Assembly: GCA_019745325.1 (NCBI GenBank)
Contig: JAIETK010000001.1
Location: 1 to 64,000 of the forward strand
Length of the DNA stretch: 64,000 nt
Direction of reading: 5' to 3'
DNA from: Nitrosomonas sp.
GTDB lineage: Bacteria; Pseudomonadota; Gammaproteobacteria; Burkholderiales; Nitrosomonadaceae
The position numbers and the translations under genes are program-made. Positions 1-64,000 of this stretch are shown piece by piece; positions within the stretch are counted from its first letter, which is position 1, and every line of letters begins with the position of its first letter. The notes under the pieces were generated by a model that saw nothing but the letters and a program-made list of their open reading frames with translations, was not told the origin of the DNA and made no database searches.

Positions 1-442
<442 letters not shown>

Positions 443-570
443 AATTCTGGTAAAACTCTCGCTAGACGTTGATTTTGATTAATTTACCAATTTCTACATT
501 TTTGCGAATACTTAACTTTTTAGGCTTTTCGCCTTTTAGCTTATCTCAAGTACTCACACCTATCGATTGT

Positions 571-588
571 ATTTTTTTAAAGAACATC
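571..588 (-). promoter_or_regulatory. boxA-like rRNA antitermination element
   Basis: On the minus strand this reads TGTTCTTTAAAAA within the 16S leader, between the promoter and the 16S 5' end. It resembles the rRNA boxA consensus (TGCTCTTTAACA), which binds NusB/S10 and protects rRNA transcription from Rho. Position and sequence both fit; function is inferred. Confidence 0.6.
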
Positions 589-624
589 GCTACGTTTTTT
601 GTTGCTCATGCAGCGAGAAGCGGA

Positions 625-652
625 ATTATACAGACTCTAACGCATCGGTCAA
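625..652 (-). promoter_or_regulatory. Strong sigma-70 promoter of the rRNA operon
   Basis: The minus strand reads TTGACC (652-647), 16 bases, then TATAAT (630-625). Upstream is a run of A and T like an UP element. The near-perfect boxes and the place about 185 bases before the 16S 5' end make this the likely main rrn promoter. Confidence 0.8.
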
Positions 653-800
653 GATTTTTTTTAAAATTTTGCGAAATATTTGAAGATAGATGATGACCAA
701 CGCGATTAATCTTTCAATGAAACACTCATTGATTCAAGTTGACGATGCGGTTATATCTTGAATATCAATCAGATAGCGCTTACGCTCTCTATCCCTTCTC

Positions 801-821
801 ACCCCCCGCGTCAACGGGGGT
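801..821. terminator. GC-rich hairpin downstream of the cold-shock gene
   Basis: ACCCCC and GGGGGT form a 6-bp stem around a short loop, about 40 bases after the csp stop codon. The T-rich flank is on the plus side, so as a terminator for the minus-strand csp transcript it is weak. It may simply stabilise the mRNA 3' end. Confidence 0.35.
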
Positions 822-860
822 CTTTCTGGTGATCAATATTTTGCACCACAACTTATTTGC

Positions 861-1064
861 CTATTGCGGCATGATGTTTGCAGCCTGCTTCCCTTTTGGT
901 CCTGTAGTAACGTCGAAGGTCACGCGCTGTGCTTCGCGCAATGATTTATAACCACCACTATTGATTGCCGAGAAATGAGCAAATATATCTTCGCCACCAT
1001 CATCCGGGGTAATAAAACCAAAACCTTTTGAATCATTGAACCATTTTACTGTGCCTGTTGCCAT
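861..1064 (-). CDS. Cold-shock domain protein (CspA family)
   Basis: This 67-residue protein is one cold-shock domain of normal length. It binds single-stranded RNA and DNA and works as an RNA chaperone in the cytoplasm. Both nucleic-acid motifs are visible: RNP1 KGFGFI at about residues 13-18 and RNP2 DIFAHF at about 26-31. The start is supported by AAGGAA 6 bases upstream. The gene stands alone, between the rRNA promoter region and a 405-base gap. A terminator-like hairpin sits just upstream of the ribosome binding site, which suggests control in the leader. Family is certain; which paralogue (cspA, cspD and so on) cannot be told. Confidence 0.95.
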
Positions 1065-1469
1065 AGATTTCCTTAATAATTAAATAAAAAACAACGCCCA
1101 CGGCAAGCCGTGGCGGTCATCGAATATCAAGGAAAAAGGGTCAACCATTAGCATCGCATTTAACAGCTTGAATCCGAAAGACCCAGATAAGATACACGAT
1201 TACTAATAAAATTCAATCATTTAATAGTGATTAATGGCGAATACTCCATAGATATTAGATAGATCACTGATTGCAGCTGAATAAATTTCTATAAGCATCC
1301 ATTTATTAAGACCTTCTATATTTACAGAACACCTTTAGCATTCAAGAATTATTTCGATTACCCGATTACAAAACTAAAAGTTTGTTTACCTTGCATTGAA
1401 TCCAAGAAAACACTAGTTTTTACAATACATTGCTTCAAAATTTATTTGTAGTCATAAATACTGATATCT
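1065..1469. other. Intergenic, AT-rich; csp leader and regulator upstream region
   Basis: This 405-base divergent gap holds the csp leader hairpin at one end and the upstream region of the response regulator at the other. It is very AT-rich. No further gene or convincing promoter pair was found. Confidence 0.6.
1071..1117 (-). promoter_or_regulatory. Terminator-like hairpin in the csp leader
   Basis: On the minus strand CCACGG-CTTG-CCGTGG (1113-1098), extended by two pairs past a bulge, is followed by GCGTTGTTTTTTATTT. This has the form of an intrinsic terminator, placed 7 to 50 bases before the csp start codon and just before its ribosome binding site. It could attenuate csp transcription or end an upstream leader RNA. 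The structure is seen; the function is inferred. Confidence 0.45.
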
Positions 1470-2165
1470 ATGCGATTAGGAATACTTGAAGACGAGCCCA
1501 CTCAAATAGCCATCTATGAGCTACTATTTTCCCACGCGCACTACCAATGTGAGATTTTTGAATCGATTGCCGTGTTTCTTCAGGCGCTGAAAGAGCAAAA
1601 ATTCGATTTGCTGGTGCTGGACTGGATGCTCCCTGATGGCACAGCGGAAGAAGTACTTAAATGGGTTCGCGGAAACTACAGTTGGCATATTCCGATCATT
1701 TGCGTGACATCGCGCGATAGCGAAGCAGACGTTGTGCATGTCCTACATATGGGTGCCGACGATTATTTTGTAAAATCGACCCGGCACTTTGAATTACTCG
1801 CCAGAATCGAATCACTGACACGCCGCAATCGTGAAAAACAATCATCTGTCGCTCATTTCGGACCCTATGCAATCGACTACGACAACCAAGAAATCACTGT
1901 AGCAGGAAAAAACACCGGACTGACGCAAAAAGAATTCTCACTCGCAAACTACCTTTTTCAAAATCAAAACAAACTCCTGTCGAGAATTCACTTACTCGAA
2001 AAAATCTGGGGATTGTCGGCTGAAATTGATACCCGCACAGTTGATACACATATTAGCCGTCTCCGTAACAAACTTCAGTTCACCCCGCAAAGTCAATGGG
2101 ATATCGTCACCATTTACGGTTACGGCTACCGGCTGCAAAACGCCAAAGTAGCGGAATTCGCATAA
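1470..2165 (+). CDS. OmpR/PhoB-family response regulator
   Basis: This 231-residue two-component response regulator would be phosphorylated by a sensor kinase and then bind DNA. The N-terminal receiver domain (about 1-118) has the acidic pocket E7-D8, the phospho-acceptor D51 in LDWMLPDG, and the conserved Thr and Lys (VTS near 80, VKS near 102). A C-terminal winged-helix domain (about 128-226) ends with the usual GYGYRL motif. No histidine kinase is adjacent, so it is an orphan here and its target is unknown. Length is normal. A strong terminator follows the stop codon. Confidence 0.9.
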   Translation: MRLGILEDEPTQIAIYELLFSHAHYQCEIFESIAVFLQALKEQKFDLLVLDWMLPDGTAEEVLKWVRGNYSWHIPIICVTSRDSEADVVHVLHMGADDYFVKSTRHFELLARIESLTRRNREKQSSVAHFGPYAIDYDNQEITVAGKNTGLTQKEFSLANYLFQNQNKLLSRIHLLEKIWGLSAEIDTRTVDTHISRLRNKLQFTPQSQWDIVTIYGYGYRLQNAKVAEFA

Positions 2166-2186
2166 ACTCGCGACAATCGTAAACAA

Positions 2187-2210
2187 AAACGGGAGCCTAG
2201 GCTCCCGTTT
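2187..2210. terminator. Bidirectional intrinsic terminator
   Basis: AAACGGGAGCC and GGCTCCCGTTT form a perfect 11-bp stem around TA. It lies between the convergent response regulator and the PEP-CTERM gene and probably ends both transcripts. Confidence 0.8.
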
Positions 2211-2231
2211 CACATCCGAAAATACTTGCAA

Positions 2232-2825
2232 CTAGGTTGCCATTGCCTTTCTGCGGCGCGCAGCAAAACCGAGCAAACCGAGACCCGCCAGCAACATCGC
2301 ATAGGCTTCAGGTTCCGGAACGGCTGTCACCGTCGCCAAAATACTCCCCGAGTTATCGCCGTTGTTACTATCGAAATAAAATAGATTCAGCGTATTCTCA
2401 AGCGCGATGCCGGTATAGGAAGTACCAATTGCAAAATAGTTACCGCCGCTTCCCCATTGACCCACCAGCGTCCCATGAGGCGCCGACAAACCGCCCAAAT
2501 TCAGCAAACCAAAATCCCCGCCGATCAACGTTCCAACAGGAACACCCGGATCGTCACCATTGGTATCCGGAAAACCCGTTGCAAATAATGGCCCCGCCAA
2601 ACCATCGGCATTAGACCAGCGAGGCAAAGCACCGGCACTCCATAAATCCAGCGGATCCACGGAAACCGAAAACGAATTGCCCGCGATGACCGATACTGAA
2701 GCCCCGCTACCGCCGCCGGTCGAGTTTTCCAACGCTTTCACTTCAACGACAGCTGTAACCGCTAATGCCTGTTGCATTGGCGCTGCGATTAAAACCGCAG
2801 CTAAAAATCCCATCCATTGTTTCAT
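2232..2825 (-). CDS. PEP-CTERM sorting-domain protein
   Basis: This 197-residue protein is predicted to be exported and anchored. It has an N-terminal signal peptide (about 1-22, ending near QALA) and a C-terminal PEP-CTERM tail: the VPEPE motif, a hydrophobic stretch, then an Arg-rich end (AARRRK). Such proteins are processed by an exosortase and are linked to extracellular polysaccharide. The middle is rich in Gly, Ser and Asn with no known catalytic motif. A strong ribosome binding site (AGGGGGAAG) precedes the ATG. No exosortase or EPS gene is nearby, so its processing enzymes must be elsewhere. The exact function is unknown. Confidence 0.85.
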   Translation of the reverse strand: MKQWMGFLAAVLIAAPMQQALAVTAVVEVKALENSTGGGSGASVSVIAGNSFSVSVDPLDLWSAGALPRWSNADGLAGPLFATGFPDTNGDDPGVPVGTLIGGDFGLLNLGGLSAPHGTLVGQWGSGGNYFAIGTSYTGIALENTLNLFYFDSNNGDNSGSILATVTAVPEPEAYAMLLAGLGLLGFAARRRKAMAT

Positions 2826-2924
2826 CTCTTCCCCCTTATGTTCTTTCTTGGTAATTTTCGAAAATACAGCAAAAAAATTTCCAAGAACATAGGAATCGCC
2901 GACTCTTTTTCTAGGACAGATGTA

Positions 2925-5768
2925 CTAGCCAGCAATCCCCGTATGTTGCAAAATCACATCGCGGGTTCTTGCAGGTTCGAACACCACATCGAAGCACCAC
3001 TGCCCAAAACCGCCCTGTTCGTTGACCGTCTTGATCCAAACTGCCATCGCGGCACGCTTCACACGATTGCGCTCATCATCAACGCCTTTCACTTCCAGTA
3101 CCAGCGTTTTGCCGTTATTCAAGCGGATCAAATAATCCGGCACGAAATTGCGCGAAGAGCCGCGCCACAAATAGCGGACGACAAAATCCAGATGATCGTT
3201 CTTAGCCCACGCCAGCACTTGCGGCACTTTCTCGCACAAATCCGCCACCGCCTTCTCCCACGCGCTGTCGTACACCACATGGCTGATCTGCGACCGTACC
3301 GTCGCCTGACACGGACGAGTCGTCACCCATGACCGCATACGTGCCGTCGATCCGATCGGGAACAACTCATCGAACACGGCTTCCAGCTTCTCGGTATTAT
3401 GCAAGGTCACAAACCGATTCACATGCCCGACCACGGTATCCATATTCAACGCGAACAAAATCTGCTTACGCACCGGATCTTGATGCCACACGCTGGGAAT
3501 GTTCAATTTGTCGCTGTTCAAGAATTGCTCGACGATGCGGATCAACTGTACCGCCAAAAACTGCTTATCACCACCAAAACTATCCGCGTTGTGCAGATAC
3601 AGTTTTCGTGCCGCGCGGAAGATCAGGTTTTGCAAACGGAAGTCATCTAATGCCTGCTCGAGATCGATTTCCGATGCCATCGCCAGGTTGGCAAAACCGG
3701 TCAGCGACGGCGCTACTTCGGCATTCAGCGGCGTTTGCATCGGATCGAGCGTCAATGCTTCGACGCGCTCCCAATCCAATACCAATTCCGGCTTCAATAC
3801 ATGGTCGACGCGCTGAATATTCGGCCAGCGTATTTCCAGATGATTGCGATCCGGCTCCACCTCGATGCGCACGCTCGGCTTGGGCGGGCGCACTCCGGTT
3901 TCACCATCCTCGCTGATTTCCTGGAAAATCGACAGCGGTACGCCGAAAATATTGACGTACTCAGGCAGCAGCAAGCCTTGCTCATCCATGTCGTGCGCCA
4001 CGCGCCGCAAACCGCGCCCGATCACCTGCTCACACAGCAATTGACTGGTAAATGCACGCAATCCCATGATATGCGTCACATTCGCCGCATCCCAGCCTTC
4101 CGACAACATTGCCACCGAAATGACGTTCTGCAACCGCTGCCCCGGCTGCCCGCGTTTGCCGACGCTATCGACCAGCGCGCGCAATTGCTCCTGCTGCTTC
4201 AATGCCAGTAAATCTTGCGCTTTGTCGGACGGCAACCCGGCAGCTTCGATAATCGCCGTCAAGCGTTGCTCGTAGTCGGCATCTGTGGTTACAGTTTCGC
4301 CGCGCTCGGCTTTTTCCAGCACGCGCGAATCGACCCGCAGCGTTTTCTCCGGTGCTTGCGTGCTTTTGATCAGACAATCACCGCTGTTGAAAAACTGTTC
4401 GATACGCGCCGCCGTCTCGGTGCGGTTGCACACCGTCAGCAAAACCGGCGGAATGGTATGTCCGCTGTCCACCCACGCTTGCGCGGTCTCGCGCCAGTCG
4501 TACGCCAGAATCGCATACGCTTTCTGCACCAGATCGGGCAGCGGATCGGTCACCGCCGCCTTGCGGTTCAAATCCTGGCTGACTTCGGCCTCGCGGTACA
4601 AGTGATACAACTTGCTGCGGTAACTCTTGGCGTTCGGCAACGCATCGTCGCGCACCACGATGCGCGGCGTTTTGACCAAACCCGCTTCGATGGCATCGTT
4701 CAAGCCGAAATCGGAAATGATCCACGAAAACAACCCGGCCTCGGTGTTGGTCTTACCGGTCGGAGTGAACGGCGTCGCCGACAGATCGAAGCAGCGGCGG
4801 ATGCGCCGGGTTTTATGGATACGATCCAGACCATCGATCCAGCGCGTTGCCTCGTCCAGGTCGATGCCCAGTTCTTCCGCTTCCTTCTTGCTGATTTTCA
4901 GCTCCGCCGGTTTACGGTAGGCGTGGTGCGCTTCGTCGTTGATCACGACCAGATCCTTGTGCGCCGCTAATCCGCCCAGCACGCGGCGGGTGAACGCTTC
5001 ATCGCTTTCACGGCCTTTCTTGACCACCGAGCGGTCTTGCTCTTTCAGCGGCATCAACGTATGCCAATTCTCGATCAGCAACTCGGCTTGGTTCAACCGT
5101 TGCCGCAGCGCCTCGTTCGGGCACAGGTGGAATTCGTCGTAAACATTCTGCTCATGGCCGGGATACAGCACCTGTAAGCGGCTTTTGACCGTCAGCCCCG
5201 GTGCGACGATGAATACCGCCTTGGAAAAACGCGCATCCTTGGGATAATGCAGCGCGTTCAGTGCTTGCCAGGTGATGATCAATGCCATCACCGAGGTTTT
5301 GCCGGAACCGGTCGCCATCTTGTTGCAAATGCGCTCCCACGGCCCGCCGTCGCCCGGCAGAAAAATCCCTTGCCTGAAGTCCTGCGGTGCCTCCAACCAC
5401 CAGATCAGCGCTTCAATCGCTTCCAGCTGGCAAAAATAAAAAGGATACTGCCGTGGCCCGCCGATCCAGCGTTTTTCCTCGCTGTTCCATTTGCCGCGTT
5501 CCCGCCAATGTTCCAATAATTGCCACGTCACGCTGGTGACACCCGGCCAACCGGCTTCGCGCCAGGCATCCAGCCGCTCGCGGATAGCGTTGACGCGCGC
5601 CAGCTTTTCCACCCGCCGGGTGTTGGTGCGCGTGTCGTACAATTCATACGCCGCTGGACGGCGGCCCGATTGGATGCTGAGCAACTTGCCGTTGTCGTCC
5701 TGATCCCAGTAGCGATCGGGTTTCAGGTACGGCGAATTGATGATCAGCGACGAAGGTTTGCCGGTCAT
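2925..5768 (-). CDS. res: Type III-like restriction enzyme, Res subunit (helicase-nuclease)
   Basis: This 947-residue protein is the DNA translocase and nuclease half of a type III-like restriction system. Superfamily 2 helicase motifs are intact: Walker A ATGSGKTS at 152-159, DEAH at 278-281, SAT at 330-332, and the motif VI-like QVIGRGLRR. The C-terminus carries a PD-(D/E)xK nuclease site with P877-D878, E892 and K894. The whole frame looks undamaged. It resembles the BPTD_3080-type Res family (recalled, not searched). It lies 8 bases after the remnant of its Mod gene. The partner methyltransferase is broken, so the enzyme may be inactive, or may work with another specificity protein. Confidence 0.88.
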   Translation of the reverse strand: MTGKPSSLIINSPYLKPDRYWDQDDNGKLLSIQSGRRPAAYELYDTRTNTRRVEKLARVNAIRERLDAWREAGWPGVTSVTWQLLEHWRERGKWNSEEKRWIGGPRQYPFYFCQLEAIEALIWWLEAPQDFRQGIFLPGDGGPWERICNKMATGSGKTSVMALIITWQALNALHYPKDARFSKAVFIVAPGLTVKSRLQVLYPGHEQNVYDEFHLCPNEALRQRLNQAELLIENWHTLMPLKEQDRSVVKKGRESDEAFTRRVLGGLAAHKDLVVINDEAHHAYRKPAELKISKKEAEELGIDLDEATRWIDGLDRIHKTRRIRRCFDLSATPFTPTGKTNTEAGLFSWIISDFGLNDAIEAGLVKTPRIVVRDDALPNAKSYRSKLYHLYREAEVSQDLNRKAAVTDPLPDLVQKAYAILAYDWRETAQAWVDSGHTIPPVLLTVCNRTETAARIEQFFNSGDCLIKSTQAPEKTLRVDSRVLEKAERGETVTTDADYEQRLTAIIEAAGLPSDKAQDLLALKQQEQLRALVDSVGKRGQPGQRLQNVISVAMLSEGWDAANVTHIMGLRAFTSQLLCEQVIGRGLRRVAHDMDEQGLLLPEYVNIFGVPLSIFQEISEDGETGVRPPKPSVRIEVEPDRNHLEIRWPNIQRVDHVLKPELVLDWERVEALTLDPMQTPLNAEVAPSLTGFANLAMASEIDLEQALDDFRLQNLIFRAARKLYLHNADSFGGDKQFLAVQLIRIVEQFLNSDKLNIPSVWHQDPVRKQILFALNMDTVVGHVNRFVTLHNTEKLEAVFDELFPIGSTARMRSWVTTRPCQATVRSQISHVVYDSAWEKAVADLCEKVPQVLAWAKNDHLDFVVRYLWRGSSRNFVPDYLIRLNNGKTLVLEVKGVDDERNRVKRAAMAVWIKTVNEQGGFGQWCFDVVFEPARTRDVILQHTGIAG

Positions 5769-5776
5769 GGCGATGT

Positions 5777-7171
5777 TTACACCGTATCCAGCCGGATGAC
5801 TTTGAGTGATTCGATGCCGCGATCATCGACGATTTTGACCGCGATGCATTCGTTTTCTCCGGCGGCAAACGGCAGCGACACCGTGCCGTGGAATTGCTCC
5901 AGCAGATCTCCGTTGAGTTCGGCGCGGATATCCTTGCGCAATTTGTTCCAGCCGTCCTTCGCGCCCGCCAGCGGGAAAAACACCTGGCGCGGAAACAGCG
6001 AGCGGTTATCGTAATCAGTATCCAGCGCCCACATCGCAATGTTCTTCTTGCCGCCGGATTTGAGTTCGCCGGTTTTGGTATCGAAATAATCAAAGCCGCG
6101 CACTTCAACCCGGAATTGTCCATCTTTAAGTTGCTGCACCAGTACGTCCGGCTGACCCATGAGCCAGAACGATTCGTTGCTGGCACGGCCCTTTTTCAGA
6201 TCCTCGGTCAGCAAGTCGGTGTTCATCTGCGCTTTCAGCGCGGTGATACCCTTGATATTGTCGATGTCCTTGGCTGCTTCCGGGTCGAAGGTAAACGCGC
6301 AAAACACCAGCAATTTCGGCAGCGGAAACAATTCGCCCGCCTCGCGCATGGCGATTTCCACCTGCCGCTGTTCCAATGCCGCGTGTTCCGGCCCGAAGCT
6401 CACCGCCACCCTGTCGCCGCTTTCCGCCACCGTGCCGGTGGCATGGATGTATTTCGCGCCGGGCAGCGGCGTCAGGTCGATCAGTTGTATCTTCTGCCCG
6501 CCTTTGCCGCGAATGCCTGCTTTCAGCAATTCATCGCGCCATTGCGCATGGCGTGACGTCGCGCCGGAACGCGCCACCGCGACATCCGCCTGCTTCGGCT
6601 GTTCGGCTTCGTCCAATCCCAGCACAGTAGCAAACGGCACCGCCTCCACCGTGAACGGCCCGGTGATGCGTAACTTTCTTTTCGACACCGCCGGTTGGTC
6701 GTACAGAATCTCGGAATCGGCGTGCGCGGCAATCGATGCATCCATTTGCTTCTGCATCGCCTGCCGCGCGACGTGGAATTCGTCAAACGGTTTTCTGGTG
6801 AGTTCAGGCCAATAAACAGGGAAATCAAACGGCACTTGCCATTCCATCAATGCGCCATTCCCCTGATCGTCATGCCCGCGAAGGCGGGCATCCATAGCCT
6901 TTGCCGAATCACTGGATTCCCGCTTGCGCGGGAATGACGACGAATCCGAAAGAGTGGCATTCAACGCCGCAAACGCACTCTCAACCGCCGGGTGCATACG
7001 CGCATAAATCTCATCGATTTCGGGGTTGTTGGCGATGGATTTGAGCTTGACATGCGGCACGGTTTTGTAGATAAAACCGCTTTTCAAGCCTTCGTGCGGG
7101 TATTTGAGTTCGAAATAATCGTAACTGACAGTCATCAGCCGCTGCTTCGCCAATGTCCCCGCGACGCGCAA
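5777..7171 (-). pseudogene. mod: Type III-like DNA methyltransferase (Mod), C-terminal fragment
   Basis: This 464-codon frame matches the C-terminal part of the Mod subunits that pair with such Res proteins. It begins with the conserved segment RVAGTLAKQRL and includes YKTVPHVKLKSIANN and ITGPFTVEAVPFATVL, blocks I recall as lying after the methyltransferase core. No SAM-binding or DPPY motif is present, so it cannot methylate alone. The first possible start is a TTG; upstream the frame stays open to the HNH stop codon. A 72-bp REP element is inserted in frame at residues 78-101. I call it a pseudogene fragment, although its long open frame leaves a retained role as specificity or Res-binding domain possible. 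Confidence 0.8.
6868..6939. repeat. REP-type palindromic repeat inside the mod fragment
   Basis: Two short palindromes face each other: ATGCCCGCGAAGGCGGGCAT and ATTCCCGCTTGCGCGGGAAT, flanked by CGTCA and TGACG. This is the common bacterial repeat whose translation gives FPRKRESS and DARLRGHDD. It is 72 bases long, so it keeps the mod frame open while adding 24 codons. Such elements are usually intergenic; inside a coding frame it suggests relaxed selection. Confidence 0.88.
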
Positions 7172-7219
7172 AGTGCAAGAAGTGATTAAGAATGAAGAAA
7201 AATTAGCGCTCTCAAACTC

Positions 7220-8137
7220 CTAATCGACATAAACATTTTCGTTATGCCAACGCAGATACTCTTCCGATGGCCTCTCAATTTGTCGTTCCGGAATGGTTGC
7301 AAGTTTCTGTCCATGCAATCGATAGTATGCTTTTCCATTAAACCATTCTTCTTTAATGCGTGAACTCACTTCTATCAGGAATTGCGGCGTTACTGTAACC
7401 AAGCCCAAGTCAAATAATTTATGAAAATCAGATCGAAGTAAGAGCCCATTAGATGTACTGTTTGGACCGTATTTTGAGTATGGCTTTATATGTGCGGCTT
7501 CGAGAACAGGTAAAGTATGCTCGCCAGTAATTGCACATTTGCGTTGATACGCTTCTGTTACTAGTACACGGAATGTTCCTTGTCCCAGACGTGCTCTGGC
7601 TAAATAGGCTTCACCATATCTCGCTTCAAACGTGCCCATTTGAGACTGCATTTGCTCAGGTGCGCTAATATGGTGTTGAACGGTATGCCACAAATTATTG
7701 CCAATCTGACTTGTTGTATCATAAGTTTTCCCTCGAACAATGTTTCCTAACCAATCTGAAGGTGCTTCAATCCATAAATCTGGCAAGAAAAATATTGGAG
7801 AAGAAAGAATGCTGCATCCAATTTCAAGCAAACCAATTTTTGTTGTTCCCATTAATGGACGAACGAGTTGCTCAAATTCATCATAATTGCCTGCACCGTT
7901 TTTTTCACCGAATACTTCCCATGCCATAGTCAGAGGCAATTTTACATACTTAACGAAATAGCCAAGTCCAGCAATGTGATTATTAGGACGCTTCAACTTG
8001 AATAGAAAAGGTGTTCCCGCTTCCAAGTTCGTAAAAGGCGGTGTGCCACTTGGCGACCAAAAATTAACTTCATCAAAATTTCGCTCAGATAAAAACTTGT
8101 ACCAGCTATTATCCGTGACACCCACCCAGTATTTCAT
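7220..8137 (-). CDS. HNH endonuclease with N-terminal PUA/EVE-like domain
   Basis: This 305-residue protein has a C-terminal HNH_2-type nuclease domain (about 198-245): CAITGEH, then AAHIKPY with H216, N230, and H239 in FHKLFDLG. The N-terminal part (about 1-130, MKYWVGVTD, then NFW and FLFKLKRP) looks like a PUA/EVE-fold domain of the kind that reads modified bases, so a modification-dependent restriction role is plausible but inferred. The gene is visibly more AT-rich than the res and mod DNA on both sides, which suggests horizontal acquisition. It sits exactly where the Mod catalytic core should be. Its TAG stop is in frame with the Mod C-terminal fragment. Confidence 0.82.
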   Translation of the reverse strand: MKYWVGVTDNSWYKFLSERNFDEVNFWSPSGTPPFTNLEAGTPFLFKLKRPNNHIAGLGYFVKYVKLPLTMAWEVFGEKNGAGNYDEFEQLVRPLMGTTKIGLLEIGCSILSSPIFFLPDLWIEAPSDWLGNIVRGKTYDTTSQIGNNLWHTVQHHISAPEQMQSQMGTFEARYGEAYLARARLGQGTFRVLVTEAYQRKCAITGEHTLPVLEAAHIKPYSKYGPNSTSNGLLLRSDFHKLFDLGLVTVTPQFLIEVSSRIKEEWFNGKAYYRLHGQKLATIPERQIERPSEEYLRWHNENVYVD

Positions 8138-8532
8138 ATCTTTCTTGCCTGCTTACTGTTATCCAATTCCATTACATTGCTGATCAAGTTCTCAATGGTA
8201 GCGCGCTGGCTGTCGAATTGCAGCGCCGGATCGATATGCGGATCGTAGCGTCAGACGGTTTTACCCTCGATGCCATCGGAATGCGTATCGACCATGCCGA
8301 CGTGCGGATTGTTGGTGCGTTTGTCGTCGTGGCGATAACTGAGCACTTCGGCGGCTTGCTCGCCAGTGTTTGCGCGCCCGGTTGAGTTTTTTGCAGCCGG
8401 TGCTTTCTTCGTAGCCGGTGTACTTGGCGATGACAACTGCGGCTCAAGACCGAATTCATCATCCGGCAGCATCTCCTGCCGTGGTTCCCGGTTGCCGCCG
8501 GGAGGGTTCGTTTTGTTATCGTTTGCCGTCAT
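8134..8532 (-). pseudogene. mod: Type III-like Mod, N-terminal fragment with premature stop
   Basis: From an ATG at 8532 the frame encodes a Mod-type N-terminus (MTANDNKTNPPGGNREPRQ, later DDKRTNNPHVGMVDTHSDG). After EGKTV it meets TGA at 8253-8251. Reading through, the same frame continues RYDPHIDPALQFD and then IENLI, the order I recall in intact family members, where a Trp (TGG) stands at the TGA position. After about 8181 the sequence no longer resembles Mod and runs into the HNH gene, whose ATG overlaps the final TGA of this frame. It is therefore a truncated 5' remnant of mod with a point nonsense mutation. Confidence 0.75.
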
Positions 8533-8590
8533 CGCGAGATCGTTTATTAAAAAAGTATTGATTCAAGTGCCGGCCCGGTTTTATCGCGCG

Positions 8591-9157
8591 TCAGTTTTGC
8601 AGTAAATCGTTCACTGCCGCCCGATCAAAATGCTCGGGATCGAACGGTTCGCCGAGCCATTCGAGTACGTCGGCATGTTCCGGGTGATTGGGATCGGCAA
8701 TCGCTTCGAGCAGCATTTCGTAACCTGGCGGGCCGCCGATATCTTCCGGCGGGCAGGCGCGGCTGCCTTTGAGGCAAGCCGGTAATTTGGTTTGGGTATC
8801 AAACGGCAGGATTTTTTCCAGCACGACTTCATGATCCCAGTCATCGCCGAAGTCGTAGGTATAACGCAATTTGTCTTTCTCCTGCTTCAGCACCTGATCG
8901 ATGCGGAATTTCGATTCATCGTGAATATCCGACGGAAAATCTTCGTCCGGCACACCGTAGCGTTCGCTTCCCTTGGCGAATTCGTGCAGATGCGAATCGG
9001 TCCAACCCATGACAATTTGCAGGGCAAGATGAAGATCCGCCAAGTTTTCGGTGCTGGCAATCACGAACCGGCGCCATACCGGCGGACGGATGCCGTTTAA
9101 TGTAACCTTGAATTGATAAATTGAACGCAAAGATTTGGCTATTGCTGGTTTCGCCAT
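8591..9157 (-). CDS. Plasmid pRiA4b ORF-3-like protein
   Basis: This protein of about 188 residues belongs to the pRiA4b ORF-3-like family, named from an Agrobacterium plasmid gene and of unknown biochemical role. Typical features are YQFKVTLNGIRPPVWRRF near the N-terminus, then LHLALQIVMGW and HLHEF, an acidic middle, and CPPEDIGGPPGYE near the C-terminus. The ATG at 9157 (MAKPAIAK) fits the family start; an upstream frame start at 9187 would add ten residues. It lies just upstream of the broken mod gene and may belong to the same mobile island, since the family is common on plasmids and in genomic islands. Confidence 0.85.
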   Translation of the reverse strand: MAKPAIAKSLRSIYQFKVTLNGIRPPVWRRFVIASTENLADLHLALQIVMGWTDSHLHEFAKGSERYGVPDEDFPSDIHDESKFRIDQVLKQEKDKLRYTYDFGDDWDHEVVLEKILPFDTQTKLPACLKGSRACPPEDIGGPPGYEMLLEAIADPNHPEHADVLEWLGEPFDPEHFDRAAVNDLLQN

Positions 9158-9240
9158 TAAAAGCTCCAAACTAAGTAATCGTATCACCGCTTCTTCAGAA
9201 TACCGGACAGCATTTAAGCGAATACGCGGCTGCTGATCAC

Positions 9241-9273
9241 TGGTATTGGTATTGGTATTGGTATTGGTATTGG
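9241..9273. repeat. Hexanucleotide tandem repeat (TGGTAT)5
   Basis: Five exact TGGTAT units plus TGG lie between the divergent pRiA4b-like gene and trmJ. It is a short tandem repeat that could change copy number by slippage. It is not in a coding frame; any effect on the flanking promoters is speculation. Confidence 0.9.
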
Positions 9274-9424
9274 CTAATAACTGAAACGGTGCAATAGGAA
9301 AACAATTTCATTGATCGCATTATAACTTTGAATGATCAATCTGACTTCTCTCGGATGCCATGTACCGGATTCTTTCCTCTGTTAGAATCACCCGCTCTTT
9401 TTCTCGACATTAACCTGTAGCATT

Positions 9425-10150
9425 ATGAATAGCCCTTGTCCGCTCGACAATATCCGCATTCTACTCAGCCATACCACCCACCCCGGCAACATCGGCGCGG
9501 CGGCGCGGGCGATGAAAACGATGGGACTTAGCTCGCTTTATTTGATTAATCCGGTGGCCTTCCCGGATAGAGAAGCGGATGCGCGTGCTGTCAGAGCACG
9601 CGATATTCTGGAGAAAGTAAAGGTATGCACTGAATTGGATGAGGCATTGGACAATACCGTGCTGAGTGCTGCGATCACCGCGCGGTCACGCGATCTTTCG
9701 CACGATGTTTTCGATGCACGGCAGGGCGCGCGGGAATTATTGCGTTATGCACGGCATCAACCGGTTGCTTTGCTGTTTGGCGCGGAAACCTCCGGACTGA
9801 CAACAGCGGAGGTCAGCAAGTGCCAGATGATTATCCATATTCCCGCAAATCCGGAGTTTACTTCGCTAAACCTGGCCAGCGCGGTGCAAGTTATGGCGTA
9901 TGAGTTGCGCATGGCACTGATGGAAAATGACGCACCTGCCACCCCGGTTGGATCACCGGCGAGTTTTAATGATCTGGAATTATTCTATGCGCATCTTGAG
10001 CAGGCGATGATCGCCAGCGATTTCCTCGACCCGGAAAAACCAAAATTGCTGATGCAACGCATCCGCCGTCTGTTTTCAAAGGCGCGGCTGGAAAAAGAGG
10101 AAGTGCAGATTTTGCGCGGAATTTTGACAGCGCTGGGCAAGCGCTGGTAA
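9425..10150 (+). CDS. trmJ: tRNA (cytidine/uridine-32-2'-O)-methyltransferase TrmJ
   Basis: This 241-residue SPOUT-class RNA methyltransferase is predicted to methylate the ribose of residue 32 in the tRNA anticodon loop using SAM. Family marks are the N-terminal IRILLSHTTHPGNIGAAARAMKTMG block, the LINP motif, and the knot motifs LLFGAETSGLT (near 120) and IPANPEFTSLNLASAVQ (near 140). Length is normal for TrmJ. It stands alone on the plus strand and converges with argB, 18 bases away. TrmJ is favoured over other SpoU-type paralogues because of the PGNIGAAARAMK signature. Confidence 0.9.
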   Translation: MNSPCPLDNIRILLSHTTHPGNIGAAARAMKTMGLSSLYLINPVAFPDREADARAVRARDILEKVKVCTELDEALDNTVLSAAITARSRDLSHDVFDARQGARELLRYARHQPVALLFGAETSGLTTAEVSKCQMIIHIPANPEFTSLNLASAVQVMAYELRMALMENDAPATPVGSPASFNDLELFYAHLEQAMIASDFLDPEKPKLLMQRIRRLFSKARLEKEEVQILRGILTALGKRW

Positions 10151-10151
10151 A

Positions 10152-10168
10152 AACCGGCGCTCAGCCGG

Positions 10169-10170
<2 letters not shown>
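10152..10170. terminator. Short hairpin between trmJ and argB
   Basis: AACCGGC and GCCGGTT form a 7-bp stem with a 5-base loop right after the trmJ stop codon and touching the argB stop. There is no strong T-run, so termination is possible but weak. Confidence 0.4.
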
Positions 10171-11059
<889 letters not shown>

Positions 11060-11113
11060 CTAGTGTTGTAGTTGATTGATGTTATCGGGTTGTAGAAAAG
11101 CTCTGCATGTCAT

Positions 11114-11617
11114 TCACCGGGCGATTTGCAGAAATTTATCGTCACGAATCAGTGCATATAAGCTGAGCGCTTTCCAGATCCGCCCTTCGGCATCTTGATA
11201 GTGCGCTTGGATGCCGGCGGGTAATTTCTTTCTGGGTGATTTGCCCGGGGTGAATTCCGATAGCTTGCGAATGCCGAGCATACCGTGCACGGCAAAGCCG
11301 CCGCACAATTTATCACCGGGCGAAACCAGCAATACCCGCGATTTCAAATTGAACGGGACCGGTTTATGACCGAGATACACGCTCAAGTCGGTAATGCCAT
11401 ACAGATTGCCGCGCACGTTGGCCAATCCAAGAAACCAGGGCTGCGTTAATGGAACATCCGCGAGCTTGGGCATGACGATGACTTCGCTGACTTCCGTCAT
11501 CGGGATCAAATAGCGTTCTTCCCCGGCAGTCACACCGATTACCGCGGATGCACTTGCTTGCGTGTCGGTGCTTCGCTCTTGTCCGCTTGACGCGGGATCA
11601 CTTTCTTTTATGCTCAT
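11114..11617 (-). CDS. CheW-like domain protein (PilI-like)
   Basis: This 167-residue protein has one CheW domain (about 28-165) that would link a chemoreceptor to a CheA-type kinase. Visible blocks include GEERYLIPMTEVSEVI, the conserved WFLGLANVRGNLYGITDLS core, and FAVHGMLGIRKL. The first 25 residues are polar and low in complexity. The form is closest to PilI, the CheW homologue of type IV pilus twitching systems, but no pilGHIJ genes are nearby, so the pathway is not settled. Confidence 0.75.
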   Translation of the reverse strand: MSIKESDPASSGQERSTDTQASASAVIGVTAGEERYLIPMTEVSEVIVMPKLADVPLTQPWFLGLANVRGNLYGITDLSVYLGHKPVPFNLKSRVLLVSPGDKLCGGFAVHGMLGIRKLSEFTPGKSPRKKLPAGIQAHYQDAEGRIWKALSLYALIRDDKFLQIAR

Positions 11618-11716
11618 GATCGCTGATCGCAGATAACGCCGCCAATTGTTTATTCGTGATCATGCTATTTTACTGTATTATCGCCCTTGAATTTTGAATT
11701 CCATGGAGTCCAGTAA

Positions 11717-12292
11717 ATGAAATCTTTCAATAGGAATGGGTTGTTATTGCTACTCTGCCTGCCATTACTGTCAGGCTGCCCGATGTATTCCCTGAGCACC
11801 GCTTCCGGATCGGATTCTTATATTGCCGAAGATCGCAGAACCAGCGGTATTTTCATTGAAGACGAAGGCATCGAACTAAAAAGCTCGCGGCGCATCCACC
11901 AGCAATACGGCAACAGTGTGCATATCAATGTCACCAGCTATAACCGGGTGGTTTTGTTGACCGGAGAAGTGTCTTCGGATGAACTCAAGAGTAACATTGA
12001 GCGATTGGTCATGGGTGTCGATAATGTCCGCCGCATTCACAATGAAATCGCCGTCGCTTCGATGACATCCCTGGCTTCGCGCACTAACGACGGATTGCTG
12101 ACGTCCAAAGTCAAAGCACGTTTTCTGGCGGAACGGAAGTTTCAAATCAATCACGTGAAAATTGTCACGGAAAACGGGGTGGTTTACCTCATGGGCATCG
12201 TAAAGCGGCAAGAAGCCGATAATGCCGCGAAAATCGCCAGTTCCACTTCCGGCATCCGTAAAGTTGTAAAAGTATTCGAATACATGGATTAG
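11717..12292 (+). CDS. BON-domain lipoprotein
   Basis: This 191-residue exported lipoprotein has a hydrophobic signal peptide and a lipobox LLSGC near residue 20. Two BON domains follow (about 48-115 and 125-190), as in YraP/DolP and OsmY, which bind phospholipid and help maintain the outer membrane. It lies 12 bases before the FAD-linked oxidase gene and may share its transcript. The fold is well supported; equivalence to DolP is an inference. Confidence 0.85.
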   Translation: MKSFNRNGLLLLLCLPLLSGCPMYSLSTASGSDSYIAEDRRTSGIFIEDEGIELKSSRRIHQQYGNSVHINVTSYNRVVLLTGEVSSDELKSNIERLVMGVDNVRRIHNEIAVASMTSLASRTNDGLLTSKVKARFLAERKFQINHVKIVTENGVVYLMGIVKRQEADNAAKIASSTSGIRKVVKVFEYMD

Positions 12293-12304
12293 GATGCGGC
12301 TTTT

Positions 12305-13687
12305 TTGACTATGTTGCCAGCCGGTCTGATCGCGAAAATCGGAAATATTTTCCCGGTCGAGCGTTTTTATACCGATCCGGTGGATTGTTATGCGTACGCT
12401 TACGACAACAGCCGCAAGATTTTTCCGCCGGATGCGGTGCTGTTCCCTTTGAGTGCCGATGAAATTCAGCGCGTTGTTCTGCTGTGCAATCAATTTCAAG
12501 TGCCTTTAATTCCACGCGGCAGAGGAACCGGCACCGCAGGCGGCAGTTTGCCGGAATTCGGCGGCATCGCATTATCGCTAGAGCGCATGACCCAAATTCT
12601 GGCAGTCGACCCCGCGAACCGCGTCGTCGTGACGCAACCCGGTGTATTGAACCAATCCGTGCAAGAAGCCGTCAAGCCGCACGGTTTTTTTTGGCCGCCT
12701 GATCCTTCCAGCGCGGCTTTTTCCACTATCGGCGGCAATATTGCCACTGGCGCTGGCGGCCCGCATGCGGTTAAGTACGGCACCACGCGCGAGCATGTAT
12801 TGGGTTTGAAGGCGATTACCGGCGCGGGCGATTTGATTACTACCGGTTGTTACACCACTAAGGGAGTAGTCGGTTACGATCTGACGCGCTTATTGATCGG
12901 TTCCGAAGGCACGCTCGCTGTCGTCACCGAAGCCACGTTGAAATTAACCGCATTGCCTAATGTCGTAACCGGCATTACCGCGCATTACCGCGATCTCTCC
13001 AGTTGCACTGAGGCAATCGTCAAAATTATGGCGTTGCCGCACTTACCCAGCGCGCTCGAATTTCTCGATGCCGGATCGCTCAATTTGATTCGTGGCCGTT
13101 ACCCCGACATGCTGCCGGCTGATACCCATGCGATGCTGATGATCGAAGTCGATGGCTCGGGCCGGGACACGGCGGAATCGGTCACGGCCATTTTAGCCGC
13201 TTGTCAGTCCGAGAAATTAATTTTTGCGGGTGAAGTCGACAACATAGCGGCACTGTGGAAAGCACGTAAAGCTTTGTCACCGTTACTCCGCGAAATTGCG
13301 CCGAAAAAAATTAATGAAGATGTCGTGGTGCCTGTTGATACCTTACCTCAGTTTCTAGCGGGGTTGACGCAATTAAGCCACCAATATCGACTGCACAATG
13401 TTAATTTCGGGCATGCCGGCAATGGCAATATCCATGTCAATCTGCTGATCAATCCGGATAATCCGGATGAAGTAGCGCGCGCCGAAAAATGTCTGGATGA
13501 AGTGTTCAATCTCGTGATAAAGCTGCGTGGTACATTATCCGGTGAACACGGTGTCGGCAGTGAAAAGCGCGCTTTTGTCACCAAGGAGATTGATGCTTCA
13601 ACACTGAATCTGATGCGCGCTATCAAGCGAGTGTTTGATCCGAATAAAATCCTGAATCCTGGAAAGTTGTTTCCCGCTGCAGATTGA
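12305..13687 (+). CDS. FAD-linked oxidase (GlcD / D-lactate dehydrogenase type)
   Basis: This 460-residue flavoenzyme has an FAD-binding PCMH domain: VPLIPRGRGTGTAGGSLP near 63-80, then SSAAFSTIGGNIATGAGG and KYGTTREHVLGLK. The C-terminal domain has the HNVNFGHAGNGNIHVN and LRGTLSGEHGVGSEKR motifs near the substrate site. The family oxidises D-2-hydroxy acids such as glycolate or D-lactate. Without glcE/glcF partners nearby the substrate cannot be fixed. The frame opens with an ATG 13 bases after the BON gene. Length is normal. Confidence 0.85.
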   Translation: MTMLPAGLIAKIGNIFPVERFYTDPVDCYAYAYDNSRKIFPPDAVLFPLSADEIQRVVLLCNQFQVPLIPRGRGTGTAGGSLPEFGGIALSLERMTQILAVDPANRVVVTQPGVLNQSVQEAVKPHGFFWPPDPSSAAFSTIGGNIATGAGGPHAVKYGTTREHVLGLKAITGAGDLITTGCYTTKGVVGYDLTRLLIGSEGTLAVVTEATLKLTALPNVVTGITAHYRDLSSCTEAIVKIMALPHLPSALEFLDAGSLNLIRGRYPDMLPADTHAMLMIEVDGSGRDTAESVTAILAACQSEKLIFAGEVDNIAALWKARKALSPLLREIAPKKINEDVVVPVDTLPQFLAGLTQLSHQYRLHNVNFGHAGNGNIHVNLLINPDNPDEVARAEKCLDEVFNLVIKLRGTLSGEHGVGSEKRAFVTKEIDASTLNLMRAIKRVFDPNKILNPGKLFPAAD

Positions 13688-13711
13688 GCTATTAACCGCG
13701 CCTCAAAATAC

Positions 13712-13759
13712 AAAAAGCGCTTGCAGTCGTCTTTGGAAAACGACTGCAAGCGCTTTTTT
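13712..13759. terminator. Strong bidirectional intrinsic terminator
   Basis: AAAAAGCGCTTGCAGTCGT is followed after a short loop by ACGACTGCAAGCGCTTTTT, a near-perfect 19-bp stem with A- and T-tracts on its flanks. It separates the FAD oxidase gene from the convergent ctaB and would work both ways. Confidence 0.93.
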
Positions 13760-13779
13760 AATTAACGGATCCGCTTGTT

Positions 13780-14673
13780 TTAAAAGCGAAAATAATGATC
13801 GACGAGTAAGGCTACGAACAATAGCGCCAAATACAAAATCGAGTAGCGGAATGCTTCGCGTGCTAACTTGTCGCTGTAATTGCGATAGATTTCAATCGCA
13901 TAATACAAGAAAATACCATTCAGTATCAGGCTGCTTGCCAAATAAATCAAACCGCTCATTTGTGTCACGTAGGGCAATATCGTGACGGCACACAGAATAA
14001 ATGTGTACAGCAATACATGCAGCTTGGTGAATTGATCACCGTGTGTTACTGGCAGCATGGGCATACCGATCGAGGCATATTCATTCTTGCGATACAACGC
14101 CAGCGCCCAAAAATGCGGTGGTGTCCATGCAAAGATAATCAAAAACAGCAATAGCGCATCGCTTGCAATTTCACCGGTTACTGCGGTCCAGCCCAATACA
14201 GGCGGCATCGCGCCGGATGCTCCACCAATTACGATATTTTGCGGGGTAAGCGGTTTTAGTATCACGGTATAAATAATGGCATACCCGACAAACGTTCCTA
14301 GCGTCAGCCACATGGTCAGTTCATTGACCCAGTAATACAATATGAACAAACCCAAGCCACCCACAATGGATAGAAAAAACAATGTCTCCGGAACACTGAC
14401 TTTTCCTTGCGGCAGCGGTCTGCCCTTAGTTCTTGCCATTACCACATCCATTTTGTGTTCGACCAAGCAATTTAATGCCGCCGCCGCGCCAGCTACCAAG
14501 GCAATACCTGTTGTTGCCAGAATTAACGTATCCAATGGCACAGCGCCTGGAACTGCTAAAAACATCCCTATCACCGCAGTAAAAACGATCAGCGATACTA
14601 CGCGGGGTTTGGTCAATCGATAGAATTGATTAATTCGCGATGCCGTCTCTTGCCATGTCAAACTGGAAGCCAT
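13780..14673 (-). CDS. ctaB: Protoheme IX farnesyltransferase (heme O synthase)
   Basis: This 297-residue polytopic inner-membrane enzyme adds a farnesyl group to heme B to make heme O, the precursor of heme A for the aa3 oxidase. UbiA-family motifs are present: [19 protein letters not shown] (Asp-rich motif 1, near 69-87) and the second polar loop near [14 protein letters not shown]. About nine membrane segments are visible. It is the last gene of the cox cluster and is followed by a strong terminator. No heme A synthase gene (ctaA/cox15) is in the cluster. Confidence 0.95.
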
Positions 14674-14730
14674 CTTTTTGATCTCCTTATTCAGACTACT
14701 AATGTTTTAATTACTATATTTTAATCGGTC

Positions 14731-15315
14731 TCAATGCTCTATTTGCGATACGTGAAGCAAGCGTTTCAAGTCATGCCCCATTTTGGTGCCGTCGACATTC
14801 TCAGGAAAGCGCATCATCAAATTGCCTATTGGATCAATCAAGTAGATGTGCTTTGTTTGCGATTCCTTGGTTTCAATTAATTCGAGTAGCTCGCTGTCTT
14901 TAGCGCTAACAAAATATGTTCCTTCATATTCTTTTAATAATTCCTCACCGGGTTTAGTGTCATCGTTTATTAACCAAAGCCGTTCTATCCGGTGCTTTTC
15001 TTTGCCCTGCACCATTCTGACTTGTCTCATGAGGTATAGTTTTTTCTTACACGCCTCATCGCATTGCCCAGCTGAATCTATCGTGACTAATATCCACTTT
15101 CCATGCAAATCTTTAATCCGAAATATGGTATTGTCTAGTTGATTTGTGCCTTTACCGGTCAGTTTAACGATCGGTATTAAATCACCATAATTTTTGCTCT
15201 CAGGTCGATATTCCATAAAATACAGCACATATGAAATAAAAACTGGTGAGCACATCAGAATCAACAGAAGAATAAATTTACGTCTGTTACTTTTCTTTAT
15301 TTCTGCGTTTGACAT
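14731..15315 (-). CDS. SCO-like cytochrome oxidase assembly protein
   Basis: This 194-residue protein has one N-terminal membrane anchor (about 14-32) and a periplasmic thioredoxin-like domain. A CDEAC motif (CxxxC) follows GKWILVTIDSAGQ, as in SCO copper chaperones, and a His lies near the end (GHDLKRLL), though the surrounding sequence is divergent. The likely role is delivery or reduction of copper for CoxB. Its start overlaps the end of the SURF1 gene by 29 bases, which suggests coupled translation. Annotation as a full SCO homologue is tentative. Confidence 0.7.
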   Translation of the reverse strand: MSNAEIKKSNRRKFILLLILMCSPVFISYVLYFMEYRPESKNYGDLIPIVKLTGKGTNQLDNTIFRIKDLHGKWILVTIDSAGQCDEACKKKLYLMRQVRMVQGKEKHRIERLWLINDDTKPGEELLKEYEGTYFVSAKDSELLELIETKESQTKHIYLIDPIGNLMMRFPENVDGTKMGHDLKRLLHVSQIEH

Positions 15316-16006
15316 TCAATACTATAAAAATAATTATTGTGGTAGCTGCGAGTGAAAACCACTGAACCGCATAGCCTATATTTTTTGATGCGCCTGATTC
15401 AGGTTTATGCCATTCCTTTATCAACCCATCGTCTTCTTTACTTTTCTGTAAAATCAACAGGGGCTGCAGCGTAAGATTCAATGCTTGTTGATATTTTTCC
15501 AGTGACAAGCTGTTCCAAACCTGTTTATCAGCTTGCTTATCTGATAACTCAAATGTTTTGATATTTGGCGAAACAACGGTTCCAGTTATGCGCACCTCGC
15601 CTTTGATATCTTTAACTGGAGGTAATACCGATCTATCGTAGCCTGTCGCCACCCAACCTCTATTTACTGCCACATGAAGAGAGCTGTTAGCAATTCTCAG
15701 TGGGGTAATGATGTGATAACCCGCTCTTCCTTGATAAGTTTTATTGTCAAGGTAAATTGTCTTTTCATTAACAAATTCACCTTGTACTTCAACATCCCGA
15801 TATTCAAAATCAGCTAACTTTACGAGTGTTGAAGGTAACAAGACTGCAGGTTGCTTTGCAAATTGTTCAAGCTGGTCATATTGTGATTGCTTTTCGTCCG
15901 CTCTCGATAATTGCCACAATCCGAGATTCGAAAAAACGGCAATCGCAACTAAGGTTAAAATGACAGACCATAACCTAGGTTCAAACTGGTACCCCAGAAT
16001 ATTCAT
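15287..16006 (-). CDS. SURF1-family cytochrome oxidase assembly protein
   Basis: This 239-residue inner-membrane protein helps place heme A in subunit I. It has membrane helices at both ends (about 13-30 and 210-228) and a periplasmic middle with the family blocks LGLWQLSRADEK, YRDVEVQGEF, GRAGYHIITPL and VNRGWV. Length is normal. It lies between coxC and the SCO-like gene. A 13-bp inverted repeat stands between coxC and this gene. Confidence 0.9.
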   Translation of the reverse strand: MNILGYQFEPRLWSVILTLVAIAVFSNLGLWQLSRADEKQSQYDQLEQFAKQPAVLLPSTLVKLADFEYRDVEVQGEFVNEKTIYLDNKTYQGRAGYHIITPLRIANSSLHVAVNRGWVATGYDRSVLPPVKDIKGEVRITGTVVSPNIKTFELSDKQADKQVWNSLSLEKYQQALNLTLQPLLILQKSKEDDGLIKEWHKPESGASKNIGYAVQWFSLAATTIIIFIVLNVKRRNKEK

Positions 16007-16029
16007 TCATCAATGCTACCGTAAAAACA

Positions 16030-16078
16030 GATTCCAGCTTTTTCACCATTTCATGCAATCAGTGCAAAAGCTGGAATC
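16030..16078. repeat. 13-bp inverted repeat between coxC and SURF1
   Basis: GATTCCAGCTTTT (16030-16042) and AAAAGCTGGAATC (16066-16078) are perfect arms around a 23-base loop. In the cox transcript this would fold into a stable stem within the coxC-SURF1 gap, possibly an mRNA processing or stabilising element. Confidence 0.75.
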
Positions 16079-16102
16079 ATTATGCAAAGCTGAAGTAATT
16101 CG

Positions 16103-16960
16103 TCACATCAGATAGACGAATACGAACAATCCCAGCCATACAACGTCAACAAAGTGCCAATACCAAGCCACACCTTCAAACCCGAAATGATGCTCAGGCG
16201 TAAAATGGCCAGCCGCACAACGGAAATAGATAACGATCAACATGATCGTTCCAATTGTCACGTGAAAACCATGGAAACCTGTCAACATGAAGAATGTTGC
16301 GCCGTACGCACCAGTCGTTAATTTCAGATTTAAATCTTGATATGCATGAACGTATTCGTATGCTTGACAAGCAATGAACGTTGCGCCTAAAGCGATCGTT
16401 GCCAACATCCAGAGTTTTATGCCATCTCGTCTGTTTTCTTTCAATCTCCAATGTGCGATTGTCAATGTCACACCAGATGTTAACAGTAACATCGTGTTAA
16501 ATGCTGGCAATCCCCATGCACCCATTGGCGTGAATGGATCATAATCACCAGGTCCAGTTGTTGGCCATTTACCATCATACGCTGACCAAAAGCTGTTTCC
16601 CAAAACGGTGCTTTCTTCTGCTAACCATGGTATCGAGAGATTGCGCATGTAAAATAATGCACCAAAAAAAGCACAGAAGAACATTACCTCTGTAAAAATA
16701 AACCAGCTCATCCCCCAACGGAAGGATTTATCAACTTGCTCTCCGTATTTTCCACCTTCACTTTCTCTTGCAACGGTTCCAAACCATCCGAACAGCATAT
16801 AGATCAGTATTGAAAATCCAATTGCTAACAGCCAGTAGCCCGTTTCTATTTTATTCATGGTCAATGCAGCACCAGATCCCATGAACAAAATTGCTGTCGA
16901 TCCGATGATCGGATATGACGATGGAGCTGGGACATAATAGTGTCCTGATTCTTGACTCAT
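16103..16960 (-). CDS. coxC: Cytochrome c oxidase subunit III
   Basis: This 285-residue subunit of the aa3-type oxidase has seven predicted membrane helices. Family blocks include SFRWGMSWFIFTEVMFFCAFFGALFYMR (near 79-106) and the C-terminal GFHGFHVTIGTIML and WYWHFVDVVWLGLF segments with conserved His and Glu. It stabilises the core of subunits I and II. It lies between the DUF2970 gene and SURF1. Length and start are as expected. Confidence 0.97.
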   Translation of the reverse strand: MSQESGHYYVPAPSSYPIIGSTAILFMGSGAALTMNKIETGYWLLAIGFSILIYMLFGWFGTVARESEGGKYGEQVDKSFRWGMSWFIFTEVMFFCAFFGALFYMRNLSIPWLAEESTVLGNSFWSAYDGKWPTTGPGDYDPFTPMGAWGLPAFNTMLLLTSGVTLTIAHWRLKENRRDGIKLWMLATIALGATFIACQAYEYVHAYQDLNLKLTTGAYGATFFMLTGFHGFHVTIGTIMLIVIYFRCAAGHFTPEHHFGFEGVAWYWHFVDVVWLGLFVFVYLM

Positions 16961-16992
16961 TCTTCTCTCCTCTTACTTATGATTTTTAATTT

Positions 16993-17202
16993 CTAACTTA
17001 CAACCAATCTGACAATCAGCATTACACCAAATACAAACAGTATTGCGCCAATGATTCCACCTATAATGACTTGAGCCGGTGTTAACGTTGCTGCATCATG
17101 CTCAAGATCGCTTTTTTTTCGAATCCCCATGAACGCAAACAACACGGCTTTTGCAATTTGCACGATACTTGCTTTTGCCGGCTTGTTCGTTTGCTCGTTC
17201 AA
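16993..17202 (-). CDS. DUF2970 membrane protein
   Basis: This 69-residue protein has one C-terminal membrane helix (about 44-67) after a polar stretch with FMGIRKKSDLEHD. It matches the DUF2970 pattern, a small protein typically placed between cox11 and coxC in Betaproteobacteria. Role unknown; its location suggests oxidase assembly. Confidence 0.85.
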   Translation of the reverse strand: MNEQTNKPAKASIVQIAKAVLFAFMGIRKKSDLEHDAATLTPAQVIIGGIIGAILFVFGVMLIVRLVVS

Positions 17203-17211
17203 AATACTTCC

Positions 17212-17763
17212 TTATTTTTTAATAACATTCACACCTTCTGGCAACTCAAAGAAAGTGTACGAAATCGTAACAGTATTAATATCATCAGGGAGTCCTGGAT
17301 CTATTACAAACTGCACTGGCATCTGTCTTGTTTCATTTGGCTTAAGCACTTGTTTAGTAAAGCAGAAACACTCAAATTTCTTTAAATATTTCTCCAGATA
17401 ACGAGGACTATAGCTGGGTATCGCTTGTCCAGCTATTTCGCGATCTGAATTATTTGTAATTTCGTACATCACATTTATCGGCTCACCGGGATGGATTCGA
17501 GCACTAGTTTGCAAAGGTTTGAAACTCCAAGGTAATCCCCTTGTATTGGCATCAAACTCAATCGCTAACCATCGGCTTTCATCCACCCAGTTATCCTTGC
17601 TGAGTACATCCGGTTTTAACAGATTATTAATACCGGTAACTTCACAAAACTTTTCATAGAACGGCACCAAGGCATAGCCAAATGCGAACATAATCAATGT
17701 GAAAATCAACAACTTTTTCAGCATCAACACATTTGCTTTTGTACTAGTAGTTGTCATTCCCAT
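17212..17763 (-). CDS. ctaG: Cytochrome c oxidase assembly protein Cox11/CtaG
   Basis: This 183-residue copper chaperone delivers Cu(B) to subunit I. It has an N-terminal membrane anchor (about 14-31) and a periplasmic immunoglobulin-like domain with the copper-binding motif ECFCF (near 131-135) and the preceding IPSYSP block. The first ATG (17763) and a second one at 17757 are both possible; the second overlaps the stop codon of the upstream 35-codon gene as ATGA, which favours coupled translation from there. Confidence 0.95.
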   Translation of the reverse strand: MGMTTTSTKANVLMLKKLLIFTLIMFAFGYALVPFYEKFCEVTGINNLLKPDVLSKDNWVDESRWLAIEFDANTRGLPWSFKPLQTSARIHPGEPINVMYEITNNSDREIAGQAIPSYSPRYLEKYLKKFECFCFTKQVLKPNETRQMPVQFVIDPGLPDDINTVTISYTFFELPEGVNVIKK

Positions 17764-17861
17764 TGTTTGATAATTACCGTTAAATATAACGCAAGCACTG
17801 TGATCAACAGAAACATCGCTGTTTTAAGTTTCTTACGCTTTAAATCTGTTTCCTGTGACAT
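17754..17861 (-). CDS. Cytochrome oxidase small assembly protein (35 residues)
   Basis: A 35-codon gene lies between coxA and cox11. The product starts MSQETDLKRKKLKTA, is basic, and has one membrane helix (about 16-31) ending in KQWE. Size and place match the small single-helix protein often annotated as a cytochrome oxidase small assembly protein in this gene order. Its TGA overlaps the cox11 start region. The clean frame and context support a real gene; its job is inferred. Confidence 0.78.
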   Translation of the reverse strand: MSQETDLKRKKLKTAMFLLITVLALYLTVIIKQWE

Positions 17862-17884
17862 ACGAGTTCCCTATCTGCTTTTAT

Positions 17885-19471
17885 TTACTTAACAATAGGT
17901 GGTTTTTCAAAGCTATGGTAAGGCGCAGGTGTTGGCAAATGCGTCCATTCCAAAGTTGTTGCACCATCCCATGGCATTTGAGGCGCTTTTTCACCACTAC
18001 GAATACAATTGATCATAATGTAGAGGAAAAGAAGCTGAGTTAATCCAAACCCAAACGCACCGATACTTGAAATCATATTGAAATCAGCAAATTGCAGATT
18101 ATAGTCAGGAATTCTGCGTGGCATACCCGCTAACCCCAAGAAATGCTGCACAAAGAATGTCAAATTAAAGAAGAACATTGACAACCAGAAATGCCATTTA
18201 CCAAGAGTTTCGTTGTACATACGGCCCGTCCATTTCGGTATCCAGTAGTAAGCACCCGCAAACAATGCAAACAAAGAACCAGAAACCAGAACATAGTGAA
18301 AATGCGCAATAACGTAATACGTATCTTGTACTTGAATATCAATCGGTACAATTGCACAAATCACACCGCTGAAACCGCCAATTACGAACAAGAAAATAAA
18401 ACCGATAGAAAACAGCATTGGCGTCTCAAAAGACATCGAACCACGCCACATCGTAGCTGTCCAGTTAAACACTTTCACACCTGTTGGCACAGCAATCAAC
18501 ATGGTTGCGTACATAAAGAACAACTGACCAACTGTCGGCATACCTGCGGTAAACATGTGATGCGCCCAAACAACACACGACAGAATCGCGATTGATGCTG
18601 TTGCATAAACCATCGATGAATATCCAAACAATGGTTTACGTGAGAATGTTGGAATCACTTCAGACACAATACCAAAAGAAGGCAGAATCATGATATACAC
18701 TTCCGGGTGCCCAAAGAACCAGAATATGTGCTGAAACATTACCGGATCACCACCGCCCGCTGCATTGAAGAAGCTTGTTCCAAAATGACGATCGGTTAAC
18801 AGCATGGTTACAACACCTGCTAGAACTGGCATTACGAGCACCAGCAAATACGCAGTAATCAACCATGTCCAAACAAACATTGGCATTTTCATTAACGTCA
18901 TGCCAGGCGCACGCATATTCAGAATGGTTGTGATGATGTTGATCGAACCCATGATTGATGATGCACCCAAGATATGCACTGAGAAAATCATCAGATCAAC
19001 GCCCAAACCACCTTGCGTTGACAGCGGCGGATAGAATGTCCAACCACCTGCTGCCGCACCACCGGGAACAAAGAATGAGCTCACCAATAACGTTGCAGCT
19101 ACAGGTAACAACCAAAAACTCCAGTTATTCATCCGCGCAAACGCCATATCTGGCGCACCAATCATCAGTGGCACTTGCCAGTTAGCAAAACCAACAAATG
19201 CAGGCATGATCGCGCCAAACACCATTATCAAACCATGCAGCGTTGTAAATTGATTAAACAACTCCGGCTCAAGAATCTGAATACCGGGCTGAAATAGCTC
19301 GGCACGGATTCCCATCGCCAAGGTTCCACCGACCAAAAACATTGCAAAACTGAACCACAAGTACATCGTTCCGATGTCTTTATGATTAGTTGTTGTAATC
19401 CAGCGCATAATCCCGCTTGGATGATGGTCATCATGCTCGTGACCGTGTGCGTCACCATGTACTGCTGCCAT
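17885..19471 (-). CDS. coxA: Cytochrome c oxidase subunit I
   Basis: This 528-residue catalytic subunit of the aa3-type oxidase reduces oxygen to water and pumps protons in the inner membrane. Twelve helices are expected. Key residues are visible: HPEVY with the Cu(B) His-Tyr pair and the channel Glu (near 258-262), the WAHHMFTAGM pair of Cu(B) His, the K-channel region, and HFHYVLVSG with the heme-ligand His pair. The HPEVY glutamate marks the A1 subtype. The ATG has a textbook ribosome binding site (AAGGAGA). It lies directly after coxB. Confidence 0.98.
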   Translation of the reverse strand: MAAVHGDAHGHEHDDHHPSGIMRWITTTNHKDIGTMYLWFSFAMFLVGGTLAMGIRAELFQPGIQILEPELFNQFTTLHGLIMVFGAIMPAFVGFANWQVPLMIGAPDMAFARMNNWSFWLLPVAATLLVSSFFVPGGAAAGGWTFYPPLSTQGGLGVDLMIFSVHILGASSIMGSINIITTILNMRAPGMTLMKMPMFVWTWLITAYLLVLVMPVLAGVVTMLLTDRHFGTSFFNAAGGGDPVMFQHIFWFFGHPEVYIMILPSFGIVSEVIPTFSRKPLFGYSSMVYATASIAILSCVVWAHHMFTAGMPTVGQLFFMYATMLIAVPTGVKVFNWTATMWRGSMSFETPMLFSIGFIFLFVIGGFSGVICAIVPIDIQVQDTYYVIAHFHYVLVSGSLFALFAGAYYWIPKWTGRMYNETLGKWHFWLSMFFFNLTFFVQHFLGLAGMPRRIPDYNLQFADFNMISSIGAFGFGLTQLLFLYIMINCIRSGEKAPQMPWDGATTLEWTHLPTPAPYHSFEKPPIVK

Positions 19472-19483
19472 ATTTATCTCCTT

Positions 19484-20299
19484 TTACTTATTTTCTATAT
19501 GCATTGATGTTTTAACCGCAGATGATTGAGCTGCAACCCACTTGCTATACTCACCCGCTTCCATCACTTCCACCACAATCGGCATATATCCATGATCTTT
19601 GCCGCACAACTCCGCACATTGCCCACGATAAATACCTGGTTTGTCTGCAGTGAACCAAGTATCACGTATAAAACCAGGGATCGCATCTTGCTTAATGCCC
19701 AGCGCAGGAACCCACCATGCATGGAGCACATCATTTGCCGTTAAAATAACCCGCACTTTTTTACCAACAGGCACAACTACATGGTTATCCACTTCCAGCA
19801 GGTAATTTTCCCCTTTCGGTGCTTTGTTTTCAATTTGCGCGCGAGGCGTAGTCAATTTGCTAAAGAAACTAATGCCCTCTCCTTCGCCTTGCAAATAATC
19901 ATAACCCCACATCCACTGATACCCAGTTGCCTTGATGGTTATATCAGGACTTGAAGTATCTTTCATGGCGATGACGGTTTTTGTCGCCGGCCACGCCATT
20001 ACGACAAGAATAAGACAAGGTATTACCGTCCAAATAATTTCAACGGCAGTACTATGATGAAAATTTGCCGCTTTATAACCAAGCGACTTGCGGTGTTTGA
20101 GTACTGAATAAAACATGACACCGAACACACCGATAAAAATAACCAAACATATCCACATAAGCCAGATATGCATATCATAAATATCTTTCGCTATGACACT
20201 CTGCGGCTCGGGTAAATTATACTTGGACCCTACCGCCATACTTGAGTACAAAGCGAGAGCGGATACCCCCGCCAGGGTTACTGCTGATTTACTTCTCAT
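19484..20299 (-). CDS. coxB: Cytochrome c oxidase subunit II
   Basis: This 271-residue subunit accepts electrons from cytochrome c through the binuclear Cu(A) centre. It has a signal peptide, two membrane helices (about 45-65 and 88-108), and a periplasmic cupredoxin domain with the Cu(A) ligands in CAELCGKDHGYM plus an upstream His in HAWWVPALG. The frame is open to an ATG at 20314, but that codon reads into the GGGGGGA ribosome binding site, so the ATG at 20299 is the likely start. No cytochrome c domain is fused. It is the first gene of the cox operon. Confidence 0.95.
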   Translation of the reverse strand: MRSKSAVTLAGVSALALYSSMAVGSKYNLPEPQSVIAKDIYDMHIWLMWICLVIFIGVFGVMFYSVLKHRKSLGYKAANFHHSTAVEIIWTVIPCLILVVMAWPATKTVIAMKDTSSPDITIKATGYQWMWGYDYLQGEGEGISFFSKLTTPRAQIENKAPKGENYLLEVDNHVVVPVGKKVRVILTANDVLHAWWVPALGIKQDAIPGFIRDTWFTADKPGIYRGQCAELCGKDHGYMPIVVEVMEAGEYSKWVAAQSSAVKTSMHIENK

Positions 20300-20314
20300 A
20301 TTTCCCCCCCACAT

Positions 20315-20675
20315 GATTACTAATTTTACAGATTTCAGGTACGACTTATAACGCTACAACCTGAACGCTTACCCTGTTCAGCCATCTCACGGAAGTCATA
20401 CGCCAGAATCCTGTTTCGTTAAAACCACACCATGATTGACGATAATTTCATTTCCTTGGCCGAATTTCCTTTTTATCCGCAACTTAGATTTTATTAGTTA
20501 TAGAACACTTCTACATGCTAATTAATCGAAGGGAAATTCTAGCATGCCGCAGTTACTCAAACAAGGGAAAATCATGATTTTTATAGCAATATTCCCATGT
20601 TTATAAAATGGTATTGTCATAAATGAATTTGAAAGACCGGTCATTATTCTGATTCCAACTCCATAAATATCCGAT
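20315..20675. other. Intergenic region upstream of coxB
   Basis: This 361-base AT-rich gap should hold the promoter and leader of the cox operon. Short inverted words (for example GCATG and CATGC near 20515-20550) are visible, but no clear promoter or gene could be fixed. It ends at the stop codon of the 59-codon gene. Confidence 0.5.
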
Positions 20676-20855
20676 TCAAACCAACTTAATTAATAGCAGG
20701 ATAAACAAAATTACCGCGGAAATCGGAATTATGAAACTCATCCAGTCAGATGATGATCCCTTTGGGTTATTTTTTATCATCTGACGCGCTGACGGAAGAA
20801 GAATAACGATAAAGGCTATCAACGCCAGAGCCGAAACAATCTGTGTCCAATCCAT
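20676..20855 (-). CDS. Small two-helix membrane protein (59 residues)
   Basis: A 59-codon frame starts MDWTQIVSALAL and has two hydrophobic helices (about 5-22 and 39-57) joined by a polar loop with SARQMIKNNPKGSSSDW. A clear GAGGTG ribosome binding site stands about 8 bases before the ATG. It lies between the Bax inhibitor-1 gene and coxB on the same strand, separated from the first by a terminator. I do not recognise the family. The RBS and helix pattern support a real gene. Confidence 0.6.
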   Translation of the reverse strand: MDWTQIVSALALIAFIVILLPSARQMIKNNPKGSSSDWMSFIIPISAVILFILLLIKLV

Positions 20856-20892
20856 TTTAATTCACCTCGTCAAACTATTTGTTAACGGGAAA

Positions 20893-20925
20893 AAACAAAA
20901 CCCCGGCCAAACCGGGGTTTTGTTT
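20893..20925 (-). terminator. Intrinsic terminator after the Bax inhibitor-1 gene
   Basis: AAACAAAACCCCGG and CCGGGGTTTTGTTT form a 14-bp stem around a 5-base loop, about 20 bases past the stop codon. The A/T tracts on both sides make it work either way. Confidence 0.88.
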
Positions 20926-20946
20926 GATGACAACTTGAACTAATCA

Positions 20947-21618
20947 TTAGTCATCATTACTCATAATGCCTAAAATTTGCAGCAAGCTAATGAAGATATT
21001 GAAAATTGTCATGTATAAACCGATCGTAGCCAATACATAATTGGTTTCACCACCGTGTATGATGCGACTTGTATCGTAAAGAATAAAACCGCTCATTATC
21101 ATGATCACCACAGCCGATATCATCAACGACATTGCCGGTATTTGAAGAAAAATATTGGCTAACGCCGCTAAAAGTACCAACAAAAAACCTACCATCAAAA
21201 AACCGCCTAAAAAGCTGAAATCTTTTTTGGTAGCTAACGCATAAGCGGACAAGCCCATGAAAATAACACCTGTACCACCTAACGATAAAGTGATGATATT
21301 GCCACCATTCGGTAATGAAGCATACATGGTCAGCACCGGCCCCAAGCCAAATCCTAGAAGACCTGTAATCAGGAAAACAATACCGATTCCAAATGATGAA
21401 TTAGCAAAGCGCGGCAATACAAACATCGCAATGATCATACCGCCGATAACTGAAATCAAATATGTCATGGGTGGCATTTTCAGCGCCATTGACACCGCAG
21501 CAGTGAAGCCACTAAACAGCAGAGTCATAGCCAACAACATATAGGTATTACGTAATACTTTATTGATAGCTAGTGCCGATGATGGGCTTTGCGCTACTGA
21601 TGAAAAATTTTGGTTCAT
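20947..21618 (-). CDS. Bax inhibitor-1/YccA family membrane protein
   Basis: This 223-residue protein has seven predicted membrane helices and the family features: an N-terminal RNTYMLLAMTLLFSG segment, GFGLGPVL in the middle, and the acidic C-terminal region FILYDTSRIIHGGETNYV. In E. coli the homologue YccA modulates the FtsH protease; other members leak calcium. The N-terminal 20 residues are polar and cytoplasmic. It has its own terminator and appears to be transcribed alone. Confidence 0.92.
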   Translation of the reverse strand: MNQNFSSVAQSPSSALAINKVLRNTYMLLAMTLLFSGFTAAVSMALKMPPMTYLISVIGGMIIAMFVLPRFANSSFGIGIVFLITGLLGFGLGPVLTMYASLPNGGNIITLSLGGTGVIFMGLSAYALATKKDFSFLGGFLMVGFLLVLLAALANIFLQIPAMSLMISAVVIMIMSGFILYDTSRIIHGGETNYVLATIGLYMTIFNIFISLLQILGIMSNDD

Positions 21619-21734
21619 TTTGAAATAGCCTCCATATAAAAAAACATACTAATCTAGCGGCAAATAAGACTACTATATCTCTGATATAGTTCAAGTCATA
21701 ATATCATGGATTTTGTTGTCATTTATTTCATTGA

Positions 21735-22172
21735 CTACTTTTCTGCTTTTGCCAAAGCAAAACTATAGACAAGGAAGTATCCCCCTCGTTCGACTAAAGT
21801 GATATTCAAACTCACCGGTCCAGAATCAAAAGTTGCATCGCCGGAATAATTAATGCGTTTTTCACCAATCAACGAAAATGCACTCATCGTTCTGGAAAAA
21901 TTAAGCTCATCCAAAGAATGAAGTCGACCAAAACTTCGATAGCGCTCCATCAATTTATCAAATTCTTCATCGTTAATGGTTTCCCTGGTTTCTGGGGCCA
22001 GATGATGTAAAAAAACCGGTTTTTCCCAGCTGGAGATTTCAATAAGAATCTGCTTGATGGCGGGTTCGGCACTTTTACTGTAATAATCTTTCTCACGGCT
22101 AGTATAAAAAAACAACATGATAGCCATGGTTAATAATACGGCGACTACAAAACGCAGTGTATGAACTTGCAT
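21735..22172 (-). CDS. Uncharacterised membrane-anchored protein
   Basis: This 145-residue protein has one N-terminal membrane helix (about 7-23) followed by a soluble, probably periplasmic domain. No known motif is visible. The C-terminal half is predicted beta-rich (SLNITLVERGGYFLVYSF), as in small domains that bind partners. It lies 25 bases after ruvB on the same strand, so it may be co-transcribed with the ruv genes. Function unknown. Confidence 0.6.
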   Translation of the reverse strand: MQVHTLRFVVAVLLTMAIMLFFYTSREKDYYSKSAEPAIKQILIEISSWEKPVFLHHLAPETRETINDEEFDKLMERYRSFGRLHSLDELNFSRTMSAFSLIGEKRINYSGDATFDSGPVSLNITLVERGGYFLVYSFALAKAEK

Positions 22173-22197
22173 AGACTAATGACTCACTGTTGAGAGG

Positions 22198-23244
22198 TTA
22201 TTGGCGATCGCTTTCGCAAAGATTACCGGCAGTTCCAGCAGTTGGAACCATGAAACCAAAATGCTGAAATGCTGCTGCTGTCGCTACACGGCCTCTCGAT
22301 GTACGTTTCAAAAACCCCGACTGAATCAGATAGGGTTCCAATACATCTTCAATCGTATCCCGTTCCTCTCCGATAGCCGCGGCAAGATTATCTACTCCCA
22401 CGGGGCCACCTTCGAATTTCTCTAAAACTGCCAGCAGAAGTTTCCGATCCATCACGTCCAGTCCAATCGCATCGACATCCAGCATTCTTAAGGCTGCATC
22501 TGCCAACTCACGAGAAATTTGTCCGTCCGCTTTAACTTCCACATAATCGCGAACCCTTCGTAACAAGCGATTTACGATTCGCGGCGTCCCGCGAGAGCGT
22601 CGCGCGATCTCAAATGCACCGTCGGTTGAAATTTTGACATTCATCAGCCCAGCTGATCGCATAACAATCTTGCAAAGTTCTTCGGCAGTATAAAATTCCA
22701 ATCGAGACACAATCCCAAATCGGTCTCGAAGCGGGTTTGTAAGCATCCCCGCCCGGGTCGTAGCCCCCACCAGCGTGAAAGATGGCAGATCCAGCTTAAC
22801 GGATCGTGCCGCAGGCCCTTCGCCTATCATGATATCCAATTGATAGTCTTCCAGCGCTGGATAAAGAATTTCCTCCACCATTGGCGAAAGGCGATGAATT
22901 TCATCGATAAACAATACATCGTTAGGTTCGAGATTAGTCAGCAAAGCCGCCAAATCGCCAGGACGCTCCAAAACCGGACCAGATGTTTGCCGTAAGTTAA
23001 CTCCCATCTCTTTCGAGATAATATGTGCAAGTGTGGTTTTGCCGAGTCCTGGCGGACCAAACAGCAATACATGATCGAGTGCTTCATGGCGTTTTTTTGC
23101 GGCATCGATAAAGATCTGCAACTGTTCTCGAATTTTTTCTTGCCCGATATATTCTTGCAGTTGCTTTGGACGAAGCGCACGTTCAAGCACTTCTTCATGC
23201 GAGGACGAGGGCAGGGCGGTAATTAGCCGATCAACTTCAATCAT
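22198..23244 (-). CDS. ruvB: Holliday junction helicase subunit RuvB
   Basis: This 348-residue AAA+ motor drives branch migration of Holliday junctions. It shows Walker [12 protein letters not shown] (near 64-74), Walker B with [10 protein letters not shown], the sensor-like [10 protein letters not shown], and the C-terminal winged-helix domain with [16 protein letters not shown]. RuvB hexamers flank the RuvA-bound junction. It lies 24 bases after ruvA. Length is normal. Confidence 0.97.
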
Positions 23245-23268
23245 ATCTAAATCCCCGTAGAATAAATG

Positions 23269-23853
23269 CTACCTTTCCTTTGAGAGTAATTGCAGTGCCT
23301 GACGAATCCCATCGGTTAATGATATTTCCGGTGAAATTTGATTGACGGCCCAATTTGCTTCTCGATCATTGTAACCCAGTGATAACAATGCATTCAGCAT
23401 ATCGCTACCATTCCTTGATGCTGACTGCGCGGCACCAACCCCGATCACCTTGGAATCAAGTTTATCGCGTAATTCCAGTAATAGTCGTTCAGCAGTTTTT
23501 TTTCCTATCCCTGGAATTTTTATTAAGCACGCGCTATCTTGAGCGCCAACAGCTTGATACAAATCCTGCACGCTTAATCCGGATAGCAGAGCGAGTGCCG
23601 TTCTAGCCCCAATACCGGATACCTTTATCAATTGCCGGAAAACTTGCCGTTCCGGCTCCGTTGCAAAACCAAACAACAAATGCATATCCTCACGGATCGA
23701 CAAATGTGTATAAAGCGTTACCTCCATCCCATTCACAGGCAGATCATAATAAGTACTCATTGGAACATCAATCTCATAGCCGATACCGTGGACATCCAAC
23801 AGCACCTGCGGCGGATGTTTCTCAATCAATATTCCTGTCAGCCGTCCTATCAA
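23269..23853 (-). CDS. ruvA: Holliday junction binding protein RuvA
   Basis: This 194-residue protein binds four-way junctions as a tetramer and recruits RuvB. It has the N-terminal OB-fold ([15 protein letters not shown]), paired helix-hairpin-helix motifs ([15 protein letters not shown] and [16 protein letters not shown], near 73-125) and the C-terminal domain that contacts RuvB ([14 protein letters not shown]). Its start overlaps the ruvC stop by four bases. Confidence 0.97.
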
Positions 23854-24380
23854 ACTAACCGCCCCCGCTTCATGCGAAACCCTGCCGTTGAAATCTTACC
23901 TAAACCCAATCCTCCATGCGCATGACATACCGCACAAGCCAACGCATCAGCCGCATCGGAACTCGGGTGAGCCGGAAGATTCAGTAACCGCACTATCATT
24001 TGCTGCACCTGGTCTTTGCTTGCATGCCCTTTCCCAACAACCGCTTGTTTGATTTGTAAAGCAGTATATTCGGCTACCTTTAAATTATTTACCACAGCCG
24101 CGCAAATAGCTGCGCCTCGCGCTTGTCCCAGCAAAAGCGTAGACTTAGGATTTATATTGACAAAGACTTGCTCGATAGCGACGTGATCGGGTTGATACTG
24201 TTCAATCACATCACGGACATTTTCTAATATTTCTTTTAATCTCGACGGTAAATCACCTTCCGATGTTTTAACACTTCCGCTACAAACATAAGTCAATTGA
24301 CCGCCATTTTTCTCGATCACTCCAAAACCGGTGATACGCAAACCTGGATCTATACCGAGAATACGAATTTTTTCACCTAT
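23850..24380 (-). CDS. ruvC: Crossover junction endonuclease RuvC (start unresolved)
   Basis: RuvC cuts Holliday junctions. The frame contains the conserved N-terminus [17 protein letters not shown] with the first catalytic Asp, then [22 protein letters not shown] and the C-terminal acidic site [11 protein letters not shown]. The first ordinary start in frame, a TTG at 24341, would remove that Asp. Upstream the frame is open but has no ATG, GTG or TTG before a stop; ATA at 24380 would give [16 protein letters not shown] at 24376 is one base out of frame across a run of six A. Either a rare start is used or an A is missing. The end given here assumes the ATA. Confidence 0.8.
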
Positions 24381-24391
24381 CGCAAAGACAA

Positions 24392-25120
24392 TTAATCCTG
24401 ATTAATCATTGCAGTAGTATAAACATCCTGAACATCGTCAAGATTCTCTAACGCATCCAAAAGCTTTTGCATTTTTACTGCATCGTCACCGGTTAACACC
24501 ACCTCGGTACTTGGCTTCATTGTCACTTCGGCGTGTTCGGCTTTGAATCCCGCTTTCTCCAGCGCTTGTTTCACATTGATAAAATCATAAGGCGCAGTAA
24601 TAACTTCTATACTGCCGTCATCATTGCTAATCACATCTTCAGCTCCGCCATCGAGTGCTGCATCAATGAGCTTCTCTTCAGAGGTTCCTGGAGCAAAAAT
24701 TAGTTGGCCGCAATGTTTGAAAAGAAAACTAACCGAACCATCGGTCCCTAGATTGCCACCGTATTTGGTAAAAGCATGGCGAACATCTGCAACCGTACGG
24801 ACACGATTATCCGTCATGCAATCGACCATTACAGCAGCACCGCCGATGCCATAACCTTCATACCGGATCTCTTCGTAATCGACCCCTTCAAGTGCTCCGC
24901 TGCCACGTTTAATCGCTCGCTCGATATTATCTTTGGGCATATTCTGATCATAGGCTTTATCAACCGCCAACCGCAACCGAGGATTGCTTTCGGGATCAGC
25001 GCCGCCCATTCTTGCAGCCACCGTTATCTCCTTGATAAGCCGGGTAAACACTTTGCCGCGTTTGGCATCTTGCGCTGCTTTCTTGTGTTTGATGTTAGCC
25101 CATTTACTATGACCAGCCAT
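24392..25120 (-). CDS. yebC: YebC/PmpR family protein
   Basis: This 242-residue protein has the family N-terminus [21 protein letters not shown], followed by [26 protein letters not shown] and the middle [19 protein letters not shown]. Homologues bind DNA as regulators or act on stalled ribosomes. It is encoded directly before ruvC, a common order, and probably leads a yebC-ruvCAB operon. Length is normal. Confidence 0.96.
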
Positions 25121-25370
25121 TACTTAGTTTCCTTATATTATTGATTGCACAATCACATTGCGCTCGGATCTAAATTATCCTTTTTTATTGTTTAAATACT
25201 TGATTATAAGAATAATCCAATCCGGCGCGATGTGCAGATTCAAATAATCAACATTCTGATTAGCAGTCGATCCCTATTATCGAATTTTAGGAAGCGTTTC
25301 ATCTTCTTTTTTTTGTCATCTTACCCATAAATAAAAACGCTGTATATTTGAATACTTCGGGCACTATGCA

Positions 25371-26771
25371 TTATTTATTTTTTTCGGGACGCTTCCAGTT
25401 CGGGATACTGACTTGCTTTGACCTCGACAACGTTAGCTGATTTTCCGGTGTTTCTTTGGTAATTGTAGACCCGGCACCGATTGTTGAACCCCTTGCAATC
25501 TTTACCGGTGCAATTAGCTGTGTATCAGAACCAATAAATACATCGTCTTCAATTACCGTGCGATATTTGTTAGCGCCATCGTAGTTACAAGTTATTGTTC
25601 CAGCGCCAATATTAACATTCTGACCGACCGTGGAGTCTCCAATATAACTTAGATGATTGGCTTTGCTCGATTGTCCAATTTGGCTATTTTTTACTTCAAC
25701 AAAATTCCCTATCTGCACTTGGCTCTCTAGCTTTGACCCCGGGCGAATTCTCGCGTATGGACCAATTTTGCATGCTTCTCCGATCTCTGCATCTTCGATC
25801 AAACAAAAAGGTTGAATAATTGCGCCAGAAGCGATCTTGACATTCCTTAAAACACAGTTCGCACCAACCTGAACCGAATCTCCAAGAATCACGGAACCTT
25901 CAAAAATGCAATTAATATCAATTGAAACATCTGAACCGCATTGTAGTTCTCCACGAATATCAATTCGCGCTGGATCCAGCAGTCTCGCTCCCTTTTCCAT
26001 TAAATTGAATGCATAATTCGTCTGATAAATGCGTTCAAGCTCGACAAGTTGCGGTTTGCTGTTAACCCCCAAAACCTCCCATTTTTTTTCGGCCTCGAAC
26101 GATTTAATTTCGAGTCCAGCTTTAACCGCCAAATCTATAATGTCTGTCAGATAATATTCTTGCTGCAAATTATTATTTTTTAGCTGCGGAAGCCAAGAAT
26201 GCAAAAGAGCATTCGGTATCAGCATAATGCCTGTATTTATCTCACTAATATCTTGCTGTTCCTGCGTAGCATCTTTTTGTTCAACGATCGCCGTGATTTT
26301 TGAAGTAACCGGATCTCGAACAATTCTTCCGTAACCGAATGGGTCAGCAAATTTAGCCGTAAGGATCGTCAAATACTCGCTCGCTGATACATGAATCAAC
26401 TTATGCAAAGTATCTTGACTAATCAAAGGAACATCGCCATACAACACTAATGTAATTCCATCGACATCCAAATGAGGTAATGCTTGTAGCAGCGCATGCC
26501 CAGTACCTAGTTGCTGAGCTTGATTAACCCAAGTGATTTCTGCAGCTGTTAACGACTGTTTGACCTGTGCGGCGCCGTGACCGATAACAATACAAATTTT
26601 TTCTGGTTTTAGCGACTGCGCTGTGTCGACAACATGCCGAATCAAAGAACGACCAGCAACTTCGTGCAAAACTTTTGGCAACGCCGAGTGCATTCGTTTT
26701 CCCGCACCAGCTGCAAGTACGACGACATAAATTTTTGTAGCAGTCTCTACTAGCAGCTTGCTCATCGCCAT
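25371..26771 (-). CDS. glmU: Bifunctional GlcNAc-1-phosphate uridyltransferase/acetyltransferase
   Basis: GlmU makes UDP-GlcNAc, the precursor for peptidoglycan and lipopolysaccharide. The N-terminal pyrophosphorylase has LAAGAGKRMHSALPKVLHEVAG with the nucleotide-binding loop, then LGTGHAL and the YGDVPL motif. The C-terminal half is a left-handed beta helix made of hexapeptide repeats (such as VQIGNFVEVKNSQIG) for acetyl transfer. The frame is open back to 26828, but that would overlap the atpC terminator, so the ATG at 26771 (MAMSKLL) is preferred. It lies just after the ATP synthase operon, as in many Proteobacteria. Confidence 0.96.
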   Translation of the reverse strand: MAMSKLLVETATKIYVVVLAAGAGKRMHSALPKVLHEVAGRSLIRHVVDTAQSLKPEKICIVIGHGAAQVKQSLTAAEITWVNQAQQLGTGHALLQALPHLDVDGITLVLYGDVPLISQDTLHKLIHVSASEYLTILTAKFADPFGYGRIVRDPVTSKITAIVEQKDATQEQQDISEINTGIMLIPNALLHSWLPQLKNNNLQQEYYLTDIIDLAVKAGLEIKSFEAEKKWEVLGVNSKPQLVELERIYQTNYAFNLMEKGARLLDPARIDIRGELQCGSDVSIDINCIFEGSVILGDSVQVGANCVLRNVKIASGAIIQPFCLIEDAEIGEACKIGPYARIRPGSKLESQVQIGNFVEVKNSQIGQSSKANHLSYIGDSTVGQNVNIGAGTITCNYDGANKYRTVIEDDVFIGSDTQLIAPVKIARGSTIGAGSTITKETPENQLTLSRSKQVSIPNWKRPEKNK

Positions 26772-26824
26772 TGTTACATTTAAAAGAGATGTATCTATTC
26801 TATAATCACACGCAAATGATAGAA

Positions 26825-26856
26825 ACAAAAAAGGCGACTTAAGTCGCCTTTTTTGT
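26825..26856 (-). terminator. Intrinsic terminator of the ATP synthase operon
   Basis: ACAAAAAAGGCGACTT and AAGTCGCCTTTTTTGT form a perfect 32-base palindrome with A and T tracts, 12 bases after the atpC stop codon. Confidence 0.93.
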
Positions 26857-26868
26857 TAAAAAATATTC

Positions 26869-27291
26869 TTAATGCCTGCGTTTTCTTAACTTGTCGATTG
26901 CCGCTAACTGTGCCATAGCTTCTATCAATTCCGCTTGTGCTTTAGCATAATCCAACTCAGATTCTCGATTCTTCATCGCTTCTTCAGCTGCTCGTTTCGC
27001 TTCGATCGCTTTAGCTTCATCCAGATCGTGGCTTCTAACCGCTGTATCTGCAAGAATAGTTACTACATCAGGTTGAACTTCGAGGACACCTCCAGAAACA
27101 TACACCAATTCCTCATCTTTTAGCTGTGCTTTGATACGAACCATACCTGAGTTTATTCTTGTCAATAGTGGCGTATGCCGTGGATAAATACCCACTTCGC
27201 CCATTTGAGCAGGTGCCACCAGAAATTCCACTGGTCCGGAATAAATTGATTCCTCGGCGCTTACGATATCCAGATGAAATACAGTTCCCAT
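26869..27291 (-). CDS. atpC: ATP synthase epsilon subunit
   Basis: This 140-residue F1 subunit of the central stalk has the N-terminal beta-sandwich ([31 protein letters not shown]) and a C-terminal pair of helices (about 90-138) that can inhibit ATP hydrolysis. It is the last gene of the operon, right before the terminator, and follows atpD by 15 bases. Confidence 0.96.
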
Positions 27292-27306
27292 TACATCACT
27301 CGAAAA

Positions 27307-28695
<1,389 letters not shown>

Positions 28696-28715
28696 CTAAA
28701 CTAATACAAAAATTT

Positions 28716-29600
28716 TTAAACGGCTGCAGCGCCCCCGACGATTTCGGACAATTCTTTTGTAATTGCTGCTTGTCGAGACTTGTTATAAATTAATGTCAAT
28801 TCATCTATGACATTTCCTGCATTATCAGATGCTGCTTTCATTGCCACCATTCGAGCCGATTGCTCAGATGCCATGTTCTCAGCTACAGCTTGATAGATCA
28901 GAGCCTCAACATAGCGCACCATAACATCATCAATCACCGGCTTCGCCTCAGGTTCATAAATGTAATCCCACGCTGTTTTTACTTTTTCACCAGATGATTC
29001 AGCACCCTGTATTCGTTCATCCGTCAATGGAAGCAGTTGTTCCATGATCGGTTCTTGCTTCATTGTATTGATAAAACGGTTATAAAAAATAAATACACGA
29101 TCGAAGCGATCCTGCGTATACCCATCTAGCACCACTTTTACCGCTCCAATGAGCTTCTCTATATCTGGCGTATCTCCGAGTGCGACAACTTGTGAAATTA
29201 CATTTGCACCTATCCGGCTCATAAAACCCAAGCCTTTATTGCCGATGCAGCTTACTTCTATTTGTTCGCCTTCTGCTTGCCAACGCTTCATCTGATTCAC
29301 AGCTTTACGCAGTATATTGGTGTTCAAACCACCGCACAGGCCTTTGTCCGATGTAACAATAATCACACCAATCCGTTTAACCGTATCACGTTCTATCAAA
29401 AAAGGATGGCGATATTCGGTATTAGCTCGACTCATATGAGCTGCGACATCCCGGATTTTTTCGCCATAAGGCCGTGCTTTTTTCATACGATCTTGAGCTT
29501 TACGCATTTTCGATGCCGCCACCATTTCCATAGCGCGCGTAATCTTTTGCGTATTTTTAACGCTCTTTATCTTGTTTCGTATCTCTCTGCTACCAGCCAT
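28716..29600 (-). CDS. atpG: ATP synthase gamma subunit
   Basis: This 294-residue rotor subunit of F1 is mostly helical. The N-terminal coil starts [34 protein letters not shown] and the C-terminal helix has [39 protein letters not shown], both classic gamma signatures that form the rotating coiled coil. It lies between atpA and atpD with short gaps. Confidence 0.98.
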
Positions 29601-29602
29601 TG

Positions 29603-31144
29603 CTAATATGTTCCACTTTGCTTAAATTCTTGGATTGCTGATGCTAAAGCTTTATCAGTTTCGGCATCCAGCTCTTTGCTTTGCTCAATCTTGTCTAAGA
29701 TTGCACCGTGCTGAGCCCGAATATAGCTCTTCAAAGCAGCTTCAAATGCCAAAGCACGATTCACTTCTACATCATCATAATAGCCATTATTGATGGCATA
29801 CAATGTCAGTGCCATTTCCGATACGCTGAGCGTAGCATATTGAGGTTGCTTCATAAGTTCTGTAGCCATTTTTCCGCGCTCAAGCTGCTTTCGGGTCGCT
29901 TCGTCAAGATCCGATGCAAATTGAGCAAATGCCGCAAGCTCACGATACTGCGCTAGTGCTAACCGAATACCACCGCCAAGTTTCTTAATAACTTTCGTCT
30001 GCGCCGCACCGCCTACACGTGATACAGAAACACCCGCGTTAATTGCGGGGCGAATACCCGCATTAAACAAATCTGTTTCAAGAAAAATTTGCCCGTCAGT
30101 AATAGAAATGACATTTGTTGGAACGAATGCTGTTACGTCACCCGCTTGCGTTTCGATGATCGGTAAAGCCGTCAGTGAACCCGTTCTTCCTTTTATCTGC
30201 CCATTTGTTTCTTTCTCGACATAGGCCGCACTGACTCTAGCAGCCCTTTCAAGCAAACGTGAGTGAAGATAAAACACATCCCCCGGGTAAGCTTCCCGAC
30301 CAGGCGGACGTCTCAGCAATAGTGAGATTTGGCGATATGCCCAAGCCTGCTTTGTCAAGTCATCATATATAATCAGCGCATCCTGTCCTCTATCCCGGAA
30401 ATACTCGCCCATGGTACAACCCGAATAAGGCGCGATAAATTGCATTGCTGCAGATTCCGAAGCAGTTGCAGCAACCACAATCGTGTACGCCATTGCTCCG
30501 CGCTCTTCTAATTTGCGAACCACATTTGCAATTGACGATGCTTTCTGACCAACAGCAACATAGATACACATCATGTTCTGACCTTTTTGATTCAAGATCG
30601 CATCAATTGCCACCGCGGTTTTACCCGTTTGCCGGTCACCAATGATTAATTCCCTTTGTCCGCGGCCCACGGGCACCATCGAATCTACAGACTTCAATCC
30701 GGTTTGTACCGGTTGATCAACAGACTGCCTCCAGATAACACCCGGGGCAATTTTTTCTATGGGTTCAGATCGCGCAGCCGTAATTGGTCCTTTACCATCG
30801 ATCGGTTGTCCCAGAGCGTTCACAACTCTACCCAACAGACCCTCACCTACCGGAACCTCAAGAATACGTCCTGTACATTTAGCAGTATCGCCTTCTCGAA
30901 TATGCTCGTACGCACCTAAAATAACTGCCCCCACAGAATCTCTTTCCAGATTCAGTGCCAATCCATAGGTATTATTCGGAAACTCCAGCATTTCACCCTG
31001 CATCACATCCGATAAACCGTGAATGCGAACAATCCCGTCTGTTACGGAAACAATGGTACCTTGCGTACGAACTTCTGCCGTATCTGTTAGTCCTTCTATC
31101 CTTTTCTTAATCAATTCACTGATTTCGGATGGATTTAACTGCAT
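29603..31144 (-). CDS. atpA: ATP synthase alpha subunit
   Basis: This 513-residue F1 subunit binds nucleotide in non-catalytic sites. It has the N-terminal beta barrel, Walker A GDRQTGKT (near 169-176), [12 protein letters not shown] as Walker B, and the [17 protein letters not shown] signature. Length and context are as expected. Confidence 0.98.
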
Positions 31145-31155
31145 TTTATTAACTC

Positions 31156-31692
31156 CTAGCTTTTAAGGGCAATGGTCATTGCTTCAAGTTTTCCACGTAC
31201 AGAAGCATCGAAAATTTCATCACCTATTTCAACCTTCACACCACCAATTATTTCGGGATCCACACTCACTTGAGCCTCAACCTTGCGATTGAATTTCTTC
31301 TCTAAATCAGTTACCAATTTATTCAGCTGCCCGCCTTCCAGTTTAAAAGCTGTAATGATCTTCGCTTCCAATACGCCTTCGTGCTGTGCTTTTAGTTGCT
31401 CAAATAATTCCATCACTTGGGGCATCACATGCATTCGCTTGTTCTCAACCATTAGCTTGATAAAATTGCAAGCTTCCCGCGTAAATTTTTTTCCGCCAAT
31501 TTCAAGGATTAGCTCACTCAATTGCATTGCTGACACCAATGGATTTCCTACCAGCAACTTAATCTGATCATCTTGAGCTATTTCAGCAGCAATCTGCAAT
31601 ATTTTAGACCACTGAGATAGATCCTTACTTTCTAAAGCAAGTCTAAAAACTGCTTCTGCATAAGGTCTGGCAACTGTAATTGCTTCTGCCAT
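31156..31692 (-). CDS. atpH: ATP synthase delta subunit
   Basis: This 178-residue subunit joins F1 to the peripheral stalk. The N-terminal helical domain begins with [12 protein letters not shown]; the C-terminal part carries [29 protein letters not shown], the family end signature. Its start shares one base with the atpF stop codon. Confidence 0.96.
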
Positions 31693-32165
31693 TATTTTAG
31701 ATCATCCCGTATCGTATTAAGTAACTCTGCATGTGCATTTGCATCTATCTCGCGCCGCAAAATCTTTGCCGCTCCTGCAAGCGCGATATCCGCAACTTGT
31801 TGTCTCAACACTTCTTTTGCACTAAACATTTCATGCTCAATTTCCGCTTTTGCGCCTGCAACAATCCGATCGCCTTCCTCTTTTGCAGCTTTTTTGGCTT
31901 CTTCAATAAGCTCTGAAGCACGCTTCTCAGCTTGAACTATTATTTCCGATGCCTTTTGTTTCGCTTCTTTTAATACATCGGACGAACGTTGACTCGCTAA
32001 CTCCAACTCATGACGTCCGCGCTCCCCCGCCGCCAATCCATCTGCAATCGTTTTTTGTCTTTCCTCAATCGCACGCAGCAATGGCGGCCATACATATTTA
32101 ACAGTGAACCAAATAAAAACGGAGAAGGCTACCGCCTGAGAAATTAAAGTAAAGTTAATATTCAT
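31692..32165 (-). CDS. atpF: ATP synthase b subunit
   Basis: This 157-residue peripheral-stalk subunit has one N-terminal membrane helix (about 5-25, [25 protein letters not shown]) and a long charged coiled coil rich in Ala, Glu and Lys. Length is normal. It follows atpE in the operon. Confidence 0.97.
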
Positions 32166-32202
32166 GACAAGCCTATAAACTCAGATTGAAACAATGAAAC
32201 TT

Positions 32203-32487
<285 letters not shown>

Positions 32488-32530
32488 CTATAAAGATTAA
32501 TGAAATACAACAAAAAAAAAACTTTAGATT

Positions 32531-33340
32531 TTAATGAGACTCATGCGCCATTGAGATATAGACCACTGTCAGCATCATAAAGATAAAGGCCTGCAAAGTC
32601 ACAATCAGAATGTGGAAAATCGCCCAGCCAGCACCCAGAATTGCTCCAAAGATAGTACCTGAAACACCCGTTGCCGCCCACATTCCCAACAGCAAAAATA
32701 TAATCTCACCGGCATAGATATTTCCAAACAGCCGCAATGAGTGCGAAAGTGGCTTGGATACGTATTCAATAAAATTGAATAGCAAATTTAATATCCACAG
32801 CAATGGATTCTTTCCAAATGGCGTACAGAAAAGCTCATGCATCCACCCGCCGATCCCTTTTACTTTTACATTGAAGAAAAGCATCAAAAACCAAACCGAC
32901 AATGCTAGAGCGAAGGTTGTATTGACATCGGTCGTCGGCACAATTTTCCAATTATGCACACCAAAAACATTTTCAGTAATCCATGCCATGATATCGATTG
33001 GCAAAATATCCATGGCATTCATCATCAGCACCCACACGAATATGGTTAGCGCCATGGGCGCCACTAACGCATGCCGATTACCATGGAAGGTGTTCTTCAC
33101 CTCATTATCAATAAACTCAACAGCCAATTCGACGAATGCCTGAGTTTTAGAGGGAACTCCCGGAGTCGCTTTACGCACAACCAACCATATAAAACCAAAG
33201 CTAATGATGCCAAGGATTATGGAAGTAACCAATGTATCAACATGAAGTACCCAGAATGAACCTTCACTTACTTGCGCTGTTAAATAGGTTAGGTGATGAT
33301 CAATGTATGATGTTGGAGTGAGTTCTGTTTCGGATGCCAT
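32531..33340 (-). CDS. atpB: ATP synthase a subunit
   Basis: This 269-residue membrane stator forms the proton half-channels. The essential Arg lies in the [16 protein letters not shown] block (near 197-212) and a conserved Gln in the last helices ([18 protein letters not shown]). Five to six helices are predicted. It lies between atpI and atpE. Confidence 0.97.
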
Positions 33341-33366
33341 GTACTGCCTATTTCGCTATGAAGAAT

Positions 33367-33753
33367 TTATCTTATTTTTGACTTTGTATCGTCTGCAATC
33401 AAAAGCGCAAAACTATAAATCAGAACAATCAGTATAAAAGTCCCAATAAATACAAATGCATTAACGCTTTCGTAGTATTTAAAAACAACCCACAAAAAAC
33501 CGATCGTCAAGATTATCTTGACAGCTTCTGCCCTCAGCGCCGTTCTGAGCGCTGCACTCGCCGTAAAACCGCTATGACGGGACACCATTACTGCATATGC
33601 TGCAGTCGTAATTACGCTTATCATTCCACCAAGCAGAGCTGAAATCCCGCCATGCAAATCCGTCATAATCCAGAAAACTGACGCTGCAATTAGCGTGACC
33701 AACAACTGAATGCGAAGAACAATTTTAAGCGGTCTATTCTTAATCCAAGACAT
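33367..33753 (-). CDS. atpI: ATP synthase subunit I (AtpI-like)
   Basis: This protein of about 128 residues has four membrane helices and is the first gene of the atp operon. The family helps assemble the c ring. The ATG at 33753 (MSWIKNRPLK) has AGGTGG five bases upstream and is preferred over the start at 33792. The family match rests on size, helices and position; the sequence itself is weakly conserved. Confidence 0.85.
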   Translation of the reverse strand: MSWIKNRPLKIVLRIQLLVTLIAASVFWIMTDLHGGISALLGGMISVITTAAYAVMVSRHSGFTASAALRTALRAEAVKIILTIGFLWVVFKYYESVNAFVFIGTFILIVLIYSFALLIADDTKSKIR

Positions 33754-33875
33754 GCTTTCCACCTGCCTTCGGAACAGACAGCATAACCGCACTTAAAAAA
33801 ACCGCAACTATAGTCTAATAATGCCACGCAGTCAACGTAGAATTCCTTTAGAAACCTTTTGTACCGCGCCGCAAA

Positions 33876-35060
33876 TTAAATTTCGAATTTTTCAAATATG
33901 GCTGCAATCCCCTGCCCGCCGCCAATACACATGGTTACCAGCGCATAACGCCGGTCAATACGGTGCAGCTCATAAATAGCTTTGATCGCAAGAATCGAAC
34001 CTGTCGCGCCTATAGGATGGCCTAATGCCACGGCACCGCCGTTGGGGTTTGTTTTTTCAGGATTAAAATGCAATTCTTTTGCTACCGCGCATGCTTGAAC
34101 CGCAAAAGCTTCATTGGATTCAATAACATCCATATCTGAAATTTTGAGCCTCGCTCGACGAAGCGCATTCTGTACAGCGGGCACCGGCCCCATGCCCATG
34201 AACTTCGGATCCACACCGGCATGGCCATAGGCAATCAACCGTGCCATCGGTTTTAATTTCCGCTTCAATGCCGCGCCCTTTTCCATCAATACCAAAGCAG
34301 CAGCACAATCGTTAATACCTGAGGCATTCCCTGCGGTGACCGTTCCCTCCCGTTGGAAAGCGGGTCTTAATTTAGCGAGATCATCAATATTCGCGCCTTC
34401 TCGAGGATGCTCATCCGTATCAAAGACGATTGTTCCTTTGCGATTTGAAATTTCGATTGGCAAAATTTGCGTCTTAAAATAACCATTTTTGATCGCCCGC
34501 ATCGCGCGGCGATGGCTTTCAACGGCACAGGTATCCTGCTCCTGCCGTCCGATTTGCCATTTCGATGCGATATTCTCAGCGGTAATACCCATGTGCACAC
34601 GATCAAAAGGATCCGTCAGCGCACCTACCATCATATCGACAGTACCACCATCATTCATGCGTTGCCCCCAGCGCAATGCCGGCAACAAATAACCGCCGCG
34701 ACTCATGGATTCAGCACCGCCAGCCACCGCCACATCGGTATCCTGCAGCAAGATAGTTTGCGCCGCAGAGACAATCGCCTGCAATCCGCTACCGCATAGC
34801 CGGTTCACGTTCAGCGCCGGAACATGTTGCGGCAACCCGCCTTGAATAGCAGCCACACGAGCCAGATACATATCGCGCGCTTCCGTATGAATAACATGAC
34901 CGAACACCAGATGCCCGACTTCCGTTACATCCACCTGGGCACGACGGATTGCTTCACCGACCACTTGAGCCGCCAAGTCAACGGGAGCGATATCTTTCAG
35001 CGAGCCGCCGTAATCGCCGATTGCCGTTCGCACGCCACTTAATATGACAACTTCTCGCAT
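33876..35060 (-). CDS. Acetyl-CoA C-acyltransferase (thiolase)
   Basis: This 394-residue thiolase condenses or cleaves acyl-CoA. Catalytic parts are clear: the nucleophile Cys in [11 protein letters not shown] (near 84), the ESMSRGGY loop, the His in GHPIGATGS and the second Cys in CIGGGQGIA near the end. The frame opens with a TTG six codons earlier, but the ATG at 35060 ([15 protein letters not shown]) matches the family start. No phaB or fatty-acid oxidation gene is adjacent, so its pathway (acetoacetyl-CoA formation or beta-oxidation) is open. Confidence 0.93.
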
Positions 35061-35120
35061 GATTTCATAAGGCTTCAAATTCTTTTTGTCATTTCAACAA
35101 CAGCAAGCTCAATCACTCTC

Positions 35121-35507
35121 TCATAGATTCTGCTGTAATTGTTGCAATGCTTTCATCACTAACCGGAATTCATGCTGCAGTCTCGATAACAAACTCACCA
35201 TGTCACTGTTTTGTGCATGACTATCGGATTCTTCCAGCAACCGACAAATTTCGAAAAGTTTTTCAGCACCCACATTGGCTGCGCTTGATCGCAATAAATG
35301 CGCCGTACGGACAAGCCCAGCGTGATCTCCTGCTTGAATGGCTGCTTCGATTTTAATGACAAACTCGGGTGCAGATACTAAAAAAATACCGATTAATTTT
35401 TTTAGTATCCCAGCACTACCCGCCGGGTCCAACTGGCGTAACGCATCCAATTTATCCAGGTTGATAACAGCAGTCACCGCCACCCGATTTTCAGGATCAG
35501 AGTCCAT
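35121..35507 (-). CDS. Histidine phosphotransfer (HPt) domain protein
   Basis: This 128-residue helical protein is one HPt domain. The phospho-accepting His is in RTAHLLRSSAANVGA (near 66-80), with the usual GDHAGLVRTAH lead-in and a C-terminal helix pair. It would relay phosphate in a multistep phosphorelay, but no hybrid kinase or receiver gene is next to it. It lies between the thiolase and P460-like genes. Confidence 0.88.
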   Translation of the reverse strand: MDSDPENRVAVTAVINLDKLDALRQLDPAGSAGILKKLIGIFLVSAPEFVIKIEAAIQAGDHAGLVRTAHLLRSSAANVGAEKLFEICRLLEESDSHAQNSDMVSLLSRLQHEFRLVMKALQQLQQNL

Positions 35508-35579
35508 GCTGTAATGACGCTATCCGTCGCATGATCGGCGGATAACCGGAGCTACCCGCCAAATTCGTTCAGCAGTTGA

Positions 35580-36101
35580 TTATTTCTTCACAAAATCAAC
35601 CAGTTTCTGGTAAGTAAATAAGAAATCCTGCGCTTGCAAAGGTGTATGACATTGAACGCAATTCAGTTCGTTGCTTTTCACGCTGCCATCCGGATTGTAG
35701 AGCGCAAAACCCCAATCACCCGTACGGTTTTCTTTCGGGAAAGAAGCATCCCAGTCGTTCCTGTTTTCCATCACAGCAACGGCTGCCAGTGAATCTATTT
35801 CAAACAGACCATCGCTACCGGGAATCGGCTTGCCTTCCGCATCTTTTTTCGGAGTATAAATCTCCATCACCACAACAGCGCCCGATCCACCATGCTTGCC
35901 TTGCTGATAGCCGGATATAGTCGCTTCATTGGCATAAAGCTTGGCCAGTTGCGTCTGGTTTGCACGGTTCATCGTGGCATACAGAGTAAACGTTTTGTCG
36001 TAATCTTTCGGAAATTTAACGTGCTCGGGATCTCCTCCCGCCTGAACCAGCAATGGAGTAAAAGCTAATACCGAAACCATTGTCTTAATTGCATTTTTCA
36101 T
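35580..36101 (-). CDS. Cytochrome P460-family c-type cytochrome
   Basis: This 173-residue exported protein has a signal peptide (about 1-21, ending VQAGG) and a single heme-c site CVQCH (near 148-152) close to the C-terminus, the layout of cytochrome P460 and cytochrome c'-beta. Blocks such as LAKLYANEATISGYQQGK and AVVVMEIYTPKK fit the family. P460 in ammonia oxidisers oxidises hydroxylamine and NO; c'-beta binds NO without catalysis. Which applies depends on the heme cross-linking Lys, which I could not place with certainty. Confidence 0.83.
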   Translation of the reverse strand: MKNAIKTMVSVLAFTPLLVQAGGDPEHVKFPKDYDKTFTLYATMNRANQTQLAKLYANEATISGYQQGKHGGSGAVVVMEIYTPKKDAEGKPIPGSDGLFEIDSLAAVAVMENRNDWDASFPKENRTGDWGFALYNPDGSVKSNELNCVQCHTPLQAQDFLFTYQKLVDFVKK

Positions 36102-36205
36102 GTTTTTTTCTCCTGAATAGTATTAAAGGTTGCGAGGTAAAACAGATTTTCGACAGGTATCATACCGCATAAAACAGTAAAAATTGTTGACTTGATAAAA
36201 GTTGT

Positions 36206-36571
36206 CTATGCTGCCAAATCCAGCACTAATTTCGCCGATAAATACAGAACCATCACCGCCAGCGCCAAGTGAACCATAAAACTAACCGGTTTCTCGCTCA
36301 CCGCACCCAGAAATGTTTGATGCTTACCTTCACGCTTCAATCGCTCATACTCCGCCCGCTTCCGTAAGGTACGTTCATGCTGATAAACATCGATCAATGC
36401 CCGAGCCCTGTCGAACTGGTTTTCATCTTCCAGCCAGATCGCCGCTATCGACACCCCCCAATTGCCCGCCGATGTTTCATAAAAATCAACCGCATTGGCA
36501 GTCAACAACTCGCGCACATCGTTTGCTTCGTCGTCAGGAACACCGTTTAAGCGGAATAAAATTTTTGCCAT
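36206..36571 (-). CDS. DUF6164-like membrane-tethered protein
   Basis: This 121-residue protein has a soluble N-terminal domain with LFRLNGVPDDEANDVRELL and YETSAGNWGVSIAAIW, a basic linker, and one C-terminal membrane helix (about 100-118). The pattern matches DUF6164 as I recall it. Function unknown. It stands alone between the P460-like gene and the divergent SDR gene. Confidence 0.75.
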   Translation of the reverse strand: MAKILFRLNGVPDDEANDVRELLTANAVDFYETSAGNWGVSIAAIWLEDENQFDRARALIDVYQHERTLRKRAEYERLKREGKHQTFLGAVSEKPVSFMVHLALAVMVLYLSAKLVLDLAA

Positions 36572-36689
36572 GAACCCTCTTCGGTTGTGTTATTTTCTAA
36601 AAAAGCAGGGCCGCAGCCTTGCGGCAGGATTGATCCCAAGCAACCGGCAATCCTCTCACCAAAAATTATACCGTTAACTGATTACATCG

Positions 36690-37526
36690 ATGACAAAAAA
36701 CATATTAATCACAGGCTGCTCCAGCGGCATCGGCTATTGCGCGGCAAAAGGGCTTCGCGAGCGAGGCTATCGCGTGTTTGCCACTGCAAGAAAGCGCGAT
36801 AGTGTCGAATCGTTGCTTGCCGAAGGCTTCGAAAGCTTCCGCTTGGACTTAAACGACTCCAATTCGATTCATTTTGCTTTTGAAGAAACGCTGCGGCGTA
36901 CCGGCGGCGAGCTGTACGCACTGTTCAACAACGGCGCATTCGGCTTACCCGGCGCAGTCGAAGACTTGCACCGCGACGCGCTGCGCGCGCAATTCGAAAC
37001 CAATGTGTTCGGCTGGCAGGAATTGACCAATCTGGCGGTCCCCGTAATGCGCAAACAGGGTTATGGCCGGATCATCCAGAACAGCTCAGTGCTGGGTTTT
37101 GTCGCATTGCCTTTCCGCGGCGCGTACAACGCTTCCAAATACGCGATTGAAGGATTGAGCGATACGCTGCGGCTGGAACTGCGCGGCAGCAATGTGCATG
37201 TCAGCCTGATCGAACCCGGCCCGATCGCAAGCAAGTTTCGCGCCAATGCGGTCGAAGCGCTGACGAAGTACATCGACATCGAGAATAGTTTCCACCGCGA
37301 AAAATATCAGGGTGTGCTGGCCCGGTTGAACAAACCGGGACCGGCCGTGCCTTTCACGCTGCCGCCCGAGGCGGTGCTGAAACGCGTGATTCATGCGCTC
37401 GAAGCCGAAAAACCAAAGCCGCGCTATTACGTAACGGTTCCCACGTATCTGTTCGGTTTTCTCAAACGTATTCTCACCACGCGCGCATTGGATATGTTGC
37501 TGGCAAAATCCGGCGACAGTAACTAA
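36690..37526 (+). CDS. Short-chain dehydrogenase/reductase
   Basis: This 278-residue enzyme has the SDR Rossmann motif GCSSGIG (near 9-15), the NNGAFG segment, the catalytic Ser in NSSVLG and the YNASKYAIEG motif (Tyr-x-x-x-Lys, near 145). The extended C-terminus (about 200-278) and the ARK after strand 2 fit NADP-dependent classical SDRs resembling retinol- or steroid-type reductases. Substrate unknown. It lies convergent to the lipoprotein gene. Confidence 0.9.
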   Translation: MTKNILITGCSSGIGYCAAKGLRERGYRVFATARKRDSVESLLAEGFESFRLDLNDSNSIHFAFEETLRRTGGELYALFNNGAFGLPGAVEDLHRDALRAQFETNVFGWQELTNLAVPVMRKQGYGRIIQNSSVLGFVALPFRGAYNASKYAIEGLSDTLRLELRGSNVHVSLIEPGPIASKFRANAVEALTKYIDIENSFHREKYQGVLARLNKPGPAVPFTLPPEAVLKRVIHALEAEKPKPRYYVTVPTYLFGFLKRILTTRALDMLLAKSGDSN

Positions 37527-37535
37527 CCAGGAAAA

Positions 37536-38033
37536 CTAAGGCTTGGCAGTAGAAGCCGCACACGACTGCAACACTTTCCAAGCGATTTGCCCGAAAAATG
37601 CATCGCCTCTGAGGGATGCTTGCACAGTGCGGTCATCGGTTTGCTGCAACAGCAACGCAAACGCGTATGCCGTTTGATCGTTCTTGCTGCGTTGATCGGC
37701 TGTTTGCACTTCCGCAGCCGGGTTGCCATAAATCAGAACGGCATCGGGATTGGAAGGTGCGTACGTGGCAATAGCACCGCGTAAATAACGCGTATCGTAA
37801 GCATGAATTTCCGACGCGTGAATATCCGGAAATTGCCGGTTTCTGAATTGCAGCGGCCGCAAGAACGACCGGCCGTCCGATTGCAATTTGATAACCACGC
37901 ATTCCGCCAATCCGGCATGGTCACCGGTGAAATTTTCTTCGAAGCGCTGTGCATTTTGCTGCGTACCCGGAAAATGAGCGCATGCTGTCAGCAATCCTGC
38001 AACCGATAAGATGATTAAAAACTTCATGGTCAA
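37536..38033 (-). CDS. Uncharacterised lipoprotein
   Basis: This 165-residue protein has a signal peptide with lipobox LTACA (Cys near 18), so it should be a membrane-anchored lipoprotein. The rest holds no motif I recognise; conserved-looking parts are FPDIHASEIHAYDTRYLRG and a C-terminal FGQIAWKVLQSC. The second Met (MKFLIIL) is an equally likely start. Function unknown. Confidence 0.65.
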   Translation of the reverse strand: MTMKFLIILSVAGLLTACAHFPGTQQNAQRFEENFTGDHAGLAECVVIKLQSDGRSFLRPLQFRNRQFPDIHASEIHAYDTRYLRGAIATYAPSNPDAVLIYGNPAAEVQTADQRSKNDQTAYAFALLLQQTDDRTVQASLRGDAFFGQIAWKVLQSCAASTAKP

Positions 38034-38060
38034 TAGCTGATTAATTCCCTGCGTAAAAGA

Positions 38061-38264
38061 TTAATCAGCGTTTCCCCAACCGCCAAAATATACATACGGT
38101 TTCATCGGCTCGGCCGATTCTTCGAAGCGCTTTTTTTCTTCTCGGTTCTGCTCGCGATCCCACCAGCGGCTGCGCGCTTCTATGCGTTTCTCCTGAACAT
38201 GCGGGTTTTTTTCCAGAAACTCGCGCATGAATTTGGTGTGTTCCGATTCGTAACTGTAATCCAT
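38061..38264 (-). CDS. DUF3460 family protein
   Basis: This 67-residue acidic and basic protein starts MDYSYESEHTKFMREFLEK and has RSRWWDREQ in the middle, the DUF3460 pattern found across Betaproteobacteria. A GGAGATC ribosome binding site precedes the ATG at 38264; the longer frame from 38300 is less likely. Function unknown. Confidence 0.85.
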   Translation of the reverse strand: MDYSYESEHTKFMREFLEKNPHVQEKRIEARSRWWDREQNREEKKRFEESAEPMKPYVYFGGWGNAD

Positions 38265-38383
38265 GATGATCTCCTGCACAGATATTACAAAAAAGCGCAC
38301 TTTAGCACAGCTCGTTTGTTCGATACAGCCTTATGGATGCTTCGCTACCGTTTAACCGTTCACGCTGGTGGTAAAATACCGGC

Positions 38384-38530
38384 ATGACGGTTCAAAAATA
38401 CTATAGGGAAGCGCGGATTAATTCGCTGAGCAAGATGATAGGCGAGCTTCTGAGCCCCACCCAACAGGGCCAATCGCTTGCGCAGGTAATCGATTCGCGT
38501 TTTCATAGCTTTTCACCATTGCCATGCTAG
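38384..38530 (+). CDS. Possible 48-codon leader ORF overlapping tsaD
   Basis: An ATG at 38384 opens a 48-codon frame ([21 protein letters not shown]) whose TAG stop lies inside the first codons of tsaD (ATGCTAG). It is amphipathic and ends in a short Cys. The overlap would allow coupled translation. I do not recognise the product, and no strong ribosome binding site is seen, so it may be chance. Confidence 0.3.
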
Positions 38531-39558
38531 TACTAGGCATCGAAACTTCCTGCGATGAAACCGGTATCGCGCTGTACGACACTGAACGCGGACTACTCAA
38601 CCATACGCTCTATTCGCAAGTGGCGATGCACCGAGAATACGGCGGCGTAGTGCCGGAACTGGCGTCGCGCGACCATATTCGCCGCGTGCTGCCGCTGATC
38701 ACCCAAGCGCTGGCTGCCGCCAATTGCGAATTGCGCCAGATCGGCGCCATCGCCTACACCCAAGGCCCGGGATTGGCCGGCGCATTGCTGGTCGGCGCCA
38801 GCATCGGCGCCGCAATGAGTTTTGCATTGAACATTCCGGCGCTCGGTATCCATCATTTGGAAGGTCATTTGCTGTCGCCGCTGCTGTCGACTCCGGCGCC
38901 GGTTTTTCCATTCATCGCGCTGCTGGTGTCCGGCGGCCATACGCAATTGATGCAAGTCGATGCCGTCGGTCATTACCGCTTGCTCGGTGAAACGGTAGAC
39001 GATGCCGCCGGTGAAGCCTTCGACAAAACCGCCAAATTATTGGGATTGGGCTATCCGGGCGGCGCGGCGTTATCGCAGCTCGCCCGGCAAGGCCGCCCGG
39101 GGCAATTCAAACTGCCGCGACCGATGATCAACAGCGGCGATCTGAATTTCAGTTTCAGCGGACTGAAAACCGCGGTGCTGACCTTGCTCAACAAGCAGGC
39201 AATCGACGATCAAATCCGCGCCGACATCGCGCTGGCGTTCCAAGACGCGGCGGTGGAAGTGTTAACCGGAAAATCGCTGGCCGCACTGGCGCAAAGCGGA
39301 CTGAAACAACTGGTAGTGGCTGGCGGTGTCGGCGCGAACGAACAATTGCGCCGGAATCTGAGCCGGAAAGCCGCAACCCAAGGCGCCACGGTGTTTTATC
39401 CGGAACTGGAATTCTGCACCGACAATGGCGCCATGATCGCCTTCGCCGGCGCCATGCGGCTGCAAGCAATGCCGGAATCCGCCCGGCAACCGGCGCGAAG
39501 CTTTAATGTACGCGCGCGCTGGAATTTGGAAATGCTGGAAACACCGAAACGCGATTGA
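38524..39558 (+). CDS. tsaD: tRNA N6-threonylcarbamoyladenosine transferase TsaD
   Basis: This 344-residue ASKHA-fold enzyme transfers the threonylcarbamoyl group to A37 of ANN-decoding tRNAs, with TsaB and TsaE. It shows [15 protein letters not shown] at the N-terminus, the metal-binding HHLEGH (near 111-116), LVSGGHTQL, and the FSGLKTAV block. Length is normal. It converges with plsY, with only two bases between the stop codons. Confidence 0.97.
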
Positions 39559-39560
39559 GA

Positions 39561-40172
39561 TTATTCCGGGGATTTTTTCTCGCCGATGCGCCCTTCCTTG
39601 CCCGTCAGCAGATTGATGATGTTCGATTGATGGCGCCATATCAGCAGCAACGACATCGCCGAAACCGCCAGGGTGCTGACTTCAAAACCGAGCAAGCCGA
39701 TGCTGTACAGCGGCGTGAGCGCTGCCGCAACCAGCGCCGACAGCGACGAAATGCGCCAAACGTATGCCGCCAACAGCCAGGTCGCCAGCGCCAGCAGTCC
39801 GACCCACACATTCAACCCGAGCAGCACGCCGACCGCGGTCGCCACGCCTTTGCCGCCTTGAAAGCGTAAAAACACCGGGAACACATGACCGAGAAACACC
39901 GCCAGCGCGGCTATGGCAACCGCTTCATCGCCCAACCCCCACTGCGGCGCGTAAGATTGCGCCAGAAACACCGCCAGCCAGCCTTTCCCGGCATCGCCGA
40001 GCAACGTCAGCACCGCCGCGGCTTTCTTGCCGCTGCGCAACACGTTGGTCGCGCCGGGATTTTTCGAACCGTACGTGCGCGGATCGGGCAGTTGAAACAC
40101 CCAGCTTGAAATCATCGCAAACGGCACGGAACCGAGTAAATAAGCCAACCCAGCAAACAGCAGCAATGTCAT
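39561..40172 (-). CDS. plsY: Acyl-phosphate:glycerol-3-phosphate acyltransferase
   Basis: This 203-residue inner-membrane enzyme makes lysophosphatidic acid from acyl-phosphate. Family motifs are YLLGSVPFAMI (near 10), the DPRTYGSKNPGATNVLR loop (near 30-46) and FLRFQGGKGVATAVGVLLGLN (near 100-120). Five membrane helices are predicted. It lies back to back with folB. Confidence 0.96.
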   Translation of the reverse strand: MTLLLFAGLAYLLGSVPFAMISSWVFQLPDPRTYGSKNPGATNVLRSGKKAAAVLTLLGDAGKGWLAVFLAQSYAPQWGLGDEAVAIAALAVFLGHVFPVFLRFQGGKGVATAVGVLLGLNVWVGLLALATWLLAAYVWRISSLSALVAAALTPLYSIGLLGFEVSTLAVSAMSLLLIWRHQSNIINLLTGKEGRIGEKKSPE

Positions 40173-40253
40173 ATCATCAAACCCGCCTGGAGAAAATAGA
40201 TTAGAATCGCGTATCGCTCACGCAAGACTGCCCATTTTACCGCTGAATCACCG

Positions 40254-40613
40254 ATGGATATTATTTTTCTGCACGACTTCAAAGCCAAAACGCTGATCGG
40301 CGTGTACCCGTGGGAGCGCATCGTGCCGCAAACCATCCAGCTCGATCTGGAAATCGCCCTGCCCAGCAGCCGCGCATGCCAAACCGACGACATCCATGAC
40401 GCACTCGATTACGCATTGATCGTCGAAAAAATCAACGACATCCTGACCAACCGGCATTTCTCGCTGCTCGAAGCACTGGCCGAACACATCGCGCAAACCA
40501 TCCTGACCGACTTTCACGTGCCGTGGGTCAAGGTCAGCGTCGCCAAGCTCGGCATCATCCGCGGCGTCAAAAAGCTCGGCGTACGCATCGAGCGCCGCGC
40601 AAACAACAGCTAA
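40254..40613 (+). CDS. folB: Dihydroneopterin aldolase
   Basis: This 119-residue enzyme of folate synthesis converts dihydroneopterin to 6-hydroxymethyl-dihydropterin. The N-terminus DIIFLHDFKAKTLIGVYPWER, the middle DALDYALIVEKIND and VSVAKLGIIRGVKKLGVRIER are family marks. Length is normal. An unusual palindrome lies right after its stop codon. Confidence 0.94.
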   Translation: MDIIFLHDFKAKTLIGVYPWERIVPQTIQLDLEIALPSSRACQTDDIHDALDYALIVEKINDILTNRHFSLLEALAEHIAQTILTDFHVPWVKVSVAKLGIIRGVKKLGVRIERRANNS

Positions 40614-40615
40614 CA

Positions 40616-40631
40616 ACAATATCGATATTGT
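40616..40631. repeat. 16-bp perfect palindrome after folB
   Basis: ACAATATCGATATTGT is a perfect 16-bp palindrome just after the folB stop codon, followed by an A/T tract. It could be an operator-like site or a weak hairpin. Confidence 0.6.
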
Positions 40632-40784
40632 GATTTTATAATTTGCATGTATTGTTTCGGTGTTTAAAGCTGGTCGAGTTTCTGCTGATTCACGTTGCTC
40701 GATCAATTCAACACATTGTATTTATATGAAAAATGCATTTCGGCATATAGAACGAATGGCACGAATCACAGTCTGAAATTGAGG

Positions 40785-40805
40785 GTTATCGAACGTTTCG
40801 ATAAC
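40785..40805. repeat. 9-bp inverted repeat upstream of the Gly/Tyr-rich protein gene
   Basis: GTTATCGAA and TTCGATAAC are perfect 9-bp arms around CGT, about 100 bases before the start codon at 40901. This may be a regulator-binding site or an RNA stem. Confidence 0.6.
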
Positions 40806-40900
40806 GGGGGCATCCAGCTATTTCGCAACCGGAAAATTTACAACTGCTTGCTTAATCGTTGATAATATCTATTCAAACATCCTGGATATGGAGGTAAACC

Positions 40901-41260
40901 ATGCGCACGATCCCAGTCATTGTCATTTGTTTTGCCGCTTTTGCGTTATCGACGGTGAATAACGCGATGGCAGGACCAGATGTCAGCGAGATTCAACGGC
41001 AATTCAACGCCGAAACCGTCAACAAGCGCTTCAGCGTTCCAACCGATGCTGCTTTGAATTCGGCGTTGAAAGAAGCCACGCAGCGCGGCATGCCGTCGGC
41101 CAGAACGCAACGCTTCACACCGGGATGCATCGGCTTGGGTTGCGGCGGGCTTGGGTATGGCAATTTCGGTTACGGCAGCTACTTCGGCGGCTACGCGCGG
41201 CCCTATTACGGCGGTCTGTACGGCGTCTCCAGCTATGCACCGTACTATTACGGCTGGTAA
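40901..41260 (+). CDS. Secreted Gly/Tyr-rich small protein
   Basis: This 119-residue protein has a clear signal peptide (about 1-24, ending AMA), a helical middle (SEIQRQFNAETVNKRF), and a C-terminal tail (about 74-119) made of Gly, Tyr and Phe (GYGNFGYGSYFGGY and similar). Two Cys lie in GCIGLGC. A good ribosome binding site (TGGAGG) precedes the ATG. Such tails occur in exported structural or aggregating proteins. I know no named family for it. Confidence 0.7.
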   Translation: MRTIPVIVICFAAFALSTVNNAMAGPDVSEIQRQFNAETVNKRFSVPTDAALNSALKEATQRGMPSARTQRFTPGCIGLGCGGLGYGNFGYGSYFGGYARPYYGGLYGVSSYAPYYYGW

Positions 41261-41368
41261 CCCGGATTCGCTCTCATCACGCGGCTTAAAGTCATTTACA
41301 ATAGCGTCCGATTGTAGTGGCCGCTTTTAAGTGTTTTTTTCTTTTCAAATTAACAAACGGGAGATGCG

Positions 41369-42142
41369 ATGGGATACGTAAGCAACAAGGCACCTTGGAC
41401 AGTGGCAGCGATGCTGGTTTTTTCCTTGATCTTGAGCGGCTGCGCGGCGGTTCATACGTCGATTGCCAAAAAAGATCTGGATGTGCAAACCAAAATGAGC
41501 GACACCATTTTCCTGGATCCCGTTGAGCCGGATCAGCGAACGATTTATATCAACGTTCGCAACACCTCCGATAAAACCAACTTCGATATCACCGCGACCG
41601 TTGCCAGAGCGCTGGAAGCACGCGGTTACCGCATTCTTAACAATCCGAAAGAAGCGCATTACTGGTTGCAAGTCAATGTGCTGAGCGTCGATAAGGCCAG
41701 CCCGACCGCTGCGGAGGCCGCATTGCGAGCCGGATATGGAGGCATGGGTAGCGCCGCGCTGGGTGCCGCGGTTGGTACCGCAACCGGTGCTGCGATCGAT
41801 GGTTGGAGTGGCGCTGGCATCGGTGGCCTAGCAGGTGCTGCGGCATTTGGTTTGGCTAGTACATTGGCCGACGCAGCGGTGAAAGATGTAACATTCATGG
41901 CCATTACCGACGTGGAAATCGCAGAACGGGTCGAGGATGGCGTAATTGTGCGTGAAGACCGGCAGCAAGACGCGAAACAAGGTATTGGCGGCGCCAGACG
42001 GCAATCGTCGACAAAAGTCAGTGAAATGAATAAATACCGCACTCGCGTGGTCAGCACTGCCAACAAAGCTAATTTGCAGTACGAGGAAGCGGCACCTGAA
42101 CTGACGAACGGCTTGGCGCGCTCGATTTCCGGATTGTTCTAG
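41369..42142 (+). CDS. TraT-like outer-membrane lipoprotein
   Basis: This 257-residue lipoprotein has a signal peptide with lipobox LSGCA (near 25-29) and matches TraT, the complement-resistance and surface-exclusion protein of conjugative plasmids: FLDPVEPDQRTIYINVRNTSDK, and a Gly/Ala-rich middle (GYGGMGSAALGAAVGTATGAAI, near 112-133). TraT forms oligomers in the outer membrane. Chromosomal copies without tra genes are common; no conjugation genes are nearby here. Confidence 0.88.
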   Translation: MGYVSNKAPWTVAAMLVFSLILSGCAAVHTSIAKKDLDVQTKMSDTIFLDPVEPDQRTIYINVRNTSDKTNFDITATVARALEARGYRILNNPKEAHYWLQVNVLSVDKASPTAAEAALRAGYGGMGSAALGAAVGTATGAAIDGWSGAGIGGLAGAAAFGLASTLADAAVKDVTFMAITDVEIAERVEDGVIVREDRQQDAKQGIGGARRQSSTKVSEMNKYRTRVVSTANKANLQYEEAAPELTNGLARSISGLF

Positions 42143-42247
42143 CCCCCCCGGAGCCATCCTACTGCGCATCCGGTTGCCTGGCGATGCTACAAACGCCTCG
42201 CAGCCGGTCAGAATCTTAAAAATGCTTTCCATCAATCGGGAGATAAA

Positions 42248-42589
42248 ATGCAACGACAATTAATTCCGGCAGCAATGGCTTTGGTTTTATCTTGTACCAT
42301 GACTGCTGTGCACGCCCAAAAAAACCAGCCTGCTGATAGCCGCGAAGCCGTTAACCGCATGGCGAAAGAACTGAAGCTCAGTGAAGAACAACGTAATCAG
42401 GTTGAAAACATTTTCAACGCCGAGCGGAAAAAGGTGGAAGCAGTGTTTAATGAAGAAAGAAACAAGCTGCAGCAAATCCAGGAACAAACCCGCATCAGCC
42501 TGCAAGCGGTATTGACGCCCGAGCAGATGGAAAAGCTTGAAAGCAAAATGCGTCAGCAAAGTAGCAAGAACAAAGCCCCTCAAAAATAA
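42248..42589 (+). CDS. Spy/LTXXQ-like periplasmic protein
   Basis: This 113-residue protein has a signal peptide (about 1-24, ending VHAQ) and a long charged helix pair with LKLSEEQRNQVENIFNAERKKVE and VLTPEQMEKLESKM. The LTPEQ repeats recall the Spy/CpxP LTXXQ proteins, periplasmic chaperones induced by envelope stress. Family placing is tentative. It converges with queC. Confidence 0.65.
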   Translation: MQRQLIPAAMALVLSCTMTAVHAQKNQPADSREAVNRMAKELKLSEEQRNQVENIFNAERKKVEAVFNEERNKLQQIQEQTRISLQAVLTPEQMEKLESKMRQQSSKNKAPQK

Positions 42590-42599
42590 CATCAGTCCA

Positions 42600-43277
42600 T
42601 CATCCAACCCGGTAGCGGGTTGGATCGGCCACATTCGCCGCTGCAAACCCCGCTTTACGAATCCGGCAGGAATCGCACACACCGCACGCTCGTCCTGCTT
42701 CGTCCGCTTGATAGCACGACACGGTCAAACTGTAATCGACGCCCAAAGCCATCCCGGTTTGGATGATGTCTTTCTTGGATAAACGCATCAGCGGCGTATG
42801 AATCGTCAGTTTCTTGCCCTCAATCCCCGCTTTGGTCGCCAGATTCGCCATCTGTTCGAATGCTTGAATATATTCCGGGCGGCAGTCGGGATAGCCGGAA
42901 TAATCGACCGCATTCACCCCGGCAAAAATATCCTGATTTTCCAGTGTTTCCGCCCAAGCCAGCGCCAGCGACAACATGATCGTGTTCCTGGCAGGCACGT
43001 AAGTTATTGGAATTTGTGTTTTCTCTCCGGCTATGGGGATTTCAATTGTTTGATCGGTCAGCGCCGAGCCGCCGAAAGCAGTCAGGTCAAGTTTGATGAT
43101 TTGATGCCGGTAAGCACCGAGCGATTGCGCAACTTTTCGCGCAGCTTCCAGTTCCGACCGGTGCCGCTGCCCGTAATCGACGCTTAATGCGTAACATTGA
43201 AAACCCTGATTGCTTGCAATCGCCAGTACCGTCGCGGAATCCAATCCGCCGGACAGCAGCACCACGGCTTTCCTCAT
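42600..43277 (-). CDS. queC: 7-cyano-7-deazaguanine synthase QueC
   Basis: This 225-residue ATP-dependent enzyme makes preQ0, precursor of queuosine in tRNA. It has the PP-loop [14 protein letters not shown] near the N-terminus and the C-terminal zinc motif [10 protein letters not shown]. The ATG at 43277 overlaps the queE stop as ATGA, so it is preferred to the frame start at 43298. Same pathway as queE, which precedes it. Confidence 0.95.
42602..42625. terminator. Hairpin between the Spy-like gene and queC
   Basis: ATCCAACCCG and CGGGTTGGAT form a 10-bp stem with a 4-base loop, starting at the queC stop codon. The T-run is short. It may end the convergent transcripts. Confidence 0.5.
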
Positions 43278-43930
43278 CGCCCCGGTCCCTCGCCCCACAG
43301 CAGTTTATGCAGTTGCAATTGCATCCGCACCGGCAGTTGATCGCGCAAAATCCAGTTCGCCAGTGTTGCGGGGGCCAGACTGCCGTGAACCGGTGAAAAC
43401 AGGATCGGGCATTTTTGCGGTAACTGCTTGTTCTGAATGATTTCACAAGCCCAGCGATAGTCGCTTTCATCGCAAATCACGAATTTGATTTCATCGTGCG
43501 GTGTTAAGTAGTCGAGATTGTTCCAATTATTTTTGGAAACTTCGCCCGAACCGGGTGTTTTGATATCCATGATTTTCGATACTCGCGCGTCCACTTGGGA
43601 TAAATCCAGCGCGCCGCTGGTTTCGAGCGATACCGAGTAATGCGCATCGCAAAGGGCTGCCAGTAAAGTCAAACAGGCTTTTTGCGCCAAAGGCTCGCCG
43701 CCGGTCACGGTGACATAAGGCGTTTGATAACGCGCGACCTGTTGCAAGATCGCGCTGATCGCCATCGTTTCACCGCCGCTGAAAGCATAGGCGGTATCGC
43801 AATACCCGCAACGCAACGGACAGCCAGTGAGGCGGACAAATACCGTCGGCAACCCTACCCGGCTGGTTTCGCCTTGTAACGAAAAGAAAATCTCGGTGAT
43901 GCGCAAGGTTGCGGTTTCTAACGCTTGCAT
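43274..43930 (-). CDS. queE: 7-carboxy-7-deazaguanine synthase QueE
   Basis: This 218-residue radical-SAM enzyme makes CDG from carboxytetrahydropterin. The N-terminus has [14 protein letters not shown] and the iron-sulfur motif CPLRCGYCD (near 34-42). TGGEPLAQ and DIKTPGSGE are further marks. It is co-transcribed with queC. Confidence 0.95.
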
Positions 43931-44019
43931 TCTGTGTGTATTAACTAAAGGAAAAAGCGGACTGTACTACGCTGTGACGGCTACAGCAATTGACTGCGGC
44001 GGATTACGGCGGGGTAAAG

Positions 44020-44922
44020 TTACTTGAGGTTAGCCAGGCGTTGTTTGGCTTTTTTTCCGGCTTCGCTATTAGGGTATTTTGCCAGGATATTTTCCAGGGT
44101 TTGCCGGCTTGCCTTGCTATCACCCATTTGGTTTTGACTGGTGGCGATATTCAGCAGAGCATCCGGCACCTTGTTGCTATCCGGATACTGGGCAATCAGT
44201 TTCTGCTGCGCCGCAATCGCAAGCTGATAATCGCGCAGCGCGTAGTGGGCATTACCGATCCAATAGGCAGCGGCTGGTGCCAAATTTGATTGCGGGTAAC
44301 TCTGCAAAAAGTTTTCGAATTGCGCGATGGCATCCACATAGTCACCGCCTTTAAACCGGTCATAAGCAGCCTGATAAGCACCGTTCTCCGCAGGACCCGC
44401 AGGCATCAGCGCTTTCGCCGGGACGTTCGCCGAACCGGCAGCCGCTGATGATTCAATTTCCTCGTGCACCCGTTCAGCAGCAGCGGCACTTGCAGCGGGT
44501 GCCGCTACTGGTTCCTGAACCGAAGGTGCGACCGCAGCATGGCTTTCGTTATGCATTCCCGGCTGATCGGGTAACGATGAGCGTGGCTTCCCGGATGGCT
44601 GCTCAATCTGGCGCAGCCGGTTGTCCAGATCGATATAAAAATCGCGCTGGCGCTTTTGCAGTAACGCATTGTCATTACTGAGCATTTCGACCTGACCGTT
44701 GAGTTTCCCTAGCTCCTGATTGAGCGTTTCAACTTGCGCGTACAGTTCAAGTAAAGCTTGGCTGTTGAGTGCCTGCTCCATCTTGGCAATACGCGCTTCC
44801 ATTTCACTGACTTGTTTGCGCAGCGCATTGATCTGTTCGCGCGCTTCGTTGTCGCCGAACAGCGATGCATGAGCAGCATGGCTGCTCAGCAACAATACAA
44901 GAAGGAAAGCGCGTATCAGCAT
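44020..44922 (-). CDS. cpoB: Tol-Pal system protein CpoB (YbgF)
   Basis: This 300-residue periplasmic protein has a signal peptide (about 1-19, ending AAHA), an N-terminal coiled coil (about 28-105) that forms trimers, an Ala/Pro-rich linker, and C-terminal TPR repeats (about 185-300: YQAAYDRFKGGDYVDAIAQFENFL). It links Tol-Pal constriction to peptidoglycan synthesis. Its start shares one base with the pal stop codon. Confidence 0.94.
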   Translation of the reverse strand: MLIRAFLLVLLLSSHAAHASLFGDNEAREQINALRKQVSEMEARIAKMEQALNSQALLELYAQVETLNQELGKLNGQVEMLSNDNALLQKRQRDFYIDLDNRLRQIEQPSGKPRSSLPDQPGMHNESHAAVAPSVQEPVAAPAASAAAAERVHEEIESSAAAGSANVPAKALMPAGPAENGAYQAAYDRFKGGDYVDAIAQFENFLQSYPQSNLAPAAAYWIGNAHYALRDYQLAIAAQQKLIAQYPDSNKVPDALLNIATSQNQMGDSKASRQTLENILAKYPNSEAGKKAKQRLANLK

Positions 44923-45443
44923 TATTCACCCCGATACAGAATATCGGTGCGGCGGTTCTGACTCCAAGCTGATTCACCATGACCCAAAGCACGCGGTTTT
45001 TCTTCGCCGAGGCTGACGGCTTCGATCTGAGAATCTCTGGCGCCCGCCAATGTCATCATGTTTCTCACGCTATCGGCGCGGCGTTGACCCAATGCCAAGT
45101 TGTATTCACGGCTGCCGCGATCATCCGTGTTGCCTTGCAGGATGACGCTGGCGTCGGGATTGTCGCGCAGGAATCTGGCGTGTGACAGCACCAGTTCGCG
45201 ATATTCGCTTTTGACGGTATAGCTGTCATAGTCATAATAAACACTGCGTTGATACAAAATACTATTGGGATCATTCAGCTGGCTGAAATAACCGGGTTTT
45301 CCCGATCCGGATCCCATCAAATCGCTACCGCTCATCCCGTCACCATACCCGGAGTCCGCGTTTAATTCTTCATCCGGCTGTGTTGTTTGGCTGGCACAGC
45401 CTGCTAACAACACAATCAGTGTAATTCCCAATATTTTTTTCAT
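44922..45443 (-). CDS. pal: Peptidoglycan-associated lipoprotein Pal
   Basis: This 173-residue outer-membrane lipoprotein has lipobox LLAGC (near 12-16) and a C-terminal OmpA-like domain that binds peptidoglycan: YYDYDSYTVKSEYRELV, then ILQGNTDDRGSREYNLALGQRRADSV with the conserved Asp and Arg. It lies between tolB and cpoB in the standard order. Confidence 0.97.
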   Translation of the reverse strand: MKKILGITLIVLLAGCASQTTQPDEELNADSGYGDGMSGSDLMGSGSGKPGYFSQLNDPNSILYQRSVYYDYDSYTVKSEYRELVLSHARFLRDNPDASVILQGNTDDRGSREYNLALGQRRADSVRNMMTLAGARDSQIEAVSLGEEKPRALGHGESAWSQNRRTDILYRGE

Positions 45444-45470
45444 TTAATTCTCCTGTTGATTAATAAAATA

Positions 45471-46769
45471 CTACTTCCACTTCGGTAGAGGACCCCAAGC
45501 CGGTTCGCGGATATCGCCCGTTTGAACAGTGAGATGCTGCCTGGTTTGCCCGTCTCTGGAAACCGCCGATAATATACCATGCCCGTTTATCTCGGTCGCA
45601 TACAGAATCATCTTGCCGTTCGGCGCGAAGCTGGGCGATTCATCAAACCGGGAATTGGTCAGTATCTGCACTTGGCGGGAACCAATCTCCTGTACCGCTA
45701 CATTGAACTGGTTATTATGCCGGTGAATAAACGTAAAGCTTTTGCCATCCTGACTATAGTCTGGACTGACATTGTAGCTGCCCTCAAAAGTCACCCGCTC
45801 GGCATTACTGGATTCCGATCCCGTTACCGCCATGCGGTAAATTTGCGGACTGCCGCCGCGATCGGATGTGAATAAAATGTGCCGGCCATCCGGTGAAAAA
45901 TTCGGCTCGGTATCGATCCCGGAACTTCTGCTCAACCGTTGCAACCCGCTGCCGTCCACATTCACCAGAAAAATTTGCGAACCGCCTTGATTGGTCAGCA
46001 CCACGGCCAGTCGTTTTCCATCCGGCGACCACGCCGGAGCGCTGTTACTGCCTTTAAAGCTGGCCACCGCTCTACGCTCGCGCGTCGCCAGTGTTTGTAC
46101 ATAAACGACCGGCTTTTTGTTCTCAAAGGAGACATACGCCAGTTGACTACCGTCCGGCGACCAGGCCGGAGAAATGATCGGCTCGGTATATTCAATGATC
46201 GATTGCGCGTTATAGCCATCCGAATCGGCAACCTGCAGTGCATACCTCTCGCCGCGCTTCAATACATAGGCGATGCGGGTGCTAAACACTCCGACATCAC
46301 CGGTTAGCGCTTCATAAATGACATCCGCGATACGATGCGCCGCCGCACGCAATTGCGTAGGCGGGACAGTGAGCGCCAACCCCGTCAACTGCGCTTTCTT
46401 GGCGACATCCATCACGCGAAACTGAATCTCCACTTGCCCGGAAGACAACTGCGTCACCCGTCCGATAACCAGCGCATTGGCGCCACGTTCGGCCCAATCG
46501 GAATAAACCACTTCGACCGGCGCATGGGGCGACGATCCAGCCGGATCTATCAACCGGAACAACCCGGTGCGTTGCAAATCGGCGCTAATCACCGGTGTGA
46601 GATTTTGCGGCAGCGCGTTTTCATCGGCGAATGGCACAATCGCGACCGGAATCCGCGAAGCCCCGCCACCAAAAATCTCGATGTTCAGTTGTGCAAAGGA
46701 CGGCAGCGAAAATAACCAGAATAAAACAATCCAGATGCCGCGATGTGATTTGAAACGATAGTTTGACAT
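45471..46769 (-). CDS. tolB: Tol-Pal system beta-propeller protein TolB
   Basis: This 432-residue periplasmic protein has a signal peptide (about 1-26), an N-terminal domain (about 27-165), and a six-bladed propeller with repeats such as ISPAWSPDGSQLAYVSFENK and PNFSPDGRHILFTSDRGGSPQIY. It binds Pal and TolA. Length is normal. Confidence 0.97.
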   Translation of the reverse strand: MSNYRFKSHRGIWIVLFWLFSLPSFAQLNIEIFGGGASRIPVAIVPFADENALPQNLTPVISADLQRTGLFRLIDPAGSSPHAPVEVVYSDWAERGANALVIGRVTQLSSGQVEIQFRVMDVAKKAQLTGLALTVPPTQLRAAAHRIADVIYEALTGDVGVFSTRIAYVLKRGERYALQVADSDGYNAQSIIEYTEPIISPAWSPDGSQLAYVSFENKKPVVYVQTLATRERRAVASFKGSNSAPAWSPDGKRLAVVLTNQGGSQIFLVNVDGSGLQRLSRSSGIDTEPNFSPDGRHILFTSDRGGSPQIYRMAVTGSESSNAERVTFEGSYNVSPDYSQDGKSFTFIHRHNNQFNVAVQEIGSRQVQILTNSRFDESPSFAPNGKMILYATEINGHGILSAVSRDGQTRQHLTVQTGDIREPAWGPLPKWK

Positions 46770-46817
46770 AGTGATTAACTAATTAATAATGCAAAAATTA
46801 CCAATGGATTATAACAA

Positions 46818-47879
46818 TCATTCACGATAATGCACTGTAATATTCAGATTGCGGAATTCGTTGAACAATGCCGGATCGGGCGGTAGCGGCAACGGTTTGG
46901 ACAAATGAATGGCGCGTTCCACCGCACTGTCAAAAACCGCGTGTCCGCTGCTCTTGCTAAGCCGCACGTCCAAAATATCCCCCCCCGGCAGCAACGTCAC
47001 GTTGAACTCCACCACGGGATTCCCCGGCAAATCAGGCGGCATGACGATTCTGCTTTTGATCTTGGCAAGAATCAGAGCTTTATATTTTGAAATTTCATTG
47101 GTCACCTGATTCCTTGCCGCAGCTTGCTGTGCAGCGCGTTGTGCTTCAGCATCCCGCTGCGCTTTGGCCTCCTGCTCACGTTGCCGTTGCGCGGCTTGCT
47201 CTCTTTCTTTCTGGAGTTGCAACTGTTGCAACTCTTTTTGCCGTGCGGCTTCCTTTTGCTTTTCGAGCTCCCGCTGCTTCTCTATTTCTTTCTGTTTTTC
47301 AAGTTCTTTTTGCCGGGCTAATTCTTTTTGTTTCTCCAGTTCTTTCTGTTTCTCCAACTCCTTCTTTTTCTCGAGCTCTTTCTGCTTTTCGATTTCTTTT
47401 AAACGTTCCTGCTCTTTAATCTTTTCCTGTTCTTTCTTCTTCTGCTCTTCCGGGTCCGGTTTCTCCTTCATCGCAATATCCGGTTTCTTGACCGGTGGTG
47501 TTACGGCTGCTTTTTGCGCTACCGGCTTGGGCGGTTCAGCTTTAACCGGTTCCGGCTTCGGTGGTTCCGGTTTGGGTGGCTCAGGCTTAGGAGGCTCTGG
47601 TTTGGGCGGCTCCGGCTTCGGAGGCTCCGGTTTTGGTGGTTCAGGCGTTGGCTGCGGCTCCGGTGGCTTCGGCGAAGGTTGGGTTTTCACCGGTTCTTGT
47701 ATCGGTTTAGGTAATTCCGTCCAGATTTCGACCATCATGCCTTCCGGCGGGTGGTCTTTCCAATGCAGCCCAAAAACCAATAATGCGACAAACAATAAAT
47801 GAACCAGCCCTGCCAGCACACCTGCCGTTAGCGACTTGGGTTCTGCATGAGGGGTATTCCTTTGCACACTCACAGTCAT
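46818..47879 (-). CDS. tolA: Tol-Pal system protein TolA
   Basis: This 353-residue protein spans the periplasm from the TolQR motor to the outer membrane. It has one N-terminal membrane helix (about 21-38), a proline-rich stretch with six EPPKP repeats (about 80-109), a long Lys/Glu/Gln coiled coil (about 140-265), and a C-terminal domain (about 270-353, with VVEFNVTLLPGGDILDVRLSKSSGH). This is the usual TolA plan. The proline tract is longer than usual. Confidence 0.95.
   Translation of the reverse strand: MTVSVQRNTPHAEPKSLTAGVLAGLVHLLFVALLVFGLHWKDHPPEGMMVEIWTELPKPIQEPVKTQPSPKPPEPQPTPEPPKPEPPKPEPPKPEPPKPEPPKPEPPKPEPVKAEPPKPVAQKAAVTPPVKKPDIAMKEKPDPEEQKKKEQEKIKEQERLKEIEKQKELEKKKELEKQKELEKQKELARQKELEKQKEIEKQRELEKQKEAARQKELQQLQLQKEREQAAQRQREQEAKAQRDAEAQRAAQQAAARNQVTNEISKYKALILAKIKSRIVMPPDLPGNPVVEFNVTLLPGGDILDVRLSKSSGHAVFDSAVERAIHLSKPLPLPPDPALFNEFRNLNITVHYRE
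47553..47642 (-). repeat. Six tandem EPPKP-coding units in tolA
   Basis: Six 15-base units each encode EPPKP but differ at third codon positions. The protein repeat is thus conserved while the DNA has drifted, so it is an old, selected repeat rather than a fresh slippage product. Confidence 0.85.
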
Positions 47880-47889
47880 TACAAATTCA

Positions 47890-48303
47890 TTATTTTTGTT
47901 GTGCCAGCAAGCCTACTTTCGACACTTGATTTTGTTGCAGAATGTCCATCACCTTAATAACTTCTTCGTAGCGCACGTTTTTATCCGCAGCAATTACAAC
48001 CGGCTGATCGGCATTTTGCGCTTGTTTTTGTTTAATCGCGTTGATCAATTGCGCCCGGTCGACTGGCTGTTCCGTAGCGGATACAGCCCGGTCACGTAAT
48101 GTGAGACTGCCATCCGCTTTGATGATCACCTCCAGCGGGGCCGCCGGTGTCGCCAGCGATTTTCCGATCTGCGGCAACTCGATTTGCCCATGATTGATCA
48201 TGGGCGCAGTTACCATGAAAATAATCAATAACACCAGCATCACGTCAATGTAGGGGACCACATTGATTTCATTCATTAATCTATGTTTGGCTCGACGTGT
48301 CAT
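47890..48303 (-). CDS. tolR: Tol-Pal system protein TolR (ExbD family)
   Basis: This 137-residue inner-membrane protein has one N-terminal helix (about 16-38) containing the conserved proton-path Asp in VVPYIDVMLVLLIIFMV, and a periplasmic domain. With TolQ it forms the proton-driven motor that energises TolA. It lies between tolQ and tolA. Confidence 0.96.
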   Translation of the reverse strand: MTRRAKHRLMNEINVVPYIDVMLVLLIIFMVTAPMINHGQIELPQIGKSLATPAAPLEVIIKADGSLTLRDRAVSATEQPVDRAQLINAIKQKQAQNADQPVVIAADKNVRYEEVIKVMDILQQNQVSKVGLLAQQK

Positions 48304-48321
48304 AATCCACTCTCAATCCGG

Positions 48322-49002
48322 TTATTCGGCCGCACGCCGTTGCAATACATTGGATAGCTCTTCCATGAAACTTTCAAACCGGGTCGCCAATTGATCGGTG
48401 CTGCTGGCATAGCGATTATAGGCAACCACCGCCGGAATCGCGGCAAACAGCCCCATGGCCGTAGCGATCAAGGCTTCGGCAATGCCCGGCGCAACATGGG
48501 CAATCGTTGCTTGCGTCACGCTCGACAAACTGCGGAATGAATTCATGATTCCCCATACGGTACCTAACAAGCCGATGTAGGGGCTTACGGATCCGACCGT
48601 GGCGAGAAACGATAAATGCGATTCCAGATAATCCATCTCGCGTTGATAGGTTGCCCGCATGGCTCTGCGCGTGCTCTCCATCACCGCTTCCAGATCCGAT
48701 CCGCTCGGATGTTTGGTAAATTCTCCGAAACCGGCTGCAAAAATACGCTCCAGGCAGCCTGACTGATAGCGCGAACTGGTAATACGCTGATGAAAAGCAT
48801 TCAAATCGACACCACGCCAGAAAATATCCTCGAAATCATCGGTTTTCTTTATTTCACTGCGGATAACGAATAATTTTCTGAAAATGTACCACCATGAAAA
48901 AAATGAAATCATTACCAAAATCAGCATCACCAGTTGTACCAACACACTGGCGCTCGTGATCAGATGAAGAAATGACATATCTTGCGTAACTGTTGTACTC
49001 AT
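48322..49002 (-). CDS. tolQ: Tol-Pal system protein TolQ (ExbB family)
   Basis: This 226-residue motor subunit has three membrane helices: about 16-38, 133-155 and 166-188, with the motif LATVGSVSPYIGLLGTVWGIMNSF and ATAMGLFAAIPAVVAYN. Its start overlaps ybgC by four bases (ATGA). Confidence 0.96.
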   Translation of the reverse strand: MSTTVTQDMSFLHLITSASVLVQLVMLILVMISFFSWWYIFRKLFVIRSEIKKTDDFEDIFWRGVDLNAFHQRITSSRYQSGCLERIFAAGFGEFTKHPSGSDLEAVMESTRRAMRATYQREMDYLESHLSFLATVGSVSPYIGLLGTVWGIMNSFRSLSSVTQATIAHVAPGIAEALIATAMGLFAAIPAVVAYNRYASSTDQLATRFESFMEELSNVLQRRAAE

Positions 49003-49427
49003 GCGGAATTCCTAATTTTTTCACGTAATGACGCAGGTATGCTCACTGGCTTGAGCGTTTCCGCGCCGACACATACCACATGTATTGTGGCACTCACTAA
49101 CTTGACATGATTGCAAATTATTTCTTGCAATAACGTAATACGACTTCTACCTATTTCGTTCACCGTCACTGTCACATTCAACAAGTCATCCAGCACGGCC
49201 GGCTTGAAATACACAACATCGATCGACCTCACCATGAATAATGCTTTGTGATCTGCAGTCAACGAATTCACATTAAACCCAAGCGCCCGCAGCCATTCAT
49301 ACCGCGCGCGTTCCATAAAATTCAGATAACAGGTATGGTAAACAACCCCACCCGCATCGGTATCTTGGTAATAAACCCGTACCGGAAATGAAAAATCAAT
49401 TTTAGGTATCGCGCTATCCATGAACAC
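48999..49427 (-). CDS. ybgC: Tol-Pal associated acyl-CoA thioesterase YbgC
   Basis: This 142-residue hot-dog-fold thioesterase has the active-site motif YYQDTDAGGVVYH (near 19-31) followed by YLNFMERARYEWLRALG. It opens the tol operon, as usual. A second ATG at 49421 is equally possible as a start. Confidence 0.94.
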   Translation of the reverse strand: MFMDSAIPKIDFSFPVRVYYQDTDAGGVVYHTCYLNFMERARYEWLRALGFNVNSLTADHKALFMVRSIDVVYFKPAVLDDLLNVTVTVNEIGRSRITLLQEIICNHVKLVSATIHVVCVGAETLKPVSIPASLREKIRNSA

Positions 49428-49442
49428 AGTTATCCGGCCGCT

Positions 49443-50333
49443 TTATTCCGATGCAAAAACATTGGTAGACAAATAGCGGTCGCCGCGATCGCAAACAATA
49501 AACACAATAACCGCATTTTCTACTTGCGCAGATAACCGCAATGCGGCAGCTAATGCCCCGCCTGATGATATCCCCGCAAAAATCCCTTCTTCCCGTGCCA
49601 TGCGCCGCGTCATTTCTTCCGCTTCCGGTTGCGATACATAAATCATTTCATCCACGCGGGATGCATCGAAAATTTTCGGCAAATACGCCGGTGACCATTT
49701 TCGAATCCCTGGAATCTGCGCGCCTTCCTCCGGCTGCACGCCGATCACTTTGATTTGCTTCGCCTGTTCTTTAAAAAATCGGGAACACCCCATGATGGTG
49801 CCGGTCGTTCCCATGCTGCTCACGAAATGGGTGAGGGTTCCATCAGTATCCCGCCAAATTTCCGGGGCCGTGCCTTGATAATGCGCCAGCGGATTATCGG
49901 GATTGGCAAATTGGTCGAGAATATATCCCTGCCCTTCATCACGCATTTTTTCCGCGATATCGCGGGCTTGTTCCATTCCTCCGGATTTTGGTGTCAGGAT
50001 GATTTTTGCGCCATAGGCACTCATCGATTGCCGCCTTTCGATGCTGAGATTCTCCGGCATGACGAGCACCATCCGGTAGCCCATCATCGCCGCCGCCATG
50101 GCCAGCGCAATACCGGTATTGCCGCTGGTCGCTTCGATCAAGGCATCACCCGGGCGGATTTCACCGCGCTGCTGCGCATGCGAAATCATCGATAATGCCG
50201 GGCGGTCTTTCACCGATCCTGCGGGATTGTTTCCTTCAAGCTTGGCAAGCACTACGTTACTGGTTGCTCCAGGAAGATGTTTCAGCCTGACTAAAGGGGT
50301 ATTCCCTACAAAATTCTCAATCGTTTTATGCAT
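49443..50333 (-). CDS. cysM: Cysteine synthase B
   Basis: This 296-residue PLP enzyme makes cysteine from O-acetylserine and sulfide or thiosulfate. The PLP Lys is K42 in PAGSVKDRP, the phosphate loop is TSGNTGIALA (near 69), and the SMGTTGTIMG loop marks the O-acetylserine sulfhydrylase family. The C-terminus and length fit CysM rather than CysK. It lies 15 bases before ybgC. Confidence 0.93.
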   Translation of the reverse strand: MHKTIENFVGNTPLVRLKHLPGATSNVVLAKLEGNNPAGSVKDRPALSMISHAQQRGEIRPGDALIEATSGNTGIALAMAAAMMGYRMVLVMPENLSIERRQSMSAYGAKIILTPKSGGMEQARDIAEKMRDEGQGYILDQFANPDNPLAHYQGTAPEIWRDTDGTLTHFVSSMGTTGTIMGCSRFFKEQAKQIKVIGVQPEEGAQIPGIRKWSPAYLPKIFDASRVDEMIYVSQPEAEEMTRRMAREEGIFAGISSGGALAAALRLSAQVENAVIVFIVCDRGDRYLSTNVFASE

Positions 50334-50409
50334 GTGTGCCAGGTCTATCGCTGATTTTCAAGATTATTTCTCAGATTACCGCTTTGTTTCATTTATTGTG
50401 CTCAAATAA

Positions 50410-50443
50410 AAAACCCCCTCTGAACAATGTCAGAGGGGGTTTT
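50410..50443 (-). terminator. Intrinsic terminator of comEA
   Basis: AAAACCCCCTCTG and CAGAGGGGGTTTT form a 13-bp stem with an 8-base loop, about 20 bases past the comEA-like stop codon. Confidence 0.9.
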
Positions 50444-50465
50444 ATGATTTGTTATATCAAAACCG

Positions 50466-50756
50466 CTACTTCTTCTCAGGAGCCTCTGCGCTTTGTTCCG
50501 TTGCAACTGTAACCGTAACCGCATCGCGTATTTGCTTGATAATGCCAGGTCCCACACCGGCCACCTTGGCTAAATCATCTACCGAAGTAAAAGCGCCATT
50601 TTTCTCACGGTACTCCACGATCGCTTTTGCTTTTGCAGGACCGATCCCTTGCAAGCTTTCCAGTTCCGCTTGTGTTGCCGTATTCAGATTGACTGCAGCA
50701 AATGCTGTACCAGTGAACAGGAATAGCAGAGTTACAAAAATAAATAATTGCTTCAT
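50466..50756 (-). CDS. ComEA-like helix-hairpin-helix DNA-binding protein
   Basis: This 96-residue exported protein has a signal peptide (about 1-20) and two helix-hairpin-helix motifs: NLNTATQAELESLQGIGPAKAKAIVEYRE and DDLAKVAGVGPGIIKQI. ComEA-type proteins bind DNA in the periplasm during natural uptake. It stands alone after ftsZ; no other competence gene is near. It has its own terminator. Confidence 0.88.
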   Translation of the reverse strand: MKQLFIFVTLLFLFTGTAFAAVNLNTATQAELESLQGIGPAKAKAIVEYREKNGAFTSVDDLAKVAGVGPGIIKQIRDAVTVTVATEQSAEAPEKK

Positions 50757-50989
50757 GGCATCTCCTTTATCAAAAACAAATACTGATGAACGGAATCACT
50801 CACTTCAGTTTTTGTATATTAAAAAATACTTGCTCGCATTTTTTCATGAGCGCAAGCCGGAATGATATCGGATGCCGCAGAAATTAATTTAGTAACTCAT
50901 CTCAATAGTTTTTATATTCAAATAGATATATGCCTGCGTGAGCCCTTCTAAATATCCTTAACAGGGCAAAAATATTCCATCCATTCTAA

Positions 50990-52147
50990 TTAATCAGCTT
51001 GTCTTCTTAAAAAAGCGGGAATGTCCATTGGATCGACGCCTGACTGGCGCATTGCCGCCACAGTGGCATTGCTTCTCCGGCCGGTTCTCATGACTGCAGG
51101 CTCTTCCGTAGAGAAAATTGAATCCCGGTCATCGGTTCCAGTACGGGTATGAACAACCGTCAATGGCGAGCTTTGACCTTGGTTCTGACTTGCGACGCTG
51201 CCCAGCCCCGTAGCAACCAAAGTCACGCGCAAATTATCGGCCATATCTTCATCAATCACGGTACCGACAATGATCGTTGCATCTTCGGCGGATAGATCTT
51301 TAATGGTGTTCATCACTTCATGCACTTCACGCATTTTGAGTGATTGGCTCGCGGTAATATTCACCAAAATACCGCGCGCGCCGGTCAAGGAAATATCTTC
51401 CAGCAACGGGCTTGAAACCGCGCGTTCTGCCGCGACACGAGCACGATCAACGCCCATGGCGACCGCGGAACCCATCATCGCCATGCCCATTTCGGACATA
51501 ACGGTTTTGACATCGGCAAAATCCACATTCACCAAGCCCGGACAATTAATCACTTCCGCGATGCCTGCAACAGCGCCATAAAGCACATCATTAGCCGCTT
51601 TGAAGGCATCCAGCATCGAAATATCATTGCCTAAGACCATCATCAGCTTGTCGTTAGGAATTACAATCAGCGAATCGACATGTTGCGCCAACGACTCCAT
51701 TCCCGCTTTTGCGGCTATCAAACGTTTTCCTTCAAATGCAAACGGTTTGCTGACAACGGCAACCGTCAATATCCCCATTTCCTTGGCCACTTGCGCAACA
51801 ACCGGCGCGGCTCCGGTACCTGTACCCCCGCCCATGCCGGCGGTGATGAAAAGCATGTCAGCACCCTGAATCAATTCAGCAATCCGGTCACGATCTTCCA
51901 GCGCGGCTTCACGTCCGATTTCAGGATTGGCCCCTGCGCCCAACCCTTTGGTAATGCCTGTGCCGAGTTGCAATACCGTTGGCGCTTTATTACTTTTCAA
52001 TGCTTGGGCATCAGTGTTCATGCTGATAAACTCAACGCCTTGCATGCCGTTCTGAATCATATGATCCACCGCATTGCTGCCGCATCCACCAACGCCGACG
52101 ACTTTGATGACTGCTTCTTGAGTTTCGTTATTCATGATTTCGAACAT
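50990..52147 (-). CDS. ftsZ: Cell division protein FtsZ
   Basis: This 385-residue tubulin-like GTPase forms the division ring. It has the GTP-binding motif GGGTGTG (106-112), the MNTDAQAL loop, the T7 synergy loop with VDFADVK, and the C-terminal MDIPAFLRRQAD that binds FtsA and ZipA. The ATG has an AAGGAGA ribosome binding site. It ends the dcw cluster; lpxC, often next, is not here. Confidence 0.98.
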   Translation of the reverse strand: MFEIMNNETQEAVIKVVGVGGCGSNAVDHMIQNGMQGVEFISMNTDAQALKSNKAPTVLQLGTGITKGLGAGANPEIGREAALEDRDRIAELIQGADMLFITAGMGGGTGTGAAPVVAQVAKEMGILTVAVVSKPFAFEGKRLIAAKAGMESLAQHVDSLIVIPNDKLMMVLGNDISMLDAFKAANDVLYGAVAGIAEVINCPGLVNVDFADVKTVMSEMGMAMMGSAVAMGVDRARVAAERAVSSPLLEDISLTGARGILVNITASQSLKMREVHEVMNTIKDLSAEDATIIVGTVIDEDMADNLRVTLVATGLGSVASQNQGQSSPLTVVHTRTGTDDRDSIFSTEEPAVMRTGRRSNATVAAMRQSGVDPMDIPAFLRRQAD

Positions 52148-52224
52148 ATTGTTTCTCCTTTAGTACATTGAAATTAAAGCCGCTTGACTACCAATATTAC
52201 TCATTAATACCCGTAACTTTCCCT

Positions 52225-53463
52225 TTAGAAATTCTTTTGGAACCAACCTTTCATTCTGGAAAAAATCTGCTTCGCAGAACCTCCTTGTAACCTTGAACCG
52301 TGATGATGCTGCAACTGCTCGATACCCGCTAAAATTAAACCGATTCCTGTTGAATATCGCGGGGTGTGGATCACCTCCTTCAAGTTGCCGCGATAATTCG
52401 GCAAACCCAGCCTTACCGGCATATGGAAGATTTCTTCGCCCAGCTCCACCATACCGCGTAACGAAGCGGATCCACCGGTTATCACGATCCCGGAAGACAG
52501 CAATTCTTCAAATCCGCTGCGGCGCAATTCCGCTTGCACCATGCAATAAAGCTCTTCCGCTCGCGGCTCGATGACTTCCGCCAAAGTTTGTTTGGAGAGC
52601 TGACGGGATCCACGATTGCCGACGTCCGGAACTTCAACCATCTCATGCGTATCGGCGAGGCTTCTGAGCGCGCAGCCATAGCGGCATTTGATATCTTCCG
52701 CGCTTTTCGTAGGGGTGCGTAGCGCCATGGCAATATCATTGGTAATTTGATCGCCGGCGATCGGGATCACCGCCGTATGCCGGATGGCACCATGCGTAAA
52801 TACCGCGATATCGGTCGTTCCGCCACCGATATCCACCAAACAGACACCTAAATCTTTCTCATCATCGGATAACACAGCCATCGCGGACGCGAGCGGCTGC
52901 AAAATTAAGTCACGCACTTCCAACCCGCAGCGATGAACGCATTTCACGATGTTTTGCGCCGCGGAAACAGCGCCGGTGACGATATGCACTTTCACTTCCA
53001 GCCGTATCCCGCTCATCCCTACCGGTTCCCGCACATCTTCCTGGCCATCGATGATGAATTCCTGGTTGAGAACGTGCAATATTTGCTGGTCGGCGGGAAT
53101 ATTGACTGCCTTCGCCGCTTCCATGACCCGCTCAACATCTTTCTCGGTAACTTCCTTATCCTTGATGGGCACCATGCCATTTGAGTTAAAACCCCTGATA
53201 TGGCTGCCGGCTATTCCGGTATACACTTCCTGAATCTTGCAATCCGCCATTAATTCCGCTTCTTCCAGCGCTCGCTGAATAGCATTCACGGTTGTCTCGA
53301 TATTGGCCACAACGCCTTTCTTTAATCCGCGCGACGGATGACTGCCCAGGCCTATCACTTCAAAACCGCCTTCCGGTACGACTTCCGCAACAATGGCGAC
53401 AATTTTTGATGTGCCGATATCCAGCCCGACAATCAAATTCCTATTTTCTCTAGCCTTATTCAT
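52225..53463 (-). CDS. ftsA: Cell division protein FtsA
   Basis: This 412-residue actin-like protein anchors FtsZ to the membrane. The N-terminus has VGLDIGTSKIVAIVAE; the phosphate-binding DIGGGTTDIAVF is near 205-216; and the C-terminal amphipathic helix ends MKGWFQKNF. It lies between ftsQ and ftsZ. Confidence 0.97.
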   Translation of the reverse strand: MNKARENRNLIVGLDIGTSKIVAIVAEVVPEGGFEVIGLGSHPSRGLKKGVVANIETTVNAIQRALEEAELMADCKIQEVYTGIAGSHIRGFNSNGMVPIKDKEVTEKDVERVMEAAKAVNIPADQQILHVLNQEFIIDGQEDVREPVGMSGIRLEVKVHIVTGAVSAAQNIVKCVHRCGLEVRDLILQPLASAMAVLSDDEKDLGVCLVDIGGGTTDIAVFTHGAIRHTAVIPIAGDQITNDIAMALRTPTKSAEDIKCRYGCALRSLADTHEMVEVPDVGNRGSRQLSKQTLAEVIEPRAEELYCMVQAELRRSGFEELLSSGIVITGGSASLRGMVELGEEIFHMPVRLGLPNYRGNLKEVIHTPRYSTGIGLILAGIEQLQHHHGSRLQGGSAKQIFSRMKGWFQKNF

Positions 53464-53483
53464 CTAGTCCCATCTCCCTGGTC

Positions 53484-54263
53484 TCACGTCTCTCTCCTGG
53501 CATCGGATTTACGCGGTACGTGTGGCGCCGCATCCGGCGTGCGAATCGCAAAACCGTTTGGATAACGCAAATCGACATATGCTAATGGCCCTTGTTGATT
53601 TAACAAAGCAATACTGTGATTGAATATTGAAACATAGCGGGTCAATCGTTCTTCCGTTTCATCGCGCCCCAATTCCAGGACTGTTCCGGTATCCAATTGA
53701 ATACGCCAGGCATAGCGTGGTGTCAGGATCAGCTCAGCAATTTTTTGCTGCAGCGGCGCTAAAATTTGGTTGAAACGCTGATATTGCCGCGTCACCTCGT
53801 GCGCACTCGCTTCATTGGGTCCTGTAAAAACCGGCAAATCCATCTCAGCGCTAACCCGGAACACCTCACCATAAGTGTTGACCAAAGCATGACTTCCCCA
53901 ATAAGCCAGCGCGCGATGCTCTTCCAGCGTCACATTCAATCCATGGGGCCATTCCCTATTTACTTTCGCCTCTCGCACCCACGGCAATTTTACAAAAGCT
54001 TCGCGCACTGCGGTTAAATTTACCGAAATAAAATTTCCGTCAATCTCAGTTTTCACGAGCTGCTCAATTTGTTCATTGGTAACATTCTGTAAAGCCATGT
54101 TTTTTGTTTCACCACGAACAACATTGATACTAATTTCCTTGATTGGAAAAAAGGGTGGTCTTATCAACTGCAAGCTGATGGCATACAACACGGCTATCGC
54201 AACCGTGCCGACCAGTATCTTAGACAGAAAATTCAATGCATTAGGATTATTCCACATGCGCAA
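53484..54263 (-). CDS. ftsQ: Cell division protein FtsQ
   Basis: This 259-residue inner-membrane protein has one N-terminal helix (about 12-30), a POTRA domain (about 37-105, with FFPIKEISI) and a beta domain with [21 protein letters not shown]. It joins the divisome with FtsL and FtsB. Its start overlaps the end of ddlB by 11 to 17 bases; ATG at 54263 or 54257 is possible. Confidence 0.93.
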
Positions 54264-55164
54264 GATCCAATATTTTCACAACCAATTCCTCGAAGGAAAT
54301 ACCCGCAGCCTTTGCAGCCATCGGCACCAAGCTATGGCCGGTCATTCCCGGCGAAGTATTGGCTTCGAGAAAATAGAACTGACCGGACGGCGTTAAAATC
54401 AAATCAACCCTGCCCCAGCCCCGGCAACCCAAGACTCTATAAGCTTGTAGCGCTTGCTTCTGAATGGCTTCCTCCACGTCACCCGGCAATCCGCTGGGAC
54501 AAAAATAGCGGGTTTCATTGGAGAAATACTTCGCTTCATAGTCATAAAGATCACCGGCTATCTCGATTCTGACCAGCGGCAAAGGCATATCCCCCAGCAC
54601 CGCCACCGTTAACTCCTGACCGGCAATAAATTCTTCCGCGAGCACCAAAGAATCATGCTGCGCCGCCAAATGATAGGCGGCTTCCAGATCCTTACCGTCA
54701 AATACTTTACTCAAACCAATCGTGGAACCTTCGCGCGCCGGTTTGACGATCAACGGCAACCCTAACGTATCCGCAATCGCAGAAAAATCACTATCGGCTT
54801 GTAACAAGGCATACCGGGGGGAGAGAATACCTGCGGCTTGCCAAATTAATTTAGTACGCCATTTATCCATCGCCAAAGCACTCGCCATCACGCCACTGCC
54901 GGTGTACGGCAACCGGATCCATTCAAGCACGCCCTGAATGGTCCCATCCTCGCCAAAACGTCCGTGCAGTGTGATAAAAGCCCGTTTAAAACCCTGCTGC
55001 AATAACATTTCCAATCCCTGATCGGCTGGATCAAAAGGATGGGCATCCACCCCGCTTCGACGCAATGCGGCCAAAACAGCTTCTCCGCTCTGCAACGATA
55101 TCTCACGTTCCGCAGACCGGCCGCCTAACAACACCGCAACTTTGCCGAAATCATGCGCTGTCAC
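54247..55164 (-). CDS. ddlB: D-alanine--D-alanine ligase
   Basis: This 305-residue ATP-grasp enzyme joins two D-Ala for peptidoglycan. Marks are [26 protein letters not shown], and the C-terminal [20 protein letters not shown]. The start is GTG at 55164, sharing one base with the murB stop (TAGTG). Confidence 0.96.
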
Positions 55165-56150
55165 TATGCCAACCTCCTCGGCTCACCGATAATTCTGACC
55201 TCCGGGATCAAGTCCACCGCCATCGCTTTCTTTACCCTGCGTTGCACCATCATCATCAGCGCTTCGATATCCGCTGCGGTGGCATGGCCGGTATTTACAA
55301 TAAAATTGGCATGCTTCGGCGATACCATGGCGCCGCCCAAATGACACCCTTTTAAGCCGCAAGCTTCGATCAATCGCGCGGCAAAATCCCCTGGCGGATT
55401 GCGAAAAACCGAACCGGCATTCGGTCGGTTCAATGGCTGACTGGCCACACGTTGCGACAGCAGCTGCTTAATTTTCTGCCGGGATTCCGCCTGATTGCCC
55501 GATGACAGCCTGAAAAAACCGCCGGCAAACCATTCTGCCGGGACTGTTGCCGATTGGTGTTGCAGTTTCACGCTGCGATAACCGGTCTCGTAATCCGTCG
55601 CGTGACGGACCAAAATTTGGCCGCTGCGATCGATGACTTTCACCCGTTCTACAAATTGCCAGGTTTCAGACCCATAGCACCCGGCGTTCATCGCCAAGGC
55701 GCCGCCGATCGTCCCCGGGATTCCGGCTAAAAATTCGGCGCCTGCCAAATCGTGCTGAGCGGAAAACCGCGCAACCTTGGCGCAAGCCACGCCGGCGCCG
55801 GCATAAACCAATCCGCCGGATTCATTTTTTTCGATCAACTGCAAATCGTTCAATCGCGCGTGCAAAGCAATCACGATGCCGCGCAACCCTCCATCCCTGA
55901 CCAGCAAATTGCTGCCCAAGCCGATAACATATACCGCTTGATGTGGGAATGCCCGGAGAACATTGGCGAAATCGTCCAGATCCGCCGGCACGTAATATCG
56001 ATCCGCAATACCCCCCGCGCGCCAGGTGACATGGCTTCGCATCGGCTCATTGATGCGCATCTCGCCACGCAGTGATACTGCGCCAGCTTCACCGGCTGTT
56101 TGATTCATCGGCATCATGATCGGTCTCGGAACGGACAACATTGCAGTCAT
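55164..56150 (-). CDS. murB: UDP-N-acetylenolpyruvoylglucosamine reductase
   Basis: This 328-residue FAD enzyme reduces the enolpyruvyl group to make UDP-MurNAc. It shows the FAD pattern [14 protein letters not shown] (near 74-87), the [18 protein letters not shown] block and the active-site part [12 protein letters not shown] start at residue 15 (MNQTAGEA) is possible. It follows murC. Confidence 0.96.
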
Positions 56151-56168
56151 TTCTCATTAAGCCCCGTT

Positions 56169-57602
56169 TTAATCCCCATTAACAACCGTCAGCTTACTAC
56201 CTGTTTGCGCTATCTGCGGCGCCACTCGCGCCACCGAACCGGCGCCCATCACCAATACCACATCGCCATCTTGAACCACGCCCAGAACGGCATCCGCCAA
56301 ATCATCGACCTCTTCGATATAAATCGGCTCCACCTTGCCCTGTACCCGGATTGCCCGCGCCAATGATTTACTATCCGCCGCGACGATCGGTTCTTCCCCC
56401 GCCGGATACACTTCGGTGAGCAGCAAAAGATCGGCTTGCGACAATACCCGCGTGAAATCCTCAAATACATCGCGCGTTCGCGTGTAACGATGCGGCTGAA
56501 AAACAACCACTAACCGCCTGCCCGGAAATGCGCCGCGCGCCGCTTTAATGGTCGCATCCATTTCTACCGGGTGATGACCATAATCATCAATCAATGAAAA
56601 ACTTTTATGCACGGACAAGCGGATGTTTCCAAATTGCTGGAATCGCCGCTCCACTCCCTTGAATTCCGCCAGTGCTTTGACGATCGCAGCATCCGGCACG
56701 CAGATTTCGTTGGCGACGGCGATGGCTGCCAATGCATTCTGAATGTTGTGAAGTCCGGGTAAATTGAGCGTGATATCCAAATAACGGGCCGATCCGTTAA
56801 CGCCGATCACCGCAGTAAATTTCATTTGATGATGCTTGTGCGCAATGTTGATCGCGCGGACCTGCGCGGTTTCCGATAACCCATAGGTTGTAATCGGTTT
56901 GGTTATCGCCGGCATCACTTCGCGAATATTGGCGTCGTCCACGCAAATCACGGCCATTCCGTAAAAAGGCAAATGCTGGACGAATTCCACAAAGGTCTGT
57001 TTGAGCCGGTTGAAATCGTGTCCGTAGGTTTCCATATGATCCGCATCAATATTGGTCACAACCGCCAGAACCGGCTGCAAATACAAAAACGATGCGTCGG
57101 ATTCATCGGCCTCGACCACTATGAATTCGCCGCTGCCCAGCTGGGCGTGACATCCCGCAGCTTCCAGCTTTCCTCCGATGACAAACGTCGGATCCATACC
57201 GGCTGCCGCCAATATGCTGGCAATCAGGCTGGTTGTCGTGGTTTTGCCGTGAGTTCCGGCAACGGCGATACCGCTGCGCAACCGCAATAGCTCGGCCAGC
57301 ATCATGGCACGCGGCACGACCGGAATATTTTTGTTTTTTGCCGCGATCACTTCCGGATTGTCCGGCTTGACCGCTGTGGAAGTCACCACCACGTCGGCGC
57401 CGGCGATTTGTCCGCTGGCATGACCGCTATATACTTGAATTCCGAGCTTTGATAAGCGTTGCGTAACCCGGTTGCTGATCAAATCCGAACCGCTGACTTG
57501 AAATCCCAGATTCACAAACACCTCGGCAATCCCGCTCATGCCCGCGCCGCCAATACCTACAAAATGTATGTGTTTAACTTTATGCTTCATGCAGCGCTCC
57601 AC
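56169..57602 (-). CDS. murC: UDP-N-acetylmuramate--L-alanine ligase
   Basis: This 477-residue Mur ligase adds L-Ala to UDP-MurNAc. The N-terminus has [16 protein letters not shown], the ATP loop is [11 protein letters not shown] (near 116-126), and [14 protein letters not shown] lies in the C-terminal part. An ATG at 57590 (MKHKVKH) is the likely start. It overlaps the murG end. Confidence 0.97.
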
Positions 57603-58671
57603 TTAATTCGATACAGGCTTGCGCGACGACCCGGGTGGCCTCCGGCTTTGCCAGACTGCGCGCAGCCTTTGCCATCTCGAGTAATTTTTCCCGTGTTAAA
57701 CTCATCAGCAAATCCGCGAGCTTTTGCGCATTTAATTCCGCTTGCGGCAAAAGCACCGCGGCTCCCCGGCTGGAAAGAAACCGCGCATTCGCGGTTTGAT
57801 GATCGTCCACCGCATGCGGATAGGGTATCAGTATGCTGGCGGCACCGGCTGCGCTTAGTTCGGCAACCGTCAGCGCACCGGCGCGGCACACCACCAAATC
57901 CGATGCAGCATAGCATTTGGCCATATCTTCGATAAACGCCAGGACTTCCGCTTGCAGATGCAAATCGGCATAGCGCTTGCTAACCGTTTCCCAATGAGCG
58001 GCGCCCGTCTGGTGCACCACGATAGGACGCAAATGTTCAGGAACCAGCTTGAGTGCTTGCGGAACTGTATCATTCAGGATTTGCGCGCCCAGACTGCCCC
58101 CCACGACTAGCACGTGCAGTTTTCCTTGCCGTTCCCGGTAACGCTGTTCCGGCGCATCGATTTGCGCGATCTCGGCGCGCACGGGATTTCCCGACCACAC
58201 GGCGCTGACCTTTCCGGACTGCAAAGCATCGGGGAATCCGAGAAAAACTCTTTCCGCCAGTTTCGCCAGAATTTTATTGGTTAGCCCGGGAATCGAATTT
58301 TGCTCGTGGATAACCAGCGGTTTATTCAGCAGCGAAGACATCATGCCACCCGGGAACGCCGGATAACCGCCCATTCCCAACACGACATCGGGCTTAACCC
58401 GCTGGATGATGCGCAGGCTCTGCAAAAATGCCCTGAGCAAACGCCACGGCAATAGGGCCCATGTCAGCAGCCGCTTGCCACGCAATCCCGAAAAACTGAT
58501 CACCTCCGTCTGATAACCCCTTTGCGGCACCAGCTTCAGCTCCATGCCCGCCTCCGTTCCCAGCCACACCACACGCCAGCCGGCTTGCCGCAGATAATCG
58601 GCTACCGCCAAACCCGGAAACACATGCCCGCCGGTTCCGCCCGCCATGATCAGGATGGTACGCGTGTTCAT
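57580..58671 (-). CDS. murG: Lipid II synthase MurG
   Basis: This 363-residue glycosyltransferase adds GlcNAc to lipid I on the inner face of the membrane. It has [19 protein letters not shown] at the N-terminus, [11 protein letters not shown] and the C-terminal nucleotide-binding [15 protein letters not shown]. The ATG at 58671 overlaps the ftsW stop as ATGA, so it is preferred to the upstream in-frame start at 58740. Confidence 0.96.
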
Positions 58672-59828
58672 ACGTTCAGCCCCCGCAAGCGCTGCCGGTT
58701 TTCCCAATCGATCCGCAACAGCACTGCCAGCGCGAGACAAATCGCGGTAATGCTGCTACCGCCGAAACTCAGCAGCGGTAATGTCAGTCCTTTGGTGGGC
58801 AAAACCCCCATATTGACGCCCATATTGATCAGCGCCTGCACGCCGATCCAGATGCCGATTCCTTGCGCCACCAGCGCAGAAAAAGGATTCCCCAGCTTGG
58901 CCGCCAAACGCCCGATGACGAAGGCACGGGTTATCAACCAAATAAAGAGCACAATCACGGTGGCTACCCCCACAAAACCGAGCTCTTCGGCAAGCACCGA
59001 GAGCAAGAAATCGGTATGCGCCTCCGGCAAATAGAACAATTTCTCGACACTGCCGCCCAAACCTACTCCGAGCCATTCACCGCGGCCAAACGCGATCAGC
59101 GCATGACTCAATTGATAGCCTTTGCCATACGGATCCGCCCACGGATCCATGAACGCGATCACCCGGTTCAGCCGGTACGGCGAACTCAAAATCAATTCGT
59201 AGAGGCCGATCGCCAATATACTGATCAGCGCGATAAAGATTTTCAGACTGACACCACCGAGAAACAGGATCGACATCGCCAGCGCCGTTACCACAAAGAA
59301 CGCGCCGAAATCCGGCTCCAGCAGCAATAAAGCGCCAACGACCGATAACACCACGGTAATTGGCAAGAAGCCTTTGAAGAATGAATTAAGATCGACCACC
59401 TTACGGTTCACGTAATCCGCCGCATATAACACCATGCAGAATTTCATATACTCGGATGGCTGAATATTGACTACGTATAATGAAATCCAGCGTTGACTGC
59501 CGTTAACCTCATGACCGATCCCGGGGATAAGCACTAACACCAGCATCAACAAGCAGATCATCAGCAAATAAGTCACATATTTTTGCCATACCTGCATGGG
59601 CACCTGAAAAGCGATCAATCCCAGCAGCAAGCCGACGCCCAGGTACGCGCTGTGCCGTAATAAATAATGCCCGGCGCGGTCAGCACCAAATTGCGCTTCG
59701 GCAATCGCAATCGAGGCAGAGTAAATCATCACCAAGCCAATACTTAACAGCAACAATGCCGACCAAACCAGCGCCTGGTCATAATCACTCATGACTCTCG
59801 GTTTTTGGCTATTCGCTTGATATATCAT
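58668..59828 (-). CDS. ftsW: Peptidoglycan polymerase FtsW
   Basis: This 386-residue SEDS-family glycosyltransferase with about ten membrane helices polymerises septal peptidoglycan. Family marks are [33 protein letters not shown] and the C-terminal [19 protein letters not shown] second ATG at 59792 (MSDYDQAL) could be the real start. It lies between murD and murG. Confidence 0.96.
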
Positions 59829-59831
59829 GGC

Positions 59832-61247
59832 TTAGTGCTTCTTCTGTCCAAAACTGAAAAACTTGTTCTCGATATCCTTAACTGCCGCCACGAAAACTTC
59901 CGCGCGATGGATATAGTTTCTGAACATATCGAAACTGGCGCACGCCGGCGAAAGCAGCACCACGTCGCCCGCTTGCGCCAACAAGAAGCTTTTTTGCATC
60001 GCCTCTTCCATCGTAACCGCGAAGTGCAACGGCACTCCGCAATCTTTTAATTCATTGGCGATAATTCCGGCATCACGGCCTATCAGCACGACCGCTCTGG
60101 CGTTATTGGCAACTGCATCCCGCATCAACGAGAAATCCTGTCCCTTGCCATCTCCGCCGGCGATTAAAATGACATTTTTTCTCATGCCATTCAGGGCTGC
60201 TATCGTTGCACCCACGTTAGTGCTCTTGGAATCATCAAAGAAAGTCACGCCATTGAACGCGGCAACCTTTTCCATCCGGTGCGGCAGGCCGCGAAATTCG
60301 CGCAGCGCCGCCAACAAGGGTGCCATCGGAAGCGCCAGGGCGCGGCAGATCGCCAACGCAGCCAACGCATTGGCGGCATTATGCAAGCCATTGACGACGA
60401 GCTCGCTGGTTTTCATCAATGGCCGGCCTCCCTCCATCAACCATAAATCGTCGCCATTGTGCAGCATACCGAAATCCGATTGCACGGACGCGCTATCCAC
60501 CCCGAAGGTTACGTGCTTCCGCTGTGCTAATGCCATGCCTTTAACCACCGGATCGTCACGGTTTAATATTTGTATGCCAGCATCTTCTTGTTCATGCAGA
60601 AAAATTCTTGCTTTGGCCGCGATGTAATCTTGCATCGCGGCATAGCGATCCAGATGATCTTCGCTCAAATTCAGCACGGCGGCGACGTCAGCATTCAGAT
60701 TATGCGTGGTTTCCAATTGGAAGCTGGACACTTCCAGCACCCAAGCTTGCGGCCAATCACCGGCGTCGATCCGTTTCATGAGCGCATCCAATACGGCTGG
60801 GCCGATATTTCCGGCCACTTCGACATTCCAGCCCGATTTTCTCAACATCGCGCCCACCATCGACGTTACCGTGGTTTTGCCGTTTGATCCGGTAATCGCC
60901 AGCACTTTCGGTTTCGGTAAACCCGATTGTTCCAGCGCCCATGAGAACAGCACCATATCGCCAACCACCGGTATGCCCTGTTTTACCGCTTGCTGAACGC
61001 AAGGATCCGCAACCGGCACACCCGGACTGATCGCGATCATTTCAATATCGTCCAACATAGCGCTCTCAAATTTACCGGTAAAGACTCTCACGTCCGGATG
61101 CTTTTCCCTTACCTCCCGCAATGCCGGGGGTTGCTGACGGCTATCGGCAACGCGCACGTCCGCGCCTTGCCTTGTCAGCCATTTCACCATGGATAAGCCC
61201 GTTTCACCCATTCCAAGCACCAAGATTTTTTTACCGCTTACATTCAT
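59832..61247 (-). CDS. murD: UDP-N-acetylmuramoyl-L-alanine--D-glutamate ligase
   Basis: This 471-residue Mur ligase adds D-Glu. The ATP loop is [13 protein letters not shown] (near 118-130), and DDSKSTNVGATIAAL and LIAGGDGKGQDF lie in the C-terminal half. Its stop lies three bases before the ftsW start. Length is normal. Confidence 0.97.
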   Translation of the reverse strand: MNVSGKKILVLGMGETGLSMVKWLTRQGADVRVADSRQQPPALREVREKHPDVRVFTGKFESAMLDDIEMIAISPGVPVADPCVQQAVKQGIPVVGDMVLFSWALEQSGLPKPKVLAITGSNGKTTVTSMVGAMLRKSGWNVEVAGNIGPAVLDALMKRIDAGDWPQAWVLEVSSFQLETTHNLNADVAAVLNLSEDHLDRYAAMQDYIAAKARIFLHEQEDAGIQILNRDDPVVKGMALAQRKHVTFGVDSASVQSDFGMLHNGDDLWLMEGGRPLMKTSELVVNGLHNAANALAALAICRALALPMAPLLAALREFRGLPHRMEKVAAFNGVTFFDDSKSTNVGATIAALNGMRKNVILIAGGDGKGQDFSLMRDAVANNARAVVLIGRDAGIIANELKDCGVPLHFAVTMEEAMQKSFLLAQAGDVVLLSPACASFDMFRNYIHRAEVFVAAVKDIENKFFSFGQKKH

Positions 61248-61251
61248 CGGT

Positions 61252-62337
61252 TCATCTTAATTTCAACGTCGATAGACCTATCAATACCAAAATAATGGTA
61301 ATAATCCAGAATCGCACGACCACCTGATTCTCTTTCCAGCCTTTCAATTCAAAATGATGATGCAGCGGCGCCATGCGGAAAATGCGCCGCCCCAGCAACT
61401 TGAATGATGCAACCTGCAACATCACCGATAGCGCTTCCACTACAAATACGCCGCCCATGATCACCAGCACGATTTCCTGGCGCACAATGACCGTCACCAC
61501 CCCCAATGCGGCGCCCAACGCCAGCGCGCCGACATCGCCCATGAACACTTCCGCGGGATACGCGTTGAACCATAGGAATGCCAGTCCTGCGCCAGCCATT
61601 GCGCCGCAAAATACCGATAATTCCCCGGCGTTCGGGATATAAGGAATCCCTAGATACTTGGCAAAAACGACGTGACCAGTGACATAGGCAAAAACCGCCA
61701 GCGCGCTGCTGATCATGACCGTCGGCATGATCGCCAAGCCATCCAGGCCATCGGTCAGATTCACGGCGTTGCTGGTGCCGACAATGACAAAATAAGTCAA
61801 CACGACAAACCCGATCGTCCCCAGTGAAATCGCCACTTCCTTGAAAAAGGGCACGATCATATCGGTTTGTTCCGGTAACTCGGCGGTGGAAACCAGATAA
61901 CTCGCCACCGCAACGGCAATCACCGATTGCCAGAAGAATTTTGATTTGGCCGAGAGGCCTTTCGGATTGCGATGCACCACTTTGCGATAGTCGTCGATCC
62001 ACCCGATCACGCCAAAACCCAAGGTGGTTAATAACACCACCCAGATATACCGATTACCCAAATCCGACCAGAGCAAAGTGGTCATAACGATCGACATCAG
62101 GATCAACGCGCCGCCCATGGTCGGCGTGCCCATTTTAACCAAATGCGTTTGCGGACCGTCGTCGCGCACGGATTGTCCGATCTTGTAGGCGGTCAGTTTA
62201 CGTATCATATACGGACCGATAATGAACGAAATCACCAGCGCGGTTAAAGTCGCCATGACCGTTCGCAAGGTGATATAACTAAACACATTGAATGCCCGTA
62301 TATCCTGCGCCAGCCATTGCGATAACGTCAGCAGCAT
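61252..62337 (-). CDS. mraY: Phospho-N-acetylmuramoyl-pentapeptide transferase MraY
   Basis: This 361-residue enzyme with ten helices makes lipid I from UDP-MurNAc-pentapeptide and undecaprenyl phosphate. The Asp-rich [18 protein letters not shown] motif (near 110-127), [13 protein letters not shown] and [12 protein letters not shown] (near 325-336) are diagnostic. Its start overlaps the murF end by ten bases. Confidence 0.98.
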
Positions 62338-63731
62338 GGCAGCTCCTCGGGTTGCTCCAACTGTTTAACCACCCGTTCCATGTGCATAAAACGCGAACCT
62401 TTTACCAGCAAAGTCACATCCTCCGCCAGCAAACGCTCGGTAACGCCCAACAATTCGTCGACCGACTCGAAATGCCGCGCGCCCTGACCGAATTCTTCCG
62501 CGGCGTAGGCGCTCAATTCGCCCAAAGTCAGCAATTGATCCAGCCCGGCGTTGCGCGCATCGCGGCCGATAGTGCGATGCAAGTCAATCGCCGAATGGCC
62601 GAGTTCTCCCATATCGCCCAACACCAGTATTTTCCTGCCTTTCGCGGCGGCCAATACTGCCAATGCCGCTCTCACCGAATCCGGATTGGCGTTATAGGTA
62701 TCATCAATTAGCAGCGCATGATGCAAACCGCATTTTTTCTGCAAGCGCCCCTGAACTCCTCGGAATGACTCCAGTCCTGCGGCAATCGCTTCGTTCGATA
62801 TACCGATTGCATATGTTGCGGCGGCAGCTGCTAATGCATTGTAGATATTGTGTTTTCCCAATGCATGAAGTTTTATACCGACAGCTCCTGCGGGTAACTG
62901 AAATAGGATCTGCTGATCGTCCTGCCCGGTTTGCGGTTGCGTTCTCACTTGTGCATGCGTCTGCAAGCCAAAGCCGATGACCTGACGATCACCGGCCAGC
63001 TCACGCCAGAGCGTTGCATAGGAATCATCGGCATTGATGACTGCTATCCCTTGCGGACCCAGTCCCTTGAAAATTTCTCCCTTGGCGCGCGCAACGGCCT
63101 CTATGGAGCCGAGACCTTCGATATGCGCTGCCCCGGCATTGGTAATCACCGCGAGATCGGGTTTGGCCAATTGCGTCAGATAGGCGATTTCACCAACGTG
63201 ATTCATACCCATTTCAATCACCGCATAGCGGTGGTGATGCCGCATTCGCAACAGCATTTGCGGCACGCCGATATCGTTATTCAGATTACCCTCGGTTGCC
63301 AGCACGCCTTGATCCCGGCCGGCGAGCAAGGGTGATTCCGCTGCCGTCGCTTTGCGTAATATGGCTGCGATCATTTCTTTGGTGGTGGTTTTTCCGTTAC
63401 TGCCGGTAACGCCGATCACAGGCATCACAAAGCGGCTCCGCCATTGCGCCGCCAAATGCCCTAAACCCAGCCGCGTATCCGCCACGCGGATCAATGGAAA
63501 ATCCTGCGGCAAACCGGCATCCCCGGCTGTCAGCGGAACCATCGCGGCAACCGCGCCTTTTAGTCTGGCGCTTTGCACGAAGCGGCTGCCGTCAAATTTT
63601 TCGCCGGTTAATGCCACGAAGAGCTCGCCCGCCGCAACCGTGCGGCTATCGGTACTCACACCCCTGAATAGCACATCCGGCCCGCTCCATCCGGCTTGCA
63701 AGATTGCCGCAGCCTCTTGAACCGTCATCAT
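62328..63731 (-). CDS. murF: UDP-MurNAc-tripeptide--D-Ala-D-Ala ligase
   Basis: This 467-residue Mur ligase adds D-Ala-D-Ala to finish the pentapeptide. It has [11 protein letters not shown], the ATP loop [13 protein letters not shown] (near 106-118) and [15 protein letters not shown] in the C-terminal part. Its start overlaps the murE stop by four bases (ATGA). Confidence 0.97.
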
Positions 63732-64000
63732 GGCTGCACCCGTGCCTTTTCGGCCAAATCTTTTAATACTTGCTGCACCACATCCGCATCACTAAATGGA
63801 ATTTTCTTGCCTTTGATTTCCTGGAATTTTTCATGACCTTTGCCCGCTATCAGGATAATGTCGCCTTTGCGCGCATTAGCGATGGCTTGATAGATTGCCA
63901 GTGATCGCTCAACCTCGATCTGGTAATTCGTTTTGGCGGTGCCGGCAACCATATCCTTGATAATCTCCATCGGGTCTTCCGAGCGCGGATTGTCGCTGGT
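63728..64000 (-). CDS. murE: UDP-MurNAc-tripeptide synthetase MurE, C-terminal part
   Basis: The frame continues past the window end. The visible 90 residues are the MurE C-terminus: TSDNPRSEDPMEIIKDMV (the meso-diaminopimelate DNPR motif) and GDIILIAGKGHEKFQ. The DNPR motif shows it uses meso-diaminopimelate. The remaining N-terminal part lies beyond 64000. Confidence 0.97.
   Translation of the reverse strand, partial: TSDNPRSEDPMEIIKDMVAGTAKTNYQIEVERSLAIYQAIANARKGDIILIAGKGHEKFQEIKGKKIPFSDADVVQQVLKDLAEKARVQP

What the first reader, a model, noticed from the sequence alone, without database searches (positions are those of the whole stretch)
5777..8532. Type III-like Mod gene whose catalytic core has been replaced by an HNH endonuclease gene
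Seen: N- and C-terminal Mod pieces lie on the same strand at 8134-8532 and 5777-7171. Between about 7172 and 8181, where the SAM-binding and DPPY methyltransferase core should be, there is instead an AT-rich 305-codon HNH gene. Downstream, Res is intact. Known: in such loci Mod gives methylation and DNA recognition. Inference: the locus has been converted from classical modification-restriction to a different arrangement, with the HNH protein as nuclease and the Mod ends left as remnants. This is not a simple insertion, because the core is missing rather than split.
Basis: partly seen in the sequence, partly recalled or inferred. Interest (0 to 1): 0.75.

Follow-up and report, generated by a model that had tools for sequence, protein, structure and literature searches.

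The report
Methylase core replaced by modification-dependent nuclease
In this bacterium the working middle of a DNA-methylating defence gene has been swapped for a foreign gene that looks like a nuclease for modified DNA, and a close relative carries a retron in almost the same spot, so one defence gene seems to serve as a landing place for others.

Summary
Against the closest intact relative (L056), 1,338 bp of mod (codons 142-587, the catalytic core) are missing and 1,013 bp of AT-rich DNA with one 305-codon gene stand there; Res is intact. The gene belongs to a large family with a predicted PUA-superfamily (ASCH/EVE-like) sensor and an HNH nuclease, as in the modification-dependent enzyme VcaM4I. 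Two additions raise the interest. (1) In a Thiogranum MAG (Gammaproteobacteria) a 79%-identical gene also lies between a mod N-terminal scrap and a mod motif-I scrap, with the 3' junction at nearly the same mod position. (2) In a same-species genome a type II-A retron follows the mod N-terminus, 7 codons from our junction, replacing mod and three quarters of res. Four of 46 other loci read have an empty slot. Best reading: mod-res is an acceptor locus overwritten by other defence genes. Sensor specificity, activity, and any role of the orphan Mod C-terminus and Res are untested.

The parts
8591..9187 (-). pRiA4b ORF-3-like gene, frequent neighbour of the slot
   Evidence: PF07929 E 5.7e-69; beside trmJ also in loci without mod-res (L117, L121, L129, L130)
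8182..8532 (-). mod N-terminal remnant (up to about codon 141 of the intact gene), with an in-frame TGA at 8253-8251
   Evidence: tblastn and blastn to intact mods, sharp end at 8182
8138..8181 (-). 44-bp leader without mod homology; mod N frame ends in TGA overlapping the HNH start codon (ATGA)
   Evidence: alignment; translation
7220..8137 (-). PUA-HNH nuclease gene, 305 codons, in place of the mod catalytic core
7169..7219 (-). 3' junction spacer; faint mod similarity (ITxxTxRVA) begins inside it
5777..7171 (-). mod C-terminal remnant, open for 464 codons, conserved residues kept
   Evidence: PADLOC MTase_III positions 615-982 of 983; dN/dS 0.074-0.109; 4 of 248 conserved sites changed
2925..5768 (-). 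res, open, BPTD_3080 family
   Evidence: NF046055 1141.5 bits, cut-off 800; 90% identical to L056 Res
9425..10150 (+). trmJ-like gene, flank used to locate the slot in other genomes
   Evidence: the gene name is recalled from the sequence type, not given by a call
1470..2165 (+). response-regulator-like gene, other flank of the slot in this and several other genomes
   Evidence: next to trmJ or the pRiA4 gene in 4 loci with an empty slot; not seen behind mod-res in L057 and L060; the name is recalled, not given by a call

Best explanation
A mod-res operon sat in a chromosomal slot next to trmJ and the pRiA4-ORF3 gene. Recombination replaced the catalytic core of mod with a foreign AT-rich gene for a PUA-HNH endonuclease (replacement: shown; a single event: inferred). 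The new gene lies in the old operon position, its start codon overlapping the stop of the truncated mod frame, so it is probably expressed from mod's signals (inferred). The protein most likely works alone as a type IV-like enzyme: its N-terminal PUA-superfamily domain senses a modified base in invading DNA and its HNH domain then cuts (inferred from fold and family). Res has lost its methylase partner and is probably idle (inferred). Replacing the host's own methylase by a nuclease for modified DNA would avoid an epigenetic conflict, if the nuclease can read that methylase's mark (inference). The same locus took a type II-A retron in a same-species strain, so the mod-res operon behaves as an acceptor site for defence genes.
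For: Junctions against intact relatives: 446 codons lost, 1,013 bp gained. Domain and fold evidence for PUA-HNH; H216, N230 and H239 invariant in 31 of 31 aligned sequences (that these are the HNH residues is recalled). Large family: 7,615 hits among 7,999 candidates scored. Recurrence in L003 (Thiogranum): HNH 79% identical; mod N-terminal scrap upstream, the only hit above threshold among 1,481 ORFs of 5 loci, E 3.5e-5; mod motif-I scrap, 57-60% identical, 30 bp downstream of the stop (E 1.5e-6 with L005 Mod). Possible third case: HNH P0030 and Mod C-terminus P0128 are both listed on a contig of 18,696 bases. Slot content varies: retron II-A in 2 of 46 loci read, empty slot in 4 of 46. Conflict precedent: PMC8989522 (passages).
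Against: No activity, target modification or expression is known. Pfam shows no sensor domain at E up to 1; the sensor rests on a model (block pLDDT 87-94 over residues 1-90, 76-94 over 91-160, below 50 over 160-210; pTM 0.53), and the VcaM4I alignment has rmsd 15 A because the two halves are placed differently. The characterised EVE-HNH enzymes read modified cytosine (PMC7897488) whereas this Mod family is named adenine-specific, so the conflict idea needs an untested specificity. The Mod C-terminus and Res show no decay: the swap is recent or they are still used. The mod setting rests on two well-read loci: only our genome has a match at E 1e-50 among 149 relatives (which did not include G149), and none of 13 other order-level hits is mod-flanked. 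In one search another locus, L020, also matched the same Mod region (E 9e-6 to 2e-5, 28-37% identity), so the E-value of the L003 scrap alone is not special; its identity and place are. P0030 lacks the first 61 HNH residues, so in that putative third case the gene may be broken.
Confidence: 0.6

Rival explanations
1. Composite system: the PUA-HNH protein, the Mod C-terminal piece and Res are kept together and work as one restriction system, with the PUA domain giving recognition, the Mod C-terminus docking Res, and Res translocating or cutting.
For: Mod C-terminus stays open for 464 codons with dN/dS 0.074-0.109 against four relatives, like those relatives among themselves at 0.090-0.105, and 4 of 248 conserved sites changed, within the range of the 31 other sequences (2 to 16). 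Res open. Other Mod C-terminal proteins (P0121, P0128, P0129) begin near the same junction.
Against: Relatives of the HNH gene do not come with this mod or res. In Thiogranum the mod scrap is decayed and no res is found in the 11.5 kb held. Pairwise dN/dS cannot separate a recent swap from lasting constraint. The Mod N-terminal piece has a stop codon.
Confidence: 0.12
2. Neutral graveyard: the mod-res locus was already dying and the HNH gene landed there by chance; no functional meaning in the pairing.
For: Res scraps are common: of 20 of 85 genus genomes with a Res relative of 73% identity or more, 12 hold only fragments, 4 of those at contig ends. Stop codon in the Mod N-terminus. Transposase-like genes (own reading) in the G020 slot.
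Against: Two of the three kinds of content found in the broken locus are defence genes by family (PUA-HNH; retron II-A); the third, an ATPase in L097, has only weak matches. Two HNH loci in different classes share the 3' junction to within about 17 codons. No decay in Mod C or Res here.
Confidence: 0.25
3. Assembly chimera or misread.
For: Sharp change in composition at both ends.
Against: Open frames, the same arrangement in L003 from another assembly and class, and a start codon overlapping the mod frame.
Confidence: 0.02

Closest known systems
EVE-HNH modification-dependent endonucleases (VcaM4I, TspA15I; PMC7897488, passages)
   Same: N-terminal PUA-superfamily domain plus C-terminal HNH domain, similar length (305 against 309 aa)
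   Different: Sequence match only in the HNH half (E 4.1e-5); sensor nearer to ASCH folds by Z (12.6) than to EVE 2eve (9.1); modification specificity unknown
Type III-like mod-res systems with BPTD_3080-family Res (NCBIfam NF046055)
   Same: Operon order and ends; Res open
   Different: Mod lacks its catalytic core, so no methylation is expected from it
PcaRCI R-M against methyl-dependent PcaRCII conflict (PMC8989522, passages)
   Same: A methylase and a mark-dependent nuclease that cannot both act freely in one cell
   Different: There the methylase silences the nuclease; here the nuclease gene occupies the methylase gene, and a shared mark is not shown
Defence hotspots with interchangeable systems (P2/P4 hotspots, PMC9122126; E. 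coli islands, PMC10121019; search listing and start of abstract seen only)
   Same: Fixed flanks, changing defence content
   Different: Here the exchange cuts inside a defence gene and leaves its two ends as flanks

Membership tests
Type III restriction-modification | Mod subunit with DPPY and SAM-binding motifs | tested here: not met
   Core absent between 7169 and 8181; tblastn of two intact Mods and mapping
Type III restriction-modification | Res helicase-nuclease subunit | tested here: met
   PF04851 E 2e-8; NF046055 above cut-off
PUA-superfamily-HNH modification-dependent endonuclease | HNH nuclease domain with conserved residues | tested here: met
   PF13391 50 bits, cut-off 21; H216, N230, H239 invariant in 31 of 31
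PUA-superfamily-HNH modification-dependent endonuclease | N-terminal PUA-superfamily fold | tested here: met
PUA-superfamily-HNH modification-dependent endonuclease | Cleavage depends on a modified base | not testable with these tools
   Needs protein and modified DNA
EVE domain family proper | Match to the EVE rather than another PUA-superfamily family | tested here: inconclusive
   No sensor family in Pfam at E up to 1; ASCH and EVE folds both match
Phosphorothioate-dependent restriction endonuclease (NF045808) | Score above the curated cut-off | tested here: not met
   76.3 bits, cut-off 180, HNH half only
Type II-A retron (in relative L066, not in the window) | Retron RT plus nucleoside deoxyribosyltransferase-like gene | tested here: met
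   RT_II-A E 2e-186, NDT_II-A E 6.7e-54
Type II-A retron (in relative L066, not in the window) | msr-msd non-coding RNA | tested here: inconclusive
   Best Rfam match E 0.24, an unrelated family, in L066 4600-7300

The most novel reading that the evidence does not exclude
Mod genes of this family act as docking genes: their conserved ends (and the Res C-terminus) survive as anchors through which whole defence modules - a PUA-HNH nuclease, a retron - are exchanged by recombination, and the mod-to-PUA-HNH swap is a recurring switch that turns a strain from marking its own DNA to attacking marked DNA at one locus.
Probability: 0.3. Interest if true: 0.7.

Novelty: new variant of a known kind. Interest (0 to 1): 0.52.

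Why it matters
Nucleases that attack modified DNA and methylases that make the mark cannot both act freely in one cell. A locus in which such a nuclease gene physically takes a methylase gene's place, in two bacterial classes, would make that conflict testable with natural alleles. The retron in the same gene of a same-species strain shows defence turnover inside a defence gene, with its two ends left as flanks; surveys that count whole systems could overlook this (inference).

Tried and rejected
Looked for a second copy of the Mod C-terminus in the own genome: none. HNH gene in viral contigs: 6 pattern matches, 0 relatives; in phages 12 records with partial matches, 0 covering 80% of the query. 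More mod-flanked HNH loci: 0 of 13 further order-level hits and 0 of 1 further class-level hit have mod or res within up to about 1.5 kb; some of these loci are cut by contig ends, and part of the printed ORF list was cut, its tblastn table not. Plasmids: 1,429 records match, 4 over 80% of the query; those 4 were read: near integrases, in two frames beside a HipA-like gene, on a small plasmid, and behind a type ISP enzyme. L002: HNH gene, HepT-like gene and a MazG-like gene (own reading) between a 564-aa protein matching 193 positions of the 1,024-position DUF499 model and a helicase without its N-terminal part: suggestive of another overwrite, not proven. Repeats at the junctions: only short two-copy matches. 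Promoter and terminator scan: no more than shuffles give. Structure of the Mod C-terminus: pLDDT 61.8, not used. The N-terminal scrap of L003 was not significant by tblastn on plasmids (E 2-8); only a profile made it so. dN/dS of the HNH gene could not be computed, synonymous sites saturated; res dS also exceeds 1 in 8 of 10 pairs, so its ratios are rough. Simple insertion was rejected because 446 codons are missing; a target-domain swap because the DPPY and SAM motifs are gone as well.

Literature: (8 searches). None listed, by title or start of abstract, a paper on an HNH or retron gene inside a mod gene; two searches returned nothing, and only the top of longer lists was shown. (PMC2853133) is not held and was not read.

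Full report
What is there. On the minus strand the order is pRiA4 ORF-3-like gene (9187-8591), mod N-terminal remnant (8532-8182), PUA-HNH gene (8137-7220), mod C-terminal remnant (7171-5777), res (5768-2925). Two intact Mods of 1,079 and 1,081 aa from plasmid records (L005, L004) align to the two remnants and, beyond chance-level hits, to nothing in between. The nearest intact operon, L056 from a same-genus genome, gives the junctions: window 8182 pairs with L056 4757 and window 7168 with L056 6096, so 1,338 bp (codons 142-587) are gone and 1,013 bp stand in their place. L057, L058 and L060 give the same N-side end to within 1 bp, and with L059 the same C-side end to within 7 bp; L061 and L062 do not reach the junction. 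The motif names DPPY and SAM-binding are recalled; the motifs can be read in the intact Mods printed.

Decay and expression. The N-terminal remnant has a TGA at 8253-8251 where four relatives and the same-species genome G149 have TGG. Read past that stop, its frame ends in TGA overlapping the HNH start codon. The HNH gene is 41% GC with GC3 0.33, against 57% and 0.69 for the mod C piece. Pairwise dN/dS of the mod C piece against four relatives is 0.074-0.109, and among those four 0.090-0.105; for res 0.047-0.066 against 0.053-0.086, with high dS. At sites conserved in 90% or more of the other 31 sequences the window piece differs at 4 of 248, within the range of the rest (2 to 16). So the pieces are either recently orphaned or still used; these numbers cannot tell which.

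Recurrence. L003, a Thiogranum MAG (Gammaproteobacteria), has a 79%-identical gene. Downstream, 30 bp after its stop, lies a decayed copy of mod codons 571-610, 57-60% identical. In the same an unrelated locus, L020, matched this Mod region with a similar E-value but 28-37% identity. Upstream of the L003 gene a 41-residue frame begins like the mod N-terminus: a profile of 114 Mod N-termini finds it alone above threshold among 1,481 ORFs from 5 loci, E 3.5e-5; single-sequence tblastn did not find it significant. Thus the same gene sits between mod ends in two classes, with the 3' junctions within about 17 codons of each other and different 5' junctions. A third case is possible, but only from contig lengths: P0030 (HNH, first 61 residues missing) and P0128 (mod C-terminus starting MTLAKQR) are both listed on a contig of 18,696 bases. 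P0121 begins at the same residue as P0128, and P0129 close to it.

The slot. In 85 genus genomes (our own included) the Mod C-terminus has a match in 16 (8 of them at 82% identity or more) and Res in 34 (20 at 73% or more: 7 complete, 1 in two frames, 12 fragments, of which 4 touch contig ends). I read the stretch upstream of trmJ in 46 loci, the window not counted: 40 fetched for the purpose and 6 fetched earlier. Four have trmJ (with or without the pRiA4 gene) next to the response regulator with no mod or res (L109, L121, L129, L130); 2 have mod and res (L057, L060 with a frameshift in mod), in which the response regulator was not seen; 2 have mod N-terminus, type II-A retron and Res C-terminus (L066, L099); 1 has an ATPase-like frame split by a transposase-like one, then Res from residue 514 (L097); 1 has a 41-residue Res scrap (L106); 1 has broken mod-res 9.5 kb away (L124); the other 35 show no mod or res near trmJ, some because the contig ends. 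The retron of L066 is called by PADLOC models RT_II-A (E 2e-186) and NDT_II-A (E 6.7e-54). L066 is from a genome listed as the same species as ours; its mod N-terminus ends 7 codons beyond ours.

How it probably works. Shown: replacement of the core, its boundaries, the domain make-up (in part by model), the recurrence in L003 and the retron alternative. Inferred: expression from mod signals, modification-dependent cutting, an idle Res, and avoidance of conflict with the lost methylase. The last has a gap: the characterised EVE-HNH enzymes read modified cytosine, while this Mod family is named adenine-specific by its sources. PMC8989522 (passages) documents a methylase-nuclease conflict in another bacterium, solved there by silencing. 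PMC7641849 (passages) describes EVE-HNH proteins as putative type IV enzymes and EVE or ASCH proteins beside R-M systems; it has no hit for 'type III'.

Verdict. The likelier meaning is overwriting of one defence gene by another, not a rebuilt mod-HNH-res machine; the latter is kept as a rival at 0.12. The host genus name comes from the finding and from the names of close protein matches; the window itself is unnamed.

Noticed in passing
L066:4481-7843 (G149:C1) and L099:9026-12359 (G005:C73): Type II-A retron in place of the mod body and about the first 710 residues of res, at nearly the same mod site, in a same-species and a same-genus genome.
   Followed up: yes
L097:7061-11162 (G020:C1): Same slot: an ATPase-like gene (weak STAND/P-loop matches) interrupted by a transposase-like gene, then another transposase-like gene (both by own reading) and a Res C-terminal piece.
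   Followed up: partly
window 6865-6945: Palindromic repeat (FPRKRESS...DARLRGHDD when translated) in frame inside the mod C-terminus; one copy in the window; present in some relatives (P0121, P0125, L056) and absent in others (P0126).
   Followed up: partly
L002:3401-9758: PUA-HNH, a HepT-like gene and a MazG-like gene (own reading) between a short DUF499-like protein and a helicase lacking its N-terminal part: perhaps another overwritten defence operon.
   Followed up: partly
L102:1453-1635, L103:974-1241, L104:12416-12595: Small Res C-terminal scraps near a valyl-tRNA synthetase-like gene (own reading) in three same-genus genomes, away from the trmJ slot.
   Followed up: no
window 9241-9273: Perfect TGGTAT hexamer repeat, 5.5 copies, between the pRiA4 gene and trmJ; a possible length-variable tract.
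   Followed up: no
L030:1465-5915: On a Mesorhizobium plasmid a 43%-identical PUA-HNH gene directly follows a type ISP restriction-modification gene.
   Followed up: no
L020:266-544: A match to the Mod motif-I region (28-37% identity) about 1 kb from an HNH gene in an order-level relative; another methylase beside an HNH gene.
   Followed up: no
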